Positions 1-60,700 of a stretch of 60,700 bases of DNA are shown piece by piece. Below the pieces are notes generated by a model, which was not told the DNA's origin, did not search any database, and saw only the letters and a program-made list of their open reading frames with translations. Positions within the stretch are counted from its first letter, which is position 1, and every line of letters starts with the position of its first letter. Both the position numbers and the translations under genes were made by a program. This stretch comes from an uncultured Flavobacteriales bacterium (GTDB taxonomy: Bacteria > Bacteroidota > Bacteroidia > CAIKAF01): positions 1 to 60,700 of the forward strand of contig CAILUT010000042.1 in the NCBI GenBank assembly GCA_903837495.1, given 5' to 3'.

Positions 1-60
1 CTGTTCCCCGACTCCAGCAACCCCGACTCAGAAGACAAACCCGACCAAGCAGAAAAATAA
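1..60 (+). CDS. C-terminal end of an upstream protein (possibly FtsH)
   Basis: The first 60 bases read in frame as 19 residues (LFPDSSNPDSEDKPDQAEK) followed by TAA, and the stop directly abuts the cdsA ATG. The acidic, proline- and serine-rich tail is the kind of disordered end seen on FtsH in Bacteroidota, where ftsH-cdsA-psd is a common order. Identity is inferred from context only; the catalytic part lies outside the window. Confidence 0.5.
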   Translation: MFPDSSNPDSEDKPDQAEK

Positions 61-873
61 ATGTCAGCCAAATCAGGCAAGGAAGTGGCCATTAGAGCCA
101 CATCAGGGTTGTTTTATGTTTCCCTTGTTCTGGGACTTATTTTTTTGAAGGCCCCTTACTTCCAATTCGGAATGGCCCTCTTCGCTCTGCTGCTTGCCCG
201 AGAATCGTATTTTTTGGTGGCCAAATTGACCGGATTAAACCCAAACCCTTGGACGGCGCCCGTTCTTTTGATCTTGCCCGCGGCCTCTGTTTTGCCCCCC
301 GATTCTTTGGCCTTTGACCCCTCGTTGGGCATTGCTGTTTCCCTGCTGGCCCTGCTCATGTTCCTGTGGCTCGCAAAAAAATCCACAGCAACCGCCGTAT
401 GGTTAAGCTTGGGAATCTTGCTTCAACTGGCCTTTTGGCTCCTGTCTAGGTTGGGCTGGCAAGACCCTTTCCCCGCCAAAGTAATTATGGTGCTGTTTTT
501 CCTCACTTGGATCAACGATACCCTGGCCTATCTGGCAGGGAGTTTCTTCGGAAAAACAAAAATCGCCCCCTCTATTTCTCCCTCAAAATCCGTTGAAGGC
601 TTTTTTGCCGGCCTCATCGGCTCGGCCCTCTTTTTGTTCTTCCTCTCCAAATACTGGCTAAACGCAAACCCCATACCTTGGATTGGGTTTGCATTGATTT
701 ATGTGCCCCTGGCCGTGGCGGGCGATTTTTTTGAAAGCCTTTTGAAGCGAAAAGCCGGGGTAAAAGACAGCGGAAACATCATGCCCGGACACGGAGGAGC
801 CATGGATCGGTTTGATTCCTTTATATTTGCGGTACCACTAACCTACATTTATATCATTAAACTACTCCTATGA
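61..873 (+). CDS. cdsA: Phosphatidate cytidylyltransferase (CDP-diglyceride synthase)
   Basis: Makes CDP-diacylglycerol from phosphatidic acid and CTP, the branch-point precursor of bacterial phospholipids, in the inner membrane. The 270-residue protein is a string of hydrophobic segments. Near its end it carries the family signature: SLLKRKAGVKDSG, then GHGGAMDRFDS (about residues 243-253), with the metal-binding Asp residues. The length is normal. The ATG follows the upstream stop without a gap, and the gene overlaps psd by 4 bp (ATGA), so upstream gene, cdsA and psd are probably one translationally coupled phospholipid operon. Confidence 0.95.
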   Translation: MSAKSGKEVAIRATSGLFYVSLVLGLIFLKAPYFQFGMALFALLLARESYFLVAKLTGLNPNPWTAPVLLILPAASVLPPDSLAFDPSLGIAVSLLALLMFLWLAKKSTATAVWLSLGILLQLAFWLLSRLGWQDPFPAKVIMVLFFLTWINDTLAYLAGSFFGKTKIAPSISPSKSVEGFFAGLIGSALFLFFLSKYWLNANPIPWIGFALIYVPLAVAGDFFESLLKRKAGVKDSGNIMPGHGGAMDRFDSFIFAVPLTYIYIIKLLL

Positions 874-1562
874 ACGGCATACACAAGGAAGGACACCTTT
901 GGATTGGGATTTCAGTGCTGCTGGTGTTTACCCTCATCGCAGGACTCATGTTTCAGCTCGGCCCAACGCACTTCCTCTCCCTGGGCATCACCATTTTGGG
1001 CGCCGCCTGGTTGCTTTTGCTGATTCAATTTTTCCGAATCCCCGACCGCAAATTAAAAAAACAACCCGATTTTGTGCTCAGCCCCTGCGACGGTAAGGTA
1101 GTGGTGGTTGAAAAGGTGTTTGAACCCGAATACCTGAAAGAAGAGTGCTGGCAAATTTCTGTGTTTATGAACCCTTTGAATGTGCACATCAATTGGTATC
1201 CCATTGACGGAGAAATAGAGCATTACCAATACCACCCCGGAAAATATTTGGTGGCCTGGCACCCCAAAAGCAGTACCGAAAACGAACGAAGCTCCGTAGG
1301 CATGGTTACCCATTCAAACCAGCGGCTTTTGATTCGTCAAATTGCCGGTGTGCTTGCCCGTAAAATTTGCTGTTACGCGATCAAAGGCGTTCGAGTCGCT
1401 CAAAACCAAGAAATGGGCTTTATTAAATTCGGGTCTCGAGTCGATCTCTTCCTTCCTTTAAATACCGAAATTCGGGTGGAAATAGGCGATGTGGTTACCG
1501 GTGGAATCTCCAGACTAGCCCAATTGGCCCAAGCCGAATCAACGGAAGAGCCAGCGCTTTAA
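870..1562 (+). CDS. psd: Phosphatidylserine decarboxylase family protein
   Basis: Converts phosphatidylserine to phosphatidylethanolamine using a pyruvoyl group formed by self-cleavage. The 230-residue protein has two N-terminal membrane segments, a conserved SPCDGKVVVVEKV stretch (about 71-83), MNPLNVHINWYP (about 100-111), and the cleavage site FGSRVDLFLP near residue 187, where the Ser after Gly would become the pyruvoyl group. The short form with a GS site is the type usual in Bacteroidota. It starts inside the cdsA stop (ATGA) and its last 24 bp overlap the convergent gene that ends at 1539. Confidence 0.93.
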   Translation: MNGIHKEGHLWIGISVLLVFTLIAGLMFQLGPTHFLSLGITILGAAWLLLLIQFFRIPDRKLKKQPDFVLSPCDGKVVVVEKVFEPEYLKEECWQISVFMNPLNVHINWYPIDGEIEHYQYHPGKYLVAWHPKSSTENERSSVGMVTHSNQRLLIRQIAGVLARKICCYAIKGVRVAQNQEMGFIKFGSRVDLFLPLNTEIRVEIGDVVTGGISRLAQLAQAESTEEPAL

Positions 1563-2171
1563 AATCCACCAAATCAAGAAAAATACGGCGGCCGATATCC
1601 CAAGCAATACCGCCGCTTCTTTTCGGTCCGGATATGGCATCGCCCTTCGCTCATGCAAGCTGCGAACCGATCCCTTTTCTAACTTTTCCCAAGCCGCTAC
1701 CGCCATGAATTTTCGCACCGGAAAGGTGGCTTTGATGTTGCCCAACTCTTCAGCATAGGTAATTCTAGATGCCACAATCCCCTCGTCTATTTCTGTTCCC
1801 CTAGGCTTTTTTCGGCTCCTACTGCAAAAGTGAAGCCCTAAACTTTTGTCGGCCTGCCGGTCTAAATACAACAGCCATTCTTCTCCAGGCAAAAATACCA
1901 TGGCACAAGAACTCTGGCAGTCGTACCCGATTTTCATCGGCGATGGCAAATCGCCCCACAGCAATTCCAGGCCTCGGAAATAAACCCAACACCGCGTTTG
2001 ATCTATGCTTGCCATTGAATCTACCCGTACGCGAGCTACAGCCCAACTGTTTTGAACGGCATCTGCCGACCAGTTTTTCAAAACCCCACCGCAATCGCAG
2101 GCCTGAACGCTTAAACTCAATAAACTGAACAAAGCCAAAAAACAACCCCTGCCTAAATTCCAGTTAGCCAT
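1539..2171 (-). CDS. Secreted TIMP/netrin-like (NTR-fold) protein with C-terminal membrane anchor
   Basis: About 210 residues. I chose the ATG at 2171 because it gives a clean signal peptide ending at ACDCGG; an upstream start would add 10 non-hydrophobic residues. After the signal peptide the protein begins with Cys-x-Cys, has a conserved strand (YFRGLELLWGDLP), a middle Cys pair, LPGEEWLLYLD, and then FCSRSRK. This pattern (N-terminal CxC, GE-x-WLLY, CSRS) is that of bacterial TIMP/netrin-like domains; the assignment is from pattern memory. A membrane helix near the end (AAVLLGISAAVFFLIWWILK) would anchor it facing out. Its ATG overlaps the hutH stop by 8 bp, suggesting co-transcription. 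Function unknown. Confidence 0.7.
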   Translation of the reverse strand: MANWNLGRGCFLALFSLLSLSVQACDCGGVLKNWSADAVQNSWAVARVRVDSMASIDQTRCWVYFRGLELLWGDLPSPMKIGYDCQSSCAMVFLPGEEWLLYLDRQADKSLGLHFCSRSRKKPRGTEIDEGIVASRITYAEELGNIKATFPVRKFMAVAAWEKLEKGSVRSLHERRAMPYPDRKEAAVLLGISAAVFFLIWWILKRWLFR

Positions 2172-3648
2172 GCGATTGAATAAAGGCAATTGACTTTTCA
2201 ATCAGGGGACTCATTTCGGCATCTTCTTGTAAAAAAGGAACCTCAGCCCGAAATTGGGTGCGGTAGAATTCAATGCCTGTCGAACTGCGCAACGGATGGT
2301 GAAAATCAAGCGCCTGACACACCGCCAGCCATTCCATTCCCAAAATCCTCCAAACCCTTTCTACCTGAGCTCTGGCCTGCAATGCCGCATTCGCACCCAT
2401 GCTTACATGGTCTTCTTGCCCACGGCTTGAATCAATGCTGTCAACCGATGCCGGACTCGCCCCTTGCTTGTTCTGACTCACCAAGGCGGCAGCACTGTAC
2501 TGCACAATCATAAACCCAGAATTCAACCCTGCATTGGGCGTTAAAAAAGCCGGCAAGCCCCTGTCTCCATTAATCAGTTTGTATATGCGGCGTTCAGATA
2601 TGCTTCCCAATTCGGCCACTGCAATTTTAAGGTAATCCATCGCCAAGGCCAAAGGCTCCCCATGAAAGTTGCCCCCTGAAATTATTTCTTCGGTGTCACT
2701 GAAAATCAAGGGATTGTCGGTGGTTGACTGAGCCTCTACTTCAATCGTATTCCCGATAAAGTGCAGGCTGTCCAAAATGGCCCCATGCACCTGGGGCACA
2801 CAGCGAAACGAATAGGGATCTTGCAGGTATTTCCGCTCTTTGCTTTGAAGTTCTGAATTCTTCAAAAGCGCCAAAACACCCTCCGCACTCCGAATTTGAC
2901 CCCTATGCGGCCTAGCCGCATGAACCCGAAGGTCAAAAGCCGCTAAATTTCCAGAATACGCATCCAATCCTGCTGCCGCATTTATCTGTGCCCAATCCCA
3001 CGCTTTCAACGCTCCTTCTAAGGCCACCAAACCCTGAGCCAACATGTATTGGGTGCCGTTCAACAAGGCTAAACCTTCTTTTTCACGCAGCTGCAAAGGA
3101 GTCAACCCAAACATCGATTCTATTTCAGCCCCCGAATGCCGCTTTCCTTGAAAATGGAAAAAGCCCATCCCCAGCAATGGAAGGGAAAGATGGGCTAGGG
3201 GAGCCAAGTCCCCGCTGGCACCCAGCGAACCACTCTCCGGCACCTCTGGCAGTATTCCCAGTTTGTAAAATTCCAAAAGCCGATCAACAACCTCCCGCCG
3301 TATCCCGCTAAGCCCCCAACCAAAAGAAAGAATCTTCAATCCAAGCATGCAACGCACAACCCTTTCATCTACTGGCATTCCAGTTCCACATGCATGCGAT
3401 TTTACCAGATTCTCCTGCAGTTTTATGCTGTCTTCATCTGCAATTTCGGTGGTGTACAGGGCACCAAATCCTGTGTTGATTCCATAATAACGTGCACCTT
3501 CTTTCTTGAGCATGCATTCTAAGGTGGCCCTAGAGCGCTCAACCTGCGCATAAAATTCCGCAGCTAAACAGATTTCAGTGTCTGCATGGCCTAAGGAAAA
3601 CAACTCGAGCAAGCTCAATGGCCTGCAATTAAATTCAACCTGCGGCAT
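2164..3648 (-). CDS. hutH: Histidine ammonia-lyase
   Basis: Removes ammonia from L-histidine to give urocanate. The 494-residue protein has YGINTGFGAL near residue 54, SHACGTG near 85, the autocatalytic MIO triad Ala-Ser-Gly in GSLGASGDLAPLAHL (about 141-155), and QEDHVSMGA near 413. The His in SHA and the Glu in QED favour histidine over phenylalanine or tyrosine as substrate; this is inferred from known family determinants. No hutU, hutI or formiminotransferase gene is nearby. The start overlaps the 3' end of hisS by 14 bp, so the two histidine-using genes are probably co-transcribed. Confidence 0.9.
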   Translation of the reverse strand: MPQVEFNCRPLSLLELFSLGHADTEICLAAEFYAQVERSRATLECMLKKEGARYYGINTGFGALYTTEIADEDSIKLQENLVKSHACGTGMPVDERVVRCMLGLKILSFGWGLSGIRREVVDRLLEFYKLGILPEVPESGSLGASGDLAPLAHLSLPLLGMGFFHFQGKRHSGAEIESMFGLTPLQLREKEGLALLNGTQYMLAQGLVALEGALKAWDWAQINAAAGLDAYSGNLAAFDLRVHAARPHRGQIRSAEGVLALLKNSELQSKERKYLQDPYSFRCVPQVHGAILDSLHFIGNTIEVEAQSTTDNPLIFSDTEEIISGGNFHGEPLALAMDYLKIAVAELGSISERRIYKLINGDRGLPAFLTPNAGLNSGFMIVQYSAAALVSQNKQGASPASVDSIDSSRGQEDHVSMGANAALQARAQVERVWRILGMEWLAVCQALDFHHPLRSSTGIEFYRTQFRAEVPFLQEDAEMSPLIEKSIAFIQSHG

Positions 3649-5032
3649 AAGCTTCCGATGTATAGTGCTGAGGCAGGTCTTCCCAAAAAACAGTGTGCTG
3701 CACCCCGGTCTGCATGTTCTTTATTCCAACTTCTTGATTTTCCCGCTCCCGGTCTCCAATCGAAACAACAAATTTGGCCTTCCTCTGGTTGGCATACTTC
3801 ATTTGCTTCTGAATTTTAACGGCCTCCGGAAACATGTCGCAACGTGCACCAAGCCCCCTTAGTTTTACCATAAACCGCTGTGCCGCTTTTGCGCCCTCTT
3901 CGTCAAAATGCAAGAAGAAATAATCTAGTCCCGTTTGCAAGTCCTCAGGCCAAGAATGCTGGGCTTGCAGGTAATCGTAAATGCGCTCGGCCCCAAACGA
4001 TATTCCTACGCCCGACAAATCGGGAACCCCAAACATATCGGTCAGGTTGTCGTAACGCCCGCCACCGCCAAGGCTTCCCAAACCGCTCCCCGGCAGCAGC
4101 ACCTCAAAAATACAACCGGTATAGTAGTCTAAGCCTCGGGCCAGTCTAGGATTAAAAACCAAACTTGCCTTGCCGGGCAGGCTTCCCAAGTCCAGGCAGC
4201 GGTCAAAAACCAGTTCCAGTTCTTCTATGCCTTTTTCGGCATTTTCCAAACCCACAAACAGCGGTTTAATGGCTTCGGGCAGAGTTCCCGGTAGCCAGTT
4301 CAGCAAGGGGTCCAGCAAGGCAAGTTGAGCTGCGTTAAGTCCTTCTTTGCGGAACAAATCCAGCAAGGCCTCGCTGGGCAGTTTATCGCTTTTGTCCAGA
4401 ATCCCAATCAAGGCAGCGGCCTTTTCAGGCATTTCCAGGCGTTCTGCCAATCCCATCAACAATCCGCGGTGGTTTATTTGAATTTGAGCTCCTTCAATTC
4501 CCAAAGCAGCAAAGCCCTCGGCAAACACCCGCACCAATTCCACTTCTTGCCACAAAGAACGGCTTCCCACAACGTCCACATCGCATTGGTAAAATTCGCG
4601 GTAACGCCCTTTTTGGGGTTGGTCGGCCCTCCAAACCGCTTGAATTTGGTGGCGTTTAAAAGGAAAAGGCAAGGTGCCTCGGTGGGCCGACACAAAACGG
4701 GCAAAGGGAATGGTTAAGTCGTAGCGCAGGGCCTTTTCGCTAATCAAACCCAACATTTGCTTGGAATTGGGTTCGGGCAGCTGGGCCTCTTGCACCGCCT
4801 TCATAAAATCGCCGCTGTTTAAAACTTTGAAAATCAGCCGGTCGCCTTCTTGTCCATACTTGCCGGTTAAAACCTCCATCCGTTCCATGCTGGGAGTTTC
4901 TATGCCATCAAATCCAAAGGTTAAAAAGACATTGCGCAGCCGTTCAAAAATAAAGCGGCGTTTCCGCATTTCTTCGGCGCCAAAATCCCGCATGCCTTTG
5001 GGCGGGGTTAAGGGTAGTGCTTGATTTGCCAT
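3635..5032 (-). CDS. hisS: Histidyl-tRNA synthetase
   Basis: Charges tRNA-His; a class II synthetase of normal length (465 residues). Visible: motif 2 region FKRHQIQAVWRADQPQKGR with the following Arg-Glu, the HisA loop RGLDYYTGCIFEV, a glycine-rich GGGGRYDNL stretch, motif 3 GVGISFGAERIYDYL, and a C-terminal anticodon-binding domain. The reading frame stays open upstream to 5191, but that stretch runs into a repeat element. The ATG at 5032 (MANQALPLTPPKGMRDF) is the right start by homology. A TACCTTTG box ends 4 nt before this ATG, so the mRNA may be leaderless. Confidence 0.96.
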   Translation of the reverse strand: MANQALPLTPPKGMRDFGAEEMRKRRFIFERLRNVFLTFGFDGIETPSMERMEVLTGKYGQEGDRLIFKVLNSGDFMKAVQEAQLPEPNSKQMLGLISEKALRYDLTIPFARFVSAHRGTLPFPFKRHQIQAVWRADQPQKGRYREFYQCDVDVVGSRSLWQEVELVRVFAEGFAALGIEGAQIQINHRGLLMGLAERLEMPEKAAALIGILDKSDKLPSEALLDLFRKEGLNAAQLALLDPLLNWLPGTLPEAIKPLFVGLENAEKGIEELELVFDRCLDLGSLPGKASLVFNPRLARGLDYYTGCIFEVLLPGSGLGSLGGGGRYDNLTDMFGVPDLSGVGISFGAERIYDYLQAQHSWPEDLQTGLDYFFLHFDEEGAKAAQRFMVKLRGLGARCDMFPEAVKIQKQMKYANQRKAKFVVSIGDRERENQEVGIKNMQTGVQHTVFWEDLPQHYTSEAYAAG

Positions 5033-5036
5033 GGAA

Positions 5037-5044
5037 CAAAGGTA
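5037..5044 (-). promoter_or_regulatory. -7 promoter box of hisS
   Basis: TACCTTTG on the minus strand matches the Bacteroidota -7 consensus TAnnTTTG. It ends 4 nt upstream of the hisS ATG. No clear TTG -33 element is visible at the expected distance. Confidence 0.6.
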
Positions 5045-5120
5045 ATATTTCGGGGGGCGTTTGGAATGTACAGGTTGAAATTGCTTGGCTTGCTTTTCCA
5101 GGCAAAGGTGTTGGATTGGG

Positions 5121-5268
5121 GCGGCCGCCGGGCTTTCCGGGCTACTCCGCAGTCCAAAACGGGCCGGCCCAGGCCCGGCAGCAGCTCCCAAGGTCGCTCT
5201 GCCGGTCTAGGGCCGGCCTCCGTTTTGGCCTTTGCGGGGTAGCCTCGTCAATCCCTGCCGCAGGCCGC
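5121..5268 (+). repeat. Palindromic interspersed element, copy A
   Basis: One of seven related elements. Outer conserved segments are CGGGCTTTCC plus GCTACTCCGC on the left and TTTGCGGGGTAGCC plus TCAATCCCTGCCGC on the right. Between them a long stem pairs 5154-5170 (CCAAAACGGGCCGGCCC) with 5210-5228 (GGGCCGGCCTCCGTTTTGG), then CCGGCAG with CTGCCGG. The loop holds GCTCCCAAGGTCGC (5184-5197). It lies between the hisS promoter and the rhomboid stop codon (8 bp away). The open frames crossing it are by-products. Confidence 0.9.
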
Positions 5269-5275
5269 TCGGGGC

Positions 5276-6001
5276 TCAATCCTCCTCTTCCAATTTGGGC
5301 GACTCTGTCTTGGGGTTTTTAGATACCCATTCGTACTGAATTTGCATGCTTTGATGGCCAGAAAACGGTCCTGCCCCATGTTCATGTTCCTCTGCCTGGC
5401 CTTCCTCCGGTTCATCGGGCTCCGTTTCCCAGCTGTATTTTGTGCGCTTCGGCAGGCTAGACTTAAAAACAAATGCCCAAAAAACTCCGGCCAAAGCCCC
5501 TGAAATATGGCTTTCAAACGACACATCGGGTTGAAGGGGCAAAAGCCCCCAAACCATGGATCCATACAGAAAAACCGCAAGCATTGTAAAGGCCAGCAGG
5601 CGGACATTGTCGGCCACAATGCCGGCGGCCATTAAAAACCCAACGTACCCATAAATCAAACCGCTGGCGCCAATGTGGTATGAGGGCCGTCCAATCAGCC
5701 AGGTCAGCAATCCCCCCAGCAAAATCAAGCCCAGACTCAGCCCAAAAAACCTCCGACCAACTATCCATAGGGTTAAAAAACTAAGGACTCCCAAAGGCAA
5801 CACATTGCTGAACAAATGGGTAGCATTTTGATGAATAAAGGGAGCGAAAACCAAGCCCACAAGCCCTTTCCATTCCCGCGGGTAAATGCCCAGTTCATAC
5901 CAAGGGGCTTCGTGTCCGGGCATCCACACAAACACCAACATCGGTATCAGCATCATCAGCAGCGAGGCAATGGAAAAAGGAAGTATCGGATTTGTTTTCA
6001 T
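5276..6001 (-). CDS. Rhomboid family intramembrane serine protease
   Basis: A multi-pass membrane protease that cuts substrates within the membrane. About 241 residues from the ATG at 6001; a longer frame would need a TTG start. Visible: FIHQNATHLFSNVLPL (the conserved His and Asn region before the catalytic core), the nucleophile motif GASGLIYGYVGFL and the catalytic His in FESHISGALAGVFWAF. The hydrophilic C-terminal tail is acidic (EPDEPEEGQAEEHEHG). The stop codon is 8 bp from repeat copy A. Substrate unknown. Confidence 0.88.
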   Translation of the reverse strand: MKTNPILPFSIASLLMMLIPMLVFVWMPGHEAPWYELGIYPREWKGLVGLVFAPFIHQNATHLFSNVLPLGVLSFLTLWIVGRRFFGLSLGLILLGGLLTWLIGRPSYHIGASGLIYGYVGFLMAAGIVADNVRLLAFTMLAVFLYGSMVWGLLPLQPDVSFESHISGALAGVFWAFVFKSSLPKRTKYSWETEPDEPEEGQAEEHEHGAGPFSGHQSMQIQYEWVSKNPKTESPKLEEED

Positions 6002-6078
6002 TCGGCGGAGCCGGGGTTTACCCAAATGCAAGGCCTTTTAACAAGGCTAAAAGAAAAAACGACAAAAAGCATGCCAAC

Positions 6079-6684
6079 CTAGGCCTTTGAAACCACCAAC
6101 CGTTGGGCTTTCAAATGCCGGAACAGCTTTGATTTTTCGGCCCGATAAATCAATTGAAAAGAGGCATTGGTAAAGGCATACATCAATACCAGCGGAAACA
6201 GCCAAACCAGCACGTTCAGCCAAGGGCTGGAAAAGGGTTGGGGGTAAATCCACCAATACAAGCCATACACAATGCCCAGATAAAAAACATTAAATGGAGA
6301 AAAAGGATTTGACATTTGCAAGCGAATCAAACTGCCTCCATTTGGATTTTCCTGCCATTGTATTCGAATTTTGATTCTCCGTTGCCAAGGTTTTTTCGCG
6401 TTGCGTACCGCAACCAAACTGGAACTTCGGTACCTGCCCGAATAGGCAAATTCCTCAAGCCCAGAACGCATAAAGTACAGGGAATCGGGTTGAACCATGC
6501 GGTGCAAAGCCAATTTCAACTCAAGTACGCCAAAGGTAGATTGCAGCACATAGGACCGAAAAGGCAACAATCGAAGCCAGGCTCTGCGGTACCAAAAACG
6601 TAAGGCATGGACAAACACACTCAAAGTTAGGATAATCCCATGAGTTATAAAAGTTCGGCCTTGAAACGGCCCACAATCCATCAT
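6079..6684 (-). CDS. Hypothetical protein with two C-terminal membrane segments
   Basis: About 201 residues from the ATG at 6684 (a TTG at 6696 is also possible). I do not recognise a family. There is one hydrophobic stretch near the N-terminus (THGIILTLSVFVHALRFWY), a soluble middle rich in Arg and aromatic residues, and two hydrophobic segments near residues 135-178 (VFYLGIVYGLYWWIYP and VLVWLFPLVLMYAF). It ends with a short basic tail. It is on the same strand as the rhomboid gene, 77 bp upstream of it, and could be co-transcribed. Confidence 0.65.
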   Translation of the reverse strand: MMDCGPFQGRTFITHGIILTLSVFVHALRFWYRRAWLRLLPFRSYVLQSTFGVLELKLALHRMVQPDSLYFMRSGLEEFAYSGRYRSSSLVAVRNAKKPWQRRIKIRIQWQENPNGGSLIRLQMSNPFSPFNVFYLGIVYGLYWWIYPQPFSSPWLNVLVWLFPLVLMYAFTNASFQLIYRAEKSKLFRHLKAQRLVVSKA

Positions 6685-6789
6685 CTTCAAAGCCAACTCA
6701 AACCTAGGAGCTGCAGCGACTCAAAATTTTGCGCCGCTGCGTTAACGCCTCAACCCAATTTCAAATCCCACACGGCAAACGGCAACAAC

Positions 6790-6930
6790 GCGGCAGGGAT
6801 TGACGAGGCTACCCCGCAAGGCTGCCGAAGCCTGGCCCGCTAGGTGCGGAGGCGACGTTAGGAGCCCCCGCAAACCAGCTGGGCCAGCCTTTCGGCAACC
6901 GCGGAGTAGCCCGGAAAGCCCGGCTGCCGC
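6790..6930 (-). repeat. Palindromic interspersed element, copy B (reverse orientation)
   Basis: Same architecture as copy A, read on the minus strand: GCCGGGCTTTCCGGGCTACTCCGC at the start (left part shared with A) and CTTGCGGGGTAGCCTCGTC at the end. The stem pairs TGCCGAAAGGCTGGCCC with GGGCCAGGCTTCGGCAG, and TGCGG with CCGCA next to the loop. The loop (GCTCCTAACGTCGC, at 6852-6865) differs from the main form at two positions. Confidence 0.85.
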
Positions 6931-6961
6931 CCCCAATGCAGCCAAGCAAAAACCAGCTAAA

Positions 6962-7011
6962 TTTGGAATCTATTCCAAAAAAGTTACGATAAATTTGGAA
7001 TCCATTCCAAA
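6962..7011. promoter_or_regulatory. Two tandem 18-bp palindromes (operator candidates)
   Basis: TTTGGAAT-CT-ATTCCAAA at 6962-6979 and TTTGGAAT-CC-ATTCCAAA at 6994-7011 are perfect inverted repeats with 8-bp arms. Their centres are 32 bp apart, about three helical turns, and the whole 32-bp unit is duplicated. The TTTG of the second palindrome (6994-6997) lies 21 bp before TACTTTTA (7019-7026), a likely -7 box, so a bound protein would cover the -33 element of the ATPase gene. Confidence 0.75.
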
Positions 7012-7040
7012 AAGGTTGTACTTTTACGTAAAATTCGCTT

Positions 7041-8165
7041 GTGATTCAACGGATTATTGAAGAACAAATTTCAGCACGACTTTTTAAAGGAAAGGTCATA
7101 ACCTTGATTGGTGCCCGGCAAACTGGAAAAACCACCTTGTTGAAAAAAATTTTTCATGCCCAAGGGGACAATGCGCTTTGGCTAAATGCAGATGAGTACG
7201 ACATAAAAGAGCGATTTAAAAATCCGACCTCCACATCGCTTAAGGCCTTAATAGGGAATAAAAAAATTGCCATACTTGACGAGGCGCATCAAATTCCGGA
7301 AATTGGGTTGGCCTTGAAATTGTTGGCAGACACCTACCCTGAAATTCAGGTAATTGCCACCGGTTCTTCTGCTTTTGAACTGCAAAACAAAACCCAGGAG
7401 CCCCTAACCGGCCGAAAATTTGAATTCCACTTGTTTCCCTTGGCCTACCGAGAATTGGCGAACCACAGTCAAGAAATGATGGAACAAAGGCTATTAAACC
7501 ATCGGCTTGTATTTGGTTCTTATCCTGAAGTAATAAACAACCAAGGGAATGAAATTGAGGTGCTAAAGCTATTGGCCGACAGCTTTTTGTACCGCGATTT
7601 GCTGATGCTAGAGAACATAAAGAAGCCAGAAAAGTTGGTTAAGTTATTGCAAGCATTGGCGTATCAAATTGGGCAAGAAGTATCGTACAATGAGGTTGGC
7701 AATACGATTGGTTTGGATAGCAAAACCGTAGAAACCTACATTCAACTGTTGGAAAAATCGTTTGTTGTTTTTCGTTTGCCTTCTTTTAGCCGAAATCTGA
7801 GGAATGAGTTAAAGGCATCGAAGAAAATATATTTCTACGACAACGGAATACGCAATGCCCTGATAGCCTCTTTTCAGCTTTTGGAAGGAAGGCAAGACAT
7901 TGGGGCCTTGTGGGAAAATTATTTGGTTTCGGAACGAAGAAAAAAGAATTACTACCAGCGATTTTACGGAAATTCGTATTTCTGGCGAACAAAAGAAAAG
8001 CAAGAAATCGACTACCTGGAAGAAGCAGACGGAGGTTTAAAGGCTTATGAGTTCAAATGGAAGGAAAAAGCCAAGCACCGAATCAGCAAAACCTTTTGCA
8101 ATGCCTATCCCAATAGCGAAACGGCCCTTATTCACTCAGGAAATTATGATTCCTTTTTGCACTAA
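7041..8165 (+). CDS. AAA-type ATPase with C-terminal DUF4143 domain
   Basis: 374 residues, GTG start. The Walker A motif is GARQTGKTTLLKK (about 24-36), Walker B is KIAILDEAH (about 81-89), and a sensor-like TGSSAFEL follows. The middle contains a winged-helix-like part (EVSYNEVGNTIGLDSKTVETYIQLLE). The C-terminal DUF4143 region ends with WENYLVSE, then EIDYLE and AYEFKW, the degenerate PD-(D/E)xK-like pattern usual in this family. The family is widespread and patchily distributed; its function is not established. The gene is visibly more AT-rich than its neighbours and sits beside repeat B, consistent with horizontal gain. Confidence 0.9.
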   Translation: MIQRIIEEQISARLFKGKVITLIGARQTGKTTLLKKIFHAQGDNALWLNADEYDIKERFKNPTSTSLKALIGNKKIAILDEAHQIPEIGLALKLLADTYPEIQVIATGSSAFELQNKTQEPLTGRKFEFHLFPLAYRELANHSQEMMEQRLLNHRLVFGSYPEVINNQGNEIEVLKLLADSFLYRDLLMLENIKKPEKLVKLLQALAYQIGQEVSYNEVGNTIGLDSKTVETYIQLLEKSFVVFRLPSFSRNLRNELKASKKIYFYDNGIRNALIASFQLLEGRQDIGALWENYLVSERRKKNYYQRFYGNSYFWRTKEKQEIDYLEEADGGLKAYEFKWKEKAKHRISKTFCNAYPNSETALIHSGNYDSFLH

Positions 8166-8273
8166 ATTCCAGTAGAGGAACGGTGTGCAATGGACCTTTG
8201 ATTCATGATTTAAAAAACCGCCACGATAGGTCAGCCGCCAAACCTCCCTCAACAACCAAATCCCCCTCAAAAC

Positions 8274-8930
8274 CTACTTCCCCCCAAACACCCAATGCAG
8301 AATGTTCGCACCCATTCTCAAGGCTTTTAAACGCGTTTCTGGCGAATCCCCATGCACTTCCGGATCTTCCCAGCCATCGCCCAAGTCGCATTCAAAGGTG
8401 TACAAAACCAGCATTCTGCCCTCGTGCATCAAGGCCAAGGCCTCCGGAGCTTTTCCGTCGTGCTCATGAATCTTGGGTAAGCCTTGTGGAAAAGAGTAGG
8501 GGGACTTGAAAATCGGGTGGTTGCGGCCCAATGCCTCTAAGCTTTTGTCGGGAAACAAACGCTTTAGCTCCGCTCGAACATAGCTGTCCATGCCGTAGTT
8601 GTCGTCAATGTGCAAAAACCCACCCGCCAACAGGTAGGTGCGCAGCTGCTGTATGTCGGAATTGCTCAACTTGAAATTCCCATGCCCCGTGGCATGCACA
8701 AACGGATACCTGTACAACTCGGCACTGCCCGGCTCAACCACCGCCACCTCTGAATTCAAGTTCATTCCCATTTCTTTCTGGCAAAAGCGCAGCAGGTTGG
8801 GCAGCGCGGTTGGATTCGCATACCAGTCTCCGCCGCCCTCGTACTTTAACACCGCCAATTGGGTTTTCTGTGCCCCAAGTCCAAGCAGAAACCCCAGCAT
8901 ACACGCTATGAACAACCCTATTTTCTTCAT
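8274..8930 (-). CDS. DUF4159 domain protein, exported
   Basis: 218 residues with a signal peptide (MKKIGLFIACMLGFLLGLGA). Most of the chain matches the DUF4159 family as I know it: LKYEGGGDWYANPTALPNLL, TGHGNFKLS, LLAGGFLHIDDNYGMD, and a C-terminal ECDLGDGWEDPEVHGD. The fold is thought to resemble ThuA/glutamine amidotransferase-like domains; the function is unknown. The Asp, His and Glu residues in these motifs could bind metal, which is only a suggestion. The start overlaps the methyltransferase stop by 4 bp (ATGA). Confidence 0.85.
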   Translation of the reverse strand: MKKIGLFIACMLGFLLGLGAQKTQLAVLKYEGGGDWYANPTALPNLLRFCQKEMGMNLNSEVAVVEPGSAELYRYPFVHATGHGNFKLSNSDIQQLRTYLLAGGFLHIDDNYGMDSYVRAELKRLFPDKSLEALGRNHPIFKSPYSFPQGLPKIHEHDGKAPEALALMHEGRMLVLYTFECDLGDGWEDPEVHGDSPETRLKALRMGANILHWVFGGK

Positions 8931-9688
8931 TTTTTTGTGGCTTTTGGGCCGCTGGCATCAATCAAGGCATACCAGGCCCAAGTGCGGCTAATGGGCAGCA
9001 ATTTGAACATCAGTTGGTCCAGGCCGTCCAGCAGGCTCAACATCGGTTTGAATACCCGAAACCGGCGAAAGGGAATGGCGAACAAAGACCAGAAATAATA
9101 GTACTTAATGTTCAGATTGCTAAAGTGTTGCGACAGGTTTTCTAAATCCTTTTTTAACAAGGGGTGCTCGTCGGGAGTGCGCATGCCCGGCGTGCGATTT
9201 CGGTAGGCATTTATCAGGGGATTGTGGCCCAAAGGTTCCATAAACAAGATGCGGCCCTGAGGTTTTAACACCCGCTTGGCTTCGGCATAAAAGGCCTCTA
9301 AATCCAAGTGGTGAATGATTCCCGAGCCAAAAATCAAGGCCAAAGAAGCATCGGGAATCTGCAATTCTTCGGCGTTCATAACCTGAAAATCGACGTTGCT
9401 TAGGCCTGCCGCTTTGGCTCTTTCTTCCGACTGCCGAACGGCCTCTTCTGAAATGTCAATGCCTTTGATGTGGGCCGCCAATGCGGCGAATTCAGGGCTA
9501 AAGGTGCTGGGACCGCAGCCCAGTTCCAAGGCGTTTTCGCCGCGAATGGCTTCGGCCACCCGCCGCCGAAATTCCCCCCGAATTCCCACAAATATCTCGT
9601 AATAGGAATCGATTTTGCTTCGTAGCCCCGTTGAAAACGATTCGTTGTGAAAGGCTTTTTCGTTTTCTATGCGTGATGTATCTGCCAT
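8927..9688 (-). CDS. Class I SAM-dependent methyltransferase
   Basis: 253 residues from the ATG at 9688. SAM-binding motif I is ALELGCGPSTFSPEF, followed by the acidic IKGIDISEEAV, the VMNAEELQIPD segment and LIFGSGIIHHLDLEAF. After the Rossmann core comes RVLKPQGRILFMEPLGHNPLINAYR, typical of Methyltransf_11/UbiE-like enzymes acting on small molecules or lipids. The C-terminal part has hydrophobic stretches. The substrate cannot be read from sequence. It is co-transcribed with the DUF4159 gene and divergent from the glycosyltransferase gene across a symmetric promoter region. Confidence 0.85.
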   Translation of the reverse strand: MADTSRIENEKAFHNESFSTGLRSKIDSYYEIFVGIRGEFRRRVAEAIRGENALELGCGPSTFSPEFAALAAHIKGIDISEEAVRQSEERAKAAGLSNVDFQVMNAEELQIPDASLALIFGSGIIHHLDLEAFYAEAKRVLKPQGRILFMEPLGHNPLINAYRNRTPGMRTPDEHPLLKKDLENLSQHFSNLNIKYYYFWSLFAIPFRRFRVFKPMLSLLDGLDQLMFKLLPISRTWAWYALIDASGPKATKK

Positions 9689-9705
9689 ATTCCCGTTCAA
9701 TGCGG

Positions 9706-9713
9706 TACCTTTG
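9706..9713 (+). promoter_or_regulatory. -7 box of the 9732 glycosyltransferase gene
   Basis: TACCTTTG, 18 nt before the GTG start. It forms one arm of a palindrome, TACCTTTG-N9-CAAAGGTA, whose other arm is the -7 box of the divergent methyltransferase gene. Confidence 0.6.
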
Positions 9714-9722
9714 TTCTAAGTC

Positions 9723-9730
9723 CAAAGGTA
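9723..9730 (-). promoter_or_regulatory. -7 box of the methyltransferase-DUF4159 pair
   Basis: TACCTTTG on the minus strand, directed toward the plus-strand box at 9706-9713. The two predicted start sites fall within the same 9-nt spacer. A TTG lies 22 nt upstream. Confidence 0.6.
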
Positions 9731-9731
9731 G

Positions 9732-10868
9732 GTGAAAATAGCCGTAAATGCTCAATTGCTTCTGTTCGATCGCCTGGAAGGCATCGGCCGCTTTGCCTAT
9801 GAAACCTTGGTGCGCATGGCCCGAAACCATCCGGAGCACAGCTTTTTGTTGGTGCACGACCGTAAGGCAGATTCCCGCTGGGATTTTCCCGACAACGTGC
9901 AGTGGGTAGCCACCCGGTTGCCCAGCCGGCATCCCTTTTTGTGGTACCTGCGCTTTCATTGGGAAATTCCGGCCTTGCTGCGCCGCCACAAACCCGACAT
10001 TTTTTTCTCGCCCGACGGCTGGAGCATTCCCGGTTCTTTGCCCAAAGTGGTGGTGCTGCACGACCTGAATTTTTTGCAGCATCCAGAAAACCTGCCTTTT
10101 TTTACCCGCCTTTATTTTCGGTATTTTTTCCCGGACTATGCCCGACAGGCCAACAAACTCATCACCGTTTCCCGCTTTTCGGCCCGAGACATTCATGAAA
10201 CCCTAGGCATTTCTTTGGCCGATATTGGGGTGGTGTACAACGCCGCAGGTCCTGATTTTAAGCCGCTCAGCGATTCCGAAAACCAATCCACCCGCCAAAC
10301 CTACAACGCGCGCAATGCCTACCTGTTGTTTTTGGGGGCTCAAATTCCCCGCAAAAACCTGCCCCGCCTGCTGCAGGCCTTGGATTTGCTGTGGCAGGAA
10401 CAGCCCAATGCACCCAATTTATTGATTGTAGGCGAAGCCATGTGGTCGAATTCCCCGGTAGATTTGGCGGTACAGGGTCTTAAAAACCCCGATAAGGTTC
10501 GGTTTACGGGGCGTTTGCAGCGAAACGAAGTGGCTAAGGTGGTGGCGGCGGCCCATGCGTTGCTGTTGCCCTCGTTGTTCGAGGGTTTTGGCATTCCTGT
10601 GTTGGAGGCCATGGCCTGCGGAGTGCCGGTGTTGACCTCCAATTGTTCCTCTTTGCCCGAGGTGGCCGGCGATGCCGCCGTGCTGGTAGATCCCTACAGC
10701 ATTGCCGACATCAAAAAGGGAATTGAACGGGTGTTGAGCGACGAGGCTTTGCGCCTGCGCTGCTCGGAGCAGGGACTTAAACGGGCGACTGAATTTTCTT
10801 GGGACCGCTCGGCGGAGGAGCTGTATGCTCAGATTGAGGGGGTTTTTCTTCGAGCTGATTTAAAATAG
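9732..10868 (+). CDS. Glycosyltransferase family 4 protein
   Basis: 378 residues, GTG start. A GT-B glycosyltransferase: an N-terminal acceptor domain beginning MKIAVNAQLLLFDRLEGIGRFA, a C-terminal nucleotide-sugar domain with YLLFLGAQIPRKNLPRLLQA, and the donor-binding E-x7-E motif in FEGFGIPVLEAMACGVPVL (about 282-300). It probably transfers a hexose in making a surface glycan or glycolipid; donor and acceptor are unknown. The gene is GC-richer than the ATPase gene at 7 kb. It is followed after 8 bp by the CoA-binding protein gene. Confidence 0.9.
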   Translation: MKIAVNAQLLLFDRLEGIGRFAYETLVRMARNHPEHSFLLVHDRKADSRWDFPDNVQWVATRLPSRHPFLWYLRFHWEIPALLRRHKPDIFFSPDGWSIPGSLPKVVVLHDLNFLQHPENLPFFTRLYFRYFFPDYARQANKLITVSRFSARDIHETLGISLADIGVVYNAAGPDFKPLSDSENQSTRQTYNARNAYLLFLGAQIPRKNLPRLLQALDLLWQEQPNAPNLLIVGEAMWSNSPVDLAVQGLKNPDKVRFTGRLQRNEVAKVVAAAHALLLPSLFEGFGIPVLEAMACGVPVLTSNCSSLPEVAGDAAVLVDPYSIADIKKGIERVLSDEALRLRCSEQGLKRATEFSWDRSAEELYAQIEGVFLRADLK

Positions 10869-10876
10869 AAAAAAAC

Positions 10877-11248
10877 ATGAGTACCAAAAAGCCAAAGGTG
10901 CTGGTCTGGGGAGCCCACCCGAACCCAAGCCGCTACGCCAATCAAGCCGCGGTTTTGCTGCAGCAAAAGGGCTACGCTTTGGCCCTAACGGGTATTCGTG
11001 CCGGAGAAATTGCCGGAGTTCCCATTTCGCCCGAATTTCCCGAAGCCCACAGCGTTCATACGGTAACGGTGTACGTAAATGCTGAGCATTCCTCAAAAGC
11101 AAAGGCTGAACTGCTGCGCCTGTCTCCGCAGCGCGTTATTTTCAATCCCGGCGCTGAAAATCCGGAACTGATGCAGGAGCTGCAGCAGGCTGGAATTCAG
11201 GTAGAAACGGCCTGCACCTTGGTTTTGCTGCATACGGGGCAATTTTAA
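10877..11248 (+). CDS. CoA-binding domain protein (YccU-like)
   Basis: 123 residues, a single Rossmann-like CoA-binding domain. Visible: VLVWGAHPNPSRYANQAAVLL at the N-terminus, GVPISPEF in the middle, RVIFNPGAENPELMQELQQA, and the closing GIQVETACTLVLL, all family hallmarks. It is probably a small cytosolic protein that binds CoA; no enzyme activity is established for the family. It lies 8 bp after the glycosyltransferase gene and is likely in the same operon. Confidence 0.85.
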   Translation: MSTKKPKVLVWGAHPNPSRYANQAAVLLQQKGYALALTGIRAGEIAGVPISPEFPEAHSVHTVTVYVNAEHSSKAKAELLRLSPQRVIFNPGAENPELMQELQQAGIQVETACTLVLLHTGQF

Positions 11249-11260
11249 CCAAAAAAGCTG

Positions 11261-11268
11261 TATATTTG
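11261..11268 (+). promoter_or_regulatory. -7 box of tRNA-Cys
   Basis: TATATTTG, a perfect TAnnTTTG match, 10 nt before the tRNA 5' end. No well-placed TTG -33 box. Confidence 0.6.
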
Positions 11269-11278
11269 CCCTTCGTAT

Positions 11279-11349
11279 GGTCCTGTGGCCGAGTGGCTAG
11301 GCTCAGCTCTGCAAAAGCTGCTACAGCGGTTCGAATCCGCTCGGGACCT
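11279..11349 (+). tRNA. tRNA-Cys (GCA)
   Basis: A complete cloverleaf can be drawn. Acceptor stem GGTCCTG pairs with CGGGACC (one G-T pair), the D stem is GCC/GGC, the anticodon stem CAGCT/AGCTG encloses loop CTGCAAA with anticodon GCA, and the T arm is AGCGG-TTCGAAT-CCGCT. The discriminator base is T, as expected for tRNA-Cys. CCA is not encoded. A terminator follows at once. Confidence 0.96.
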
Positions 11350-11350
11350 C

Positions 11351-11382
11351 AAAAAAGCTCGGTTTTTCCGGGCTTTTTTTTT
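11351..11382 (+). terminator. Rho-independent terminator after tRNA-Cys
   Basis: AAAAAAGCTCGG, a short T loop, then CCGGGC and a run of nine T. It begins 2 nt after the tRNA and runs up to repeat copy C. Confidence 0.85.
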
Positions 11383-11383
11383 A

Positions 11384-11532
11384 GGGCGGCAAACGGGCTT
11401 TCAGCGCTAGTCCGCAGTCGGCAGGCTGGGCTGCAGCGGGCGGCAGGTAGCTCCCAAGGTCGCTCCTGCCGCCGCGCGCAGCCCGCCCGCCGCCTTTGCG
11501 TGCTAGCCGCTTCAATCCCTGCCGCGGGCCGC
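11384..11532 (+). repeat. Palindromic interspersed element, copy C
   Basis: Left flank GGGCGGC plus CGGGCTTTCAGCGCTAGTCCGC; right flank TTTGCGTGCTAGC plus TCAATCCCTGCCGC. Stem: GGGCTGC pairs with GCAGCCC and GGCGGCAG with CTGCCGCC. Loop GCTCCCAAGGTCGC at 11450-11463. The element begins directly at the T-run of the tRNA-Cys terminator. Confidence 0.9.
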
Positions 11533-11597
11533 TCAAGCCATGGGCAATTGGGTAAATTTTTAATCCTTCCTTACCCAAATTGTCTGTACATTTAGGC

Positions 11598-13091
11598 ATG
11601 AAAATACCTGTGCTTTTTGCCTTTATCGTTTTGAATGTCAGTCTTTCAGCCCAAGGAGTGTTGATTGGCGATTCGGTGGCCCCACATCCCAGTTCCATAC
11701 TGGAACTTAAATCGACCAACAAAGGCCTGTTGCTTCCACGCTTAACTACGGGCGCCCGCGACAGCATTCAATCGCCCGCCATTGGACTTGAAATTTACAA
11801 CACGACTACCCACTGCATCGAAGCCTATTTTTCGAACGGGTGGGGAGTGGTAGCTTGCGAATGTACCGCCCCACCTGCCACTCCTGGCTCTATTCTTGGA
11901 GCTACTTTGAATTGCCCAGGAGCCGATTCCATCGGTTACTCTGTACTTCCCGTTGTGGGCGCCAGCGGGTATGTGTGGACCCTGCCCGGCGGAGCCACCT
12001 TGGTTTCAGGGTTGAACACCGATAGCGTATTGGTTACCTTCGGAAACTCAGGCGGTACCATTCAGGTAACCGCCCAAAACGCCTGCGGACAATCGGCTCC
12101 GCAATCCCTGTCGGTAACTGTGGCTATGCCAACCGCCACATTCTCGCTGTTGCCAGCAAGCCCCTCCATCAATTCAAGCGTTGTTTTTTCACCTTCGGTA
12201 ACAGGGCAAGGCTCAACCTATGCTTGGGTATTTAGCTCGGGAACACCTGCCACCTCAACCGCCCAAAATCCTTCGGTTCAGTGGTCGCAAGCCGGAAATT
12301 ACTGGGTAACATTATCCGTTACCAGCTCGGCCGGTTGTGTAGCCTCAGACAGTGTTCAAATTACCGTAAGCAATTGCCCCCCGTTCGGAGGCAATACCGC
12401 CACCTTTAACTACACCGGCAGCGTTCAAACCTGGACCGTGCCAGCCTGCGTCAACTTGGTTCAAATTGAATGCTATGGCGCACAAGGAGGTCCAGGCGAC
12501 GGAGGAACCTTCGCCGACGACGGAGGCTACGGTGGCTATGCCAAAGGCAATTTATCGGTTAGTCTCGGTCAGGTGCTTTACATTTACGTGGGAGAAAAAC
12601 CGGCCTCGGCCACCAACGGCCCAGGGGGCTGGAATGGGGGAGGTGGAGACGGTCAATACGGCGGCGGCGGTGGCGGTGCCTCGGACGTGCGCACCAACGG
12701 TCAAACCCTGAACAATCGCGTTATTGTTGGCGGTGGTGGCGGCGGTGGAAATTCAGGAGGCCCCGACCATGGCTTTGGGGGTGCCGGCGGAGGAAACACC
12801 GGAAGCCCAGGAATCAACGGACCTGGAAACGGCGCCTGCCCAGGACAAGGGGGAACTCAAAGCGCCGGCGGTGCAGCCGGCTGCGGCGGCGGGGCCGCAG
12901 GCAGCTTCGGCCAAGGCGGCAGCAGCCAAGGTGCTTACCACGTAGGTGGCGGCGGCGGCGGTTGGTACGGCGGAGGCAGCGCTTACGCTGTGGGCGGTGG
13001 CGGTGGCTCCGGCTACATTGGCGGAGTAAGCAGCGGAACCATGCAAAGCGGTCAGCGTCAAGGCCATGGGCAGGTCGTTTTGACCTACTGA
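11598..13091 (+). CDS. Secreted PKD-domain protein with ALK/LTK-type glycine-rich domain
   Basis: About 497 residues from the ATG at 11598 (signal peptide MKIPVLFAFIVLNVSLSAQ). Order: an N-terminal region common in Bacteroidota adhesins (SILELKSTNKGLLLPRLT), an Ig/PKD-like domain with GYVWTLPGGATLV, a PKD domain with STYAWVFSSGTPATS, then about 230 residues of glycine-rich sequence beginning IECYGAQGGPGDGG. The last part contains VLYIYVGEKP and RVIVGGGGGGG, matching the Gly_rich domain named after ALK/LTK receptors. There is no T9SS sorting signal I can recognise; the chain ends GHGQVVLTY. A TACATTTA box ends 3 nt before the ATG. Likely cell-surface or matrix protein. Confidence 0.82.
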   Translation: MKIPVLFAFIVLNVSLSAQGVLIGDSVAPHPSSILELKSTNKGLLLPRLTTGARDSIQSPAIGLEIYNTTTHCIEAYFSNGWGVVACECTAPPATPGSILGATLNCPGADSIGYSVLPVVGASGYVWTLPGGATLVSGLNTDSVLVTFGNSGGTIQVTAQNACGQSAPQSLSVTVAMPTATFSLLPASPSINSSVVFSPSVTGQGSTYAWVFSSGTPATSTAQNPSVQWSQAGNYWVTLSVTSSAGCVASDSVQITVSNCPPFGGNTATFNYTGSVQTWTVPACVNLVQIECYGAQGGPGDGGTFADDGGYGGYAKGNLSVSLGQVLYIYVGEKPASATNGPGGWNGGGGDGQYGGGGGGASDVRTNGQTLNNRVIVGGGGGGGNSGGPDHGFGGAGGGNTGSPGINGPGNGACPGQGGTQSAGGAAGCGGGAAGSFGQGGSSQGAYHVGGGGGGWYGGGSAYAVGGGGGSGYIGGVSSGTMQSGQRQGHGQVVLTY

Positions 13092-13140
13092 TCTCACTTT
13101 ACTTTTTTTGCTCGGCAAGGCGCCATTCCTGCTGCGAGGC

Positions 13141-13285
13141 CCGGCGCCCGGATGGAATAAGGTATCCGATGCCAGGCTTTGCCCATTGCCGAACGGGCGA
13201 GGAGGCGACCAGGGGGAGCCACCACAGCCCATTTCGGCAAAGGCAAAGCCGGCAGCGCTACCTATGACAGCCGGATAAGCGCCCC
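13141..13285 (-). repeat. Divergent palindromic element, copy D
   Basis: Read on the minus strand, the centre is GGTGGCTCCCCCTGGTCGCC, close to the main loop but one base longer and with a different middle (motif at 13205-13219). The stem pairs 13175-13198 (GGCTTTGCC..TTGCCGAA.GGGC) with 13227-13250, and an outer GGCGC/GCGCC closes it. The flanks differ from copies A-C, so it is an old copy or a separate subfamily. Confidence 0.6.
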
Positions 13286-13344
13286 AAAAAAATAAAAATT
13301 TAGGTGATTCCATGTAAATTATTTAGATTAGCCTAAAAATATCG

Positions 13345-15456
13345 GTGCGATATCCCCTTTTTATTTTGCTTTTGCCCTGCCTTTTATCGGCCCAGCGTTC
13401 CGACAGCGCCCTGAAGTCGATTCAGCTTAAGCCCTTCTCTTTCAACGCGAACACCCATGCTTCGAAGGACCAAGCCGCTCTGGTTTTTGTGCCGACCGAC
13501 CGCATCCGAGCTCTGCAGCAAGCCAGCCTGAAAGAAGTGCTGCCCTTGATGAACGGGGTTTTTGTGCAGGAATCCTGCCAAAGCTGCGGCTTCAATCGCC
13601 TTCAAACCGACGGACTAACAGGGCCTTACACCGGGCTGCTGCTGAACGGTCGGCCTTTTTTGCCTTCCATGGGCCTGGTTTACGGACTGGAATTTGTCCC
13701 TGCCGAACTTTTATCGGCCCTGCAGCTGGACCGCAGCGGAACGCATACCCCCGAATGGAGCAGCTTTTTCCCCGCTGGCCTCCTCGACATTCAAACCAAC
13801 CCCGCACAGCAGCAAACAGGCTGGCTAAACCTAAGGCAAAGCCTCTGGGAAGGCGGAGCCGGCGACCGGCAACTGACGCTCTTTCAGCCCCTATTTTGGT
13901 CCAAAGGTTCAGCCCAAGCTTGGCTAAACCGCCGCGACCGCAGCGCCTGGGATGTACAGCCCGACGGGTTTTCTGAAAGCCCAAAACTGGAACTCTCTAC
14001 CCTCGGAATCTCCCTTCAACAAGCCCTGAACCGCGTACACAATTTGGAATTAAACCTGCGTGGCTTGCTGGACTCCCGAACCGGAGGCAGCGACATGCAG
14101 CTGCCCCTGCCTGAACGACGCGTGGCCGAAGCCATTTCACACAAGTACGCCTCTGCCGAAGTCGCCTGGACTTTTACCCCCAATCCCCGCTATGCTCAAA
14201 CCACCTTTCTGCAGTTCCACACCCTGCAGCGCCAAAGCTACTACGGCGGAAATGGCCTGGACCTCCCCGGTCCCGATTCGACCGGTCAAGCCCTTTTGTT
14301 CTTTGGAAACAGCCAGCAAACCCAGCTTTTATCGGGCTGGAAAGCCAATATTTTCCTTCTGCCAAACCTGCAACTCTCCCTAAACGCTTCCCTTGGCCAA
14401 GATCTGCTCAACGATTCTACTCCCGGCCTGCAACGCTCGTTGACCCAGCAAGCCTTCAACGGCAACCTTGGACTGCAGCTCAGCTGGAATCCCAAGCCTT
14501 TATTGCGGTTTAAAGCCGGCCTGCAATGCCCCTTAAATGCCTTTTCAGGCCGTGTAAAACTGGAAAACGTTAGCAGCTTTCAAACGGCTCTGTTTTTTGA
14601 ACTTCTTCCCAATCTAGGAGCAGAATTCCTGATATCAGAAGCCATTCAATTCGGATTTAATTACCGCTCCACCCAACGGTCTCCCCAAGTATTCGACGAA
14701 GACCTACACCTAAGCATGCTGGGAGCCAAGCCCATTTTTTCAATATGGTCTCCAAATCTAAAGCCAGAGCATGGCCATCAAGGTTTAATTTGGATTCGGC
14801 ACGAAAGAAAACTTGGCAAAAACGTCGTTTGGGAGGCCAAGGCCAACGCCACCCTGCACCGGCTGCAAGGGGTTTTTGTTTGGGAGGGTTTAAGTGCCCA
14901 GCCCGACTTTTACCTGCAAGAAAAATCAAATGGAAAAGGCCTTTGGATGCTGTCTTGCGGATTTGAAGCCGAACTGCGTGGCAAACAATGGCTGCTGCAG
15001 GGCATGGTGAATTCCATTGTTCAACGGTTGGACGAGGCTCAAGAGCTGTGGGATTCAGAAGAGTGGGGCCTTTCTGGGCAGCACCCGCGCTTGCTGAAAG
15101 TCCCAGCGTGGTCGGGCATGCTGCGTGGAGAGCTCTTCCCCGGCCAACAGCAAAAATGGTCTTTATCGGCCTACCTACGGTATTGGGGCTCCATCGAGCT
15201 GCTGCGCATGCCCAACCAAGAAGGCGAATTGCCAGCATTGATTCAAAGTCCGAGCTTTCTTGAAATTTCCTTTACCGCACGTTGTTTAATGGGATTGGGT
15301 AAAAACATGGCCTTGGAGTGGGAGGGAGGCCTGCACAACCTAAGCAATGCACTCCAGGCCGATTATGGAATAGGGCCTCAGCGCGATCCGAATTATGTGT
15401 ACGGCCCTGGCTTGCCAAGGCGCTTTAGCTTGGGGCTTCGATTTCGTTGGTGGTGA
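13345..15456 (+). CDS. TonB-dependent outer-membrane receptor with CxxC plug motif
   Basis: 703 residues, GTG start, signal peptide ending LLSAQ. There is no CarboxypepD_reg domain. The plug starts near residue 48 and contains Cys78-x-x-Cys81 in VQESCQSCGFNRLQTDGL, then GPYTGLLLNGRPFLPSMGLVYGLEFVPAELL; this subgroup of receptors resembles BtuB/metal-linked receptors. The rest is alternating strands typical of a 22-strand barrel, ending in the aromatic residues FRWW. The ligand is not readable; the Cys pair suggests a metal or metal complex (inference). The inverted repeat TTTAG-N6-CTAAA just upstream (about 13321-13337) could be an operator. Confidence 0.88.
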   Translation: MRYPLFILLLPCLLSAQRSDSALKSIQLKPFSFNANTHASKDQAALVFVPTDRIRALQQASLKEVLPLMNGVFVQESCQSCGFNRLQTDGLTGPYTGLLLNGRPFLPSMGLVYGLEFVPAELLSALQLDRSGTHTPEWSSFFPAGLLDIQTNPAQQQTGWLNLRQSLWEGGAGDRQLTLFQPLFWSKGSAQAWLNRRDRSAWDVQPDGFSESPKLELSTLGISLQQALNRVHNLELNLRGLLDSRTGGSDMQLPLPERRVAEAISHKYASAEVAWTFTPNPRYAQTTFLQFHTLQRQSYYGGNGLDLPGPDSTGQALLFFGNSQQTQLLSGWKANIFLLPNLQLSLNASLGQDLLNDSTPGLQRSLTQQAFNGNLGLQLSWNPKPLLRFKAGLQCPLNAFSGRVKLENVSSFQTALFFELLPNLGAEFLISEAIQFGFNYRSTQRSPQVFDEDLHLSMLGAKPIFSIWSPNLKPEHGHQGLIWIRHERKLGKNVVWEAKANATLHRLQGVFVWEGLSAQPDFYLQEKSNGKGLWMLSCGFEAELRGKQWLLQGMVNSIVQRLDEAQELWDSEEWGLSGQHPRLLKVPAWSGMLRGELFPGQQQKWSLSAYLRYWGSIELLRMPNQEGELPALIQSPSFLEISFTARCLMGLGKNMALEWEGGLHNLSNALQADYGIGPQRDPNYVYGPGLPRRFSLGLRFRWW

Positions 15457-15470
15457 GTAGATTTAGAAGC

Positions 15471-15497
15471 AAAAAAAAAGCCGGCTTTAGGGCCGGC
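15471..15497 (-). terminator. Rho-independent terminator of trxA
   Basis: On the minus strand GCCGGC-CCTAAA-GCCGGC is followed by nine T. It lies between the ends of the convergent TonB receptor and trxA genes. Confidence 0.85.
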
Positions 15498-15517
15498 ATT
15501 TCGATGCAATGCACCTA

Positions 15518-15835
15518 TTAGAGTAGGGCATTCAATTTGTTGGCCAGTTCTATTTTTGAAACTACGCCTACGCTGCGGTCCACAATTTCTCCATTTTTAA
15601 AAAACAGAAGGGTAGGAATGGCACGAATGCCAAGACTCGAAGCCACCACGGGGTTTGAATCTACATCCACTTTACCTATGATGGCTTTGCCTTCAAATTC
15701 GCCGGCCAGTTCTTCTACCACAGGACCAATCATTTTGCAGGGGCCACACCATTCGGCCCAAAAGTCAACAAGGACAGGTTTATCTGATTTTTTTACCAAC
15801 TCTTCAAAGTTGCTATCGGTAATTTCAAGTGCCAT
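15518..15835 (-). CDS. trxA: Thioredoxin
   Basis: 105 residues, the normal length of a single-domain cytosolic thioredoxin that reduces disulfides in client proteins. Active site WAEWCGPCK (about 28-36), cis-proline loop [11 protein letters not shown] (about 72-82), and the family PVLVDFWA strand before the active site. Own promoter (TACCTTTG, 17 nt before the ATG) and own terminator indicate a single-gene unit. Confidence 0.97.
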
Positions 15836-15852
15836 AATTATGTTGTTTTTTG

Positions 15853-15860
15853 CAAAGGTA
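15853..15860 (-). promoter_or_regulatory. -7 box of trxA
   Basis: TACCTTTG on the minus strand, leaving a short leader of about a dozen nt before the ATG at 15835. Confidence 0.65.
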
Positions 15861-15978
15861 GCGGATTTACCTCGGAATTATTGCCTGCCGGTGTTAAGGT
15901 AATTTAATTGGGAGAACCAACAAAGGGGTAGGAGCTGCATTGAGCAAGGCGTAGGAGCATAAGGGCTAAAAATTAGCC

Positions 15979-15986
15979 TACCTTTG
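15979..15986 (+). promoter_or_regulatory. -7 box directly before the 15991 gene
   Basis: TACCTTTG ends 4 nt before the ATG, so transcription should start at or beside the first base of the start codon. Confidence 0.65.
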
Positions 15987-15990
15987 TAGC

Positions 15991-16842
15991 ATGAAAATTA
16001 ATCGCATCCACCAAATCTTGGCCGGCTGTTGGATTTGTTTAATTCCGGCGGTCTATGCTCAGACTGAATTTCATCCCAGTCAGGTGAATTTCGCAAAGGA
16101 CACAACCGGATATGGAGAATTAAAGGCCAAAGAGATTCAGCGGGCAGTTCAGGGCAAAGACAAAACCGCTATTCTTCGTTTTTTGGAATTGGAAATAGAA
16201 TCGGGAATGACCTACGAGGCGATTGCTACCTTAGAGGAGTGGCAAAAGAAAGATGGCGGTACGGCAATGGGCTTGTTTTTATTGGGTACGGCTTATGGCA
16301 CGCAGGGCAACATGAAAAAAGCGCTGATGGCCCTAGAAGAGGCATCTCGGCGGAACAAGCAATTGGGCAACAACACCTTAAAAAAGGAACTTCAATTTTT
16401 GCGGATAAAGGCAAATCCATTGGGTCGGCCTCAACGCGTAAATGGAGTTTTTGCCCAGAACAGCCTTGAGCAGGTTCGAAAATCGCAATCGACATTGAAT
16501 CAGGTAGCCGTATGGAAGCAATCTAGGCAAGAACTGTATAACTGGCTTCAGGAACGCGCTTGGGTGTATAAAAATGATCCCCTTTGGATTTCGTGGATGT
16601 GCATGGACATGGGTGAACTTTCCTATTTGCTAAACGAACCTGAACTTGCCATGCTTTGGTACAAAGAGGCGGAGGCATTAAATTCAGAATTGGCAGAGCC
16701 GGTGGCATTTCGTTTGAAGTTGATGCAACCGAAAACGCAAAACCTACGTTATGTAGGCATGGCCGTTGGAGTTTTGTTGGTGGTATTGGGATTGTGGGTT
16801 TACTTTAGAAGCCAGCGCGCAGTAGAAGCTTCAGGAAAATAA
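15991..16842 (+). CDS. Exported TPR protein with C-terminal membrane anchor
   Basis: 283 residues. Signal peptide MKINRIHQILAGCWICLIPAVYA, then helical TPR-like repeats (GTAMGLFLLGTAYGTQGNMKKAL and LNEPELAMLWYKEAEALN are the clearest), and a final membrane helix (VGMAVGVLLVVLGLWVYF) with a short basic tail. This topology puts the repeats in the periplasm. I do not recognise a specific family. Eight bp separate it from uvrB, so the two may be transcribed together although their roles look unrelated. Confidence 0.78.
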   Translation: MKINRIHQILAGCWICLIPAVYAQTEFHPSQVNFAKDTTGYGELKAKEIQRAVQGKDKTAILRFLELEIESGMTYEAIATLEEWQKKDGGTAMGLFLLGTAYGTQGNMKKALMALEEASRRNKQLGNNTLKKELQFLRIKANPLGRPQRVNGVFAQNSLEQVRKSQSTLNQVAVWKQSRQELYNWLQERAWVYKNDPLWISWMCMDMGELSYLLNEPELAMLWYKEAEALNSELAEPVAFRLKLMQPKTQNLRYVGMAVGVLLVVLGLWVYFRSQRAVEASGK

Positions 16843-16850
16843 AACAAAAA

Positions 16851-18857
16851 ATGAATTTCAAGCTGTTTGAACCGTACAAGCCAACCGGAGACCAGCCCTC
16901 GGCGATTCGGGAATTGGTGAGTGGGTTGAATCAGGGCTTGCCTCATTTAACCCTGCTGGGAGCCACGGGTACTGGGAAAACCTTTACCATGGCCAATGTG
17001 GTGAATCAGGTAAACAGACCTACCTTGGTATTGAGCCACAACAAAACCTTAGCGGCTCAGCTGTATGGGGAATTCAAGCATTTCTTTCCAGAAAATGCGG
17101 TTGAATACTTTGTATCTTATTACGATTACTACCAACCGGAAGCCTACATTCCCAGCAGCGACACCTATATTGAAAAGGATTTAAGCATCAACGATGAAAT
17201 TGAAAAATTAAGGCTTTCAGCCACTTCGTCCTTGTTGAGTGGGCGGCGCGACATTTTGGTGGTTTCTTCGGTGTCATGCATTTATGGCATGGGCAATCCG
17301 GAGGATTTCCATGCCCAAACCGTTCGGCTGAATGTGGGTTTAAAAATAAGTCGGAATGCCGCTTTATTTAAGTTGGTAGATGCCTTATATGCTCGAACGG
17401 AAACAGATTTTAAGCGGGGTACTTTTCGGGTAAAAGGCGATACCGTGGACGTGTATCTGGCTCAATCGGAACAGGCAGTACGCATTCAGTTTTGGGGCGA
17501 TTCCATTGAGGAAATGGCTTTAATAGATCCGATTAGCGGGCATGAGTTGGAATCGCTGCAGCAGTATGTTATTAGCCCTGCCAACTTATTTGTTACCACG
17601 CGTGAGCGAATAAAAGCGGCCTCTACTGTGATTGCCGATGATTTGACGGCTCAAATCGAGTTTTTTCAACGGCATGGAAAACCGCTGGAAGCAAAACGAT
17701 TGCAGCAGCGTGTGGAGTACGATTTAGAAATGATTCGGGAATTGGGGTATTGTTCGGGCATTGAGAACTATTCCCGCTATTTTGATGGAAGGTTAGAGGG
17801 TACGCGTCCCTTCTGCTTGCTGGATTATTTTCCGGACGATTGGTTGCTGTTGGTTGATGAAAGCCATGTAACCATACCGCAAATACGGGCAATGTACAAT
17901 GGCGACAGAAAGCGGAAATTGAATTTAGTGGAGTATGGGTTTCGGCTGCCTGCGGCCCTAGACAACCGCCCTTTAAAATTCGAGGAATTTGAATCGCTGG
18001 CCCGCCAAACGGTGTATGTTACTGCAACGCCGGGCGATTATGAACTGGAGCTTTCGGAGGGGGTTGTGGTGGAACAAATAATTCGTCCAACGGGTTTGTT
18101 GGATCCTGAAATTGAGGTTAGAGCCACCAAAAATCAAATCGACGATTTGATAGAGGAAATTCACCTGCGTGCAGAAAAGGACGAGCGGGTATTGGTAACC
18201 ACCTTAACCAAACGCATGGCCGAGGAACTGGATAAATTTTTTAGCAAGCTGCACATTCGCTGCCGGCACATCCATTCCGAAGTTGAAACCCTAGAACGGG
18301 TAGAAATTATTCGGGATTTGCGCCTGGGCATTTTTGACGTATTGATTGGGGTGAACTTGCTGCGGGAGGGCCTTGATTTGCCCGAGGTTTCGCTGGTAGC
18401 CATATTGGATGCCGACAAAGAAGGGTTTTTGCGCAACCAACGTTCTTTGATTCAAACCATTGGTCGTGCTGCTCGCAATGTGCATGGAAAAGTAATTATG
18501 TATGCCGACCGGGTAACCGAGAGCATGCGCAGAGCGATTGAGGAAACCGACCGCCGCCGCGAAAAGCAGATTCTGTACAATATAGAGCATGGAATGCGGC
18601 CTATCGCTCTTCAAACCAGCAAAGAAAGCATTCTAAAAGCCGCATCGGTGGCTCCAGGAAAAGCGGCCAAATTGTATGCCCAACCCGACGAATCGGCCCC
18701 TGCTGCCGAACCCAATGCCCGCTATTTAACTCCGGCACAACGCAAAAAGAAAATAGAAGAGGTGCGCCGCAGCATGGAAACCGCTGCCAAATCCATGGAC
18801 TTTATGGAGGCCGCAAAATGGAGAGACATCTTGTTTGAACTTCAGGCCGCTCAATAA
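16851..18857 (+). CDS. uvrB: Excinuclease ABC subunit B
   Basis: 668 residues, full length. UvrB verifies DNA damage handed over by UvrA and recruits UvrC. Walker A GATGTGKTFTMANV (about 38-51), the beta-hairpin region YYDYYQPEAYIPSSDTYIEKD (about 92-112), DESH helicase motif, LVTTLTKRMAEEL, and motif VI QTIGRAARN. The C-terminal UVR motif (RKKKIEEVRRSMETAA, then FMEAAKWRDILFEL) is present. Its partner uvrA is in the same window but 40 kb away. Confidence 0.97.
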   Translation: MNFKLFEPYKPTGDQPSAIRELVSGLNQGLPHLTLLGATGTGKTFTMANVVNQVNRPTLVLSHNKTLAAQLYGEFKHFFPENAVEYFVSYYDYYQPEAYIPSSDTYIEKDLSINDEIEKLRLSATSSLLSGRRDILVVSSVSCIYGMGNPEDFHAQTVRLNVGLKISRNAALFKLVDALYARTETDFKRGTFRVKGDTVDVYLAQSEQAVRIQFWGDSIEEMALIDPISGHELESLQQYVISPANLFVTTRERIKAASTVIADDLTAQIEFFQRHGKPLEAKRLQQRVEYDLEMIRELGYCSGIENYSRYFDGRLEGTRPFCLLDYFPDDWLLLVDESHVTIPQIRAMYNGDRKRKLNLVEYGFRLPAALDNRPLKFEEFESLARQTVYVTATPGDYELELSEGVVVEQIIRPTGLLDPEIEVRATKNQIDDLIEEIHLRAEKDERVLVTTLTKRMAEELDKFFSKLHIRCRHIHSEVETLERVEIIRDLRLGIFDVLIGVNLLREGLDLPEVSLVAILDADKEGFLRNQRSLIQTIGRAARNVHGKVIMYADRVTESMRRAIEETDRRREKQILYNIEHGMRPIALQTSKESILKAASVAPGKAAKLYAQPDESAPAAEPNARYLTPAQRKKKIEEVRRSMETAAKSMDFMEAAKWRDILFELQAAQ

Positions 18858-18874
18858 TTCTGCCTTAAATGGGG

Positions 18875-18911
18875 GCTTGGCTTTTCAATTCTAGGAATAT
18901 CTAAGCCAAGC
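18875..18911. terminator. Inverted repeat between convergent uvrB and 18926 genes
   Basis: GCTTGGCTT at 18875-18883 and AAGCCAAGC at 18903-18911 form a perfect 9-bp stem; a smaller ATTC/GAAT stem sits inside the loop. No T-run follows on either strand, so it is at best an atypical bidirectional terminator. Confidence 0.45.
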
Positions 18912-18925
18912 TATTGCAACCTATT

Positions 18926-20179
18926 TTACCCATTCAAACCCACCGCATACTTTTCCTTGTCGTACAATCCTGCATCCAACTTAGATTGAACCTCTGAAAA
19001 AGCCTTAACCGTGTAGTTTACGTCTTCGAGGGTATGCACTGCCGTTGGGATAAGCCGTAGAATAATAATTCCTTTGGGAACCACCGGATACATCACCACC
19101 GAGCAGAAAATACCGTAATTCTCTCTTAGGTCAACCACCAGATTGGATGCCTCGGCGGGTCCACCGCTCAGATATACTGGGGTAACTGGAGAATTCGTGC
19201 GGCCCAGGTTAAATCCGGCCTGTTTCAATCCCAACTGCAAGGCATGAACAATGGTCCAGAGCTTCTCTTTGAATTCGGGCCGGTCGCGCATCATTTCCAA
19301 TCTTTTTTGGGCTCCAAGAACCAGAGGCATCGGCAAAGATTTGGCAAAAATCTGAGATCGGGTGTTGTACTTCAAAAAATCAATAATCTCGGGATCTGCT
19401 GCAATAAATGCTCCAATTAAGGCAAAACTTTTAGCAAAAGTTCCGAAGTACACATCGATGTCGTCTTGAACACCTTGCTCTTGACCTGTGCCGCCAAGGC
19501 GTGGTCCCATGGTTCCAACCCCGTGGGCATCATCAACCAGCAAACGGAATCCATATTTTTGTTTTAAAGCCACCACACCCCGCAAGTCGCCTTGGTCGCC
19601 AGCCATTCCAAACACCCCTTCGGTAATAACCAAAATCCCTCCTCCAGTTGCAGCAGTAACATTTTGAGCGTGTTGCAGTTGTTTCTCTAGCGATTCCATG
19701 TCGTTGTGCTTATACACAAACCGTTTGCCCTGATGCATGCGTACACCATCTACCAAGCAAGCATGGCTTTCGGCGTCGTACACCACCACATCGTGCCGAC
19801 CAAGTAAGGCGTCCACCACGCTCATAACTCCCTGGTAGCCATAATTTAAAAGCATGCCCGCTTTTTTATCGACAAAGGCTGCCAATTCTTGCTCTAAGCG
19901 CTCATGGTGTTCGCTTTCCCCGGTCATCATCCGAGCCCCCATTGGGTAGGCCAAACCATATTGACGCGTCGCCTCTTCATCGGCTTTTCTAACCTCGGGG
20001 TGGTTTCCCAATCCCAGATAGTTGTTCAAAGACCAAACCAAAACATCTTTGCCGCGAAACTTCATTCGGTTCGATATTTCTCCTTCCAACTTTGGAAAGG
20101 CAAAATACCCATGTGCTACTTTGGCGTATTGGCCCAAGGGCCCCGGATTTTTCCGAATTTTATCAAAAAGATCACCCAT
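18926..20179 (-). CDS. Alpha-oxoamine synthase (PLP-dependent acyltransferase), sulfonolipid/sphingolipid type
   Basis: 417 residues. The family (BioF, Kbl, Spt, cysteate acyltransferase) condenses an amino acid with an acyl thioester and releases CO2. Visible: SLNNYLGLGNHPEVRKA, GARMMTGESEHHERLE, GYQGVMSVVDALL, ITEGVFGMAGDQG, LLVDDAHGVGTMGP, and the PLP lysine in YFGTFAKSFALIGAF (near residue 245). The N-terminus (DLFDKIRKNPGPLGQYAK..GYFAFPKLEGE) is the version found in Bacteroidota where relatives start sulfonolipid or sphingolipid synthesis, so it is more likely a lipid enzyme than biotin synthesis. The amino-acid substrate is uncertain. It shares a compressed divergent promoter region with bamD. 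Confidence 0.82.
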   Translation of the reverse strand: MGDLFDKIRKNPGPLGQYAKVAHGYFAFPKLEGEISNRMKFRGKDVLVWSLNNYLGLGNHPEVRKADEEATRQYGLAYPMGARMMTGESEHHERLEQELAAFVDKKAGMLLNYGYQGVMSVVDALLGRHDVVVYDAESHACLVDGVRMHQGKRFVYKHNDMESLEKQLQHAQNVTAATGGGILVITEGVFGMAGDQGDLRGVVALKQKYGFRLLVDDAHGVGTMGPRLGGTGQEQGVQDDIDVYFGTFAKSFALIGAFIAADPEIIDFLKYNTRSQIFAKSLPMPLVLGAQKRLEMMRDRPEFKEKLWTIVHALQLGLKQAGFNLGRTNSPVTPVYLSGGPAEASNLVVDLRENYGIFCSVVMYPVVPKGIIILRLIPTAVHTLEDVNYTVKAFSEVQSKLDAGLYDKEKYAVGLNG

Positions 20180-20198
20180 ATTGTCTTTAACTTAATCG

Positions 20199-20206
20199 TA
20201 ACTTTG
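20199..20206 (+). promoter_or_regulatory. -7 box of the bamD operon
   Basis: TAACTTTG, 28 nt before the bamD ATG. It faces the minus-strand box at 20209-20216 with only 2 nt between. Confidence 0.55.
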
Positions 20207-20208
20207 CA

Positions 20209-20216
20209 CAAAAGTA
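20209..20216 (-). promoter_or_regulatory. -7 box of the alpha-oxoamine synthase gene
   Basis: TACTTTTG on the minus strand, 29 nt before the ATG at 20179. Polymerases on this box and its plus-strand neighbour could not bind at once. Confidence 0.55.
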
Positions 20217-20234
20217 TAAGATATTTTCGGTGGC

Positions 20235-21077
20235 ATGAGGAAATTCCAGTCAATTCCATTTCGCAAGTTCTCCTTTTACCCTGTTTTCGTTTTGCTGACT
20301 TTGGTTTTTTCCGTTTCATGCACCGACTACAATAAGGTTGTGAAAAGCTCCGATTATACGGCCAAACGCAAACTGGCTGTGGAATTGTACGAAAAGGGTA
20401 AATATTCGAAAGCTTTACCCCTTTTCGATGAATTGTTTGGGGTAATTCGAGGCAGCAGCACGGCAGAAGAAATCCATTATTACTTGGCCTATTGCCACTA
20501 TGGTGTTAAAGATATGCTGCTTGGCAGCTACTATTTTGACTCCTTCGTTCAAAATTTTCCAAAAAGTCCAAAACGCGAGGAGGCCTATTTTATGTCTGCG
20601 TTCTGCCTTTTCAAAGAAAGTCCGCGGTTTAACTTGGACCAAACATCAACCATAAAAGCCATTGAAAAGCTTCAGGCTTTTACCGATTATTTTCCAGAAA
20701 GCAACCGAGTTCAAGAGGCCACCAAACTGATTGACGAATTAAGAACCAAACTAGAATCCAAGCTTTTTGCACAAGGAATGCTGCACTTTGACCGGATGGA
20801 ATATACCTCGGCCATAACAACATTTGAGGTTTTAATGGCCGATTTTCCAGATACCCCGCGCCGCGAACAAATCTATTTTCTCATTATTCAAGCCCAAAAA
20901 AGCTATGCAGACAAAAGCATAAGAAGCAAACGCAAAGAAAGATATGAGGAAGTCTTAAAATATTACACTAAATTTGCTGCTGCATTGCGAACCCAAGATT
21001 TGGCCGACAAAGCCTCTATTTTGAATTCGGAAGCAACCAAATTGCGCGACATATATTCCAACATCGATAATCAATAG
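20235..21077 (+). CDS. bamD: Outer membrane assembly lipoprotein BamD
   Basis: 280 residues. A lipoprotein of the BAM complex that folds beta-barrel proteins into the outer membrane. The signal peptide ends in a lipobox before Cys (LVFSVSC-TDYNKVVKS). TPR-like repeats follow: AVELYEKGKYSKALPLFDEL, YFDSFVQNFPKSPKREEAYF, ITTFEVLMADFPDTPRREQIYF. It begins the conserved block bamD-rpoZ-coaBC-DUF4835-recN. The gap to rpoZ is 8 bp. Confidence 0.92.
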   Translation: MRKFQSIPFRKFSFYPVFVLLTLVFSVSCTDYNKVVKSSDYTAKRKLAVELYEKGKYSKALPLFDELFGVIRGSSTAEEIHYYLAYCHYGVKDMLLGSYYFDSFVQNFPKSPKREEAYFMSAFCLFKESPRFNLDQTSTIKAIEKLQAFTDYFPESNRVQEATKLIDELRTKLESKLFAQGMLHFDRMEYTSAITTFEVLMADFPDTPRREQIYFLIIQAQKSYADKSIRSKRKERYEEVLKYYTKFAAALRTQDLADKASILNSEATKLRDIYSNIDNQ

Positions 21078-21085
21078 TTTTTACC

Positions 21086-21433
21086 ATGTCGAATTTCAAA
21101 AAGATAAACGCTGAATTGTCAACCATTACCCGCGACATCAGCAAACTAAACGAGAAAACCGGAAACATTTATGAGTCGCTGACGGTCATCGGTCGGCGTT
21201 CCAATCAAATTCAGGTGCTGCTCAAAGAAGAAATTAGAGAAAAACTAGAGGAGTTTGTTAGCGTTAGCGACAACTTAGACGAGGTTTTGGAAAACCGAGA
21301 GCAAATTGAAATTAGCCGCTTTTATGAGCGCCTTCCAAAACCCAATGCCATTGCTTACCAAGAATGGATGGATGGTCAGATTTATTTTCGGAATGAGACT
21401 ACCGGTCATGGGTCGGTAGAGTCCGAGAAATAA
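21086..21433 (+). CDS. rpoZ: RNA polymerase omega subunit (Rpb6-like)
   Basis: 115 residues. The Bacteroidota omega is divergent; recognition rests on NIYESLTVIGRRSNQIQVLLKEEIREKLEEF (about 27-57 in two stretches) and on its fixed place between bamD and coaBC. It helps assemble beta-prime into RNA polymerase. The C-terminal third (ISRFYERLPKPNAIAYQEW) is typical of the group. Confidence 0.85.
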   Translation: MSNFKKINAELSTITRDISKLNEKTGNIYESLTVIGRRSNQIQVLLKEEIREKLEEFVSVSDNLDEVLENREQIEISRFYERLPKPNAIAYQEWMDGQIYFRNETTGHGSVESEK

Positions 21434-21447
21434 GGTTTCTTTTTCGC

Positions 21448-22653
21448 ATGCTGGCCGGAAAACGAGTTCTTCTAGGTATTACCGGAGGGATTGCCGCCTA
21501 CAAAATTCCGGAATTTATACGCCTGTTAAAAGCAGCTGGGGCAGAAGTGCGAGTTGTTTGCACACCCCAAGCCCTTGAATTTGTTACGCCCCTTACTCTT
21601 TCGGTTCTTTCTGAGAACCCTGTGGTTCATTCCCTCTACAATTCACATTCGGGTGAATGGATCAACCACGTAAATTTAGCGCTTTGGGCCGATGTGCTTG
21701 TTCTGGCTCCCCTTACTGCAAACAGCCTTTCGGCTTTGGTTCAAGGAAAATCGGAAAATGCCGTTCTGCTAACGGCTTTATGCTCCCGATGCCCTGTGGT
21801 GTTGGTGCCCGCCATGGACCACGACATGTGGATTCATGGCTCTACCCAAAACAATGTTCTGAAGGCAAAAGAAATGGGATACGAGGTGGTTGAACCCGAA
21901 CAGGGCTCTTTGGCCTCGGGTTTGATTGGAAAAGGTCGAATGCCCGAACCGGCATCCCTGCTGCAATACCTTTCGTTTTTTAAACGGCTTAATCCATGGT
22001 GGAAAGGGAAACGCATTCTAATCAGCAGCGGCGGCACTCGAGAAGCCCTTGACCCAATTCGTTTTATCAGCAACCAAAGCACCGGCAAAATGGGGGTGGC
22101 TTTGGCCGAAGCCGCCTTCTCAAATGGAGCTCAGGTTACCCTGATTCGAACCAAAGGTTCTAAATCTCCTACATTTCAAGGAATTCATTGCATTGAAGTG
22201 GAAACAGCCCTTGACATGCAGGCCACTATAACAAGACTCGCCAACCAACAAGATGTAATTGCCATGGCCGCAGCCGTTGCCGATTACCGAGCAAAAAAAC
22301 CGGCAGAACAAAAAATCAAAAAATCAACCGGAGGCTTTCCCGCTTTTCATTGGGTCGAAAATCCAGATATCCTGAAAGAACTTGCCTCTATCAATCGCCC
22401 TTACTTTTTGTTGGGGTTCGCTCTAGAATCTAAGACTTCCATAGAACAAGCAAAACTGAAATTTCAACGAAAAGGGGTAGATGCCCTTGCCTTGAACTCC
22501 CTTGAAAATCCAGGTGCAGGCTTTGAGCTAGATACCAATAAAATGACCTTAATCACTTCAGATTCAACGCTCGAACTTGAGCTGAAATCCAAATCCGAAA
22601 TTGCCGTTGAAATCCTTAATTTTGTAGCAGAATGCAAAATCAAATCAAGGTAG
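21448..22653 (+). CDS. coaBC: Bifunctional phosphopantothenoylcysteine decarboxylase / phosphopantothenate-cysteine ligase
   Basis: 401 residues, two fused enzymes of coenzyme A synthesis. N-terminal CoaC flavoprotein: GITGGIAAYKIPEFIRLLK, the His in WINHVNLALWADVLVLAPLTA, and the VPAMDHDMW substrate loop. C-terminal CoaB: ILISSGGTREALDPIRFI, SNQSTGKMG, MAAAVADYR, and the KIKK lysines. The last 22 bp overlap the start of the next gene in another frame, which suggests translational coupling. Confidence 0.96.
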   Translation: MLAGKRVLLGITGGIAAYKIPEFIRLLKAAGAEVRVVCTPQALEFVTPLTLSVLSENPVVHSLYNSHSGEWINHVNLALWADVLVLAPLTANSLSALVQGKSENAVLLTALCSRCPVVLVPAMDHDMWIHGSTQNNVLKAKEMGYEVVEPEQGSLASGLIGKGRMPEPASLLQYLSFFKRLNPWWKGKRILISSGGTREALDPIRFISNQSTGKMGVALAEAAFSNGAQVTLIRTKGSKSPTFQGIHCIEVETALDMQATITRLANQQDVIAMAAAVADYRAKKPAEQKIKKSTGGFPAFHWVENPDILKELASINRPYFLLGFALESKTSIEQAKLKFQRKGVDALALNSLENPGAGFELDTNKMTLITSDSTLELELKSKSEIAVEILNFVAECKIKSR

Positions 22654-23558
22654 GAATCGCGGTCTGTCTTTTCCTCTTCTCGGCCAAAATGGCCTGGGCA
22701 CAAGAATTAAGGTGTGAGGTCAAAATCAATACGGCACAAATTGCCCAGGCCGACCTATCTATTTTTGAAGGTTTTGAAGCCGGGGTCCGGGAATTCATGA
22801 ACAACACCAAATGGACAGATGAAGAGTACGAGGAGTTTGAAAAAATACAATGTCAGATTTTTATCAATGTAACGACCCAAGAAAAATCAGCTACCGGGCA
22901 GGTTATCCCCAATTCCTATTCCGGAACCCTTACCGTTATTGCCCAACGCAGAATCTACAACAGCGCTTTCGATAGCCCCCTGTTGAACCATCAAGACAAA
23001 GCCTTTTCCTTTACCTATTTGCCCAACCAAGCCTTTTTCTTTTCCGAAAACGCCAGTCAATCTAATTTGACCAGTGTGCTGGCCTTTTATTCTTACCTAA
23101 TAATCGGTTTAGATAAAGACGGAATGGCACCCAAAGGCGGAGACGCAGAATTGCTGAAAGCCCAAGCTGTGGTGAACAACAGTCAAAATTTAGCGGAGCC
23201 CGGTTGGCGTTCTACCGAAAACAACAACAACCGCTATTGGATTATTAACGATTACCTAAACCAAGCTTTTTCGCCTTTGCGTGAATTGTTTTATGAATAC
23301 CACCGACTGGGAATGGATGTGCTGGTTTCTGACTTTAAAAAAGGCCGCGTTGCCAGCTTAAAAGCACTAGAAAAATTAGATAAAGTGTGGGACCAAAGGC
23401 CCAATGCTTTTTTGCTGCAGGTCTTCTACAATGCCAAACGGCAAGAAATAATTAATATTTTGAAAAACACCCCCGCCGCAGAAAAGACAAGCATAATCCC
23501 TATCCTAAAGAAAACAGACCCGGCTCAGGGCTCTAAATACGATGAAGCTGCTCGGTAA
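22632..23558 (+). CDS. DUF4835 family periplasmic protein (PorD-like)
   Basis: 308 residues with signal peptide ending AWAQ. The order ELRCEVKINTAQIAQAD, FEGFEAGVREFMNNTKWTDEEYEEFEKIQC, then YLIIGLDKDGMAPKGGDAELLKAQAVV is diagnostic of DUF4835. I recall this family now being labelled PorD, linked to the type IX secretion system; I hold that link less firmly than the family call. It overlaps coaBC by 22 bp. Confidence 0.85.
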   Translation: MQNQIKVGIAVCLFLFSAKMAWAQELRCEVKINTAQIAQADLSIFEGFEAGVREFMNNTKWTDEEYEEFEKIQCQIFINVTTQEKSATGQVIPNSYSGTLTVIAQRRIYNSAFDSPLLNHQDKAFSFTYLPNQAFFFSENASQSNLTSVLAFYSYLIIGLDKDGMAPKGGDAELLKAQAVVNNSQNLAEPGWRSTENNNNRYWIINDYLNQAFSPLRELFYEYHRLGMDVLVSDFKKGRVASLKALEKLDKVWDQRPNAFLLQVFYNAKRQEIINILKNTPAAEKTSIIPILKKTDPAQGSKYDEAAR

Positions 23559-23595
23559 CAACTGTTGAACGAAAGCTGTACCTTTCCCCCTGGCT

Positions 23596-25239
23596 ATGAT
23601 TCATGAATTGTACATATCAAATTACGCACTGATTCAGGAAGCACGACTAAACTTTTCAGAAGGATTCCATGTGTTTACAGGCGAAACAGGAGCAGGGAAA
23701 AGCATTTTTCTGGGTGCCTTAGCTCTGGTGATGGGAAAGAGAGCCGATCCAACTATTCTTGTGGACAAAGAAAAAAAATGCATCTCTGAACTGGTTTTTC
23801 ACCTCGATTCGGAAGCACTTAGGCCCTGGTTCGAAGAACATGAATTGGATTTCGATTCTACCTGCATCTTGCGCCGCGAAATTTGGCCCAATGGCAAAAG
23901 CAGGGCCTTTATCAACGACTCTCCAGTACACTTAATTCAGCTGAAAGAACTGGCCGAGCAACTCTTAGATATCCATGGGCAACACGAAACCCTGGTGTTG
24001 AAAAACAAAAGCTATAAAATCAATTGGCTAGATAGCATTTCAGGGGCCGAAACCTTGGCACAGGAATTTTCTTTGGTCGTTGGGAAGCGAGCAAAATTGC
24101 TGCAGCAAAAAGAGAACTACTTGAATGACAAGGCGGAACACCAACGAAAACTGGATTTTTTAAACCATCAAATAGCAGAATGGCAGACCCTAGGATGGCA
24201 AGCAGGCCAACAAGATGAAATTGAAGCAAAAGTACAACAACTCCAACAAGCCGAATCTTTGCAATTTTCGCTTCGAAACCTATTGGAACTCCTATTGGAA
24301 AACCAACACATTGTAGATGAACTGAAAAAAGCCGGAAATCTAGCCCAAAAACTAAATGCCTTTGTGCCCAAAGACCTTGATTTGGTGCAACGCTTAGAAT
24401 CTGCCCGAATCGATTTGGCCGATTTAGGCCAAGAGTTGCAGCGCATGGAACACGAATTCGCTCCAGACCCCTTAAAACTAGAACAGCTTCAGGAACGATT
24501 AAGCTCCTTCTTGAGTTTGCTTCGAAAACACCAATGCCAAGACGAAAGTGCATTGATGCGCCTAGCAGAACACTGGTTGAATGAAAAAAATGAACTCGAA
24601 AACCTACAAATAGCTCAGCTAGGCTGGGATACCCAAATTGAACAGTGCACTTTGACCATTGCAGAATGGGGTAAAAATCTAACCGAAGTACGCAACAAAG
24701 GAGCCAGGCAAGCCGAAAAATCAATCGCTCCATTGCTGTTGGAACTTGGACTTGAAGAGGGAAAAATTCAAATCGAATTTATCCCACTGTCCCAACCCAC
24801 TATCTGGGGTTTTGAAGAGATTCAGTTTTTGTACGCTCCCCACACCAAATTACCGCCCAAACCCATAGAGCAAATTGCTTCGGGCGGAGAATTGTCGCGC
24901 ATCATGCTTATTTTTAAATTGCTCGCAGCCCCAAAAAAGGCACAGCCTACCTTGATTTTTGATGAAATAGACACTGGAATTTCAGGGAAAATCGCAGGAA
25001 AAATGGGAAGCTTGCTCTCGGGTACAGGCACCCGAATGCAAATCATGGCCATTACACACCTTCCCCAAATAGCCTCAAAAGGAAATAGGCATTTTAAAGT
25101 TGAAAAAATACAGGGAACCACCCGAATACGTGAACTGAATTACGAAGAACGCATTGCAGAATTGGCCGGGATGCTCAGCGCCGAGGTAACCACCGAAAAC
25201 GCACTTGAACATGCCCGTGAATTATTAAATTCCAATTGA
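23596..25239 (+). CDS. recN: DNA repair protein RecN
   Basis: 547 residues, SMC-like ATPase in double-strand break repair. Walker A FTGETGAGKSIFLGAL (about 29-44), QLLDIHGQHETLVL in the N-terminal lobe, a central coiled coil (about 150-350), then the signature SGGELSRIMLIFKLL and Walker B TLIFDEIDTGISGKIA, followed by ITHLPQIAS. A TACCTTTC sequence near 23578 could be a weak promoter inside the operon. Confidence 0.96.
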   Translation: MIHELYISNYALIQEARLNFSEGFHVFTGETGAGKSIFLGALALVMGKRADPTILVDKEKKCISELVFHLDSEALRPWFEEHELDFDSTCILRREIWPNGKSRAFINDSPVHLIQLKELAEQLLDIHGQHETLVLKNKSYKINWLDSISGAETLAQEFSLVVGKRAKLLQQKENYLNDKAEHQRKLDFLNHQIAEWQTLGWQAGQQDEIEAKVQQLQQAESLQFSLRNLLELLLENQHIVDELKKAGNLAQKLNAFVPKDLDLVQRLESARIDLADLGQELQRMEHEFAPDPLKLEQLQERLSSFLSLLRKHQCQDESALMRLAEHWLNEKNELENLQIAQLGWDTQIEQCTLTIAEWGKNLTEVRNKGARQAEKSIAPLLLELGLEEGKIQIEFIPLSQPTIWGFEEIQFLYAPHTKLPPKPIEQIASGGELSRIMLIFKLLAAPKKAQPTLIFDEIDTGISGKIAGKMGSLLSGTGTRMQIMAITHLPQIASKGNRHFKVEKIQGTTRIRELNYEERIAELAGMLSAEVTTENALEHARELLNSN

Positions 25240-25271
25240 TTTTTGTTCTTTCGCACTATAATTACAAACCT

Positions 25272-26081
25272 ATGCAAGGAATTTTAGCCGGAAAAACCGG
25301 AATCATTACTGGAGCCCTAGATGAAAATTCTATCGCCTGGAAAGTAGCCGTTAAAGCCGTTGAACAGGGCGCCAAAATCGTGCTGTCAAATGCTCCTGTT
25401 GCTCTGCGCATGGGGACCATTCACACCCTGGCAAACCAATGCAATGCACCCGTTATCGGTGCCGATGCAACCGCTCAAGAGGACGTAGAAAAACTCTTCG
25501 ATCAAACCCGAGAACACCTAGGGCCTCAAGTTGATTTTGTCCTGCACTCCATTGGCATGTCTCCAAACGTTCGGAAAGGAAAACATTACACCAACCTCAA
25601 TTACGACTGGTATCAAAAAAGCCTAGACATCTCGGCCCTTTCTTTTCACCGAATGCTGCAAGTAGCCTATCAAAAAGATGCCATCAAAGAATGGGGCAGC
25701 GTGGTAGGCCTAAGCTATATTGCAGCTCAACGTACTTTCCCTGATTACGGTGATATGGCCGACGCAAAAGCCGTTCTAGAAAGCATCGCCCGCGGTTTCG
25801 GTTACCACTACGGCAAAAAAAATAAGGTGCGCGTGAACACCATCTCTCAATCTCCAACAAAAACCACAGCTGGCAGTGGAGTAGGGGGCTTTGACGCTTT
25901 TTTTGACTACGCCGATAAAATGTCGCCGCTCGGAAATGCATCGGCCGAAGACTGCGCCAATTACTGTATTAGCCTCTTCTCCGATTTCACCCGGATGGTA
26001 ACCATGCAAAATCTTTTCCACGACGGCGGTTTTAGTTCCACCGGAATTTCAACCGAAATGATGGAAAAATTTGCATCTTGA
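25272..26081 (+). CDS. fabI: Enoyl-[acyl-carrier-protein] reductase (NADH)
   Basis: 269 residues from the ATG at 25272; an upstream in-frame start near 25236 would overlap recN and adds a non-homologous stretch. Last reduction of fatty acid elongation. GKTGIITGALDENSIAWKVA is the divergent Rossmann loop of FabI, HSIGMSPNVRKG the cofactor region, and the catalytic Tyr-x6-Lys is in FPDYGDMADAKAVLE. SQSPTKTTAGSGV matches the substrate loop. Confidence 0.95.
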   Translation: MQGILAGKTGIITGALDENSIAWKVAVKAVEQGAKIVLSNAPVALRMGTIHTLANQCNAPVIGADATAQEDVEKLFDQTREHLGPQVDFVLHSIGMSPNVRKGKHYTNLNYDWYQKSLDISALSFHRMLQVAYQKDAIKEWGSVVGLSYIAAQRTFPDYGDMADAKAVLESIARGFGYHYGKKNKVRVNTISQSPTKTTAGSGVGGFDAFFDYADKMSPLGNASAEDCANYCISLFSDFTRMVTMQNLFHDGGFSSTGISTEMMEKFAS

Positions 26082-26100
26082 CCAAAGGTTTGTATTTTTG
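26071..26100 (+). promoter_or_regulatory. Promoter of the 26105 lipoprotein gene
   Basis: TTG (26071-26073), 19-nt spacer, TATTTTTG (26093-26100): close to the textbook Bacteroidota promoter. It overlaps the last codons of fabI, and the ATG lies only 4 nt beyond the box, predicting a leaderless mRNA. Confidence 0.75.
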
Positions 26101-26104
26101 TTAT

Positions 26105-26668
26105 ATGGGAAAATTTAAATTTATTGCAATCGTCTTTGCGCTGGCCTCTGCTTTTCAATCCTGCGGTCCAGATCGCTTCCAAGTTGTAGTCCCCTTTGAA
26201 AACGAAATCGTTATCCCTGGCAACTACAAAAACGGAGAATTTATGGTCAATGTCGATACCGTTGATATGGAGTTTCTAAGGGATTATCTTTTCAACAATG
26301 GTATGACCTTCGACAACATTGACAAAGTAAGCATGGACAGTGCCTTCGTCGAAATGATTAGCCCCGACACCACCCTCTGGCCATTCAAAAAATACGAGAT
26401 CTTTTTTGTGTCGCGTTCCGAACCCGGAAAACAACTCCTCGCTGCATACAAACACAACCCTACCGGAAGTGCAGGGGGCTTCGGAAACGATTTGCCAAAC
26501 CGCGGTAAAATCGAAAATCTGGCCGTCAACTATGCAGACATCCAACCTTGGCTCACCGATACCTTTATTACCCGGTTTGATACCCGATTGGTTACTGTAA
26601 CCGATAACTCCCAACAAGAATACCGCCTGAAAATTCGGTACTCCATTCGGGTAGAAGCCATGAAATAA
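26105..26668 (+). CDS. Hypothetical lipoprotein
   Basis: 187 residues from the ATG at 26105. The signal peptide MGKFKFIAIVFALASAFQSC ends at a lipobox-like Cys. The rest is soluble, rich in Asp, Asn and Phe (PFENEIVIPGNYKNGEF, MEFLRDYLFNNGMTFDNID). No family recognised. It has its own promoter within the end of fabI and a strong terminator after it, so it can be expressed alone. Confidence 0.72.
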   Translation: MGKFKFIAIVFALASAFQSCGPDRFQVVVPFENEIVIPGNYKNGEFMVNVDTVDMEFLRDYLFNNGMTFDNIDKVSMDSAFVEMISPDTTLWPFKKYEIFFVSRSEPGKQLLAAYKHNPTGSAGGFGNDLPNRGKIENLAVNYADIQPWLTDTFITRFDTRLVTVTDNSQQEYRLKIRYSIRVEAMK

Positions 26669-26686
26669 ATTTAAAATTTCAACCGA

Positions 26687-26716
26687 AAGCCCTGTTTAAC
26701 CCACAGGGCTTTTTTT
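26687..26716 (+). terminator. Rho-independent terminator
   Basis: AGCCCTG and CAGGGCT form the stem around a 9-nt loop, followed by a run of T. Ends the recN-fabI-lipoprotein stretch. Confidence 0.85.
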
Positions 26717-27147
26717 ATGCCCCGGCCTCAATTCCAATGTTCCCCCATTTTTCCACATTTAATACCCCGAGCTTTTAAGCCCAATTAAATAAACCCAGTT
26801 CGACTGGGCTTATTTGCAGGCAAAGCTGTTTGGCATGGCCAAAGGCCATATCCGTACAATGCCCATTTGATCAATCTTCCTGCTCCTCAGTTCGAGGCTT
26901 TCGCTCAGCTCGCATCGCCGCTTCAAGGGGCAGCGTTAAAACCTAATGCTGCCCTTCTTCTCTGCTTTCAAATTCAGTTTAAATTGCTGCAATGGGACTT
27001 GTGTAAAAGGTCGATTTTTCAAAGTTGTTTTGATTGTTGCAATCAAACAAAAACGCAATTGCACACTTTGGGTGATGCGATCCAGGCCCGCAGCCGCTTG
27101 AGATTCCACGCCTAAGTCAGATTCTGTACGCCGACTGAACTTCCGAA

Positions 27148-27176
27148 CAAAAAAAAAGCCCCTAAATAGGGGCTTT
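27148..27176 (-). terminator. Rho-independent terminator of the 27192 gene
   Basis: On the minus strand AAAGCCCC-TATTTA-GGGGCTTT followed by a T run, starting 15 bp after the stop codon. Confidence 0.85.
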
Positions 27177-27191
27177 AACGAAAAAAGAGGC

Positions 27192-27404
27192 TTATTCTCC
27201 TGCTTGAATGCAATTGTAAGATTTATCAATGTACTGAACCTGAAAATCCATTCGGGCGTTTCCATCGATAGAACAAAACTCCACCATATTCGGGCTGTCG
27301 TGGCTTTCTCCAACAGGAAAACAATGGATGCAAATTTCCTCTTCGCAGCTGCTCAAAGAAACCAAAAGAATACCAAGGGCTAGAATTGTTTTAAACTGCT
27401 TCAT
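27192..27404 (-). CDS. Small cysteine-rich lipoprotein
   Basis: 70 residues. Signal peptide MKQFKTILALGILLVSLSSC with a lipobox Cys, then EEEICIHCFPVGE with a Cys-x-x-Cys pair, and two more cysteines (EFCSID and SYNCIQ). Mature length is about 50 residues. A TATCTTTG box upstream and a terminator downstream make it a self-contained unit, which supports a real gene. Function unknown. Confidence 0.72.
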   Translation of the reverse strand: MKQFKTILALGILLVSLSSCEEEICIHCFPVGESHDSPNMVEFCSIDGNARMDFQVQYIDKSYNCIQAGE

Positions 27405-27419
27405 ACGTCTGATTTACCT

Positions 27420-27427
27420 CAAAGATA
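27420..27427 (-). promoter_or_regulatory. -7 box of the small lipoprotein gene
   Basis: TATCTTTG on the minus strand, 15 nt before the ATG. Confidence 0.6.
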
Positions 27428-27441
27428 CAAATCCACTTTAA

Positions 27442-29946
27442 TTATGAATTTTTCTTTTTTCGAACCTTGGCTTTGCTGATTTTTATGACCTCCTGTTCCA
27501 AATCTACCGAAATTTGGTCGCCAACCAAGACACGTCCACTGATTATTTCTTCAGCCAAGCCGTCTTCAATGTACTTTTGAATGGCTCTTTTTAAGGGCCG
27601 AGCTCCATATTGGGGGTCAAATCCTTTTTGAGCAATAAAATCTCGGGCTTGTGGACTAATCACAATCTTGTATCCATTGGATTCAATGCGCTGAATCAAC
27701 GCAGAGAGTTCGAGTTCAATAATCTGGTGTATGTCTTCTTGACTTAGCGAACTGAAAACAATGACATCGTCGATTCGATTCAGGAATTCAGGAGCAAATG
27801 CTTTTTTTAAGGCATTTTGAATAACGGAAGTAGAATACTCCTCAGATTGTTTTTCGCGCGCAGCCGTTTTGAATCCAACGCCCTGTCCAAACTCCTTCAA
27901 ATCTCTAGACCCAATATTCGAGGTCATAATAATGATGGTGTTTTTGAAATCGATTTTTCGGCCAAGGGAATCGGTCAAAATGCCATCGTCTAAGGCTTGC
28001 AGCAGCAAATTAAACACATCTGGGTGGGCCTTTTCGATTTCGTCCAATAAAACGACTGCATAGGGCTTACGCCGCACCTTTTCGGTCAATTGGCCTCCTT
28101 CCTCATAACCAACATAACCGGGAGGGGCACCAATCAAACGAGAAACAGCAAATTTCTCCATGTATTCAGACATGTCAATGCGTATGAGGGAATCCTCACT
28201 GTTGAACAAGGTTTTCGATAAAACCTTTGCCAATTGGGTTTTTCCAACTCCGGTGGGACCTAGAAAAATAAAACTGCCTATGGGTTTGTTGGGGTCTTTT
28301 AATCCGGCTCTGTTCCGTTGAATGGCACGAACCACTTTTTTGACCGCATCGTCTTGGCCAATGACTCTGCCTTTCACTACATCGTACATTTTAGCCAAAA
28401 CATTGCTCTCACTTTGGGCAACTTTCTGAACTGGAATTCCAGTCATCATTGAAACCACTTGGGCAACATCGTCTTCACCAACTTGTTCCCGGTGTTGACG
28501 CGTTTCTTGGTCCCATCTTAGCTTGGCATTTTCTAGCTTCTCTGCCAATTGCCGCTCTTTGTCTCTGAGTTCTGCAGCCTTTTCGTAGCGCTGGCTCTTG
28601 ACCACCCGTGTCTTTTCAACCTTCACCTCTTCAATTTCCTTTTCAATCTCCTCAATCTCTTTTGGAACCTTAATGTTGGTGATGTGAACCCGTGCTCCTG
28701 CTTCGTCCAATGCGTCAATGGCTTTATCGGGCAAAAAACGGTCGGTAATATATCGACTGGTTAGGCTTACGCAGGCCTTTAATGCATCTTCCGTATAAGT
28801 AACATTGTGGTGGTCCTCGTAGCGGTCTTTGATGTTGTTTAGAATCTGAAGGGTCTCTTCTTCGGTGGTTGGTTCAACCATCACCTTTTGGAATCTTCTG
28901 TCCAAGGCCCCATCTTTCTCAATAAATTGGCGGTATTCGTCTAGGGTGGTGGCTCCAATGCACTGAATTTCACCCCTAGCCAAAGCAGGCTTAAACATGT
29001 TGGACGCATCCAAAGAACCACTGGCTCCGCCAGCCCCTATAATGGTGTGAATCTCATCGATGAATAAAATAACATCCGGCGATTTCTCTAGCTCGGTCAT
29101 CAACGCTTTCATGCGCTCTTCAAATTGACCTCGGTATTTTGTTCCAGCCACCAAAGACCCTAAATCCAAGGAAACAACCCGCTTTGAAAATAAATTGCGG
29201 GACACTTTTTTTTGTGAAATGCGAAGGGCCAATCCCTCTGCAATCGCAGATTTTCCAACCCCAGGTTCGCCAATTAAAATAGGATTGTTCTTTTTTCGCC
29301 GAGATAAAATCTGGGAAACCCGTTCGATTTCTTTGTCTCGACCAATAATAGGATCTAGCTTTCCCATTTCAGCCATATTTGACAAATCTCTGCCAAAATT
29401 GTCTAAAACCGGTGTTTTACTTTTGGGGTCTAGGCTTTTTTTAAATCCCCCTCCCATGTCTTCGGATTCCTCTTCCGGCTCGTTTCGAGGAGTTTCAGCC
29501 CTTGGTTTTTCGTTGGCCATAAAATCAATCTCATCTTTAACTGTTGAATAGGTAACCTGATATCTTTTTAACAGCCGAGTTACAATGCTGTCTTCGTCCT
29601 TTAGTATAGCCAGCAATAAATGTTCTGTTCCAATTATGGCAGAATTAAACAGCTTTGCCTCCAAATAGGTTACTTTCAACGCCTTTTCCGCCTGCTTTAC
29701 CAAGGGAATATTGCCAATGTTGACCGTATTTTTTGAATGAGGGCGTATGGAGGTTTCAACTTCTTTCCGCAAATCCTCCATGTGAACGCCCAGCGACTTT
29801 AAAATCTTAATGCCCATGCCCTCGCCTTCGCGAATCATGCCCAATAAAAGGTGCTCTGTACCAATGTAATCATGCCCAAGACGCAAAGCCTCTTCTCGGC
29901 TAAACGTGATTACATCTTTAACTCTGGGAGAAAATCGAGCTTCCAT
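27442..29946 (-). CDS. clpC: Clp protease ATP-binding subunit ClpC
   Basis: 834 residues from the ATG at 29946 (MEARFSPRVKDVITFSREEA). An AAA+ unfoldase that feeds proteins to ClpP. Two Clp_N repeats (about 1-140), first ATPase with GEPGVGKSAIAEG and FIDEIHTIIGAGG, a UVR-like coiled motif (RYEKAAELRDKERQLAEKL), second ATPase with GPTGVGKTQLAKVL and LLDEIEKAHPD, and the ClpB-D2-small domain. The UVR motif distinguishes ClpC from ClpB/ClpA. Only a TACCTTGC near-match is seen as promoter. Divergent from gyrA. Confidence 0.95.
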   Translation of the reverse strand: MEARFSPRVKDVITFSREEALRLGHDYIGTEHLLLGMIREGEGMGIKILKSLGVHMEDLRKEVETSIRPHSKNTVNIGNIPLVKQAEKALKVTYLEAKLFNSAIIGTEHLLLAILKDEDSIVTRLLKRYQVTYSTVKDEIDFMANEKPRAETPRNEPEEESEDMGGGFKKSLDPKSKTPVLDNFGRDLSNMAEMGKLDPIIGRDKEIERVSQILSRRKKNNPILIGEPGVGKSAIAEGLALRISQKKVSRNLFSKRVVSLDLGSLVAGTKYRGQFEERMKALMTELEKSPDVILFIDEIHTIIGAGGASGSLDASNMFKPALARGEIQCIGATTLDEYRQFIEKDGALDRRFQKVMVEPTTEEETLQILNNIKDRYEDHHNVTYTEDALKACVSLTSRYITDRFLPDKAIDALDEAGARVHITNIKVPKEIEEIEKEIEEVKVEKTRVVKSQRYEKAAELRDKERQLAEKLENAKLRWDQETRQHREQVGEDDVAQVVSMMTGIPVQKVAQSESNVLAKMYDVVKGRVIGQDDAVKKVVRAIQRNRAGLKDPNKPIGSFIFLGPTGVGKTQLAKVLSKTLFNSEDSLIRIDMSEYMEKFAVSRLIGAPPGYVGYEEGGQLTEKVRRKPYAVVLLDEIEKAHPDVFNLLLQALDDGILTDSLGRKIDFKNTIIIMTSNIGSRDLKEFGQGVGFKTAAREKQSEEYSTSVIQNALKKAFAPEFLNRIDDVIVFSSLSQEDIHQIIELELSALIQRIESNGYKIVISPQARDFIAQKGFDPQYGARPLKRAIQKYIEDGLAEEIISGRVLVGDQISVDLEQEVIKISKAKVRKKKNS

Positions 29947-30161
29947 AACGTGATAAATATTCAGATTGTTAAATTTTGGGGGCCTTGTTCTTGCTCGCAA
30001 GGTACGGCTTTTCTAATTTCCTATATAATCTGACAGACCAATTATAGGTTGTTAACATTGTGTCCATATCTTTCGTTCAAAAAACAACGATTAAACCGAG
30101 GTTATGCGTATTTTCGCTTTCTGTTTAAACAAACTTTGTGCCCAACTAATCGACTGAAAAA

Positions 30162-32762
30162 ATGGCAGACGAAAATCTGAACGATCCCGCGGCAGGTGGA
30201 AGCCGCATCATTCCAATTAACATTGAAGAGGAAATGAAGTCAGCGTACATCGATTATTCGATGTCCGTAATCGTTTCTAGAGCTCTTCCCGATGTGCGAG
30301 ACGGTTTAAAGCCGGTCCACAGAAGGGTGCTGTATGGCATGCTGGATTTGGGAATCTTTTCCAACAAGCCCTATAAAAAATCAGCCCGTATCGTCGGGGA
30401 AGTTCTTGGTAAATACCACCCCCATGGCGACAGCTCCGTGTACGACGCCATGGTACGTATGGCTCAAGACTGGTCCTTAAGATACCCTTTGGTAGATGGC
30501 CAAGGAAACTTTGGCTCCATGGAAGGCGACAGCCCCGCCGCAATGAGGTACACCGAAGCCCGTTTGAAAAAAACCGCCGAGGAATTGCTGTCGGACATCG
30601 ATAAAGACACCATTGACTTTAGACTGAATTTCGACGATTCACTGCAAGAACCAACCGTTCTCCCTGCCCGAATCCCCAACCTCCTTATTAATGGTGCCGC
30701 CGGTATTGCCGTAGGAATGGCCACCAATATGCCCCCACACAACCTGACCGAGGTTATTGGAGGCATTATGGCCTACATCGACAATCCCGATATAGACATT
30801 GCAGGACTGATGCAATACATTAAAGCTCCCGATTTCCCAACAGGAGGTATTATCTATGGGTACGAAGGAGTAAAAGACGCCTTTGAAACCGGGCGCGGCC
30901 GCATCGTTATTCGTGCAAAAATAGGCATCGAGACCCTCGACAACGGCAAAGAACAGATAATCGTTACCGAAGTTCCTTATCAAGTCAACCCCGCCGAAAT
31001 TCAAATTAAGGCCGCAGAACTGGTCAACGATAAGAAAATTGAAGGCATTTCCGATATTCGATTGGAATCAGACCGAAACGGCATGCGCCTGGTTTTTGAA
31101 CTGAAACGCGATGCCGTAACCAATGTCGTTCTGAATCAACTCTACAAATACACATCCCTTCAAACTTCCTTTAGCGTAAACAACATCGCACTGGTTAAAG
31201 GCCGCCCTATGCTGCTTAACCTGAAAGATATGATTCGGGAATTCGTGAACCATAGGCACGAGGTGGTAATTCGACGGGCCAAATACGAATTGGAACAGGC
31301 AGAAAAACGCGCCCATATCCTTCAAGGTTATCTCATCGCCCTAGACCACATCGAACAAGTCATTGCCCTTATTCGAAAAAGTCCAACCGTTGATGTAGCC
31401 AAAGAAGGACTTATAAGCAATTTCAACCTCTCTGAAATTCAAGCAAAAGCCATCCTCGAATTAAGGCTGCAACGCCTAACCGGAATGGAACGCGATAAAA
31501 TTCGTGCCGAATTCAACGAAATCATGGAGCAAATTGCTTACCTGAACCGCATTCTGGCCGAAGAACCCCTGCGCATGCAAATCATTAAAGACGAACTCAC
31601 CGAAGTCCGCGAAAAATACGGCGATGAAAGACGGACCGAAATCGTTTTCTCCGCTCAAGATTTCCGAATCGAAGACATTATTGCCGATGAACCCGTGGTG
31701 GTAACCATTTCGCACTTAGGTTACATTAAACGTACCCAACTTCAAGAATACCGGCAGCAAAGTAGGGGAGGAGTAGGTTCCAGAGGTTCCGCAACCCGCG
31801 ATGCGGATTTCTTAGAACACCTGTTCATAGCCGATACCCACGCTTACATGCTGTTCTTTACCGAACGCGGAAAATGCTTCTGGCTCCGCGTTTTTGAAAT
31901 CCCCGAAGGGGCAAAAGCCACCAAAGGCCGACCCATCCAAAACCTTATTCAAATCGAACCCGGCGACAGAGTAAAAGCGTTTATCTCCGTTAAAGGCCTC
32001 GATAATAAGGAGTACACCGAAAGCAATTTCATCGTGATGTGCACCAAAAAAGGAATCATCAAAAAAACAACCCTCGAAGCCTACAGCCGACCCCGAGCCA
32101 GCGGAATCAACGCCATTTCGGTGCGCGAAGACGATGAACTACTAGAAGCCAAACTCACCGACGGAAACCATGAACTCATGATGGCCCTGAAAAGCGGACG
32201 CGCCATCCGTTTCCCAGAAGCAAAAGTACGGCCCATGGGCAGAACCGCTACCGGTGTGCGTGGCATCCGCTTGGCCAACGAATCTACCGATGAAGTCATT
32301 GGTCTTATTACCGTTGACCCCAAAGACCCCGCCGAAGTTCTCGTAGTTAGCGAAAAAGGCTTTGGGAAACGTTCAAACCTCGATGAATACCGCATCACCA
32401 ACCGCGGTGGAAAAGGCGTACGAACCATCAACGTTACCGATAAAACAGGGGGACTAATCGCCCTGAAAGCAGTACTTGATGGAGATCACCTTATGATTAT
32501 TACCCTTAAGGGTACACTCATCCGCATGGCCATTGAGGAAATGCGAATTATGGGCCGAGCAACCCAAGGCGTACGGCTCATTAACCTGAAAAATGGAGAC
32601 GAAATCGCCGCCGTTGCAAGGGTTAAAAAAGAAGCCGTCGACGAGTCTGAACTCATCCATCCCAGCGATGTTGAAATGATGCCAGACGATTCCTTGACCC
32701 AGCAAGATCCGTCCGATGATGCTCCTTCTGAAGGAACATTCGAGCTGCCCACTGAAGATTAA
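30162..32762 (+). CDS. gyrA: DNA gyrase subunit A
   Basis: 866 residues. Breaks and rejoins DNA for negative supercoiling with GyrB. N-terminal [38 protein letters not shown], with catalytic Tyr in [13 protein letters not shown] (near 125), then the coiled-coil arm and six beta-pinwheel blades after about 500. The GyrA box region reads [11 protein letters not shown], a variant of QRRGGKG. An acidic C-terminal tail ([17 protein letters not shown]) is typical. The 215-bp gap to clpC shows only a weak TATCTTTC box at 30067. Confidence 0.96.
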
Positions 32763-32800
32763 CGGCATTATTCTTGCTTAACCTTAAATAAACAAAGCAG

Positions 32801-34231
32801 ATGAAAACCCTTCGCCCTTTTTTCGCCCTATGCTTTCTAGCCCTAAACTTGGTCTCCTTCGCCCAAGATGCCGCTGTTCTTACCGCTTGGGAACACCTCA
32901 ATACCTTTAAACGGGAACGGGAACCCAATGAACAAGTAGCCATCGATGCCCTGCTCGAAGCCAAAAAAGAAATGGACGCCGCCGCAAAACATGAATCCAC
33001 AATCGCTAAATCCAAAACTTGGAAGCGTAGGGGAGATGTTTATTGGCTGCTGGGTACCGACCCAAGTCCTCGGTTGGTTTTGGCCCGAAAAGGCGCCCTA
33101 GATACCGCCATGTTTTCCTACGGGAAAGCCCTGGTGGTCGAGTTGAAATCCAATGGGAAACCCAAGGTGGAAGAACCCGACGAAATCTTGAACCGAATGC
33201 TTAGCATCGGTGCCCGTTTCGCCGAAACCGCTCAAAAAAACCTGAAAGCGAAAAAGTTTCAGGAATCCATTCAAGAATTTGGTTTGGCCAAAGTGGCCAT
33301 GCAAATCCTGGCAACCCAAGATCCCGAAAACAACAGCCTGAGACGGCAAATGGCCTACTATAGCTACTACCAATCCGTTGCCGCTACCGAAGGACAAAAA
33401 ATAGAAGATGCGCTGGTGTTCGCCCAAAGCGCTGTTGACCTATCGCCCGAAGACACGGCCTTTGCCATCGCTTTTGTTAAACTCAACATCTTCGCTCAAA
33501 AAATGCCCCAAGCGCAAGCCGCCATTGATGCCGCCAAAACACGCTTCGGAAGCTTGGCCGACCTTGCCCTCATTGAAGTTAAACTCGCCATGGAAAGCGG
33601 AAATATGGAAAAAGCAGGAGCCCTAATTGAAAAGGGAAAAGTTGATTTTCCGAAATTGAAAACGGAGTTTATTCTGGAAGAAGTTAACTTTTATCTGAAC
33701 TCCGGAAACGACGAAAAAGCACTAGATGCCATAGAACAAGCCATCGCAGCCTTTACGGCCGACCCCGCTATTCTGTTGGTGTTGAATTTCAATAAGGGCG
33801 TTATCAACGACCAAATCGCTGAAAACCTCGAGAAAAAAGATCCCAAAGCCTTGGCCACACAAATCGCAGAACGCAGAGCCGCTGCAAAAATAGGGTACGA
33901 AAAAACCATTGAATTGGACCCAAACTACACCGCAGCTTATCTGCAACTGGCAAATGCTGAAATTATTAAAGCCAACGCCCTTATCAAAAAAGCCAATGAA
34001 CTCGACCTGAATAAGGTGAAAGAATACGAGGCACTTAAAAACGAAGCAAAGGTCTTTTTTGCAAACAGCGCCGGAATCTTAGAAACCGGCTATGCCAACG
34101 AAAAAGCCAAACCCGATGCCGACCCCAACCGAATCGATACCTTCCAAAAAACCCTCTTTCAAGTGTATTCAAAACTGGAAGATGCAGCCAAACGAAACGC
34201 CATCAAAGCCGAAATGGAAGGAACTAAGTAA
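32801..34231 (+). CDS. Exported TPR protein
   Basis: 476 residues with signal peptide MKTLRPFFALCFLALNLVSFAQ. The chain is alpha-helical with TPR-like repeats: EDALVFAQSAVDLSPEDTAFAIA, GNDEKALDAIEQAIAAFTADP, AAKIGYEKTIELDPNYTAAYLQLA. TPR genes of this type commonly follow gyrA in Bacteroidota. It lies 38 bp after gyrA and is likely co-transcribed. Probably periplasmic; partner unknown. Confidence 0.82.
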   Translation: MKTLRPFFALCFLALNLVSFAQDAAVLTAWEHLNTFKREREPNEQVAIDALLEAKKEMDAAAKHESTIAKSKTWKRRGDVYWLLGTDPSPRLVLARKGALDTAMFSYGKALVVELKSNGKPKVEEPDEILNRMLSIGARFAETAQKNLKAKKFQESIQEFGLAKVAMQILATQDPENNSLRRQMAYYSYYQSVAATEGQKIEDALVFAQSAVDLSPEDTAFAIAFVKLNIFAQKMPQAQAAIDAAKTRFGSLADLALIEVKLAMESGNMEKAGALIEKGKVDFPKLKTEFILEEVNFYLNSGNDEKALDAIEQAIAAFTADPAILLVLNFNKGVINDQIAENLEKKDPKALATQIAERRAAAKIGYEKTIELDPNYTAAYLQLANAEIIKANALIKKANELDLNKVKEYEALKNEAKVFFANSAGILETGYANEKAKPDADPNRIDTFQKTLFQVYSKLEDAAKRNAIKAEMEGTK

Positions 34232-34316
34232 TCGATTGTCTGTTCTTTAAACCATCATACTAACCATTTTATATTCCTTCTGCCCAACCAAAGCACCTTT
34301 AACCCCTTCTTAAATT

Positions 34317-34829
34317 ATGGAATTTGAAAGCCTTATTGCTAGAGTCGGAAAATCAACTCTTTTTACTGTCGTTGCAACCGGAAAAAATGGCCTCATCGCG
34401 AAAGCCCTAGATACCCAACGCCTCGAAGCCGTAAGCCCCGCCGAACAAGTCAGCACGCTGAAAGACATTAGCATGTATATCCATGAGGGCGAAGAACCCC
34501 TGCGCCATGTTTTTGCCTCTCTCTCTGCAAAATACCAAGGCCAAATAGCTCCATCGCACAAAGCCGATATGAAGGAGCTAAAAACCGTTTTCGCCGAAAT
34601 GCTGCCCAATTACGACACAGAAAGGGTGTACGACGGCGACATACGAAAGGTGTTTAAATGGTACAATCAATTGGTAGCCAACGGGTTTAATTCGGCCGAA
34701 ACCTTTGCCGCTAAAGAATCAAATCCATCAAACGAAAGCCAATCCGAGGCCCCAAGCCTTGAAACCCCTAAAACCGTTAAAAGCACTTCAGCAAAATCCA
34801 AGCCCAAAGCAGATAAAAAAGTAGAATGA
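34317..34829 (+). CDS. DUF5606 domain protein
   Basis: 170 residues. The N-terminal 125 residues match DUF5606 as I know it: an SH3-like start (LIARVGKSTLFTVVATGKNGLIAKALD), LKDISMYIHEGEEPLRHVF, and ELKTVFAEMLPNYDTERVYDGDIRKVFKWYNQLV. The tail is a low-complexity, Ser/Lys-rich linker (SKPKADKKVE). Cytosolic, function unknown, Bacteroidota-specific. Its last 4 bp overlap the next gene. Confidence 0.85.
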   Translation: MEFESLIARVGKSTLFTVVATGKNGLIAKALDTQRLEAVSPAEQVSTLKDISMYIHEGEEPLRHVFASLSAKYQGQIAPSHKADMKELKTVFAEMLPNYDTERVYDGDIRKVFKWYNQLVANGFNSAETFAAKESNPSNESQSEAPSLETPKTVKSTSAKSKPKADKKVE

Positions 34830-35437
34830 AAGCCTGGCGAGGCCAAATTTTAGTTGTTGAAGACAGCGAACTAAATGCGATTTTAATTCGCTTGCTCGCG
34901 GAACAGTTGGATTGGAAATGCGACTGGTCCGAGTCCGTTGAACGCCTACAAAAACGGCTGAACACAAACCCGAATGCCTACGATTTTATCTTGCTCGACC
35001 AACACCTTGATGCTCAAAAAGGAGCCAAATGGCTGAAGCAGTATTTCACCGAAAACCCCAGCTGTCAAACACCTTTTATCGGCATTTCCGCCCAATTCTT
35101 CGAATCGGATGTACACGATCTGGTGCGCGCTGGAATCTCAGGGATTTTCCCGAAACCCATTTCAAAAGAAAATCTGTTGACCATTCATAAAGCATTGATT
35201 GCGATGGAATTACAAGGCTTTTCTGACATGTATTTCTCACACATGTTCGGCAATTCACCCTTGGTATCTCAAAGTTTTAAAGTCTTTTTAAACCGATTGC
35301 TGGCCTTTAAAAATGAGAGCATTAACGGGCTTCAAAATGGGCATTGGAACAGGTCGCTTGGCTTAACAAACCTGGATTCCAATCCCGAGTTGTTCCAAAA
35401 CCAACTTCAGCACATTCTGCAGCATTTTAAACCCTGA
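34826..35437 (+). CDS. Response-regulator receiver protein
   Basis: 203 residues. Residues about 8-125 form a receiver domain: VVEDSELNA (acidic pocket), phospho-acceptor Asp in FILLDQHLDAQKG, the Thr/Ser switch position in PFIGISAQ, and the Lys in GIFPKPISKENL. The remaining 75 residues are helical and are not a DNA-binding domain I recognise; they faintly resemble an HPt bundle but lack a histidine in the right place. It overlaps the DUF5606 gene by 4 bp (ATGA). No histidine kinase is adjacent. Confidence 0.8.
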   Translation: MKAWRGQILVVEDSELNAILIRLLAEQLDWKCDWSESVERLQKRLNTNPNAYDFILLDQHLDAQKGAKWLKQYFTENPSCQTPFIGISAQFFESDVHDLVRAGISGIFPKPISKENLLTIHKALIAMELQGFSDMYFSHMFGNSPLVSQSFKVFLNRLLAFKNESINGLQNGHWNRSLGLTNLDSNPELFQNQLQHILQHFKP

Positions 35438-35658
35438 ACCCTTGGGAATTTCATGTTTGATTTCCCGAAGCTGCACATTCCAAATTCCCGAAATCCCAGT
35501 TCCCAAGAACATTAGAGGCAGGTTGCCGATATTTTTTATACCAAGGGCCCGGTAAGTTGCAATCTAAAAATGCCGATAATTTATATTATGTTAACTATGG
35601 GGTTTGGACGGATGAGCTTACTCCCTTTTTCCTTTGATATTCTGAGGTTTGTTTTTCC

Positions 35659-35801
35659 GGGCGGGTTTCGGGCTTTCCGCGCTAGTCCGCAGGCATAAGG
35701 CTGTTGCCTGCGGGCCGGCAGTGGCTCCCAAGGTCGCCCTGCCAGCCACGCGCCAACATAGCCTTCTGCCTTTGCGGGCTAGCCGCGTCAATCCCGCCCG
35801 C
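35659..35801 (+). repeat. Palindromic interspersed element, copy E
   Basis: The cleanest copy. Left GCGGG plus CGGGCTTTCCGCGCTAGTCCGC, right TTTGCGGGCTAGCCGCGTCAATC plus CCCGC. Stem: AAGGCT/AGCCTT, GTTG/CAAC and GGCAG/CTGCC. Loop GGCTCCCAAGGTCGCC, core at 35724-35737. Located between the receiver gene and the 3' end of the minus-strand TonB receptor unit. Confidence 0.92.
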
Positions 35802-35839
35802 ATGCCAATGCCGAGTCGCCTTGTTCCAAAAATCCCAAA

Positions 35840-35885
35840 AACACAAAAACCCTTTTAGGGGCCAACCTCAAGCAGCCATGGCCCC
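35840..35885 (-). terminator. Likely terminator of the TonB receptor unit
   Basis: On the minus strand GGGGCCA and TGGCCCC (plus coordinates 35879-35885 and 35858-35864) form a 7-bp stem, followed by AAAAGGGTTTTTG and more T. Confidence 0.6.
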
Positions 35886-35892
35886 TGAACTG

Positions 35893-36087
35893 TCAATTTC
35901 CCCCCACATTTCGTTTGATTTGCCCTGGAATCCAAGTAGAATCGCCTAAGGCCGCATTCCAAACTTGGTTTCTTGGATTGAAATTGTCTTCAACTTGGCT
36001 AAACAGAGCATGTGAGATTGAGAACCCCAAAAAGGATAAGGCGAATAAACCAAAGCGTGGAAAGAAGACACCTGAAAAGGGCTTCAT
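35893..36087 (-). CDS. Short exported ORF, possibly the 5' remnant of a larger secreted protein
   Basis: 64 residues. Its ATG overlaps the stop of the TonB receptor gene (TAATG), the usual sign of coupling. It begins with a plausible signal peptide (MKPFSGVFFPRFGLFALSF..SHALFS) followed by QVEDNFNPRNQVWNAALGDSTW. The sequence after the signal, DNFN..W..GD, recalls the beginning of much longer Bacteroidota surface proteins (lamin-tail type). If so, it is a truncated gene whose rest has been lost toward repeat E. It may also be a small real gene or chance. Confidence 0.4.
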   Translation of the reverse strand: MKPFSGVFFPRFGLFALSFLGFSISHALFSQVEDNFNPRNQVWNAALGDSTWIPGQIKRNVGGN

Positions 36088-38393
36088 TAAAATGAAAAAT
36101 TAAGGCCAATCGTAGGTATTATCGGCAGCTGGTCTACCCGATTAAAGGTAATGCGGTCTATGTAGAATATGTTGTTCCGATTGTACACGTTGGTGGCCCC
36201 AACGTTGACCTCTAATTTGGTGTTTTCGCCCAAAATAAATCGACGCTTTACGTTAAAGTCTAGCCGGTGGTAGTTGGGGAGCCGCCCTTGGTTAAGTTGC
36301 CCCAGCTCAACGCCCAATTCTCCGTTTTGCCCCGTGTAATCTCCATTGATGTTTTCGTTAAATCCAAGATTTTCATAAAACCCTTGAGTTTGGGTAAAGG
36401 GAAATCCCGTTCCAAAGTTCCAACGGGCATTTATTTCCCAGGTTTTGTTTTTGCCAAATTGATACGAGGCAACCACATTCATATTGTGCCTGCGGTCAAA
36501 ATGAGGAACGTAATCTCGAACTTCATCTGAACGCTCTAAGGCCATCAATGAATAGCCCACCCACAAATACAGATTTTTAATCTCCGCTTTCACCAACACA
36601 TCTAAACCTGCACTCCAACCACTTTCCCGAATCAAATCTTTCTTTTGATAATCAGGAATGGCCGAATTCCCCGGACTGTCTTCGTACAATTTATCTCTGT
36701 TCATGCTTATGAGCTGAAAGAAATCCATGTAATACCCTTCAATGTTGAACTCTATATTTTTAAACAACTCAAATTCAGCCCCAAAAATGGCATGCCTTGC
36801 TTTTTGCAAGTCGCTCTGCACATTTTCTCCTTGAAAATCATCAGACAATCCAATGTTCCCTGCCGATAAGAATCCGTAAAATAGATTTACAACGTCTCGG
36901 TCTGAATTTGCTGCAATCAAATTTTGAGAATACAAGCCTCCGGCCATTTTAAGTCTGAAGTGCTCGGTAACATTGTATTTAATGGATAAGCGGGGCTCCG
37001 GAGAAACCTCAGCAAGTGAGGCGTAATAATGCAAGCGGAAGCTGGGGTCAATAATAAAACGGCCGGCCGTAAACTTATATCGAGCAAACAAGGCAAACTC
37101 GGTCGTATTGTCTTTCTGAGCAACCTCCCGATACTGTCCGTTGGTGTAACTGAAATCTGTGGTAAACCCCGAGGCCTCAATTCCATAGGTCAAACGGTTG
37201 GTACCATAATACTGATGGAAATTGACATTGAAGTTAAATCCGTTTACAACAGACCTTCGCGGTGGACTCACCGTTTCATTCAGCCCAATCTCGTAGTTTG
37301 AATAACTAAACACCCCATCGATATTCACGTTTGCATCGCCAGGAATAAGAAAAAAGTTGGCTCCGCCCCCACCCGATTTCCATTGCAAATCTGAATTTTG
37401 ATTGAAGGTAACCCAATCGTTGTGGGCGAAACCAAAAAAATTCAACTTTGAACCATTGTCGCCCACATACAAAGTCATTTTTCCATATCCATCAAAAAAA
37501 TTGAAGGGCAAACCCAAACTGTCGGCATAAGGGTAAAAAGCCTGCGAACTTTGTTTCAAAAATGACCCCTTGGCGCTCACCAAAAATGTTGCGTTGGCCG
37601 CTCCATCTTTCAACCTTCCCATAGGCCCTTCCAACAAAACCTTGCCTGTAAAGGAATTAATGTTGGTGCGGCCCGAAAACCGAGCCCGATTTCCATCGCG
37701 GGTAGATAAATCCATGATGGAACTGATTCGGCCGCCGTATTCCGCCGAAAATCCGCCGGCGTAAACGTCCATGTTGCTCAAAACATCTGTATCAAATACA
37801 GAGAAGAATCCAATGGAATGAAATGGATTGTAAATAACAGCTCCGTCCATCAGCACTTTATTCTGTACCGGCGGACCACCGCGAATAAAAAGCTGCCCAC
37901 CCTGGTCGCCCGTGGTGGTTACCCCAGGAATAATCTGCATCATTTGGGCAACATCGGCTTCGCCTCCATACGAAGGCATCCGTTTCATCTCCTCAGGCGA
38001 AATTTTAATGACAGAAACGCCCGTATTTTCTCTTTTTTCCTGAATCCGATCTGCCGTATATTCATAGTCTTTAATTAAGGTCGTTTTGTTCTTTAAAAGA
38101 GGTTTTACCTGTAAAATTTGCCCCTCTGTCAATTGAACTTCCTGAACCCAAACTTCATATCCTACGGCCGAAACCACCACCGTAAATTTCCCGGCTGGCA
38201 ATTTGGTGATGGAAAAGAAACCATTGGCATCCGAAGTTGTTCCTATGGTTTTTTCCTTTATCGCAACCGAGGCAAAAGGGATGGCTTCTCTTGAACTGGT
38301 TTGCTGAATGATGCCTTTTAGGGTAGCCGTATTTTGTGCAAAACTTGCAAGGCTTAGACCGATACCTATAAACAACCCTAGTGCTTTTCTCAT
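36087..38393 (-). CDS. TonB-dependent receptor with carboxypeptidase-regulatory-like domain
   Basis: 768 residues. Signal peptide ending SFAQ, then a CarboxypepD_reg-like beta domain (TLKGIIQQTSSREAIPFASV, about 23-100), a plug (ADVAQMMQIIPGVTTTGDQGGQLFIRGGPPVQNKVLMDGA, given here as separate conserved blocks), AEYGGRISSIMDLSTRDGN, and a beta barrel ending in Phe (IGLNFSF). This is the standard Bacteroidota outer-membrane transporter layout. No SusD gene is adjacent, so it is not a SusCD pair. Ligand unknown. Promoter TTG-N20-TACCTTTG. Confidence 0.92.
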   Translation of the reverse strand: MRKALGLFIGIGLSLASFAQNTATLKGIIQQTSSREAIPFASVAIKEKTIGTTSDANGFFSITKLPAGKFTVVVSAVGYEVWVQEVQLTEGQILQVKPLLKNKTTLIKDYEYTADRIQEKRENTGVSVIKISPEEMKRMPSYGGEADVAQMMQIIPGVTTTGDQGGQLFIRGGPPVQNKVLMDGAVIYNPFHSIGFFSVFDTDVLSNMDVYAGGFSAEYGGRISSIMDLSTRDGNRARFSGRTNINSFTGKVLLEGPMGRLKDGAANATFLVSAKGSFLKQSSQAFYPYADSLGLPFNFFDGYGKMTLYVGDNGSKLNFFGFAHNDWVTFNQNSDLQWKSGGGGANFFLIPGDANVNIDGVFSYSNYEIGLNETVSPPRRSVVNGFNFNVNFHQYYGTNRLTYGIEASGFTTDFSYTNGQYREVAQKDNTTEFALFARYKFTAGRFIIDPSFRLHYYASLAEVSPEPRLSIKYNVTEHFRLKMAGGLYSQNLIAANSDRDVVNLFYGFLSAGNIGLSDDFQGENVQSDLQKARHAIFGAEFELFKNIEFNIEGYYMDFFQLISMNRDKLYEDSPGNSAIPDYQKKDLIRESGWSAGLDVLVKAEIKNLYLWVGYSLMALERSDEVRDYVPHFDRRHNMNVVASYQFGKNKTWEINARWNFGTGFPFTQTQGFYENLGFNENINGDYTGQNGELGVELGQLNQGRLPNYHRLDFNVKRRFILGENTKLEVNVGATNVYNRNNIFYIDRITFNRVDQLPIIPTIGLNFSF

Positions 38394-38411
38394 GAACGCT
38401 TTTTATCTCTG

Positions 38412-38442
38412 CAAAGGTATCATTGATTGGCCTAATCACCAA
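38412..38442 (-). promoter_or_regulatory. Promoter of the TonB receptor gene
   Basis: TTG (complement of 38440-38442), 20-nt spacer, TACCTTTG (38419 to 38412). The ATG follows 18 nt later. Confidence 0.75.
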
Positions 38443-38548
38443 GGATTTGACAAGACTTGTAAAAGGTCAACCCAGGTTCTGTAATTTGATGGTTTTCAGC
38501 GAAGTTCGCCTGCACTTCCATTGGCTGCGATTTCTTATTATGAATAGA

Positions 38549-38579
38549 TTGGGACTTTAGGTTCAAAGGCATACCTTTG
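38549..38579 (+). promoter_or_regulatory. Promoter of yidC
   Basis: TTG at 38549-38551, 20-nt spacer, TACCTTTG at 38572-38579. The ATG follows 22 nt later. Confidence 0.75.
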
Positions 38580-38601
38580 CTCCCTTGTAGGAATAATAAC
38601 T

Positions 38602-40542
38602 ATGGACAAAAAACAACTGACGGGTTTGTTGGTAATAAGCGGCCTTATGGTCGCCTATTTCTTGATTTTTAACAATCCAAAGACAGGTGCGGCAACGGCC
38701 AATGCAGATTCGGTTCAAACAGCAGTGGATACATTGGCAGATGTTCAAGCCGCTGTTATCGCCGATTCGGCCCCAGCCAAAACAATTCAAACAGCAGGCA
38801 ACACCGGTGCTTTAACCACAAGCTCTGATTCTGTTGAAGGCCTTAATTCGATTTTGGAAAAGCGTTTTGGAGTCTTTTCCAATGCCGGCAAGGGTACAGA
38901 AAGCCTGGCCTCGTTAAAAAACGAAAAACTCGCCCTCACCTTTCAAACCCGAGGTGGAACCCTCGTCTCCGCTAAAATTCTAGGCGAACAGACCTACCAC
39001 AATCGATTTTCAGAGGATTCCAGCAAAAAGGCCGACCTCGATCTGGTGTATTCGGATTCCGCTTCTATGAATCTGGAATTCTATCACAACAACCAACGCA
39101 TTGAGTCCAAAGACTTGTACTTCAGCGTGGTTAAGGCTACCGAGCGCAACTTGAACCTTAGGGCGTACACCAACGATTCCACAGGCTACATTCAATGGTC
39201 TTATGTGCTTGATTCCAAGGGATATGCATTAAAAGTGGATTTGAGTTTTGTGGGTTTAGAATCCGTTATTGACCGCGGACAAAGCGACCTTCCGCTGAAA
39301 TGGGCTCAAATTGCCCCCCGTCAAGAACTCAACTTAACCAACGAACGAGCCACATCAACCGTGTACTATAAAACCGAAAGCGGTTCTGTGTCAAGAATTG
39401 GAAGGGGGGGCGAAAATTCAGAAGAAATTGAAGAGGGCCTTGAATGGATTTCATTTAAGCAGCAGTTCTTCTTCAATTCGCTCCTCTTTAAAAACGGTGT
39501 TTTTAAAAGGCCTGTTCAAGCTCAAACCCAACTTCCAGCTTGGGCAGACAGCAGCGTAAATATGGGGTATTCCGCTTTTTTGTCGGTGCCCTTCAACTAT
39601 GCTCCCAATTCGACCGTGTCCTTGGAGTGGATTTTTGCCCCCTTGCATTTCCAAACCTTAGCCTCTATGAATGTGGGATTGGAAGAGCAAATTGATTTGG
39701 GATACATTGGGGTGTTTTCGATGATCAACCGGTACCTCGTAATCCCTGTTTTTAACTTTTTTGATCAAATGGGATTGGGATATGGCGTTATTATATTGCT
39801 ATTGACCTTGATTATTAAAGTATTGCTTTCTCCCTTGAATTTTAAAATGTTCGTGTCTTCCGCTAAAATCAAATTATTAAAACCAGAGTTAGACGAACTC
39901 AATGCTAGGTTTAAGCCCGACGAGGCCATGAAAAAACAACAGGCGGTCATGCAATTGTACCGGCAGGCGGGGGTAAACCCCTTGGCAGGCTGTTTGCCTA
40001 TGCTGGTTCAAATGCCCTTTTTGTTAGCCATGTTTAGCTTTTTTCCCTCGGCCATCGAATTGAGGCAGCAAGGGTTTTTATGGGCCGAAGATTTATCAAC
40101 CTACGACAGCATTCTAAATCTGCCCTTCGAAATCCCATTCTACGGCTCTCACGTTAGCCTCTTTACCCTTTTAATGACAGCAACTACGATTTTATACACG
40201 CATTTGAACAGTTCTCAAATGCAATCGGGGGCCAACATGCAGCAAATGAAAATCATGATGTATGTAATGCCCATTGTGTTTTTAGGTGTATTGAACAGCT
40301 ACAGCGCCGGCTTGAATTACTACTACTTCCTCTCAAACGTCGTTTCTATTTTAATCTTTTTGGCCATTCGATACTTGTTTATTGATGAAGCAAAACTGCG
40401 GCTTAAAATGGAGGCCCACAAGGCAAAACCTCAAAAGAAAAGCAAATGGATGCAAAGGCTTGAGGGCGCCCAACGGATGCGTGAAGAGCAGGCAAAACAG
40501 CAATCGGCCCCAAAAAACCGGCAAGGTCGCCGCAAAAATTAA
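38602..40542 (+). CDS. yidC: Membrane protein insertase YidC
   Basis: 646 residues. Inserts and folds inner-membrane proteins, alone or with Sec. N-terminal membrane helix (GLLVISGLMVAYFLIF), a large periplasmic domain (about 60-350), then the conserved five-helix core with GVIILLLTLIIKVLLSPLNF, the AGCLPMLVQMPFLLAMFSFF segment and NYYYFLSNVVSIL. The hydrophilic groove Arg sits after the second helix (YRQAG) by family comparison. The C-terminal tail is basic (KSKWMQRLEG..GRRKN), as in ribosome-binding forms. Confidence 0.95.
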   Translation: MDKKQLTGLLVISGLMVAYFLIFNNPKTGAATANADSVQTAVDTLADVQAAVIADSAPAKTIQTAGNTGALTTSSDSVEGLNSILEKRFGVFSNAGKGTESLASLKNEKLALTFQTRGGTLVSAKILGEQTYHNRFSEDSSKKADLDLVYSDSASMNLEFYHNNQRIESKDLYFSVVKATERNLNLRAYTNDSTGYIQWSYVLDSKGYALKVDLSFVGLESVIDRGQSDLPLKWAQIAPRQELNLTNERATSTVYYKTESGSVSRIGRGGENSEEIEEGLEWISFKQQFFFNSLLFKNGVFKRPVQAQTQLPAWADSSVNMGYSAFLSVPFNYAPNSTVSLEWIFAPLHFQTLASMNVGLEEQIDLGYIGVFSMINRYLVIPVFNFFDQMGLGYGVIILLLTLIIKVLLSPLNFKMFVSSAKIKLLKPELDELNARFKPDEAMKKQQAVMQLYRQAGVNPLAGCLPMLVQMPFLLAMFSFFPSAIELRQQGFLWAEDLSTYDSILNLPFEIPFYGSHVSLFTLLMTATTILYTHLNSSQMQSGANMQQMKIMMYVMPIVFLGVLNSYSAGLNYYYFLSNVVSILIFLAIRYLFIDEAKLRLKMEAHKAKPQKKSKWMQRLEGAQRMREEQAKQQSAPKNRQGRRKN

Positions 40543-40545
40543 TTT

Positions 40546-42000
40546 TTAGTAGCTAAACTCAAACTCAGGAAATTCGCGGCTTTGGGGAATCATTCGATTT
40601 CCATTGGGGGTATAAACGGTGGTCTTTTCAAATAGCCCGTTTTTGCTCCACAGGGTTCCGCTCAACTCAAGTTGGCCTTTATTCCATTTCCAATTTCCTG
40701 AAAACAGGGTATAAGCTAAGCTTTCCTCCCCATTCATCTTAAAATACCAGAGCAGTTCAAACAAGCCATTCGCCCGAAACAAGGCTTGCACCTGTTGGCC
40801 CGATGCTACAGCCCCTGAAGCATCTCGTTCTGTTTCCCAATCTGCTGCCCCAGCTGTGTTTTTTGAAAACCATTCGTCAAACAATATCGATTTATTCACC
40901 GGCCATTGGGCAGGGATGTTCATGGTCAATTTGTTTAAATCCAGTTTCCGTTGCAGGGAATCTTCCTGAACCCGATACCACCTTGCCCCATCCCAAAAGT
41001 CAAATTCGGTTAGGGCCATCTTTTGCCCTTCCAGCAGCCGAAGCGTAAACGATATGTTTTTGGTAGCCAAGGTGTCCGATTTAAATATATGTTCCCATAG
41101 CCCTGAATTTACCTGAAACAATTCGGTTGAACCGTTGGGCTTATGCCAAGACAATTGAAGGCAGGCCGCAGGACTAGAATCGGAGTGAATGCGAAAACCC
41201 AAAACAGGCCTCAAATCTGGAAATTGAAAGAAAATCCTACGCTCAGGAACAAGCCCATTGAACAGCAATCTAGAATGCCTGCGGCCGTCGTTTAAATCAA
41301 AGCGCTCCTCTGCCCGAGGCTGTTCTGTAATTCGAACAAATCCATCGGTGCTGATGCAGGGGGCGAATTTCCCGTTCTGATTCTTTATTTGAATTTCTGT
41401 TGTGCCCAGGGGTTTGGATTCAAATAGAACGGAAAGGCCTTTTCGAATCCGAACCAGGGAAGAAAACGCCGAATTGTTCAAGGGAAGGGCTACCCTACTC
41501 CAATTTTGATCAATAAGATAAACCACCTTTATCCAGCGTATTGAATCGGGAATGGGGAAAAAAAGATTGGGAAGTCCTTCTATTTGCCCACGGTCGGTCA
41601 GAACCAACACTCTATTTAGCTGGGCAAACATGTTGCTTTGAACGGTTTTAATGCAAATTTGCCCCAGATTTTGGGGCCGATTAAACTGCCATTCAAAGCC
41701 CTCTAAATGATTTAATCCAGGTGCAGTACTCCAATAGGTGGAATCGGACCCATCAAATGCCAGATGAAATCCATACTGATTGCTGGGCAGTCGATAGGAG
41801 CTGATCCATTGCAAATTAGGCCGAGTCAGGGTGTCGGGGTGCATTGCGACCAAGCTGCTGTAATCGTAGGGGGTTTCCTCTTGTTCATTGTTGCTGCCTC
41901 CTTCCAGATTGCAACGGCTCAATCCCAACAGCGAAACCATCAAAAAGACCAGAACCCGGTACGGCAAAAATGACCTTGGAATGCTAAGGTATATCCGCAT
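40546..42000 (-). CDS. Lipoprotein with discoidin/NADase-type binding-domain pattern
   Basis: 484 residues. Signal sequence with LLGLSRC lipobox near residue 30. The region about 75-165 (FDGSDSTYWSTAPGLNHLEGFEWQF, then LGQICIKT) has the order of a galactose-binding/discoidin-like or NADase-type glycan-binding domain: a D-G-x2-T-x-W start, then strands. A second similar segment lies near 270-345. The C-terminal part (LFRANGLFELLWYFKMNG) looks like a small beta barrel. Family call is tentative. A TACCTTTG box ends 5 nt before the ATG. Confidence 0.65.
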   Translation of the reverse strand: MRIYLSIPRSFLPYRVLVFLMVSLLGLSRCNLEGGSNNEQEETPYDYSSLVAMHPDTLTRPNLQWISSYRLPSNQYGFHLAFDGSDSTYWSTAPGLNHLEGFEWQFNRPQNLGQICIKTVQSNMFAQLNRVLVLTDRGQIEGLPNLFFPIPDSIRWIKVVYLIDQNWSRVALPLNNSAFSSLVRIRKGLSVLFESKPLGTTEIQIKNQNGKFAPCISTDGFVRITEQPRAEERFDLNDGRRHSRLLFNGLVPERRIFFQFPDLRPVLGFRIHSDSSPAACLQLSWHKPNGSTELFQVNSGLWEHIFKSDTLATKNISFTLRLLEGQKMALTEFDFWDGARWYRVQEDSLQRKLDLNKLTMNIPAQWPVNKSILFDEWFSKNTAGAADWETERDASGAVASGQQVQALFRANGLFELLWYFKMNGEESLAYTLFSGNWKWNKGQLELSGTLWSKNGLFEKTTVYTPNGNRMIPQSREFPEFEFSY

Positions 42001-42005
42001 AACCT

Positions 42006-42013
42006 CAAAGGTA
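42006..42013 (-). promoter_or_regulatory. -7 box of the 42000 lipoprotein gene
   Basis: TACCTTTG on the minus strand with 5 nt between box and ATG; predicts a leaderless mRNA. Confidence 0.6.
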
Positions 42014-42039
42014 ACTCAAAGAATTCTCATCTTTACAGA

Positions 42040-42807
42040 ATGAAAGCACTCCCATCCGTTGTACTTATTTGGGTATTCCAGGTATTTGCTGCACCGATTT
42101 ATCCTCAAACAATGGATTCTTTGTTTGCAGGGCTTGCTGCAAAAGAGTACCTAACTGGAAAATTTGAAGCCAAGTCTTTGCCGGCCTTTTTCACCCTTTT
42201 ACCCGCACATTGTGCCGAGGGCGAACAGCATTTGCGTACAGAAGCCGCTCTGGCATTCATCAAAATGGCAGATTCGGCCCATACGGCGGGGGTGTATTTA
42301 AAAGCGGTAAGTACAACCCGTTCTTTTTTTCGACAAAAAACCATTTGGGAAGCCAAATGGACTGGGCTGCGGCGGGTTGAAGGGCGCAATTTAGGAAAGA
42401 CAAGGTGGAAGGCATCCAAAAAAGCAGAACTCATTATGAGGTATTCTAGTATGCCCGGAACTTCTCGGCACCATTGGGGTACCGATTTAGATATCAACAG
42501 CGTTGACGCTGCCTATTTCAATACTTTAGAAGGAAGGCGGGTTTACGGTTGGTTGATCGCCCATGCCAAGCTTTTCGGATTTTGCCAGGTGTACCAAACC
42601 AAAGAAAACTCGGGACGCAGCGGATATGAAGAAGAAAAATGGCATTGGAGCTACCTGCCATTGTCAGTGCCTTTTACCGAAAAGTATAAAGCCTTGGTTT
42701 CAAACCAAGACATTTCTGGCTTCTTGGGTTGCGAAGCAGCCCTTGAAATTCAGGCAGTTGAAGTATATGTTTTAGGGTTGAATTCGCTTTGCATTCCAAA
42801 ACCATGA
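42040..42807 (+). CDS. D-alanyl-D-alanine carboxypeptidase family protein (peptidase M15, VanY-like)
   Basis: 255 residues with a signal peptide. Zinc peptidase that trims peptidoglycan stem peptides. The metal motif SxHxxGxxxD is SRHHWGTDLDI (near residue 148) and the second motif is EEKWHWSYLP (near 202), giving the expected His-Asp-His ligands and catalytic Glu. An Arg in STTRSFFRQK matches the substrate-binding region. The stop overlaps the next gene by 4 bp (ATGA). Confidence 0.85.
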   Translation: MKALPSVVLIWVFQVFAAPIYPQTMDSLFAGLAAKEYLTGKFEAKSLPAFFTLLPAHCAEGEQHLRTEAALAFIKMADSAHTAGVYLKAVSTTRSFFRQKTIWEAKWTGLRRVEGRNLGKTRWKASKKAELIMRYSSMPGTSRHHWGTDLDINSVDAAYFNTLEGRRVYGWLIAHAKLFGFCQVYQTKENSGRSGYEEEKWHWSYLPLSVPFTEKYKALVSNQDISGFLGCEAALEIQAVEVYVLGLNSLCIPKP

Positions 42808-44228
42808 GCTCCGTTTTTCGTTTTGTTCTTTGGACAGCAGTTTGCAGCTTCTATCCGCTCGTTTGTGCTCAGGTGAGGGTCTTTGGTCCAGACCAAGGCT
42901 TTTGCCAAGGCCGAAACATGGTTTGGAATCCCAACCAAAACGGGTTTTTATTCTTTGGTGCCGAGCGTGCAGATGCATTTGCCCCCGATGCATTGGCTTT
43001 GTATCAAGTCGATACCCTGTTAAACGTGCTTGCCAAAAAAACCTACCTTCTTCCTGGGCCGGCATTTCCTGGAACCATTGAACCCCTGTTTAACAGCAAC
43101 TCCTTTTTGGCCTGTGGGGGCTATTATCTTCCTTCCGGCGCATCGGTTGGCATTCTGCTGTGGCTGAACTCCCAAGGGGACACCCTTAAAACCAAGTCAT
43201 TCCCTGTTTTTTTTGGCTCCAGCAGCATTAAACGCAGCAGCACCTCGCCCGATGGCAAAATTGGAATCGTCGGATACCGTACCTCTGGCCAAAACAACAG
43301 CAGCGATATTTGGATAGCTCAACTGGATTCCTCAGGAAACTTAGATTGGGAACGAACTCTGGGTGGGCAAGGAAACGATGTAGGCCACGGAATACGCTGG
43401 CATTCAGGCAAACAAGCTTGGGCGATTTCGGGCGACTTCGAGACGGCTTCGTATGGCAATTACTTTGCTTTTATGAACGACCAAGGCCAATGGTTGTACG
43501 ACACTTTGATATCCGATGCCAATGCCAATGGCAATTTCGCATTGGAAATTGACCAAAACGACCGGATTTTTATGGTCGGAGAATCGACAACCAATTCAGG
43601 GCCAGCATTTGATTTGTTTGTAATAGCGACAAACCCTGTCGGAGTGGTTCAGCGTTGGGGGTATTTTGGAGGCCCAGGCACCGAAGCCGGATTTGCCCTT
43701 ATTTGCAGCCCAGACGACTCCCTGATCGTTTCTGGCTACAGCACCACATTTGAACCCAATTTACCCGTCAATCCCTATGTTGCTAAAATAGATAAATCCT
43801 TTTCTGCCGGTCGATTTGCCAGTTTGAGCGGAACAGGCATTGGAATTTCGTACGGAGTCCTACGCCGACCCAATTCGGATTTGTATGTTTCAGGCAGCTT
43901 AGACCAACGGCACTTTGTTTGGAAGATTTCAGAAGATTCTTTGGTCGATTTAGACGGAAAATTCGGAGCCCAATTAAGCCTTACCGCTCCGGGCATGCCT
44001 GTGCATTCGGTAGCTTGGTGGCCCGAAAATATGGCCTGGATTGTGCAGGCCTCAGCTATGAACCTTGACCTTGCTGCTGTTTGCCTGCGAGATATGAGGG
44101 GCAATTCCTTGAACATACAGGTGGAAAAAACAGCAGGACAAATTCACATTCGGCCCGACGCCCTTTTACCGAAAGGGATGTACGTTTTGGGGTTGGGCAA
44201 TCAATGGTTCAAAGTTCTTAAACACTAA
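42804..44228 (+). CDS. Secreted beta-propeller protein, probable T9SS substrate
   Basis: About 474 residues from the ATG at 42804 (signal peptide MSSVFRFVLWTAVCSFYPLVCA). The body consists of repeated propeller-like units: LLWLNSQGDTLKTKSF, DIWIAQLDSSGNLDWERTLGGQGNDVGHGI, LFVIATNPVGVVQRWGYFGGPGTEAGFAL. The end (GQIHIRPDALLPKGMYVLGLGNQWFKVLKH) has the pattern of a type A sorting domain, G-x-Y-x-L..K-x-x-K, although short. It overlaps the M15 peptidase gene by 4 bp. Confidence 0.72.
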   Translation: MSSVFRFVLWTAVCSFYPLVCAQVRVFGPDQGFCQGRNMVWNPNQNGFLFFGAERADAFAPDALALYQVDTLLNVLAKKTYLLPGPAFPGTIEPLFNSNSFLACGGYYLPSGASVGILLWLNSQGDTLKTKSFPVFFGSSSIKRSSTSPDGKIGIVGYRTSGQNNSSDIWIAQLDSSGNLDWERTLGGQGNDVGHGIRWHSGKQAWAISGDFETASYGNYFAFMNDQGQWLYDTLISDANANGNFALEIDQNDRIFMVGESTTNSGPAFDLFVIATNPVGVVQRWGYFGGPGTEAGFALICSPDDSLIVSGYSTTFEPNLPVNPYVAKIDKSFSAGRFASLSGTGIGISYGVLRRPNSDLYVSGSLDQRHFVWKISEDSLVDLDGKFGAQLSLTAPGMPVHSVAWWPENMAWIVQASAMNLDLAAVCLRDMRGNSLNIQVEKTAGQIHIRPDALLPKGMYVLGLGNQWFKVLKH

Positions 44229-44232
44229 GTTT

Positions 44233-44634
44233 ATGTTTAAACTCATAACAGATTGGTTGTATGGGTTTTTAGGAAAGAAAAAGAAAGAATGGGTGGGCAT
44301 TGGCGAATACGGAGATAAAACAGCGGCCGATGCCTTTTTATTGGCTTGCTATCAAAAGGGGTTTTGGGTGCAAATGCGTGAGTTGCGTGGCAGTTTTGAT
44401 GCCATTACTGGCTTTTCGGCGGCCCCTACCTTTTGGATTATTGACCTGCATAAGGAAGAAACAGAACGATTTGAAAATGCCCTTCGGTCGGAACTGTTTT
44501 TACCCCTCGAAAACCATTGGGTAAACAGCCTACCATTGAATCAGGCCCAAGAGGCCTTGGAATTTCCTTTGCATCCAGATGCCGAAATTCGACACCTGCT
44601 CTTTCACCAATTGCGCCTTAACTCCCAAGCTTAA
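44233..44634 (+). CDS. Small hypothetical protein (DUF2007-like pattern)
   Basis: 133 residues, no signal peptide. The core (KTAADAFLLACYQKGFWVQMREL and TFWIIDLHKEETERFENALRSE) resembles the order of DUF2007 signal-transduction-like domains (a helix, a short strand pair, a second helix), but I am not sure. It follows the T9SS-type gene after 4 bp and is probably in its operon. No promoter of its own. Confidence 0.6.
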   Translation: MFKLITDWLYGFLGKKKKEWVGIGEYGDKTAADAFLLACYQKGFWVQMRELRGSFDAITGFSAAPTFWIIDLHKEETERFENALRSELFLPLENHWVNSLPLNQAQEALEFPLHPDAEIRHLLFHQLRLNSQA

Positions 44635-44747
44635 TTCCGAATTATCGGATTGCAATGCGGAGGTTAAATCGGACATTTTTGAGCATTTCTTGCCTTTATA
44701 ATGGCTTTTCAATTCCAATTTGTGCAAACCAAACCCGTTCTTATATG

Positions 44748-44755
44748 TAGTTTTG
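44748..44755 (+). promoter_or_regulatory. -7 box of the 44799 gene
   Basis: TAGTTTTG, preceded by TTTG at 44719-44722, a spacer of 25 nt (longer than usual). Confidence 0.5.
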
Positions 44756-44798
44756 TTCGCATGCCACATTCAACCGCTGTTTCACTTAAACCTACCCT

Positions 44799-45191
44799 AT
44801 GAAACCCATTTTATTGTGCCTTTTTTTGGTTGCGGCAATCACCAAAATGAACGCCCAAACCCTACAATTCAGTCAGGTAATAAAGGTAACCACCCTCGAT
44901 ACCGTTCCTGCAAATAAAGTTTGGAAATTGATTTCGGCACCTTACAAAAACGACCCGATACACGGGGCTGGAGCTTATTCACAGGCAAATCCCTATGTAG
45001 AAGCGGTTCAATCCATTTTGATTGATGGCAACATCACCTACATTCAGGCCATTCGATTTTACGATGGTTCCTGGAAGTCGTTTACAGGCCCAACCTGTGC
45101 TTTTCCTTTGTGGTTAAATGCAGGCACCACGGTAGCGGCTTCAACCGGAGTGCGGTTTATATCCGTTATAGAATTTACGATAGTCCCCTAA
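44799..45191 (+). CDS. Small secreted hypothetical protein
   Basis: 130 residues with signal peptide MKPILLCLFLVAAITKMNAQ. The mature part is beta-rich (LQFSQVIKVTTLDTVPANKVWKLIS, then VRFISVIEFTIVP at the end) without cysteine pairs. No family recognised. The strand-turn pattern looks like a small beta sandwich, typical of Bacteroidota surface proteins. It has its own promoter box. Confidence 0.62.
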   Translation: MKPILLCLFLVAAITKMNAQTLQFSQVIKVTTLDTVPANKVWKLISAPYKNDPIHGAGAYSQANPYVEAVQSILIDGNITYIQAIRFYDGSWKSFTGPTCAFPLWLNAGTTVAASTGVRFISVIEFTIVP

Positions 45192-45295
45192 TCAAATTGC
45201 TTGCCGGCTCATTTGTTTGAAGCCTTCCGCTTGCAATCGCATACACTGAACATTGCCCCTTATTTGAGCAGCAGGTTCAAGGCAAAGAGCCGCCT

Positions 45296-45437
45296 GCGGG
45301 AGGGATTGAAGAAGCTAGCCCGAAACGGATGCAGGCCGGGTTGCGCGTGGAGAAGGGAGCGACCTTGGGAGCTACCCTGAACCCGCTGCAACCGGGACTG
45401 CAGACGGCGGACTAGCTCTGAAAGCCCGCACCCGCCC
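45296..45437 (-). repeat. Palindromic interspersed element, copy F (reverse orientation)
   Basis: On the minus strand: GGGCGGG, CGGGCTTTCAGAGCTAGTCCGC, stem TGCAGTCCCGGTTGC paired with GCAACCCGGCCTGCA, loop GCTCCCAAGGTCGC (45359-45372), then CGGGCTAGCTTCTTCAATCCC. Lies beside the tRNA-Asp terminator. Confidence 0.9.
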
Positions 45438-45442
45438 TAAAA

Positions 45443-45476
45443 CAAAAAAAACTCCAAGGAAACCCTTGAAGTTTTA
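45443..45476 (-). terminator. Rho-independent terminator of tRNA-Asp
   Basis: On the minus strand AAAACTTCAAGG-GTTT-CCTTGGAGTTTT with a T run, starting 4 nt after the tRNA 3' end. Confidence 0.8.
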
Positions 45477-45479
45477 AAG

Positions 45480-45553
45480 CGGTCCGGACGGGACTCGAAC
45501 CCGCGACCCCATGCGTGACAGGCATGTATTCTAACCAACTGAACTACCGGACC
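45480..45553 (-). tRNA. tRNA-Asp (GTC)
   Basis: Minus strand: acceptor GGTCCGG pairs with CCGGACC; D arm GTTC..GAAT; anticodon loop CTGTCAC gives GTC; T arm GCGGG-TTCGAGT-CCCGT. Discriminator G, as expected for Asp. CCA is not encoded. Confidence 0.96.
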
Positions 45554-45593
45554 GACTGATAAAGAACCAAGATTTCAAGCGAAATCGGGACTG

Positions 45594-45622
45594 CAAATGT
45601 AGGCTTTTTTTTGCCGTTTCAA
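45594..45622 (-). promoter_or_regulatory. Promoter of tRNA-Asp
   Basis: Minus strand: TTTTG ending at 45620, 18-nt spacer, TACATTTG (45601 to 45594). A near-perfect Bacteroidota promoter with a leader of about 30 nt before the tRNA. Confidence 0.8.
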
Positions 45623-45749
45623 AATGCTGAGCTAAAAAATGGCCTAAAATTTCAATAAAACGGAAACCAATGTTGTTTACATGCCTTACATAGCAATGGA
45701 TTCAGCGCTTTTTAAAGATTAAAAGGGGGCAGCAAACCGAATAAAAACC

Positions 45750-45843
45750 AAGGTCCTAGGCCTGAGCAAAAACGCAGGCAAAAAACCGCCCTCCTTGCTC
45801 TTGGAATAGCTGCTGCCTGCATGTTTGCAGATGCAAGGACCTT
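45750..45843. other. Candidate structured RNA or DNA element
   Basis: AAGGTCC (45750-45756) and GGACCTT (45837-45843) close a 94-nt segment. Inside are GCCTG/CAGGC (45760-45779) and CTGCA/TGCAG (45817-45830) hairpins. On the plus strand a T run follows the closing arm. No promoter is evident. Confidence 0.3.
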
Positions 45844-46143
45844 TTTACAGCGCATCGAAACGGCATTTCGAAAGGGCATTCAACAATACAGCTAAAAACA
45901 GCCTGTGCATACAAAGGCGGTGAAATGGGCGAATTCAAAAACATACAGCCCAAGAAACAGATAAAAACCTGTGTAAGGCAGACCGAAAACTGGGAACCCA
46001 AGTGCAGCCTAGGTTTGCCCAACAGGCTGGGCCTGGAATCTGAAAATCAGTTTGCGGCTCAGAACCGGCAATAGCAAGCGGTAAAAACCGGGCTTAGGGC
46101 CATGTATTTTGTGGAAAAACCTTCAGCGTAAGCATGCAGGCCA

Positions 46144-47256
46144 TTATTGACCCGCGTTGCTCACAAATTTTGACAGATCTTCTTTGCTTGCACTGTAGCT
46201 AAATAAACCATTGAGTTTATAGTAATTGCTCTTGTCAATGCAAAAGGCATACGCATACTTTGCCATATTCAACTTGTCTTGCTCGTAAGAAAACAGATTG
46301 ATTATCTCCATAATTTGATCGGAAGTAAAGCACTTTTTCGAGGCAATAATCTGCTTGGCTAAAGTCGCCTTGGTGTTTGAAAATGAGATTTTTGAAAGTT
46401 CCGCCATCAACTCTTTTTGTTCCACGGCCGAAACAGAGCAAACGGGAGCGGCAGGGACCTCAGAATTGGGGTTGGGCCTTCCGTTAACAAACACACTGAA
46501 GTCCTTTTTTAAGTTGGCCAAGGCCAACACATCGCCGCAGCGGCCAAAATTATCTTGGTCGTACACTGCATTGTAGGCGTCTTTCAAGAAATTCAAGCGG
46601 TTTGTTTGCGCATTCATTAAGGTGGCCAATTTCATAATTTGAGCGGTAGAAAGGCATTGGTTTTTATTCAGCAGGTTGCGGCACATCGCCTGAGCTTGTT
46701 CTTCAACCATGGTAGCGGGAAGGTCTTTGGTAACTTGGTCGAAATCGGTTTCTGGCATAGGTTCAATGCAGCCCGTGTTTCCAAGGTAATTGTCGATCGA
46801 GGGATAGCTTAGTGCAGGCCAATTCCGTTTTTTTGGGGTTTCAATAACCAAATTGGGTTGTTTAATTTCTATTTTCGGAGTGTTGGGCTGCGGAACAGGC
46901 TGTCCGATGGTAGCGGTAGCATCGTGCAAGCGAAAAACGGTGGAGAAATAGGCAAAGCCATCGTACACATCGTAAAAATTCACTTTATCTATGGTCTTTG
47001 AAAAAGCCATTAACGCAAAGTCATACTTACTTTGATCGCTGGGCAAAGCCATTACTACGGCTTTAACTTGAGCTGAACTTAGGCATTGGTTGGCCAACAA
47101 AGCAGCGGCCTGGCTCATGGCCAGTTCGTTTGCGGAGGTCCTTACCCGTGCTAAGCCTTGTTGGAATGCGGCGTTCGACATGGGTACGGTGCAATTTTGA
47201 GAAACAGCCAGCAAAGTAAAGCTTGAAAACAGGAGCGTTAAAAATCGCAATCTCAT
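46144..47256 (-). CDS. DUF4476 domain protein with three repeats
   Basis: 370 residues, signal peptide MRLRFLTLLFSSFTLLAVSQ. Three copies of a helical unit are visible: about 25-105 (LLANQCLSSAQVKAVVMAL, FALMAFSKTIDKVNFYDVYDGF), about 185-260 (LLNKNQCLSTAQIMKLATLM, FLKDAYNAVYDQDNF) and about 285-365 (IIASKKCFTSDQIMEIINLF, MAKYAYAFCIDKSNYYKLNGLF). Each has the conserved Cys. The third is the most typical DUF4476. Separated by a Pro-rich linker. Exported; function unknown. Confidence 0.82.
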   Translation of the reverse strand: MRLRFLTLLFSSFTLLAVSQNCTVPMSNAAFQQGLARVRTSANELAMSQAAALLANQCLSSAQVKAVVMALPSDQSKYDFALMAFSKTIDKVNFYDVYDGFAYFSTVFRLHDATATIGQPVPQPNTPKIEIKQPNLVIETPKKRNWPALSYPSIDNYLGNTGCIEPMPETDFDQVTKDLPATMVEEQAQAMCRNLLNKNQCLSTAQIMKLATLMNAQTNRLNFLKDAYNAVYDQDNFGRCGDVLALANLKKDFSVFVNGRPNPNSEVPAAPVCSVSAVEQKELMAELSKISFSNTKATLAKQIIASKKCFTSDQIMEIINLFSYEQDKLNMAKYAYAFCIDKSNYYKLNGLFSYSASKEDLSKFVSNAGQ

Positions 47257-47305
47257 AGTTTGAATGTTTGGTTTAAAAGAAAGAAGAATAAGATGGAAAC
47301 AAGGC

Positions 47306-47313
47306 CAAAAGTA
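47306..47313 (-). promoter_or_regulatory. -7 box of the DUF4476 gene
   Basis: TACTTTTG on the minus strand, with a TTG 16 nt further upstream and a 49-nt leader. Confidence 0.55.
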
Positions 47314-47348
47314 ATGCCAAAAAACAGTCCAACGGCTTAAAATTTAAA

Positions 47349-47987
47349 TTAATCTAGGTTTTGGGATTGCTTCCAAGTTAGGTATTCGGTGCTGGCCAAC
47401 CCATTTTCTAGGGTAAAGCCTGGATTTTCAGAGCAAAGCTGAGGCAAGGTGGCATGTAGGGTTTGCTGGCAACGTTCAGGTAGTTTTTGATACAGTTGAG
47501 TCCCCAAGGTTTTCCATTTCAGCATTTCGGGCGATACGTCCTTAATTACTTTAGCGGGGTTTCCCACAGCTAGCTTTCTATCTGGAATCTCCATGCCTGC
47601 CGGCACAAAGGCCAGGGCCCCTACAATGGCCTCGTTGCCCACCAAGGCATGGTCCATCAAAACGGCCGACATACCTATTAACGCATTTTTACCAACCCGA
47701 GCCCCATGCACCACCGCGGAATGTCCAATATGGGCTCCCGCCTCAATGTGCACCGTTTCGCCGGGAAACATGTGCACCACGCAATTGTCTTGAATATTGG
47801 CTCCGGCGCCTACTTCAATAATTCCAAAATCGGCTCGAAGCACAGCTCCCGGACCTATATACACATCTTTATCGATCCAAACGCGCCCAATAACAGTGGC
47901 ATTGGGGTGCACAAAGGCCGAAGGGTGAACCGCTGGGGAATGCCCTTCAAAGGAAAAAAAAGGACCGGAATCGGATTGATTGTGCAT
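47349..47987 (-). CDS. Gamma-carbonic anhydrase family protein (hexapeptide repeat)
   Basis: 212 residues. Left-handed beta-helix of hexapeptide repeats with the gamma-class layout: SAFVHPNATVIGRVWIDKDV, GPGAVLRADFG, the His ligands in NCVVHMFPGE and GHSAVVHGARVGKNALIGM, then GNEAIVGALAFVPAG. Three His residues in these places support zinc binding; whether it hydrates CO2 or is a PaaY-type thioesterase cannot be decided. Own promoter. Confidence 0.85.
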   Translation of the reverse strand: MHNQSDSGPFFSFEGHSPAVHPSAFVHPNATVIGRVWIDKDVYIGPGAVLRADFGIIEVGAGANIQDNCVVHMFPGETVHIEAGAHIGHSAVVHGARVGKNALIGMSAVLMDHALVGNEAIVGALAFVPAGMEIPDRKLAVGNPAKVIKDVSPEMLKWKTLGTQLYQKLPERCQQTLHATLPQLCSENPGFTLENGLASTEYLTWKQSQNLD

Positions 47988-48035
47988 TTTAGAGGGAAAT
48001 TAGAGGCTTAAAAGGATTGCCGCAAAGGCCCGAGG

Positions 48036-48066
48036 CAAAAGTACGCAGTCCTTTTCAATCTGTCAA
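48036..48066 (-). promoter_or_regulatory. Promoter of the carbonic anhydrase gene
   Basis: Minus strand TTG (48066-48064), 20-nt spacer, TACTTTTG (48043 to 48036). Confidence 0.75.
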
Positions 48067-48128
48067 GGCTTGCAAAAAGGGCATGGGAAAAGTCGATGGC
48101 AATTCAAAGCAGAACCTCATTTATTGGG

Positions 48129-48269
48129 GCGGGAAATCGGGCTTTCGCAGGTAGGCCGCGGTTGGCAGGGGCTGCCCCAGCGGGCTTGCGGTGGCTCCTA
48201 AAGTCGCCTCCGCGCCACGCGGGCCAGGCCCTGCCACCCTAGCGGGCTACCTAGCTCAATCCCGCCCGC
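48129..48269 (+). repeat. Palindromic interspersed element, copy G
   Basis: Closing pair GCGGG (48129-48133) and CCCGC. Left CGGGCTTTCGCAGGTAGGCCGC, right AGCGGGCTACCTAGCTCAATC. Stem TGGCAGGG pairs with CCCTGCCA, and GCGG with CCGC next to the loop. Loop variant GGCTCCTAAAGTCGCC (core 48194-48207), close to that of copy B. Confidence 0.88.
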
Positions 48270-48446
48270 AAAGCCCACTCCTGCAAATGCCCTGAGTTAT
48301 AAATAAAACGCGGCCGCCCTAAACATGCATTCAAATTCAATCTAGTTAATGCCGTTTAAATCTAGAATACAGGGATGTGAATGAGGGCTGTTTCCAAAGC
48401 GAATTCAGGGAAAATGTGTACTTTAGTCCCGAAAAATAGACGAACA

Positions 48447-49835
48447 ATGACTTACGATGTACTTGTAATTGGAAGTGGTCCCGGTGGTTATGTAGCAGCC
48501 ATTCGTGCAGCTCAATTGGGTTTAAAGGTAGCCGTAGTGGAACGGGAAAATTTAGGCGGCATTTGCCTGAACTGGGGCTGCATACCCACCAAAGCGCTGT
48601 TAAAAAGTGCCCAGGTTTACGATTATATAAAGCATGCGGGCGAGTATGGTGTGAAGGTGGCTCAAGTAGAGGCCCAATTTTCCGAAATGGTTTCTAGGTC
48701 AAGACAGGTTGCCGATGGCATGTCAAAGGGCGTTCAATTTTTGATGCGTAAAAACAAAGTGGAAGTGCTCATGGGCATCGGAAAACTGGAAGGAAAAGGG
48801 ACGGTTTCTGTTACCGACGAATCGGGCAAATCAGTCCTGCACCAAGCGAAACACATTATTTTGGCCACTGGAGCACGTTCCAGAAAAATCGAAAGCATTC
48901 CCCAAGATGGGCAGCAGATTATTGGCTACCGCGAGGCCATGACCTTGAAGGAACAACCCAAACGCATGATTGTGGTGGGTTCAGGAGCCATTGGGAGTGA
49001 ATTTTCGTATTTCTACAATTCAATAGGTACTCAAGTTACGCTCATTGAGTATATGCCCAATATTTTGCCGGTTGAAGACGAAGAGACCTCAAAAACCATG
49101 GAGAAAATCTTCAAAAAGCAGGGCATTGTCATTCATACTGGAACAACCGTAGAGAAAGCCGTGCTGAAGGGCAAAGAAGTGGAAGTGCATATTTCCAAAG
49201 ACGGTAAAAAAGAAACCCTCACCGCCGACGTGGTTCTTTCTGCCGTAGGAATTGAAGCCAACATCGAAAATCTGGGGCTTGAAAAGTTGGGGGTAAAAGT
49301 GGAAAAAGGGAAAGTATTGGTCAATGAATTTTATCAAACCAATGTTTCGGGCATTTATGCCCTTGGCGATTTGATTCCTGGGCCGGCCTTGGCCCACCTA
49401 GCCTCGCACGAGGCCCTGGTTTGTGTCGAAAAAATTGCAGGGAAAAACCCCCACCCCATTGATTACACGAATGTGCCCGGCTGCACGTACACCTATCCTG
49501 AAGTGGCTTCGGTAGGGTACACCGAAAAGGCGGCCAAAGAAGCTGGATACACCATTAAAGTGGGTAAATTCCCCTTTAGTGCATCGGGCAAAGCAAGCGC
49601 TGCCGGTGCCAAAGATGGATTCGTTAAATTGATTTTTGACGAGAAATACGGCGAGCTGTTGGGAGCGCACATGGTGGGCGCCAATGTAACCGAAATGATT
49701 GCCGAAATTGTGATGGCCCGAAAGCTAGAAACCACTGGGCATGAAATTATTACAGCCATACACCCCCATCCAACCATGTCGGAAGCCGTCATGGAAGCTG
49801 CAGCCGCGGCCTATGGAGAGGTGATACACCTTTGA
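48447..49835 (+). CDS. lpdA: Dihydrolipoyl dehydrogenase
   Basis: 462 residues from the ATG at 48447 (MTYDVLVIGSGPGGYVAAIR). The E3 flavoprotein of 2-oxoacid dehydrogenase complexes. FAD loop GSGPGG, redox disulfide GGICLNWGCIPTKALL (C-x4-C), NAD loop VVGSGAIGSEFSYF, second FAD motif IYALGDLIPGPALAH, and the C-terminal His-x4-Glu in HPHPTMSEAVMEA. A longer open frame starts at 48381 but adds a non-homologous stretch. It is followed 12 bp later by asnB. Confidence 0.96.
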   Translation: MTYDVLVIGSGPGGYVAAIRAAQLGLKVAVVERENLGGICLNWGCIPTKALLKSAQVYDYIKHAGEYGVKVAQVEAQFSEMVSRSRQVADGMSKGVQFLMRKNKVEVLMGIGKLEGKGTVSVTDESGKSVLHQAKHIILATGARSRKIESIPQDGQQIIGYREAMTLKEQPKRMIVVGSGAIGSEFSYFYNSIGTQVTLIEYMPNILPVEDEETSKTMEKIFKKQGIVIHTGTTVEKAVLKGKEVEVHISKDGKKETLTADVVLSAVGIEANIENLGLEKLGVKVEKGKVLVNEFYQTNVSGIYALGDLIPGPALAHLASHEALVCVEKIAGKNPHPIDYTNVPGCTYTYPEVASVGYTEKAAKEAGYTIKVGKFPFSASGKASAAGAKDGFVKLIFDEKYGELLGAHMVGANVTEMIAEIVMARKLETTGHEIITAIHPHPTMSEAVMEAAAAAYGEVIHL

Positions 49836-49847
49836 TTGGAATAAGGA

Positions 49848-51740
49848 GTGTGCGGCATTTCGGGCGGTGTTTTTTTGCATTCTGTCAACGCAGAGGCTGC
49901 CCAGAGTTCCGTTCGCTCATTGCATCGGCGCGGCCCTGACCACCAAGCTGTTCAATTCTACGATGATTGGTTTTTAGGCCATGCTAGGCTGTCCATTCTT
50001 GATTTAAGTGAAAATGGGCATCAGCCCATGCGCAGTTCCTGCGGGAATTTCTCCCTTGTTTTTAATGGAGAAATTTACAACTACAAAGCCCTAAGAGCAG
50101 AGCTTATTCGGCTGGGGTATTCCTTTCAATCCGACGGAGATACGGAGGTTTTGTTGAATGGATTGAAGCACTGGGGAATGGACATTCTTCCCCGCCTGAA
50201 TGGTTTTTTTGCATTTGCCTATTTTGATCATGTACAGCAAATCTGTTGGCTTGCAAGAGATCGAATGGGCATAAAACCTGTGTGGCTGTGCAGCCACAGC
50301 GGCGGACATTTTTTTGCCTCAGAGCACAAAGCCCTTTATCCATTGGGAATGGGCCGAGAATTGAATCCCACCGCGGTACGCTGTTACTTTAGAATGGGCT
50401 ACATCCCCGGTCCGATTTCCGTTTTTAAAAACGGACAACAATTGATGCCCGGACACTGGGTTAAGCTCAGCAAATCGGGCTTTGAAGAACCAAAAGCCTG
50501 GTGGAGCTTGCCGGTCGGCATGGATTCTGAAATTGCTCCCATTCCAAGCTATCAAACGGCTGTAAAGCGGGTTCGTGCATTGGTAGAAGAGGCCGTTGCC
50601 GACCGCTTAATCAGCGACGTGCCCCTAGGCAGTTTTTTGAGTGGGGGGGTTGACTCAAGCGTGGTGGTGGCTGTAGCCTCGCAACGGGTAAAAGGACTTC
50701 ATACATTCAGCATTGGATTTAAAGACCAGCCTTATTTCGACGAAACTCGATATGCAGAACAGGTAGCCAAACGTATTGGTACAGAGCACACCACCTTTTC
50801 CCTGAGCAACGACGATTTATTGAATCAATTGCCGGGCATGCTCGCGCAAATGGATATGCCCTTTGCCGACAGTTCAGCCTTGCCGGTGTATATGTTGTGC
50901 CAGGAAACCAAAAAACACGTAACCGTTGCTTTATCGGGCGATGGCGGAGATGAATTGTTTAGCGGATACCACAAGCATGCCGGAGAATGGGCGGTGCGCA
51001 ACGATTGGAAAAAGAAACTGCTGGCCGAAGTATTGAGCCCCTTTATTAAGCAATTTGCTGGTGGCCGAGGCAGTGCCATAGAAAATAAAATTAGGCAACT
51101 AAACAAATTCAGGGAAGGTAGCCGCTTAGATGCATTTGAACGGTACCGAAGGTGGGCCGGCGTTGTTGGCGACCGCTGGGTTGAAGAGCTGGTTTTAAAC
51201 CCCGGAACTTTGGATCAAGAAAAGAGCTTGTTGATGCCCTTGGTTGATGGTGCCGGAATTTTAAGTACCGATTTTAATGGAGTTTTGGCCGCCGATTTAC
51301 AGCTGGTTCTGCCCTTTGATATGTTGACCAAAGTCGATTTAATGAGCATGGCCAATTCCTTAGAAGTGCGCGTTCCCCTACTCGATTACCGCCTGATTAA
51401 TTATGTTCATGCCCTGCCATCTTCCTACAAAATTGACGGGCAGCGAAAAAAGAAACTGTTGATTGATGCGTTTCGGGCAGAATTGCCTGTTGAAGTTTGG
51501 CAACGACGTAAGCAAGGATTTGAGGTGCCCTTAATGCCTTGGTTTAGGAAAGAATTAAAGGGCCTTTTAAACGAAACCTTAAATTTAGAAAAGATAAAGG
51601 CACAAAAAGTGTTAAACCCCCTCGCGGTAAATATGCAGCTAAACCGCTTGAACAGTAAGAATCCGGGAGAGTTGCCCTTTATTTTATGGAGTTTATTTGT
51701 GTGGCAAACCTGGTACGACAAAACCCTTATTGAAGAATAA
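49848..51740 (+). CDS. asnB: Asparagine synthase (glutamine-hydrolysing)
   Basis: 630 residues, GTG start so that Cys2 (MCGISGG) becomes the glutaminase nucleophile. Amidotransferase type 2 domain (about 1-190, with SLHRRGPDHQAV and LVFNGEIYNYKALRAEL) followed by the ATP-pyrophosphatase domain with FLSGGVDSSVVV (about 262-273) and LSGDGGDELFSGY. Such AsnB forms in glycan loci often amidate sugar acids; here it could serve the downstream polysaccharide genes or simple asparagine synthesis. AAGGAG directly touches the GTG, too close to act as a normal ribosome-binding site. Confidence 0.92.
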   Translation: MCGISGGVFLHSVNAEAAQSSVRSLHRRGPDHQAVQFYDDWFLGHARLSILDLSENGHQPMRSSCGNFSLVFNGEIYNYKALRAELIRLGYSFQSDGDTEVLLNGLKHWGMDILPRLNGFFAFAYFDHVQQICWLARDRMGIKPVWLCSHSGGHFFASEHKALYPLGMGRELNPTAVRCYFRMGYIPGPISVFKNGQQLMPGHWVKLSKSGFEEPKAWWSLPVGMDSEIAPIPSYQTAVKRVRALVEEAVADRLISDVPLGSFLSGGVDSSVVVAVASQRVKGLHTFSIGFKDQPYFDETRYAEQVAKRIGTEHTTFSLSNDDLLNQLPGMLAQMDMPFADSSALPVYMLCQETKKHVTVALSGDGGDELFSGYHKHAGEWAVRNDWKKKLLAEVLSPFIKQFAGGRGSAIENKIRQLNKFREGSRLDAFERYRRWAGVVGDRWVEELVLNPGTLDQEKSLLMPLVDGAGILSTDFNGVLAADLQLVLPFDMLTKVDLMSMANSLEVRVPLLDYRLINYVHALPSSYKIDGQRKKKLLIDAFRAELPVEVWQRRKQGFEVPLMPWFRKELKGLLNETLNLEKIKAQKVLNPLAVNMQLNRLNSKNPGELPFILWSLFVWQTWYDKTLIEE

Positions 51741-51743
51741 TTT

Positions 51744-51751
51744 TACTTTTG
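51744..51751 (+). promoter_or_regulatory. -7 box of the 51789 glycosyltransferase gene
   Basis: TACTTTTG right after the asnB stop. The palindrome ATGGAAT-AA-ATTCCAT follows 8 nt later, within the leader. Confidence 0.5.
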
Positions 51752-51759
51752 TTTAAATG

Positions 51760-51775
51760 ATGGAATAAATTCCAT
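51760..51775. promoter_or_regulatory. 16-bp palindrome, operator candidate
   Basis: ATGGAAT-AA-ATTCCAT, sharing the core GGAAT-N2-ATTCC with the tandem palindromes at 6962-7011. Confidence 0.5.
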
Positions 51776-51788
51776 TTTTTGGAAATAC

Positions 51789-53009
51789 ATGCCCAGAGTC
51801 CTACGCATCATCAATCGATTTAATTTAGGTGGCCCTACCTACAATGCGGCCTATTTAACAAAGCACTTGGGCGGGGATTATACTTCATTGTTGATAGGCG
51901 GTCAAAAAGAAGACAGCGAAGATTCGTCCGACTTCATCCTTCGGCATGTAGGAGTGCATCCCTTTTTGATTCCTGAAATGCAGCGGTCCTTGAATTACAA
52001 CAACGACATAAAGGCGTATTTCAAAATAAAATCCATTATCGAGCGTTTTAAGCCAGATATTGTTCATACCCATGCTTCGAAAGCTGGAGGCCTTGGCCGG
52101 ATGGCGGCTTTTTCATCGGGGGTACCTATTGTGGTGCACACTTTTCATGGCCATGTATTTCATTCGTACTTTAACAAGGCAAAGACGCATTTTTTCAAAT
52201 CGGTGGAACGGCGGCTGGCAAAAAAGACCGACCGCATTATTGCCCTTTCGGAATTGCAAAAACATGAATTGGTAGATGAGCATCGAATTTGCGGGAGCGA
52301 AAAGGTAACAATCATTCCTTTGGGCTTTGATTTGTTTCGGTTTCAAGAAAATCGATACGAAAAGCGGCTTGCCTTTCGCAGCTCATTTTTTTTGAAAGAG
52401 GACACCATCGCCATCGGAATTATTGGACGTTTGGTGCCCATTAAAAACCATGTTTTTTTTCTGCAGGCCATTGCGGCCTTAAAAAAGAAAACAAATTTGC
52501 CTGTTAAGGCCATAATAATAGGCGATGGAGAATTGCGAACGGAATTGGAAAAATGCTGCCAACAGCTAAATCTAAGCCATTCAGCCAGCCCAGAGTCATC
52601 GACCTTGGCAGATGTGGTGTTTGCGGGCTGGCAAAAAGACATTGATATGATTAATGCCGGACTCGATATCGTTGCTTTGACCTCCTTGAACGAAGGCACA
52701 CCTGTTAGTCTTATTGAAGCACAGGCTTCGAGCAAGCCTATTGTTTCAACCCGGGTTGGCGGAATCGAAAACGTGGTTTTGCCAGGGAAAACCGCCCTGC
52801 TCTCCGAACCCGGCGACCTAGAAGGGTTTGTGAACAATCTAAATGCCTTGGTTTCTGATTCCTACCTACGCCATCAAATGGGCGATTTAGGTTGGGATTG
52901 GGTTAGCAATCGTTTCCATTATTCCAGGTTGGTTTCGGACGTTAAAAATTTATATGAGGAATTGTTGGACCAGAAAGGCATACACCGCCCCATGCTTAAT
53001 GCCATTTAA
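51789..53009 (+). CDS. Glycosyltransferase family 4 protein
   Basis: 406 residues. GT-B fold: N-terminal VLRIINRFNLGGPTYNAAYL, DIVHTHASKAGGLGRMAAF, VVHTFHGHVFHSYF; C-terminal IGIIGRLVPIKNHVFFLQA, VVFAGWQKDIDMIN, and the donor motif LTSLNEGTPVSLIEAQASSKPIVSTRVGG written here as LNEGTPVSLIEAQAS for E-x7-E. It is of the type that builds lipid-linked repeat units for capsule or exopolysaccharide. Starts the cluster running to the WecA-like gene. Confidence 0.9.
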   Translation: MPRVLRIINRFNLGGPTYNAAYLTKHLGGDYTSLLIGGQKEDSEDSSDFILRHVGVHPFLIPEMQRSLNYNNDIKAYFKIKSIIERFKPDIVHTHASKAGGLGRMAAFSSGVPIVVHTFHGHVFHSYFNKAKTHFFKSVERRLAKKTDRIIALSELQKHELVDEHRICGSEKVTIIPLGFDLFRFQENRYEKRLAFRSSFFLKEDTIAIGIIGRLVPIKNHVFFLQAIAALKKKTNLPVKAIIIGDGELRTELEKCCQQLNLSHSASPESSTLADVVFAGWQKDIDMINAGLDIVALTSLNEGTPVSLIEAQASSKPIVSTRVGGIENVVLPGKTALLSEPGDLEGFVNNLNALVSDSYLRHQMGDLGWDWVSNRFHYSRLVSDVKNLYEELLDQKGIHRPMLNAI

Positions 53010-53025
53010 CCTAGATAAAAATTCC

Positions 53026-53049
53026 TACCTTTGCAGGAATATCAATTCC
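53026..53049 (+). promoter_or_regulatory. Promoter and inverted repeats before the export genes
   Basis: TACCTTTG (53026-53033) lies inside an inverted repeat ATTCCT-N8-AGGAAT (53021-53040). The right arm is shared with GGAAT-ATCA-ATTCC (53036-53049), which touches the ATG at 53050. Looks like an operator-promoter for the Wza/Wzc genes. Confidence 0.55.
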
Positions 53050-53898
53050 ATGAAATCCTGGGCTAAAACCTTCTTTTTGTTGGGCTTTCTTGCATTTGGC
53101 TTTAGCAGTTGTAGGCTTTTTCAGCCCAATTTTATGCTCCGTACTCCGGCCAATTACCAGTTTGATGAAATTCCAGAAAAGGTGGATACCGTGTATCGGT
53201 TGGCTATTAACGATGTGCTAAACTTTTCTATTTTGGGCGATTATGGTGCCCCCGTAATTAGCAATGGAGGTTTTGGTGGGGGAAATGGAGGCGGCGGCAT
53301 GGGAATGGGCGGCGGAATGGGCATGGGCGGCGGAATGGGAATGGGCATGGGAATGGGAATGGGCGGCGGTGGCGGGTTTTCGGCCTTAGTGGAATACGAT
53401 GGAACCTGTAAACTGCCTATTGTTGGTCGGGTTCCTTTGGCGGGAATGACCAACAGGGAGGCAGAGTATTATCTAGAAGACCTATATAAGCAATTGGAAA
53501 TCAAAAACCCCTTTGTTCAGGTTTCGGTGGGCAACCGTAGAGTTCTTCTGTTCAACGGCACCGGCTCTGGAACCCAAGTTACTCCGCTGTTTTTAGAAAA
53601 CATGAATTTATTTGAAGTCATCGCAATATCTGGGGGTATTTCGCCCAACGGGAAGGCCCATCGAATCAAAGTAATACGGGGCGACCTGAAAGACCCTCAA
53701 GTATATTTGCTCGACATTTCAACGTTAGAGGGCATGAAAATGGCCGATTTGACCCTGCAGCCCAACGATATTGTGTACATCGAACCTAGAATTCGCCCCA
53801 TCGAAACGTTTTTTGCCGCCATCAACCCCTATTTGACAGCAGTTAGTTTCGTAGCTAGTTCTTTAACTACAATTATTGTTGTTGCTAATCTACAGTAG
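53050..53898 (+). CDS. Polysaccharide export outer-membrane lipoprotein (Wza-like) with Gly-Met insert
   Basis: About 282 residues from the ATG at 53050. Lipoprotein signal LGFLAFGFSSC. The Poly_export domain starts at DTVYRLAINDVLNFSILGDYG and continues after an insert with YDGTCKLPIVGRVPLAGMTNREAEYYLEDLYKQ. A SLBB domain follows (VEISGGISPNGKAHRIKVIRG here beginning EVIAISGG) and a C-terminal membrane segment (YLTAVSFVASSLTTIIVVA). Coding positions 53266-53376 give 37 residues of almost only Gly and Met, which interrupts the export domain. It forms the exit channel for the polysaccharide with the next gene product. Confidence 0.88.
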   Translation: MKSWAKTFFLLGFLAFGFSSCRLFQPNFMLRTPANYQFDEIPEKVDTVYRLAINDVLNFSILGDYGAPVISNGGFGGGNGGGGMGMGGGMGMGGGMGMGMGMGMGGGGGFSALVEYDGTCKLPIVGRVPLAGMTNREAEYYLEDLYKQLEIKNPFVQVSVGNRRVLLFNGTGSGTQVTPLFLENMNLFEVIAISGGISPNGKAHRIKVIRGDLKDPQVYLLDISTLEGMKMADLTLQPNDIVYIEPRIRPIETFFAAINPYLTAVSFVASSLTTIIVVANLQ

Positions 53899-53901
53899 AT
53901 T

Positions 53902-56397
53902 ATGAGTGAAGAGCGCCGGCCCGTAACCGCAATAAATCAAGACTTAGACCCAGCCCTGCTGGGCATGATTTTTAGGCGTTCGTTGTGGATCGTTTTATTG
54001 TTGGCCGTTATTGCCGCAGCTTCCGCTTTCCTGTTTCTAAGATATACCACGCCTACTTTTGAAACCTTTAGCGTTATTCAGCTAACCAAAGCCGATGAAG
54101 ACAAAAAAGATTACCTGAACCAAGGCAGCTTTTTTGATTTGAATATAGCCCGAGAACTGGAATTGCTTAGGTCGCCGGTATTTCTTCAACGCGTCATCGA
54201 CACCTTGCCTCTGGGTATAACCTATTACCGAAAAGGCGCCATTATGTCGTCCGACAACTACAATAAAGCCCCTTATTTTATAAAGATTGATAAAGTCAAT
54301 CCCTTGATTTATGGAGTTCCAATCCATGTTGACTTTAATGAAGATCGAACCTGCACCGTTCGATTTGAAATCGATGAATCCAAAGAATCTGAAACCATTC
54401 CCTTAAATACGGTCAAGAAATTTGGATATTTCGACGTGTCGGTAAATTGGCGGGCCCCCGATTTCTATTACGAAACCAATGATTTTCATTATTTTGTTGT
54501 GAACGACCCGGAGTCCATTAATGAAAAATATTTGCCCGGGCTTGAAATTGAAATTGAGAATGAAGGTGCGAACACCATCAATATTGCCTATACCGATGTG
54601 AATTCGTTTAGGGCCTCTGATATGGTAAATGCCGTAGCCATGGCCTATGAAAGCTTTTACATCGATTCCAAGCAAGAAAGTGCCAATAAAATGTTGGTTT
54701 ACATAGACGAAACCCTTGGACTGATTAAAGATAAACTCGAAGAAGCCGACTCCAGCCTGAAGTCCTACCAAAAAAAGTACGGCATCGATGGCCTTACTTC
54801 TGACTTGAGCACCGCCGGAGATTTCGGGAAGCTCTTGGAACTACAAAAACAAGTACAAGAATACCTAATAACTCTGCAGGTTACCCGCACCGTTTACCAG
54901 AAAATACTCGACAAAAATATTCCAGTTGGAGAGTCTATTATTCTTGCAAGCCAAGTTCAAAATAGTCCCGGAGTCGGATCTTTGGTACAGCAAATTCAAA
55001 ACATGTTGCTGCAAAGGGAATTGATGCAGTACAATTTTCAAGAATCCAGCAACCAAATTAAACGCCTTGATTTCCATATCGATGTGATTCGGGGCAGAAT
55101 GGCTAAGGCGGTGGAATACCAAATTGAAGGACTTGACTTTAAATTAAAGGAAGCACAACAACGCATTAAGGACTTAGAAAGCAAGTTGTTCATTGAAAAA
55201 AGCATTGAAGACCAAATCGAGTTGTCTCGACTGGAACGTGTGTACGAGGTCAACGAAAAGTATTACGACGAATTAATTCAGCAAAAAGCAGAATTCTCGC
55301 TGGCCCGCGAAGGATATACCCCCGATTATCGGGTTTTAAGATACAGCCGACCCAACGATATCCCCGTTTCTCCAAACAAAAAACTGGTTGTGGGTGGCAG
55401 CTTTGTGGGCTGGTTTGTGATCAGTTTTTTGATTGTGGTTATTCGGTATTTGCTGTTCAATCAAATTTTATCCATCGCCGATGTCGGTAAGCATACTTCC
55501 GTGCCTTTCTTAGGCATCGTTTTTCAATACAAAATTGGCCTGCCTATCTCTCAGTTGATTGTAGATAAAAAACCGAAATCAACCATTGCCGAGGCCTTCC
55601 GGAACATTCGAGCCAACCTCGACTTTATCAATTCAGATCCAGGAAGTAAATTAATCGCGGTAACCAGCACCATCTCGGGCGAAGGAAAAACATTCATTGC
55701 CCTAAACATTGCAGGTATTTTAGCCTTGGCGGGTAAAAAAGTGGTGGTGATTGACGGCGATATGCGTAAACCTAAAATTCACTTGGGATTCAACTCTCCA
55801 AATAAGAAAGGGCTAAGTACCATTTTAATTGGACGCGACACCTTTGAAGATTGCGTACAAAACTCGGAAATTGACAATTTGGATTACATCACCGCAGGCC
55901 CGATCCCTCCAAACCCCTCTGAATTAATCATGGGGCATCGAATGGATGAAATGTTGGATGAATTGCAAAAAACCTACGACTTTATTGTGGTTGATAATCC
56001 CCCTGTTGGTATTGTTACCGATGGCGTTTTTGTATTGCGCCGTGCCGATTATCCCATTTATGTGTTTAGGGCCTCGTACTCTAGAAAATTCTTTATCAAT
56101 AACCTAGAACGCCTGCATGACACCAACCAGATCAAGAAAATTAGCTATGTCATCAATGGCTTGCCTCCCTTCCGCAGAAAAGGAAGTGGTTACGGGTACG
56201 GTTACGGCTACTCCTATGGGTATGGGTACGGTTATGGATATGGATATGGGTACGGATATGGATATGGATATGGATACACCAGCGACGACAATGAGGAAGA
56301 AATACGCCGACGTAGAGCTCGAAACAATCCAATGAGTTGGTCTGGTTTAAGCAAACGCCTTTTTCCTACCAAAAAACGCAAACACAAAAACGAATAG
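53902..56397 (+). CDS. Chain-length regulator / tyrosine autokinase (Wzc-like) with Gly-Tyr tail
   Basis: 831 residues. Wzz domain between two membrane helices (WIVLLLAVIAAASAFLFL and VVGGSFVGWFVISFLIVVI) with a long periplasmic coiled coil, then a cytosolic BY-kinase: Walker A STISGEGKTFIALNIAG (near residue 590), Walker A' VVVIDGDMRKPKIHL, and Walker B FIVVDNPPVGIVTDG. The tail has 15 consecutive X-Tyr pairs (14 Gly-Tyr, one Ser-Tyr; bases 56188-56277), then a basic end (KKRKHKNE). In Wzc proteins a tyrosine-rich tail is where autophosphorylation controls export; here it is unusually regular and long. It starts 3 bp after the Wza-like gene. Confidence 0.93.
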   Translation: MSEERRPVTAINQDLDPALLGMIFRRSLWIVLLLAVIAAASAFLFLRYTTPTFETFSVIQLTKADEDKKDYLNQGSFFDLNIARELELLRSPVFLQRVIDTLPLGITYYRKGAIMSSDNYNKAPYFIKIDKVNPLIYGVPIHVDFNEDRTCTVRFEIDESKESETIPLNTVKKFGYFDVSVNWRAPDFYYETNDFHYFVVNDPESINEKYLPGLEIEIENEGANTINIAYTDVNSFRASDMVNAVAMAYESFYIDSKQESANKMLVYIDETLGLIKDKLEEADSSLKSYQKKYGIDGLTSDLSTAGDFGKLLELQKQVQEYLITLQVTRTVYQKILDKNIPVGESIILASQVQNSPGVGSLVQQIQNMLLQRELMQYNFQESSNQIKRLDFHIDVIRGRMAKAVEYQIEGLDFKLKEAQQRIKDLESKLFIEKSIEDQIELSRLERVYEVNEKYYDELIQQKAEFSLAREGYTPDYRVLRYSRPNDIPVSPNKKLVVGGSFVGWFVISFLIVVIRYLLFNQILSIADVGKHTSVPFLGIVFQYKIGLPISQLIVDKKPKSTIAEAFRNIRANLDFINSDPGSKLIAVTSTISGEGKTFIALNIAGILALAGKKVVVIDGDMRKPKIHLGFNSPNKKGLSTILIGRDTFEDCVQNSEIDNLDYITAGPIPPNPSELIMGHRMDEMLDELQKTYDFIVVDNPPVGIVTDGVFVLRRADYPIYVFRASYSRKFFINNLERLHDTNQIKKISYVINGLPPFRRKGSGYGYGYGYSYGYGYGYGYGYGYGYGYGYGYTSDDNEEEIRRRRARNNPMSWSGLSKRLFPTKKRKHKNE

Positions 56398-56411
56398 ACA
56401 GCGGCAACGGA

Positions 56412-56957
56412 ATGGAACGCATTGAAACTGGAATAGATGGCTTAACCCTGCTACGTCCTCGGCTTTTTCAAGACGACAGAGGGTATTTTATGGAAAGCTT
56501 TAATCGGTCTATTTTTGAAGATTTAGGCCTACCCATTCATTTTGTGCAAGACAACGAATCACAGTCTGAAAAAGGCGTTTTGCGTGGGCTTCATTTTCAA
56601 AGACCGCCCCATGCCCAAGCTAAATTAGTTCGAGTAATTCGAGGTTCAGCCTTAGATGTGGTTGTTGACCTTAGAAAATCCTCTTCAACCTTTGGGCAGC
56701 ACCGAACTTTTGTTCTTGATGACGCCACCAAAGATTTGCTGTTTATTCCGGAAGGCTTTGCCCATGGGTTTTTAGCGCTGCAGACCCCCACCCTATTTTC
56801 ATACAAATGCAGCCGTTTTTATTGCAAAGAATCCGAAGATGCATTGCGGTGGAACGACCCTCAGTTAAATGTTCAGTGGGGCTTGAACAACCCTGTTTTA
56901 TCAGAAAAAGACAAAGTGGCCTCATTTTTCAAGGATTTTGTCTCACCTTTCAATTAA
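56412..56957 (+). CDS. rfbC: dTDP-4-dehydrorhamnose 3,5-epimerase
   Basis: 181 residues from the ATG at 56412, the normal length. Third step of dTDP-L-rhamnose synthesis. RGYFMESFNRSIFEDLG, GVLRGLHFQRPPHAQAKLVRV (catalytic His written within LHFQRPPHAQ), VVVDLRKSSSTFGQH, FIPEGFAHGFLAL, and the catalytic Tyr near YKCSRFYCKE. The partners rmlA, rmlB and rmlD are not in the window. Suggests rhamnose or a related deoxysugar in the polysaccharide. Confidence 0.92.
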   Translation: MERIETGIDGLTLLRPRLFQDDRGYFMESFNRSIFEDLGLPIHFVQDNESQSEKGVLRGLHFQRPPHAQAKLVRVIRGSALDVVVDLRKSSSTFGQHRTFVLDDATKDLLFIPEGFAHGFLALQTPTLFSYKCSRFYCKESEDALRWNDPQLNVQWGLNNPVLSEKDKVASFFKDFVSPFN

Positions 56958-56966
56958 TTTTGACCT

Positions 56967-58058
56967 GTGTTTCAACCCGAAGTTGTTTATAGCCTTTTTA
57001 TCGTTTTCAGCGGCAGCCTGGCCTTGCTTATTTATGCCCTGTTGCTGAAATTTTCATCAAACTTAGGGAACAGAAACCAAGGGAATTTGATACGCTGGTC
57101 CACCACCGTTAAACCCTCTGTTGGCGGAATTGGATTTTTCATCGTTTTCTTAACCTCTTTGGTTTTTTCTATGCTGATGTATCCAAATGACATTGTTAAA
57201 CCTGAAGTGCTAGGTTTGGCTGGGGCCGTAACCTTGGGATTTCTGATAGGCCTTGCCGACGACGCTTACAACACCAAACCTTGGCTAAAGTTTATCGGTC
57301 AATTCCTGTGCGGACTTATCCTTACTGCCTCTGGGCTGCAAATACATGTATTTAACCACCATTTTTGGGATTCGGCTCTCACCATCCTTTGGATTGTCGG
57401 AATTATGAACTCCTTAAACATGCTAGATAACATGGATGGAATAACCGGCTCGGTTTCCTTTATTATTTTAATGGGTTTGGCTGGAATTATGACCGTTCGG
57501 TCTCTTCCAGGCAGCAATGCCCTGTACTTTCCACTGATTGCCGGCGGCGGAGCTGCTCTGCTCGCTTTTCTCTTCTACAACTGGTCTCCCTCTAAAATGT
57601 TTATGGGCGATACAGGAAGCATGTTTTTAGGGGTTTTCATCGGCGGCCTTAGCATTCCAATTGTTTGGAACGGCAATGCTTTTGGATTGGAAAAAGGGTT
57701 GTTTTTAGAAAACCCCCACTGGGCTTTTCTGCTTATTTATTTGTTCTTTTTCATTCCCATCACCGATACCGCCACCGTAACAATCAATCGGCTGCTTGCA
57801 GGAAAATCCCCATTCGTTGGGGGCCGCGACCACACCACCCACCACATGGTTTACCGGGGCTTTTCGGAGCGCCAAACCGCCGTCCTTTTCTCCTTTATCT
57901 CGGCAATTTGCGCCCTTACCGGAATCGCCGTTCTCTTTGCATTCAGTACTTTGAATTTGGCCTATTTTATGGGCATCTTGGCCTTGCTCTTATGTCTTAG
58001 TTCTGTTCTGTACAGCCTGACACGACAGAAAAACAAAAAAACAATCAACTTGCCTTGA
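56967..58058 (+). CDS. WecA/TagO-like polyprenyl-phosphate glycosyl-1-phosphate transferase
   Basis: 363 residues, GTG start, about ten membrane helices. Transfers a sugar-1-phosphate (often GlcNAc) from a UDP-sugar to undecaprenyl phosphate. Motifs in order: VKPSVGGIGFF, GLADDAYNTKPWLKFIGQF, LNMLDNMDGITGSV, FMGDTGSMFLGVFIGG, and the His motif GGRDHTTHHMVYRGFSE. It is 9 bp after rfbC. This is the likely starter enzyme for the cluster's lipid-linked repeat unit. Confidence 0.92.
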   Translation: MFQPEVVYSLFIVFSGSLALLIYALLLKFSSNLGNRNQGNLIRWSTTVKPSVGGIGFFIVFLTSLVFSMLMYPNDIVKPEVLGLAGAVTLGFLIGLADDAYNTKPWLKFIGQFLCGLILTASGLQIHVFNHHFWDSALTILWIVGIMNSLNMLDNMDGITGSVSFIILMGLAGIMTVRSLPGSNALYFPLIAGGGAALLAFLFYNWSPSKMFMGDTGSMFLGVFIGGLSIPIVWNGNAFGLEKGLFLENPHWAFLLIYLFFFIPITDTATVTINRLLAGKSPFVGGRDHTTHHMVYRGFSERQTAVLFSFISAICALTGIAVLFAFSTLNLAYFMGILALLLCLSSVLYSLTRQKNKKTINLP

Positions 58059-58109
58059 GTGAACCTTATCCTCTCCTGAACATTTTGGTGCAAATAAGGT
58101 TAAACAACC

Positions 58110-60700
58110 ATGAACAAAGTTAAGCCGTCTCTTAGGGTTGAAGGAGCAAGAGAGCACAATCTGAAAAACATTGATGTTGAATTTCCACGAAATTCCTTGG
58201 TTGTTATTACCGGCCTATCGGGTTCAGGAAAATCATCGCTTGCCTTCGATACCATTTATGCCGAAGGGCAACGCCGTTACCTAGAGAGTTTTTCCTCTTA
58301 TGTACGGCAATTTTTAGGGAATTTAGAACGCCCAGACGTTGATCGAATCACAGGGTTAAGCCCTGTGGTGGCTATTGAACAGAAAACCACCAACAAAAAC
58401 CCCAGGTCCACCGTCGGTACCATTACCGAGATTTACGACTTCCTGCGTGTCCTCTATGCCCGTGCTGCTACAGCCTTATCGCCAGTAACAGGCGAACCTA
58501 TGGTTCGCTACAGCCAAAAGCAAATGCAAGAGGCTATTCTTGACCGGTTTCAAGGCAGCACAATTCAATTGCTTGCTCCTTTGGTGAAAGGAAGAAAAGG
58601 ACATTACCGAGAGCTTTTTGAACGGTGTGCCAAATTGGGATTTCTAAAAGTGCGGATAGATGGTCAATTTCGAGAAATTACCCTGGGACTTAAATTAGAC
58701 CGTTACAAAGTCCACGACATTGAAATTTCGGTCGATACCCTAGAGGTTGACCCCCTTAAACCAAAACGATTGGAACGGTCGCTCGAAACCGCCTTGAAAC
58801 TCGGAAAAGGCAGCGTTCTTGTTCTTGAAAAAAACCAGGAAACCCCCATTTTTTTATCCAAAAATTTGATGTGCCCCACATCTGGGATTTCCTTCGATGA
58901 GCCTGCCCCCAATTTATTTTCCTTTAACAGCCCCTATGGAGCCTGCCCAAAATGCAACGGCATTGGACAGGTGAACGTGGTAGCGGAAGATAAGATTTTT
59001 CCAAACCCCTTGCTTTCTATAAAAAAGGGAGGCATCGCCCCCCTTGGAACACAAAAAAACGGCTGGATGTTTAAGCAACTTGAACAGGCGGGTTGGGCCT
59101 TGGGATTTACCATGGATACGCCCATTCAAGAACTGGCTCCAGAAATTATTTCCACCCTGTTAAATGGGCATCCAGAACTCCTTAAATTCAAAAGTCCCAT
59201 TTCTGGAATTAGCGGCAGTTTCCGATTTGATGGCATAGCTCCATTTATTGTCGAACAGGCCGATAACGAGCACAGCAGCCGCCTGAATCGCTGGGCGAAG
59301 GGATTCATGGAATACCAAAATTGCCCCACTTGCCTTGGCAGCCGACTTAAGCCCGAGGTGCATCATTTTATCTTAAACAAAGCCTCAATTGTAGATTTAG
59401 GACAAAAAAGCATCTTGGAATTGCAATCCTTCATGGAAGAGCTGCCTGCCACCCTAAACCCAAAACAAACGGCCGTCGCTTCAGAAGTTTTAAAAGAATT
59501 AAAACACCGAATCTCCTTTTTGCTGGAAGTAGGCCTGGGGTATTTAACCCTAAATCGCAGCGCAAAAAGTTTGTCGGGCGGAGAAGCCCAACGCATTCGA
59601 TTGGCGACTCAAATTGGGTCAAAACTTGTTGGAGTGCTGTATATTCTAGATGAGCCCTCAATAGGGTTGCACCAACGAGACAACCACCGGCTAATTCAAG
59701 CCCTAAAAATCCTGCGCGATGCAGGTAATTCAATTTTGGTGGTTGAGCACGATAAAGACATCATGCTTGAATCTGATTTCATTTTAGATATGGGCCCTGG
59801 AGCTGGGATTCACGGAGGCACCGTTGTGGCCTCTGGAAGTCCAGACCAACTCATCGCTTTGAATTCCATCACCGCACAATACCTTTCTGGGAAACTGAGC
59901 CTTCAAGTCCCTTCCGTTCGGCGCCCAGGAAATGGAAAAGAGATTGAAATCAAAGGAGCCTCTGGCCACAATCTAAAATCGGTTAATACCCACATTCCTT
60001 TGGGGTGTTTTGTGTGCGTTACAGGTGTCTCTGGCAGCGGAAAATCCTCGCTCATCAATGAAACCCTATACCCCGTTCTGGCCAATGCCCTAAACCGAGC
60101 CGAATTAACCCACCTTCCTTTTCTTTCAATCAAAGGAATTAGTAACCTCGATAAGGTTATTCGTGTCGATCAATCTCCGATTGGCAGAACCCCACGCAGC
60201 AACCCCGCTACCTATACCGGGGTCTTCAACGACATCCGGCAGCTGTTCACCCTGCTTCCTGAATCAAAAATCCGCGGATACGCTCCCGGCCGTTTTTCCT
60301 TTAATGTTAAAGGAGGACGCTGCGAAACCTGTCGCGGTGGTGGCGTTGAAGTTATTGAAATGAATTTTTTGCCCGATGTAGAAGTAATGTGCCCCACTTG
60401 CCATGGAAAACGATACAACTCTGAAACCTTAGAAGTCAGGTATAAAGGCGCTTCTATTTCAGATGTCTTAGATATGACCTTAGAAAAGGCCGTCGTTTTT
60501 TTTGAACACATTCCTGCCATCTTTAAAAAAATATCGGTCTTAAACGAAATCGGTCTCGGCTATTTAACCTTAGGACAACGCTCTACTACCTTGTCTGGAG
60601 GCGAAGCCCAACGCGTAAAACTGGCGACCGAATTGCAGCGCCCCGGAACGGGAAACACCCTATACATCCTTGATGAACCTACCACCGGATTGCACTTTGA
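58110..60700 (+). CDS. uvrA: Excinuclease ABC subunit A, 3' end beyond window
   Basis: 863 complete codons from the ATG at 58110, with no stop before the window ends; about 80 residues are missing compared with usual UvrA. First ABC half: [34 protein letters not shown], then [18 protein letters not shown] and [14 protein letters not shown]. Second half: [19 protein letters not shown], and [15 protein letters not shown] near the end. The zinc site before [14 protein letters not shown] reads CPTS in place of CxxC, which I recall as usual in this phylum; the C-terminal zinc finger ([17 protein letters not shown]) is intact. Damage sensor of nucleotide excision repair with uvrB. Confidence 0.97.

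Follow-up and report, generated by a model that had tools for sequence, protein, structure and literature searches.

Positions 35,659 to 35,801 of contig CAILUT010000042.1, from an uncultured Flavobacteriales bacterium, hold one of several related hairpins, and the question raised by this locus is what keeps such stems paired while their letters change and the loop at their end stays constant. An earlier note on this DNA had proposed selection for a folded hairpin with a recognised loop. We looked at the hairpin in the window (the whole 60,700-nucleotide stretch analysed, positions 1 to 60,700 of the contig), in the 2.51-Mb genome that contains it (G000) and in other Bacteroidota genomes.

Architecture and pairing of the hairpin

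Seven hairpin copies of about 145 nt each, all intergenic, were detected in the window with the covariance model R1. The copy at this locus, E (35659..35803, plus strand, ~145 nt, 126.4 bits), was divided into its parts on alignment A1. A 5' base stem with a variable bulge (GGGCGGG TTTC, 35659..35669) pairs with the 3' base stem GCCCGC (35796..35801). Next comes an outer internal loop, with a 5' side GGGCTTTC (35670..35677) whose columns are invariant or nearly so and a 3' side TCAATCCC (35788..35795) of invariant columns. The outer variable stem is formed by the arms CGCGCTAG (35678..35685), where most pairs of helix 1 carry double changes, and CTAGCCGCG (35779..35787), placed by the covariation test. 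It is joined to the inner stem through a semi-conserved TCCGC (35686..35690) on one side and the 3' junction TTTGCGGG (35771..35778) on the other. The inner stem (35691..35724 and 35738..35770) is the most variable module and apparently an exchanged one, as judged from module comparison, orthologues and covariation. It carries the conserved tip CTCCCAAGGTCGC (35725..35737), defined by the alignment and by tip counts in window and genome.

The other copies are A (5119..5263, plus, 120.7 bits), B (6788..6932, minus, 118.9 bits, subfamily S1), C (11384..11527, plus, 122.4 bits), F (45294..45438, minus, 123.5 bits), G (48128..48271, plus, 117.4 bits) and D (13141..13284, minus, 72.9 bits), which has the variant tip CTCCCCCTGGTCGC and was missing from the earlier list. 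Both C and F lie directly downstream of a tRNA gene and its terminator-like hairpin. The six stem pairs quoted earlier were all found, at 5154/5210 (A), 6881/6822 on the minus strand (B), 11428/11478 (C), 35697/35760 (E), 45388/45330 on the minus strand (F) and 48163/48229 (G). As described before, the tip is the same in A, C, E and F and differs by two bases in B (CTCCTAACGTCGC) and G (CTCCTAAAGTCGC).

Besides the tip, all copies have the outer motifs GGGCTTTC...TCAATCC in common. Over the 33 dissimilar copies of alignment A1 the arms are of near-constant length, and invariant columns occur in two places, the tip and the outer internal loop GGCTTTC/TCAATCC, the remainder being stem. The architecture is fixed, running from the base stem through the conserved outer internal loop and the outer and inner stems to the conserved tip; the mean minimum free energy is about -90 kcal/mol. 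A recognised tip is plausible, as had been proposed, but conservation is equally strong in the outer internal loop at the base. At L054 8607, a 100-nt element with its outer stem intact and its tip deleted is probably a decayed copy.

Pairing was then measured on the same 33 copies. RNAalifold gave 31 consensus pairs, and 25 of them had changed on both sides, above every shuffle and slide (500 shuffles, six slides). Among alignment cells, 88.3% were paired, compared with 67.4% after shuffling and at most 51% after sliding, and the covariation score was 0.518, with 0.163 for the shuffles and no more than 0.190 for the slides; the consensus structure came from the tested alignment itself, which gives it an advantage over the slides, and the margin is nevertheless large. 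The two arms of one element bind to each other at -46.6 kcal/mol, compared with -31.9 kcal/mol for arms taken from different copies. The claim that pairing is kept despite sequence change is borne out by this strong covariation; that the stems are unrelated to each other holds only in part, since they fall into subfamilies. Recent inverted duplication in each copy, which had been named as another origin of the pairing, is contradicted by the near-constant arm length, the shared internal-loop motifs and the orthology described below.

Copy number, spread and mobility

With up to two mismatches allowed, the tip occurs 7 times in the window against 1.2 expected (maximum 4 in 100 shuffles), one of the seven matches, at 52599, not being a hairpin copy. 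Genome-wide, the exact tip CTCCCAAGGTCGC was counted 93 times (control 0) and CTCCYAANGTCGC 200 times (108 forward and 92 reverse; control 1). About one tenth of the copies, D among them, have other central tip bases (CTCC[CT]nnnGTCGC). Copies are scattered singly over the genome and form no cassette-like arrays; 104-108 of them, in separate genome stretches, were studied closely. The ends of contigs C13, C16, C17, C19, C20, C22, C24, C25 and C52 of G000 fall within ~100 nt of an element tip, that is at least nine ends with about one expected. Short-read assembly seems to break at the hairpins, and copy numbers are therefore probably low estimates.

The CTCCYAANGTCGC tip is present in 155-200 copies in four congeners (200 in this genome, 155-192 in the three others), in 1-2 copies in two further congeners and in none of ten genomes of the family's other genera. 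This copy-number burst is clade-specific, which we count as support for a mobile element. The two low-copy congeners contain more than 100 hairpins of like outer architecture with other tips, such as GGCTTGCTGCGCTCCGCC and GGTCCCCCGAnnnnTCGGGGGCC. With model R1, 117 and 112 elements were found in these two genomes, and each of the four high-copy genomes gave at least 150. Three distant Bacteroidota genomes, which also have the CTCCYAANGTCGC tip on wholly different stems, gave 15-53. A longer tip pattern matched 3 of the 395 genomes of a phylum sample, a tally that seems to include this genome, and the outer motif GGNTTTYCGCTTCAATCYC, considered as a phylum-wide one, was present in 0 of 118 genomes and was rejected. 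G008, from another genus of the family, has short versions, one being approximately the outer scaffold alone and the other having a short plain inner stem.

Possible traces of movement were found at a few places. Presence and absence could be compared clearly at one orthologous site, without visible target duplication; in G002 an element stands right after the T-run of a terminator, and the same spacer in G000 and G005 holds the terminator alone. Insertion behind terminators was rejected as a general rule, with 4 of 108 copies in this position (control 1). The copies at W:6852, L029:7405 and a few other, unrelated loci have ~20 nt beyond the 3' end in common, which would fit the movement of a somewhat longer unit. 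Neither target duplication nor clean excision was observed. An apparent empty site at L101 turned out to be an occupied orthologue, automatic empty-site alignment being unreliable.

As for the enzyme, a family search detected no Y1 transposase (Y1_Tnp) in G000 or G005, and Y1/RAYT mobilisation within G000 was rejected on this result; a weak match that was followed up sits in RimP. Of the 12 Y1 genes in G001, G004 and G008, 7 have model hits nearby, on one side only. This represents about 5 independent cases for 0.5 to 1.3 expected by a rough density estimate. An autonomous gene bracketed by elements was also discarded, as the Y1 genes of G002 and G003 are not flanked on both sides. So was a phage origin: phage records gave no match, and 61 viral-contig matches lacked the outer motifs and fit chance. 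A Y1 (HUH) enzyme is the leading candidate mobiliser and no more than that. Clusters of another short palindrome, GCTCCGTAGGAGCG, adjoin Y1 transposase genes in G001 and G004 (L065 2430-2650 and L067 1290-1510). The start of an IS3-type orfA with an end sequence lies at L017 6180-6315 and recurs in G001, often at contig ends.

We consider it probable that the hairpin is a mobile DNA element of the REP/MITE-like kind, about 145 nt long and non-autonomous, acting as a folded hairpin in single-stranded DNA or as a cruciform. A candidate protein would read the base and the tip, and given such recognition the letters of the stems would be free so long as they pair. Inner hairpins would be copied from element to element with the outer stem left in place, and single mismatches would afterwards be compensated or corrected arm to arm. 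If the mobiliser is a Y1 (HUH) transposase, like those of REP/TIR systems, it would have been lost from G000. Against this explanation stand the negative Y1 search in G000 and G005, the lack of any visible target duplication or clean excision, the one-sided Y1 association with its ~5 independent cases, the apparent replacement of inner hairpins, which is read from diverged genomes, and the retention of copies at orthologous sites over large divergence, which could reflect a host function.

Inner and outer modules at orthologous loci

The inner and outer modules are decoupled. In G000, copy pairs with inner hairpins at least 90% identical have an outer variable stem likeness of 0.66, the same as for an inner identity of 0.6-0.8 and close to the 0.59 of dissimilar pairs. 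Subfamily S1 (GCCGAAAGGCTGGCCC...) occurs inside at least 7 different outer stems, each still paired. Many copies occupy the matching spacer in other species, and the outer stem is passed on with its locus. At L024/L119, G000 and its orthologue have the base and a rare outer stem (CAAATAG/CTATTTTG) in common; the inner hairpin is of subfamily S1 in G000 and an unrelated one in the orthologue. At the orthologous site L047:11811/L081:1146, the outer identity is 1.00 and the inner 0.54. Copy F keeps its base, outer stem and tip in four genomes; its middle stem in G000 and G005 is completely unlike that in G002 and G003 and is paired in both. The alignments suggest that at some orthologous sites the inner hairpin was replaced and the outer stem kept. 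At such genome divergence, copying between loci is not fully separable from repeated arm rewriting, and rapid stepwise compensation can explain part of the pattern; near-identical S1 modules are widespread, and copying between loci is therefore favoured.

Finer changes were seen at orthologous loci with recognisable inner stems. There, 34 double changes keep the pair and 6 break it, all 40 comparing with 3.5 expected under independence; each orthologue was folded in turn, so that an event enters the count about two times. Among close orthologues single mismatches are frequent, and double changes come block-wise. For copy E, a C-G to T-A double change separates G002 and G003, and at the G005 site the copy has decayed, its 3' arm being truncated and its tip mutated. 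At L280 1701 (G004) and L279 1501 (G001), downstream of the orthologue of gene L017:14012-15578, the spacer that carries a copy in G000 has a hairpin of the same orientation with a different tip (GAGCGTTTGCTGCGCGCCAC).

A bolder reading of this modularity is that an outer scaffold inherited at each locus takes up interchangeable inner cassettes that a dedicated structure-reading recombinase brings in from other loci, the tip being a clade-specific specificity tag. We regard it as a tentative and rather doubtful possibility.

RNA, DNA and known palindromic repeats

The copies could also be structured RNAs that lie mainly in 3' untranslated regions; an RNA-binding protein would then bind their fold and tip, or these would determine mRNA stability, and the stems would be under selection for RNA pairing. 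The strong covariation and the retention at orthologous sites agree with this, and so does the genomic setting. By simple ORF-based gene calls, most copies are intergenic; they occur on either strand, have a T-run immediately upstream and prefer gene 3' ends and convergent spacers. Of 101 copies, 64 have the upstream gene pointing towards them; divergent (promoter) spacers, with 13 copies, are avoided. However, 37 of the 101 copies face away from the upstream gene, and copies decay at orthologous sites. No Rfam family covers the element: searching the window returned two tRNAs only, with chance matches far below the gathering threshold at the element. Some elements form inverted, head-to-head pairs ~190-245 nt apart that are kept at orthologous sites (L004; L047 11811/12010; L032 701/945; L075; L076), reminiscent of REP dimers.

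The type of non-canonical pair bears on the same point. In non-redundant inner stems, 28 isolated G.U pairs were counted against 26 A.C mismatches, G.U making up ~3% of pairs; the redundant set gave 81 against 44, and the other strand, for non-redundant stems, 32 to 16. Selection on RNA should favour G.U, and since G.U does not exceed A.C in the non-redundant set, pairing at the DNA level is favoured. The test leans to DNA and does not settle the question; it speaks against selection on an RNA fold specifically. Altogether, we hold the RNA explanation to be unlikely.

The symmetry of G.U and A.C counts also fits neutral palindromes, read by no protein, whose arms stay paired through quasipalindrome correction (template switching) and whose tips are alike by common descent. 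Block-wise double changes and frequent single mismatches among close orthologues point the same way. Selection is not the only possible source of the paired change, to which inner-hairpin copying between loci, block replacement or arm-to-arm correction may also contribute. Neutrality does not account well for a tip and outer internal loop that are invariant over many dissimilar copies and recur in distant Bacteroidota on wholly different stems, nor for the constant arm lengths, and we find it about as improbable as the RNA explanation. Integron attC sites, recognised as a folded strand with a largely free stem sequence, likewise combine a variable stem with unpaired features that are conserved, but a site of this kind read by a tyrosine recombinase is very improbable here, as the invariant columns contain no R''/R' box pair or other attC boxes, the copies are single and scattered and not in cassette arrays, and the tip is conserved where that of attC sites is variable.

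For the favoured mobile DNA element, the closest systems are REP elements and REPINs with RAYT (TnpA-REP) and TIR elements with TIRYT transposases (PMC3733652, PMC6006769, PMC3116915). In the Bacteroidota, Y1 subclass 2.6 is reported to have atypical secondary structures on its flanks, and these recur elsewhere in the genome (PMC6006769). Like REP and TIR sequences, which are high-copy intergenic palindromes with variable paired stems, often in inverted pairs and in some families without a transposase, the element is a high-copy intergenic palindrome on both strands. It differs from REP in being ~145 nt long instead of 20-40 nt, in having no unpaired terminal GTAG or CGTC tag among its invariant columns, and in its conserved tip and outer internal loop with independent inner and outer modules. 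GTAG-tagged REP also needs a repeat-flanked RAYT/Y1 gene, with none in G000 or G005 and flanking on one side only in relatives. By length, tag and missing Y1 gene, the element falls outside the definition of REP. It resembles MITEs such as ERIC, RUP and NEMIS (listed in PMC3733652) in that its length falls within their 70-300 bp and that it is non-coding, intergenic, strongly foldable and of high copy number. MITE copies, however, share most of their sequence and the 15-30 bp terminal inverted repeats of an IS, whereas most of the stem differs between copies here, and there is no known parent IS, the parent search having covered the Y1 family.

In the open-access literature, nothing closer to the tip and related descriptions than REP/RAYT and TIR/TIRYT was found. 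Elements of these kinds are already known, and the new part would be the exchange of inner modules: copying of inner hairpins between loci, if true, is a modular exchange of which we found no description for bacterial palindromic repeats in that literature. The family is present in several Bacteroidota lineages and also appears to break genome assemblies. As a natural set with hundreds of hairpins in a genome, conserved in pairing but not in sequence, it separates what a hairpin-reading protein would see, the base and the tip, from what it would ignore.
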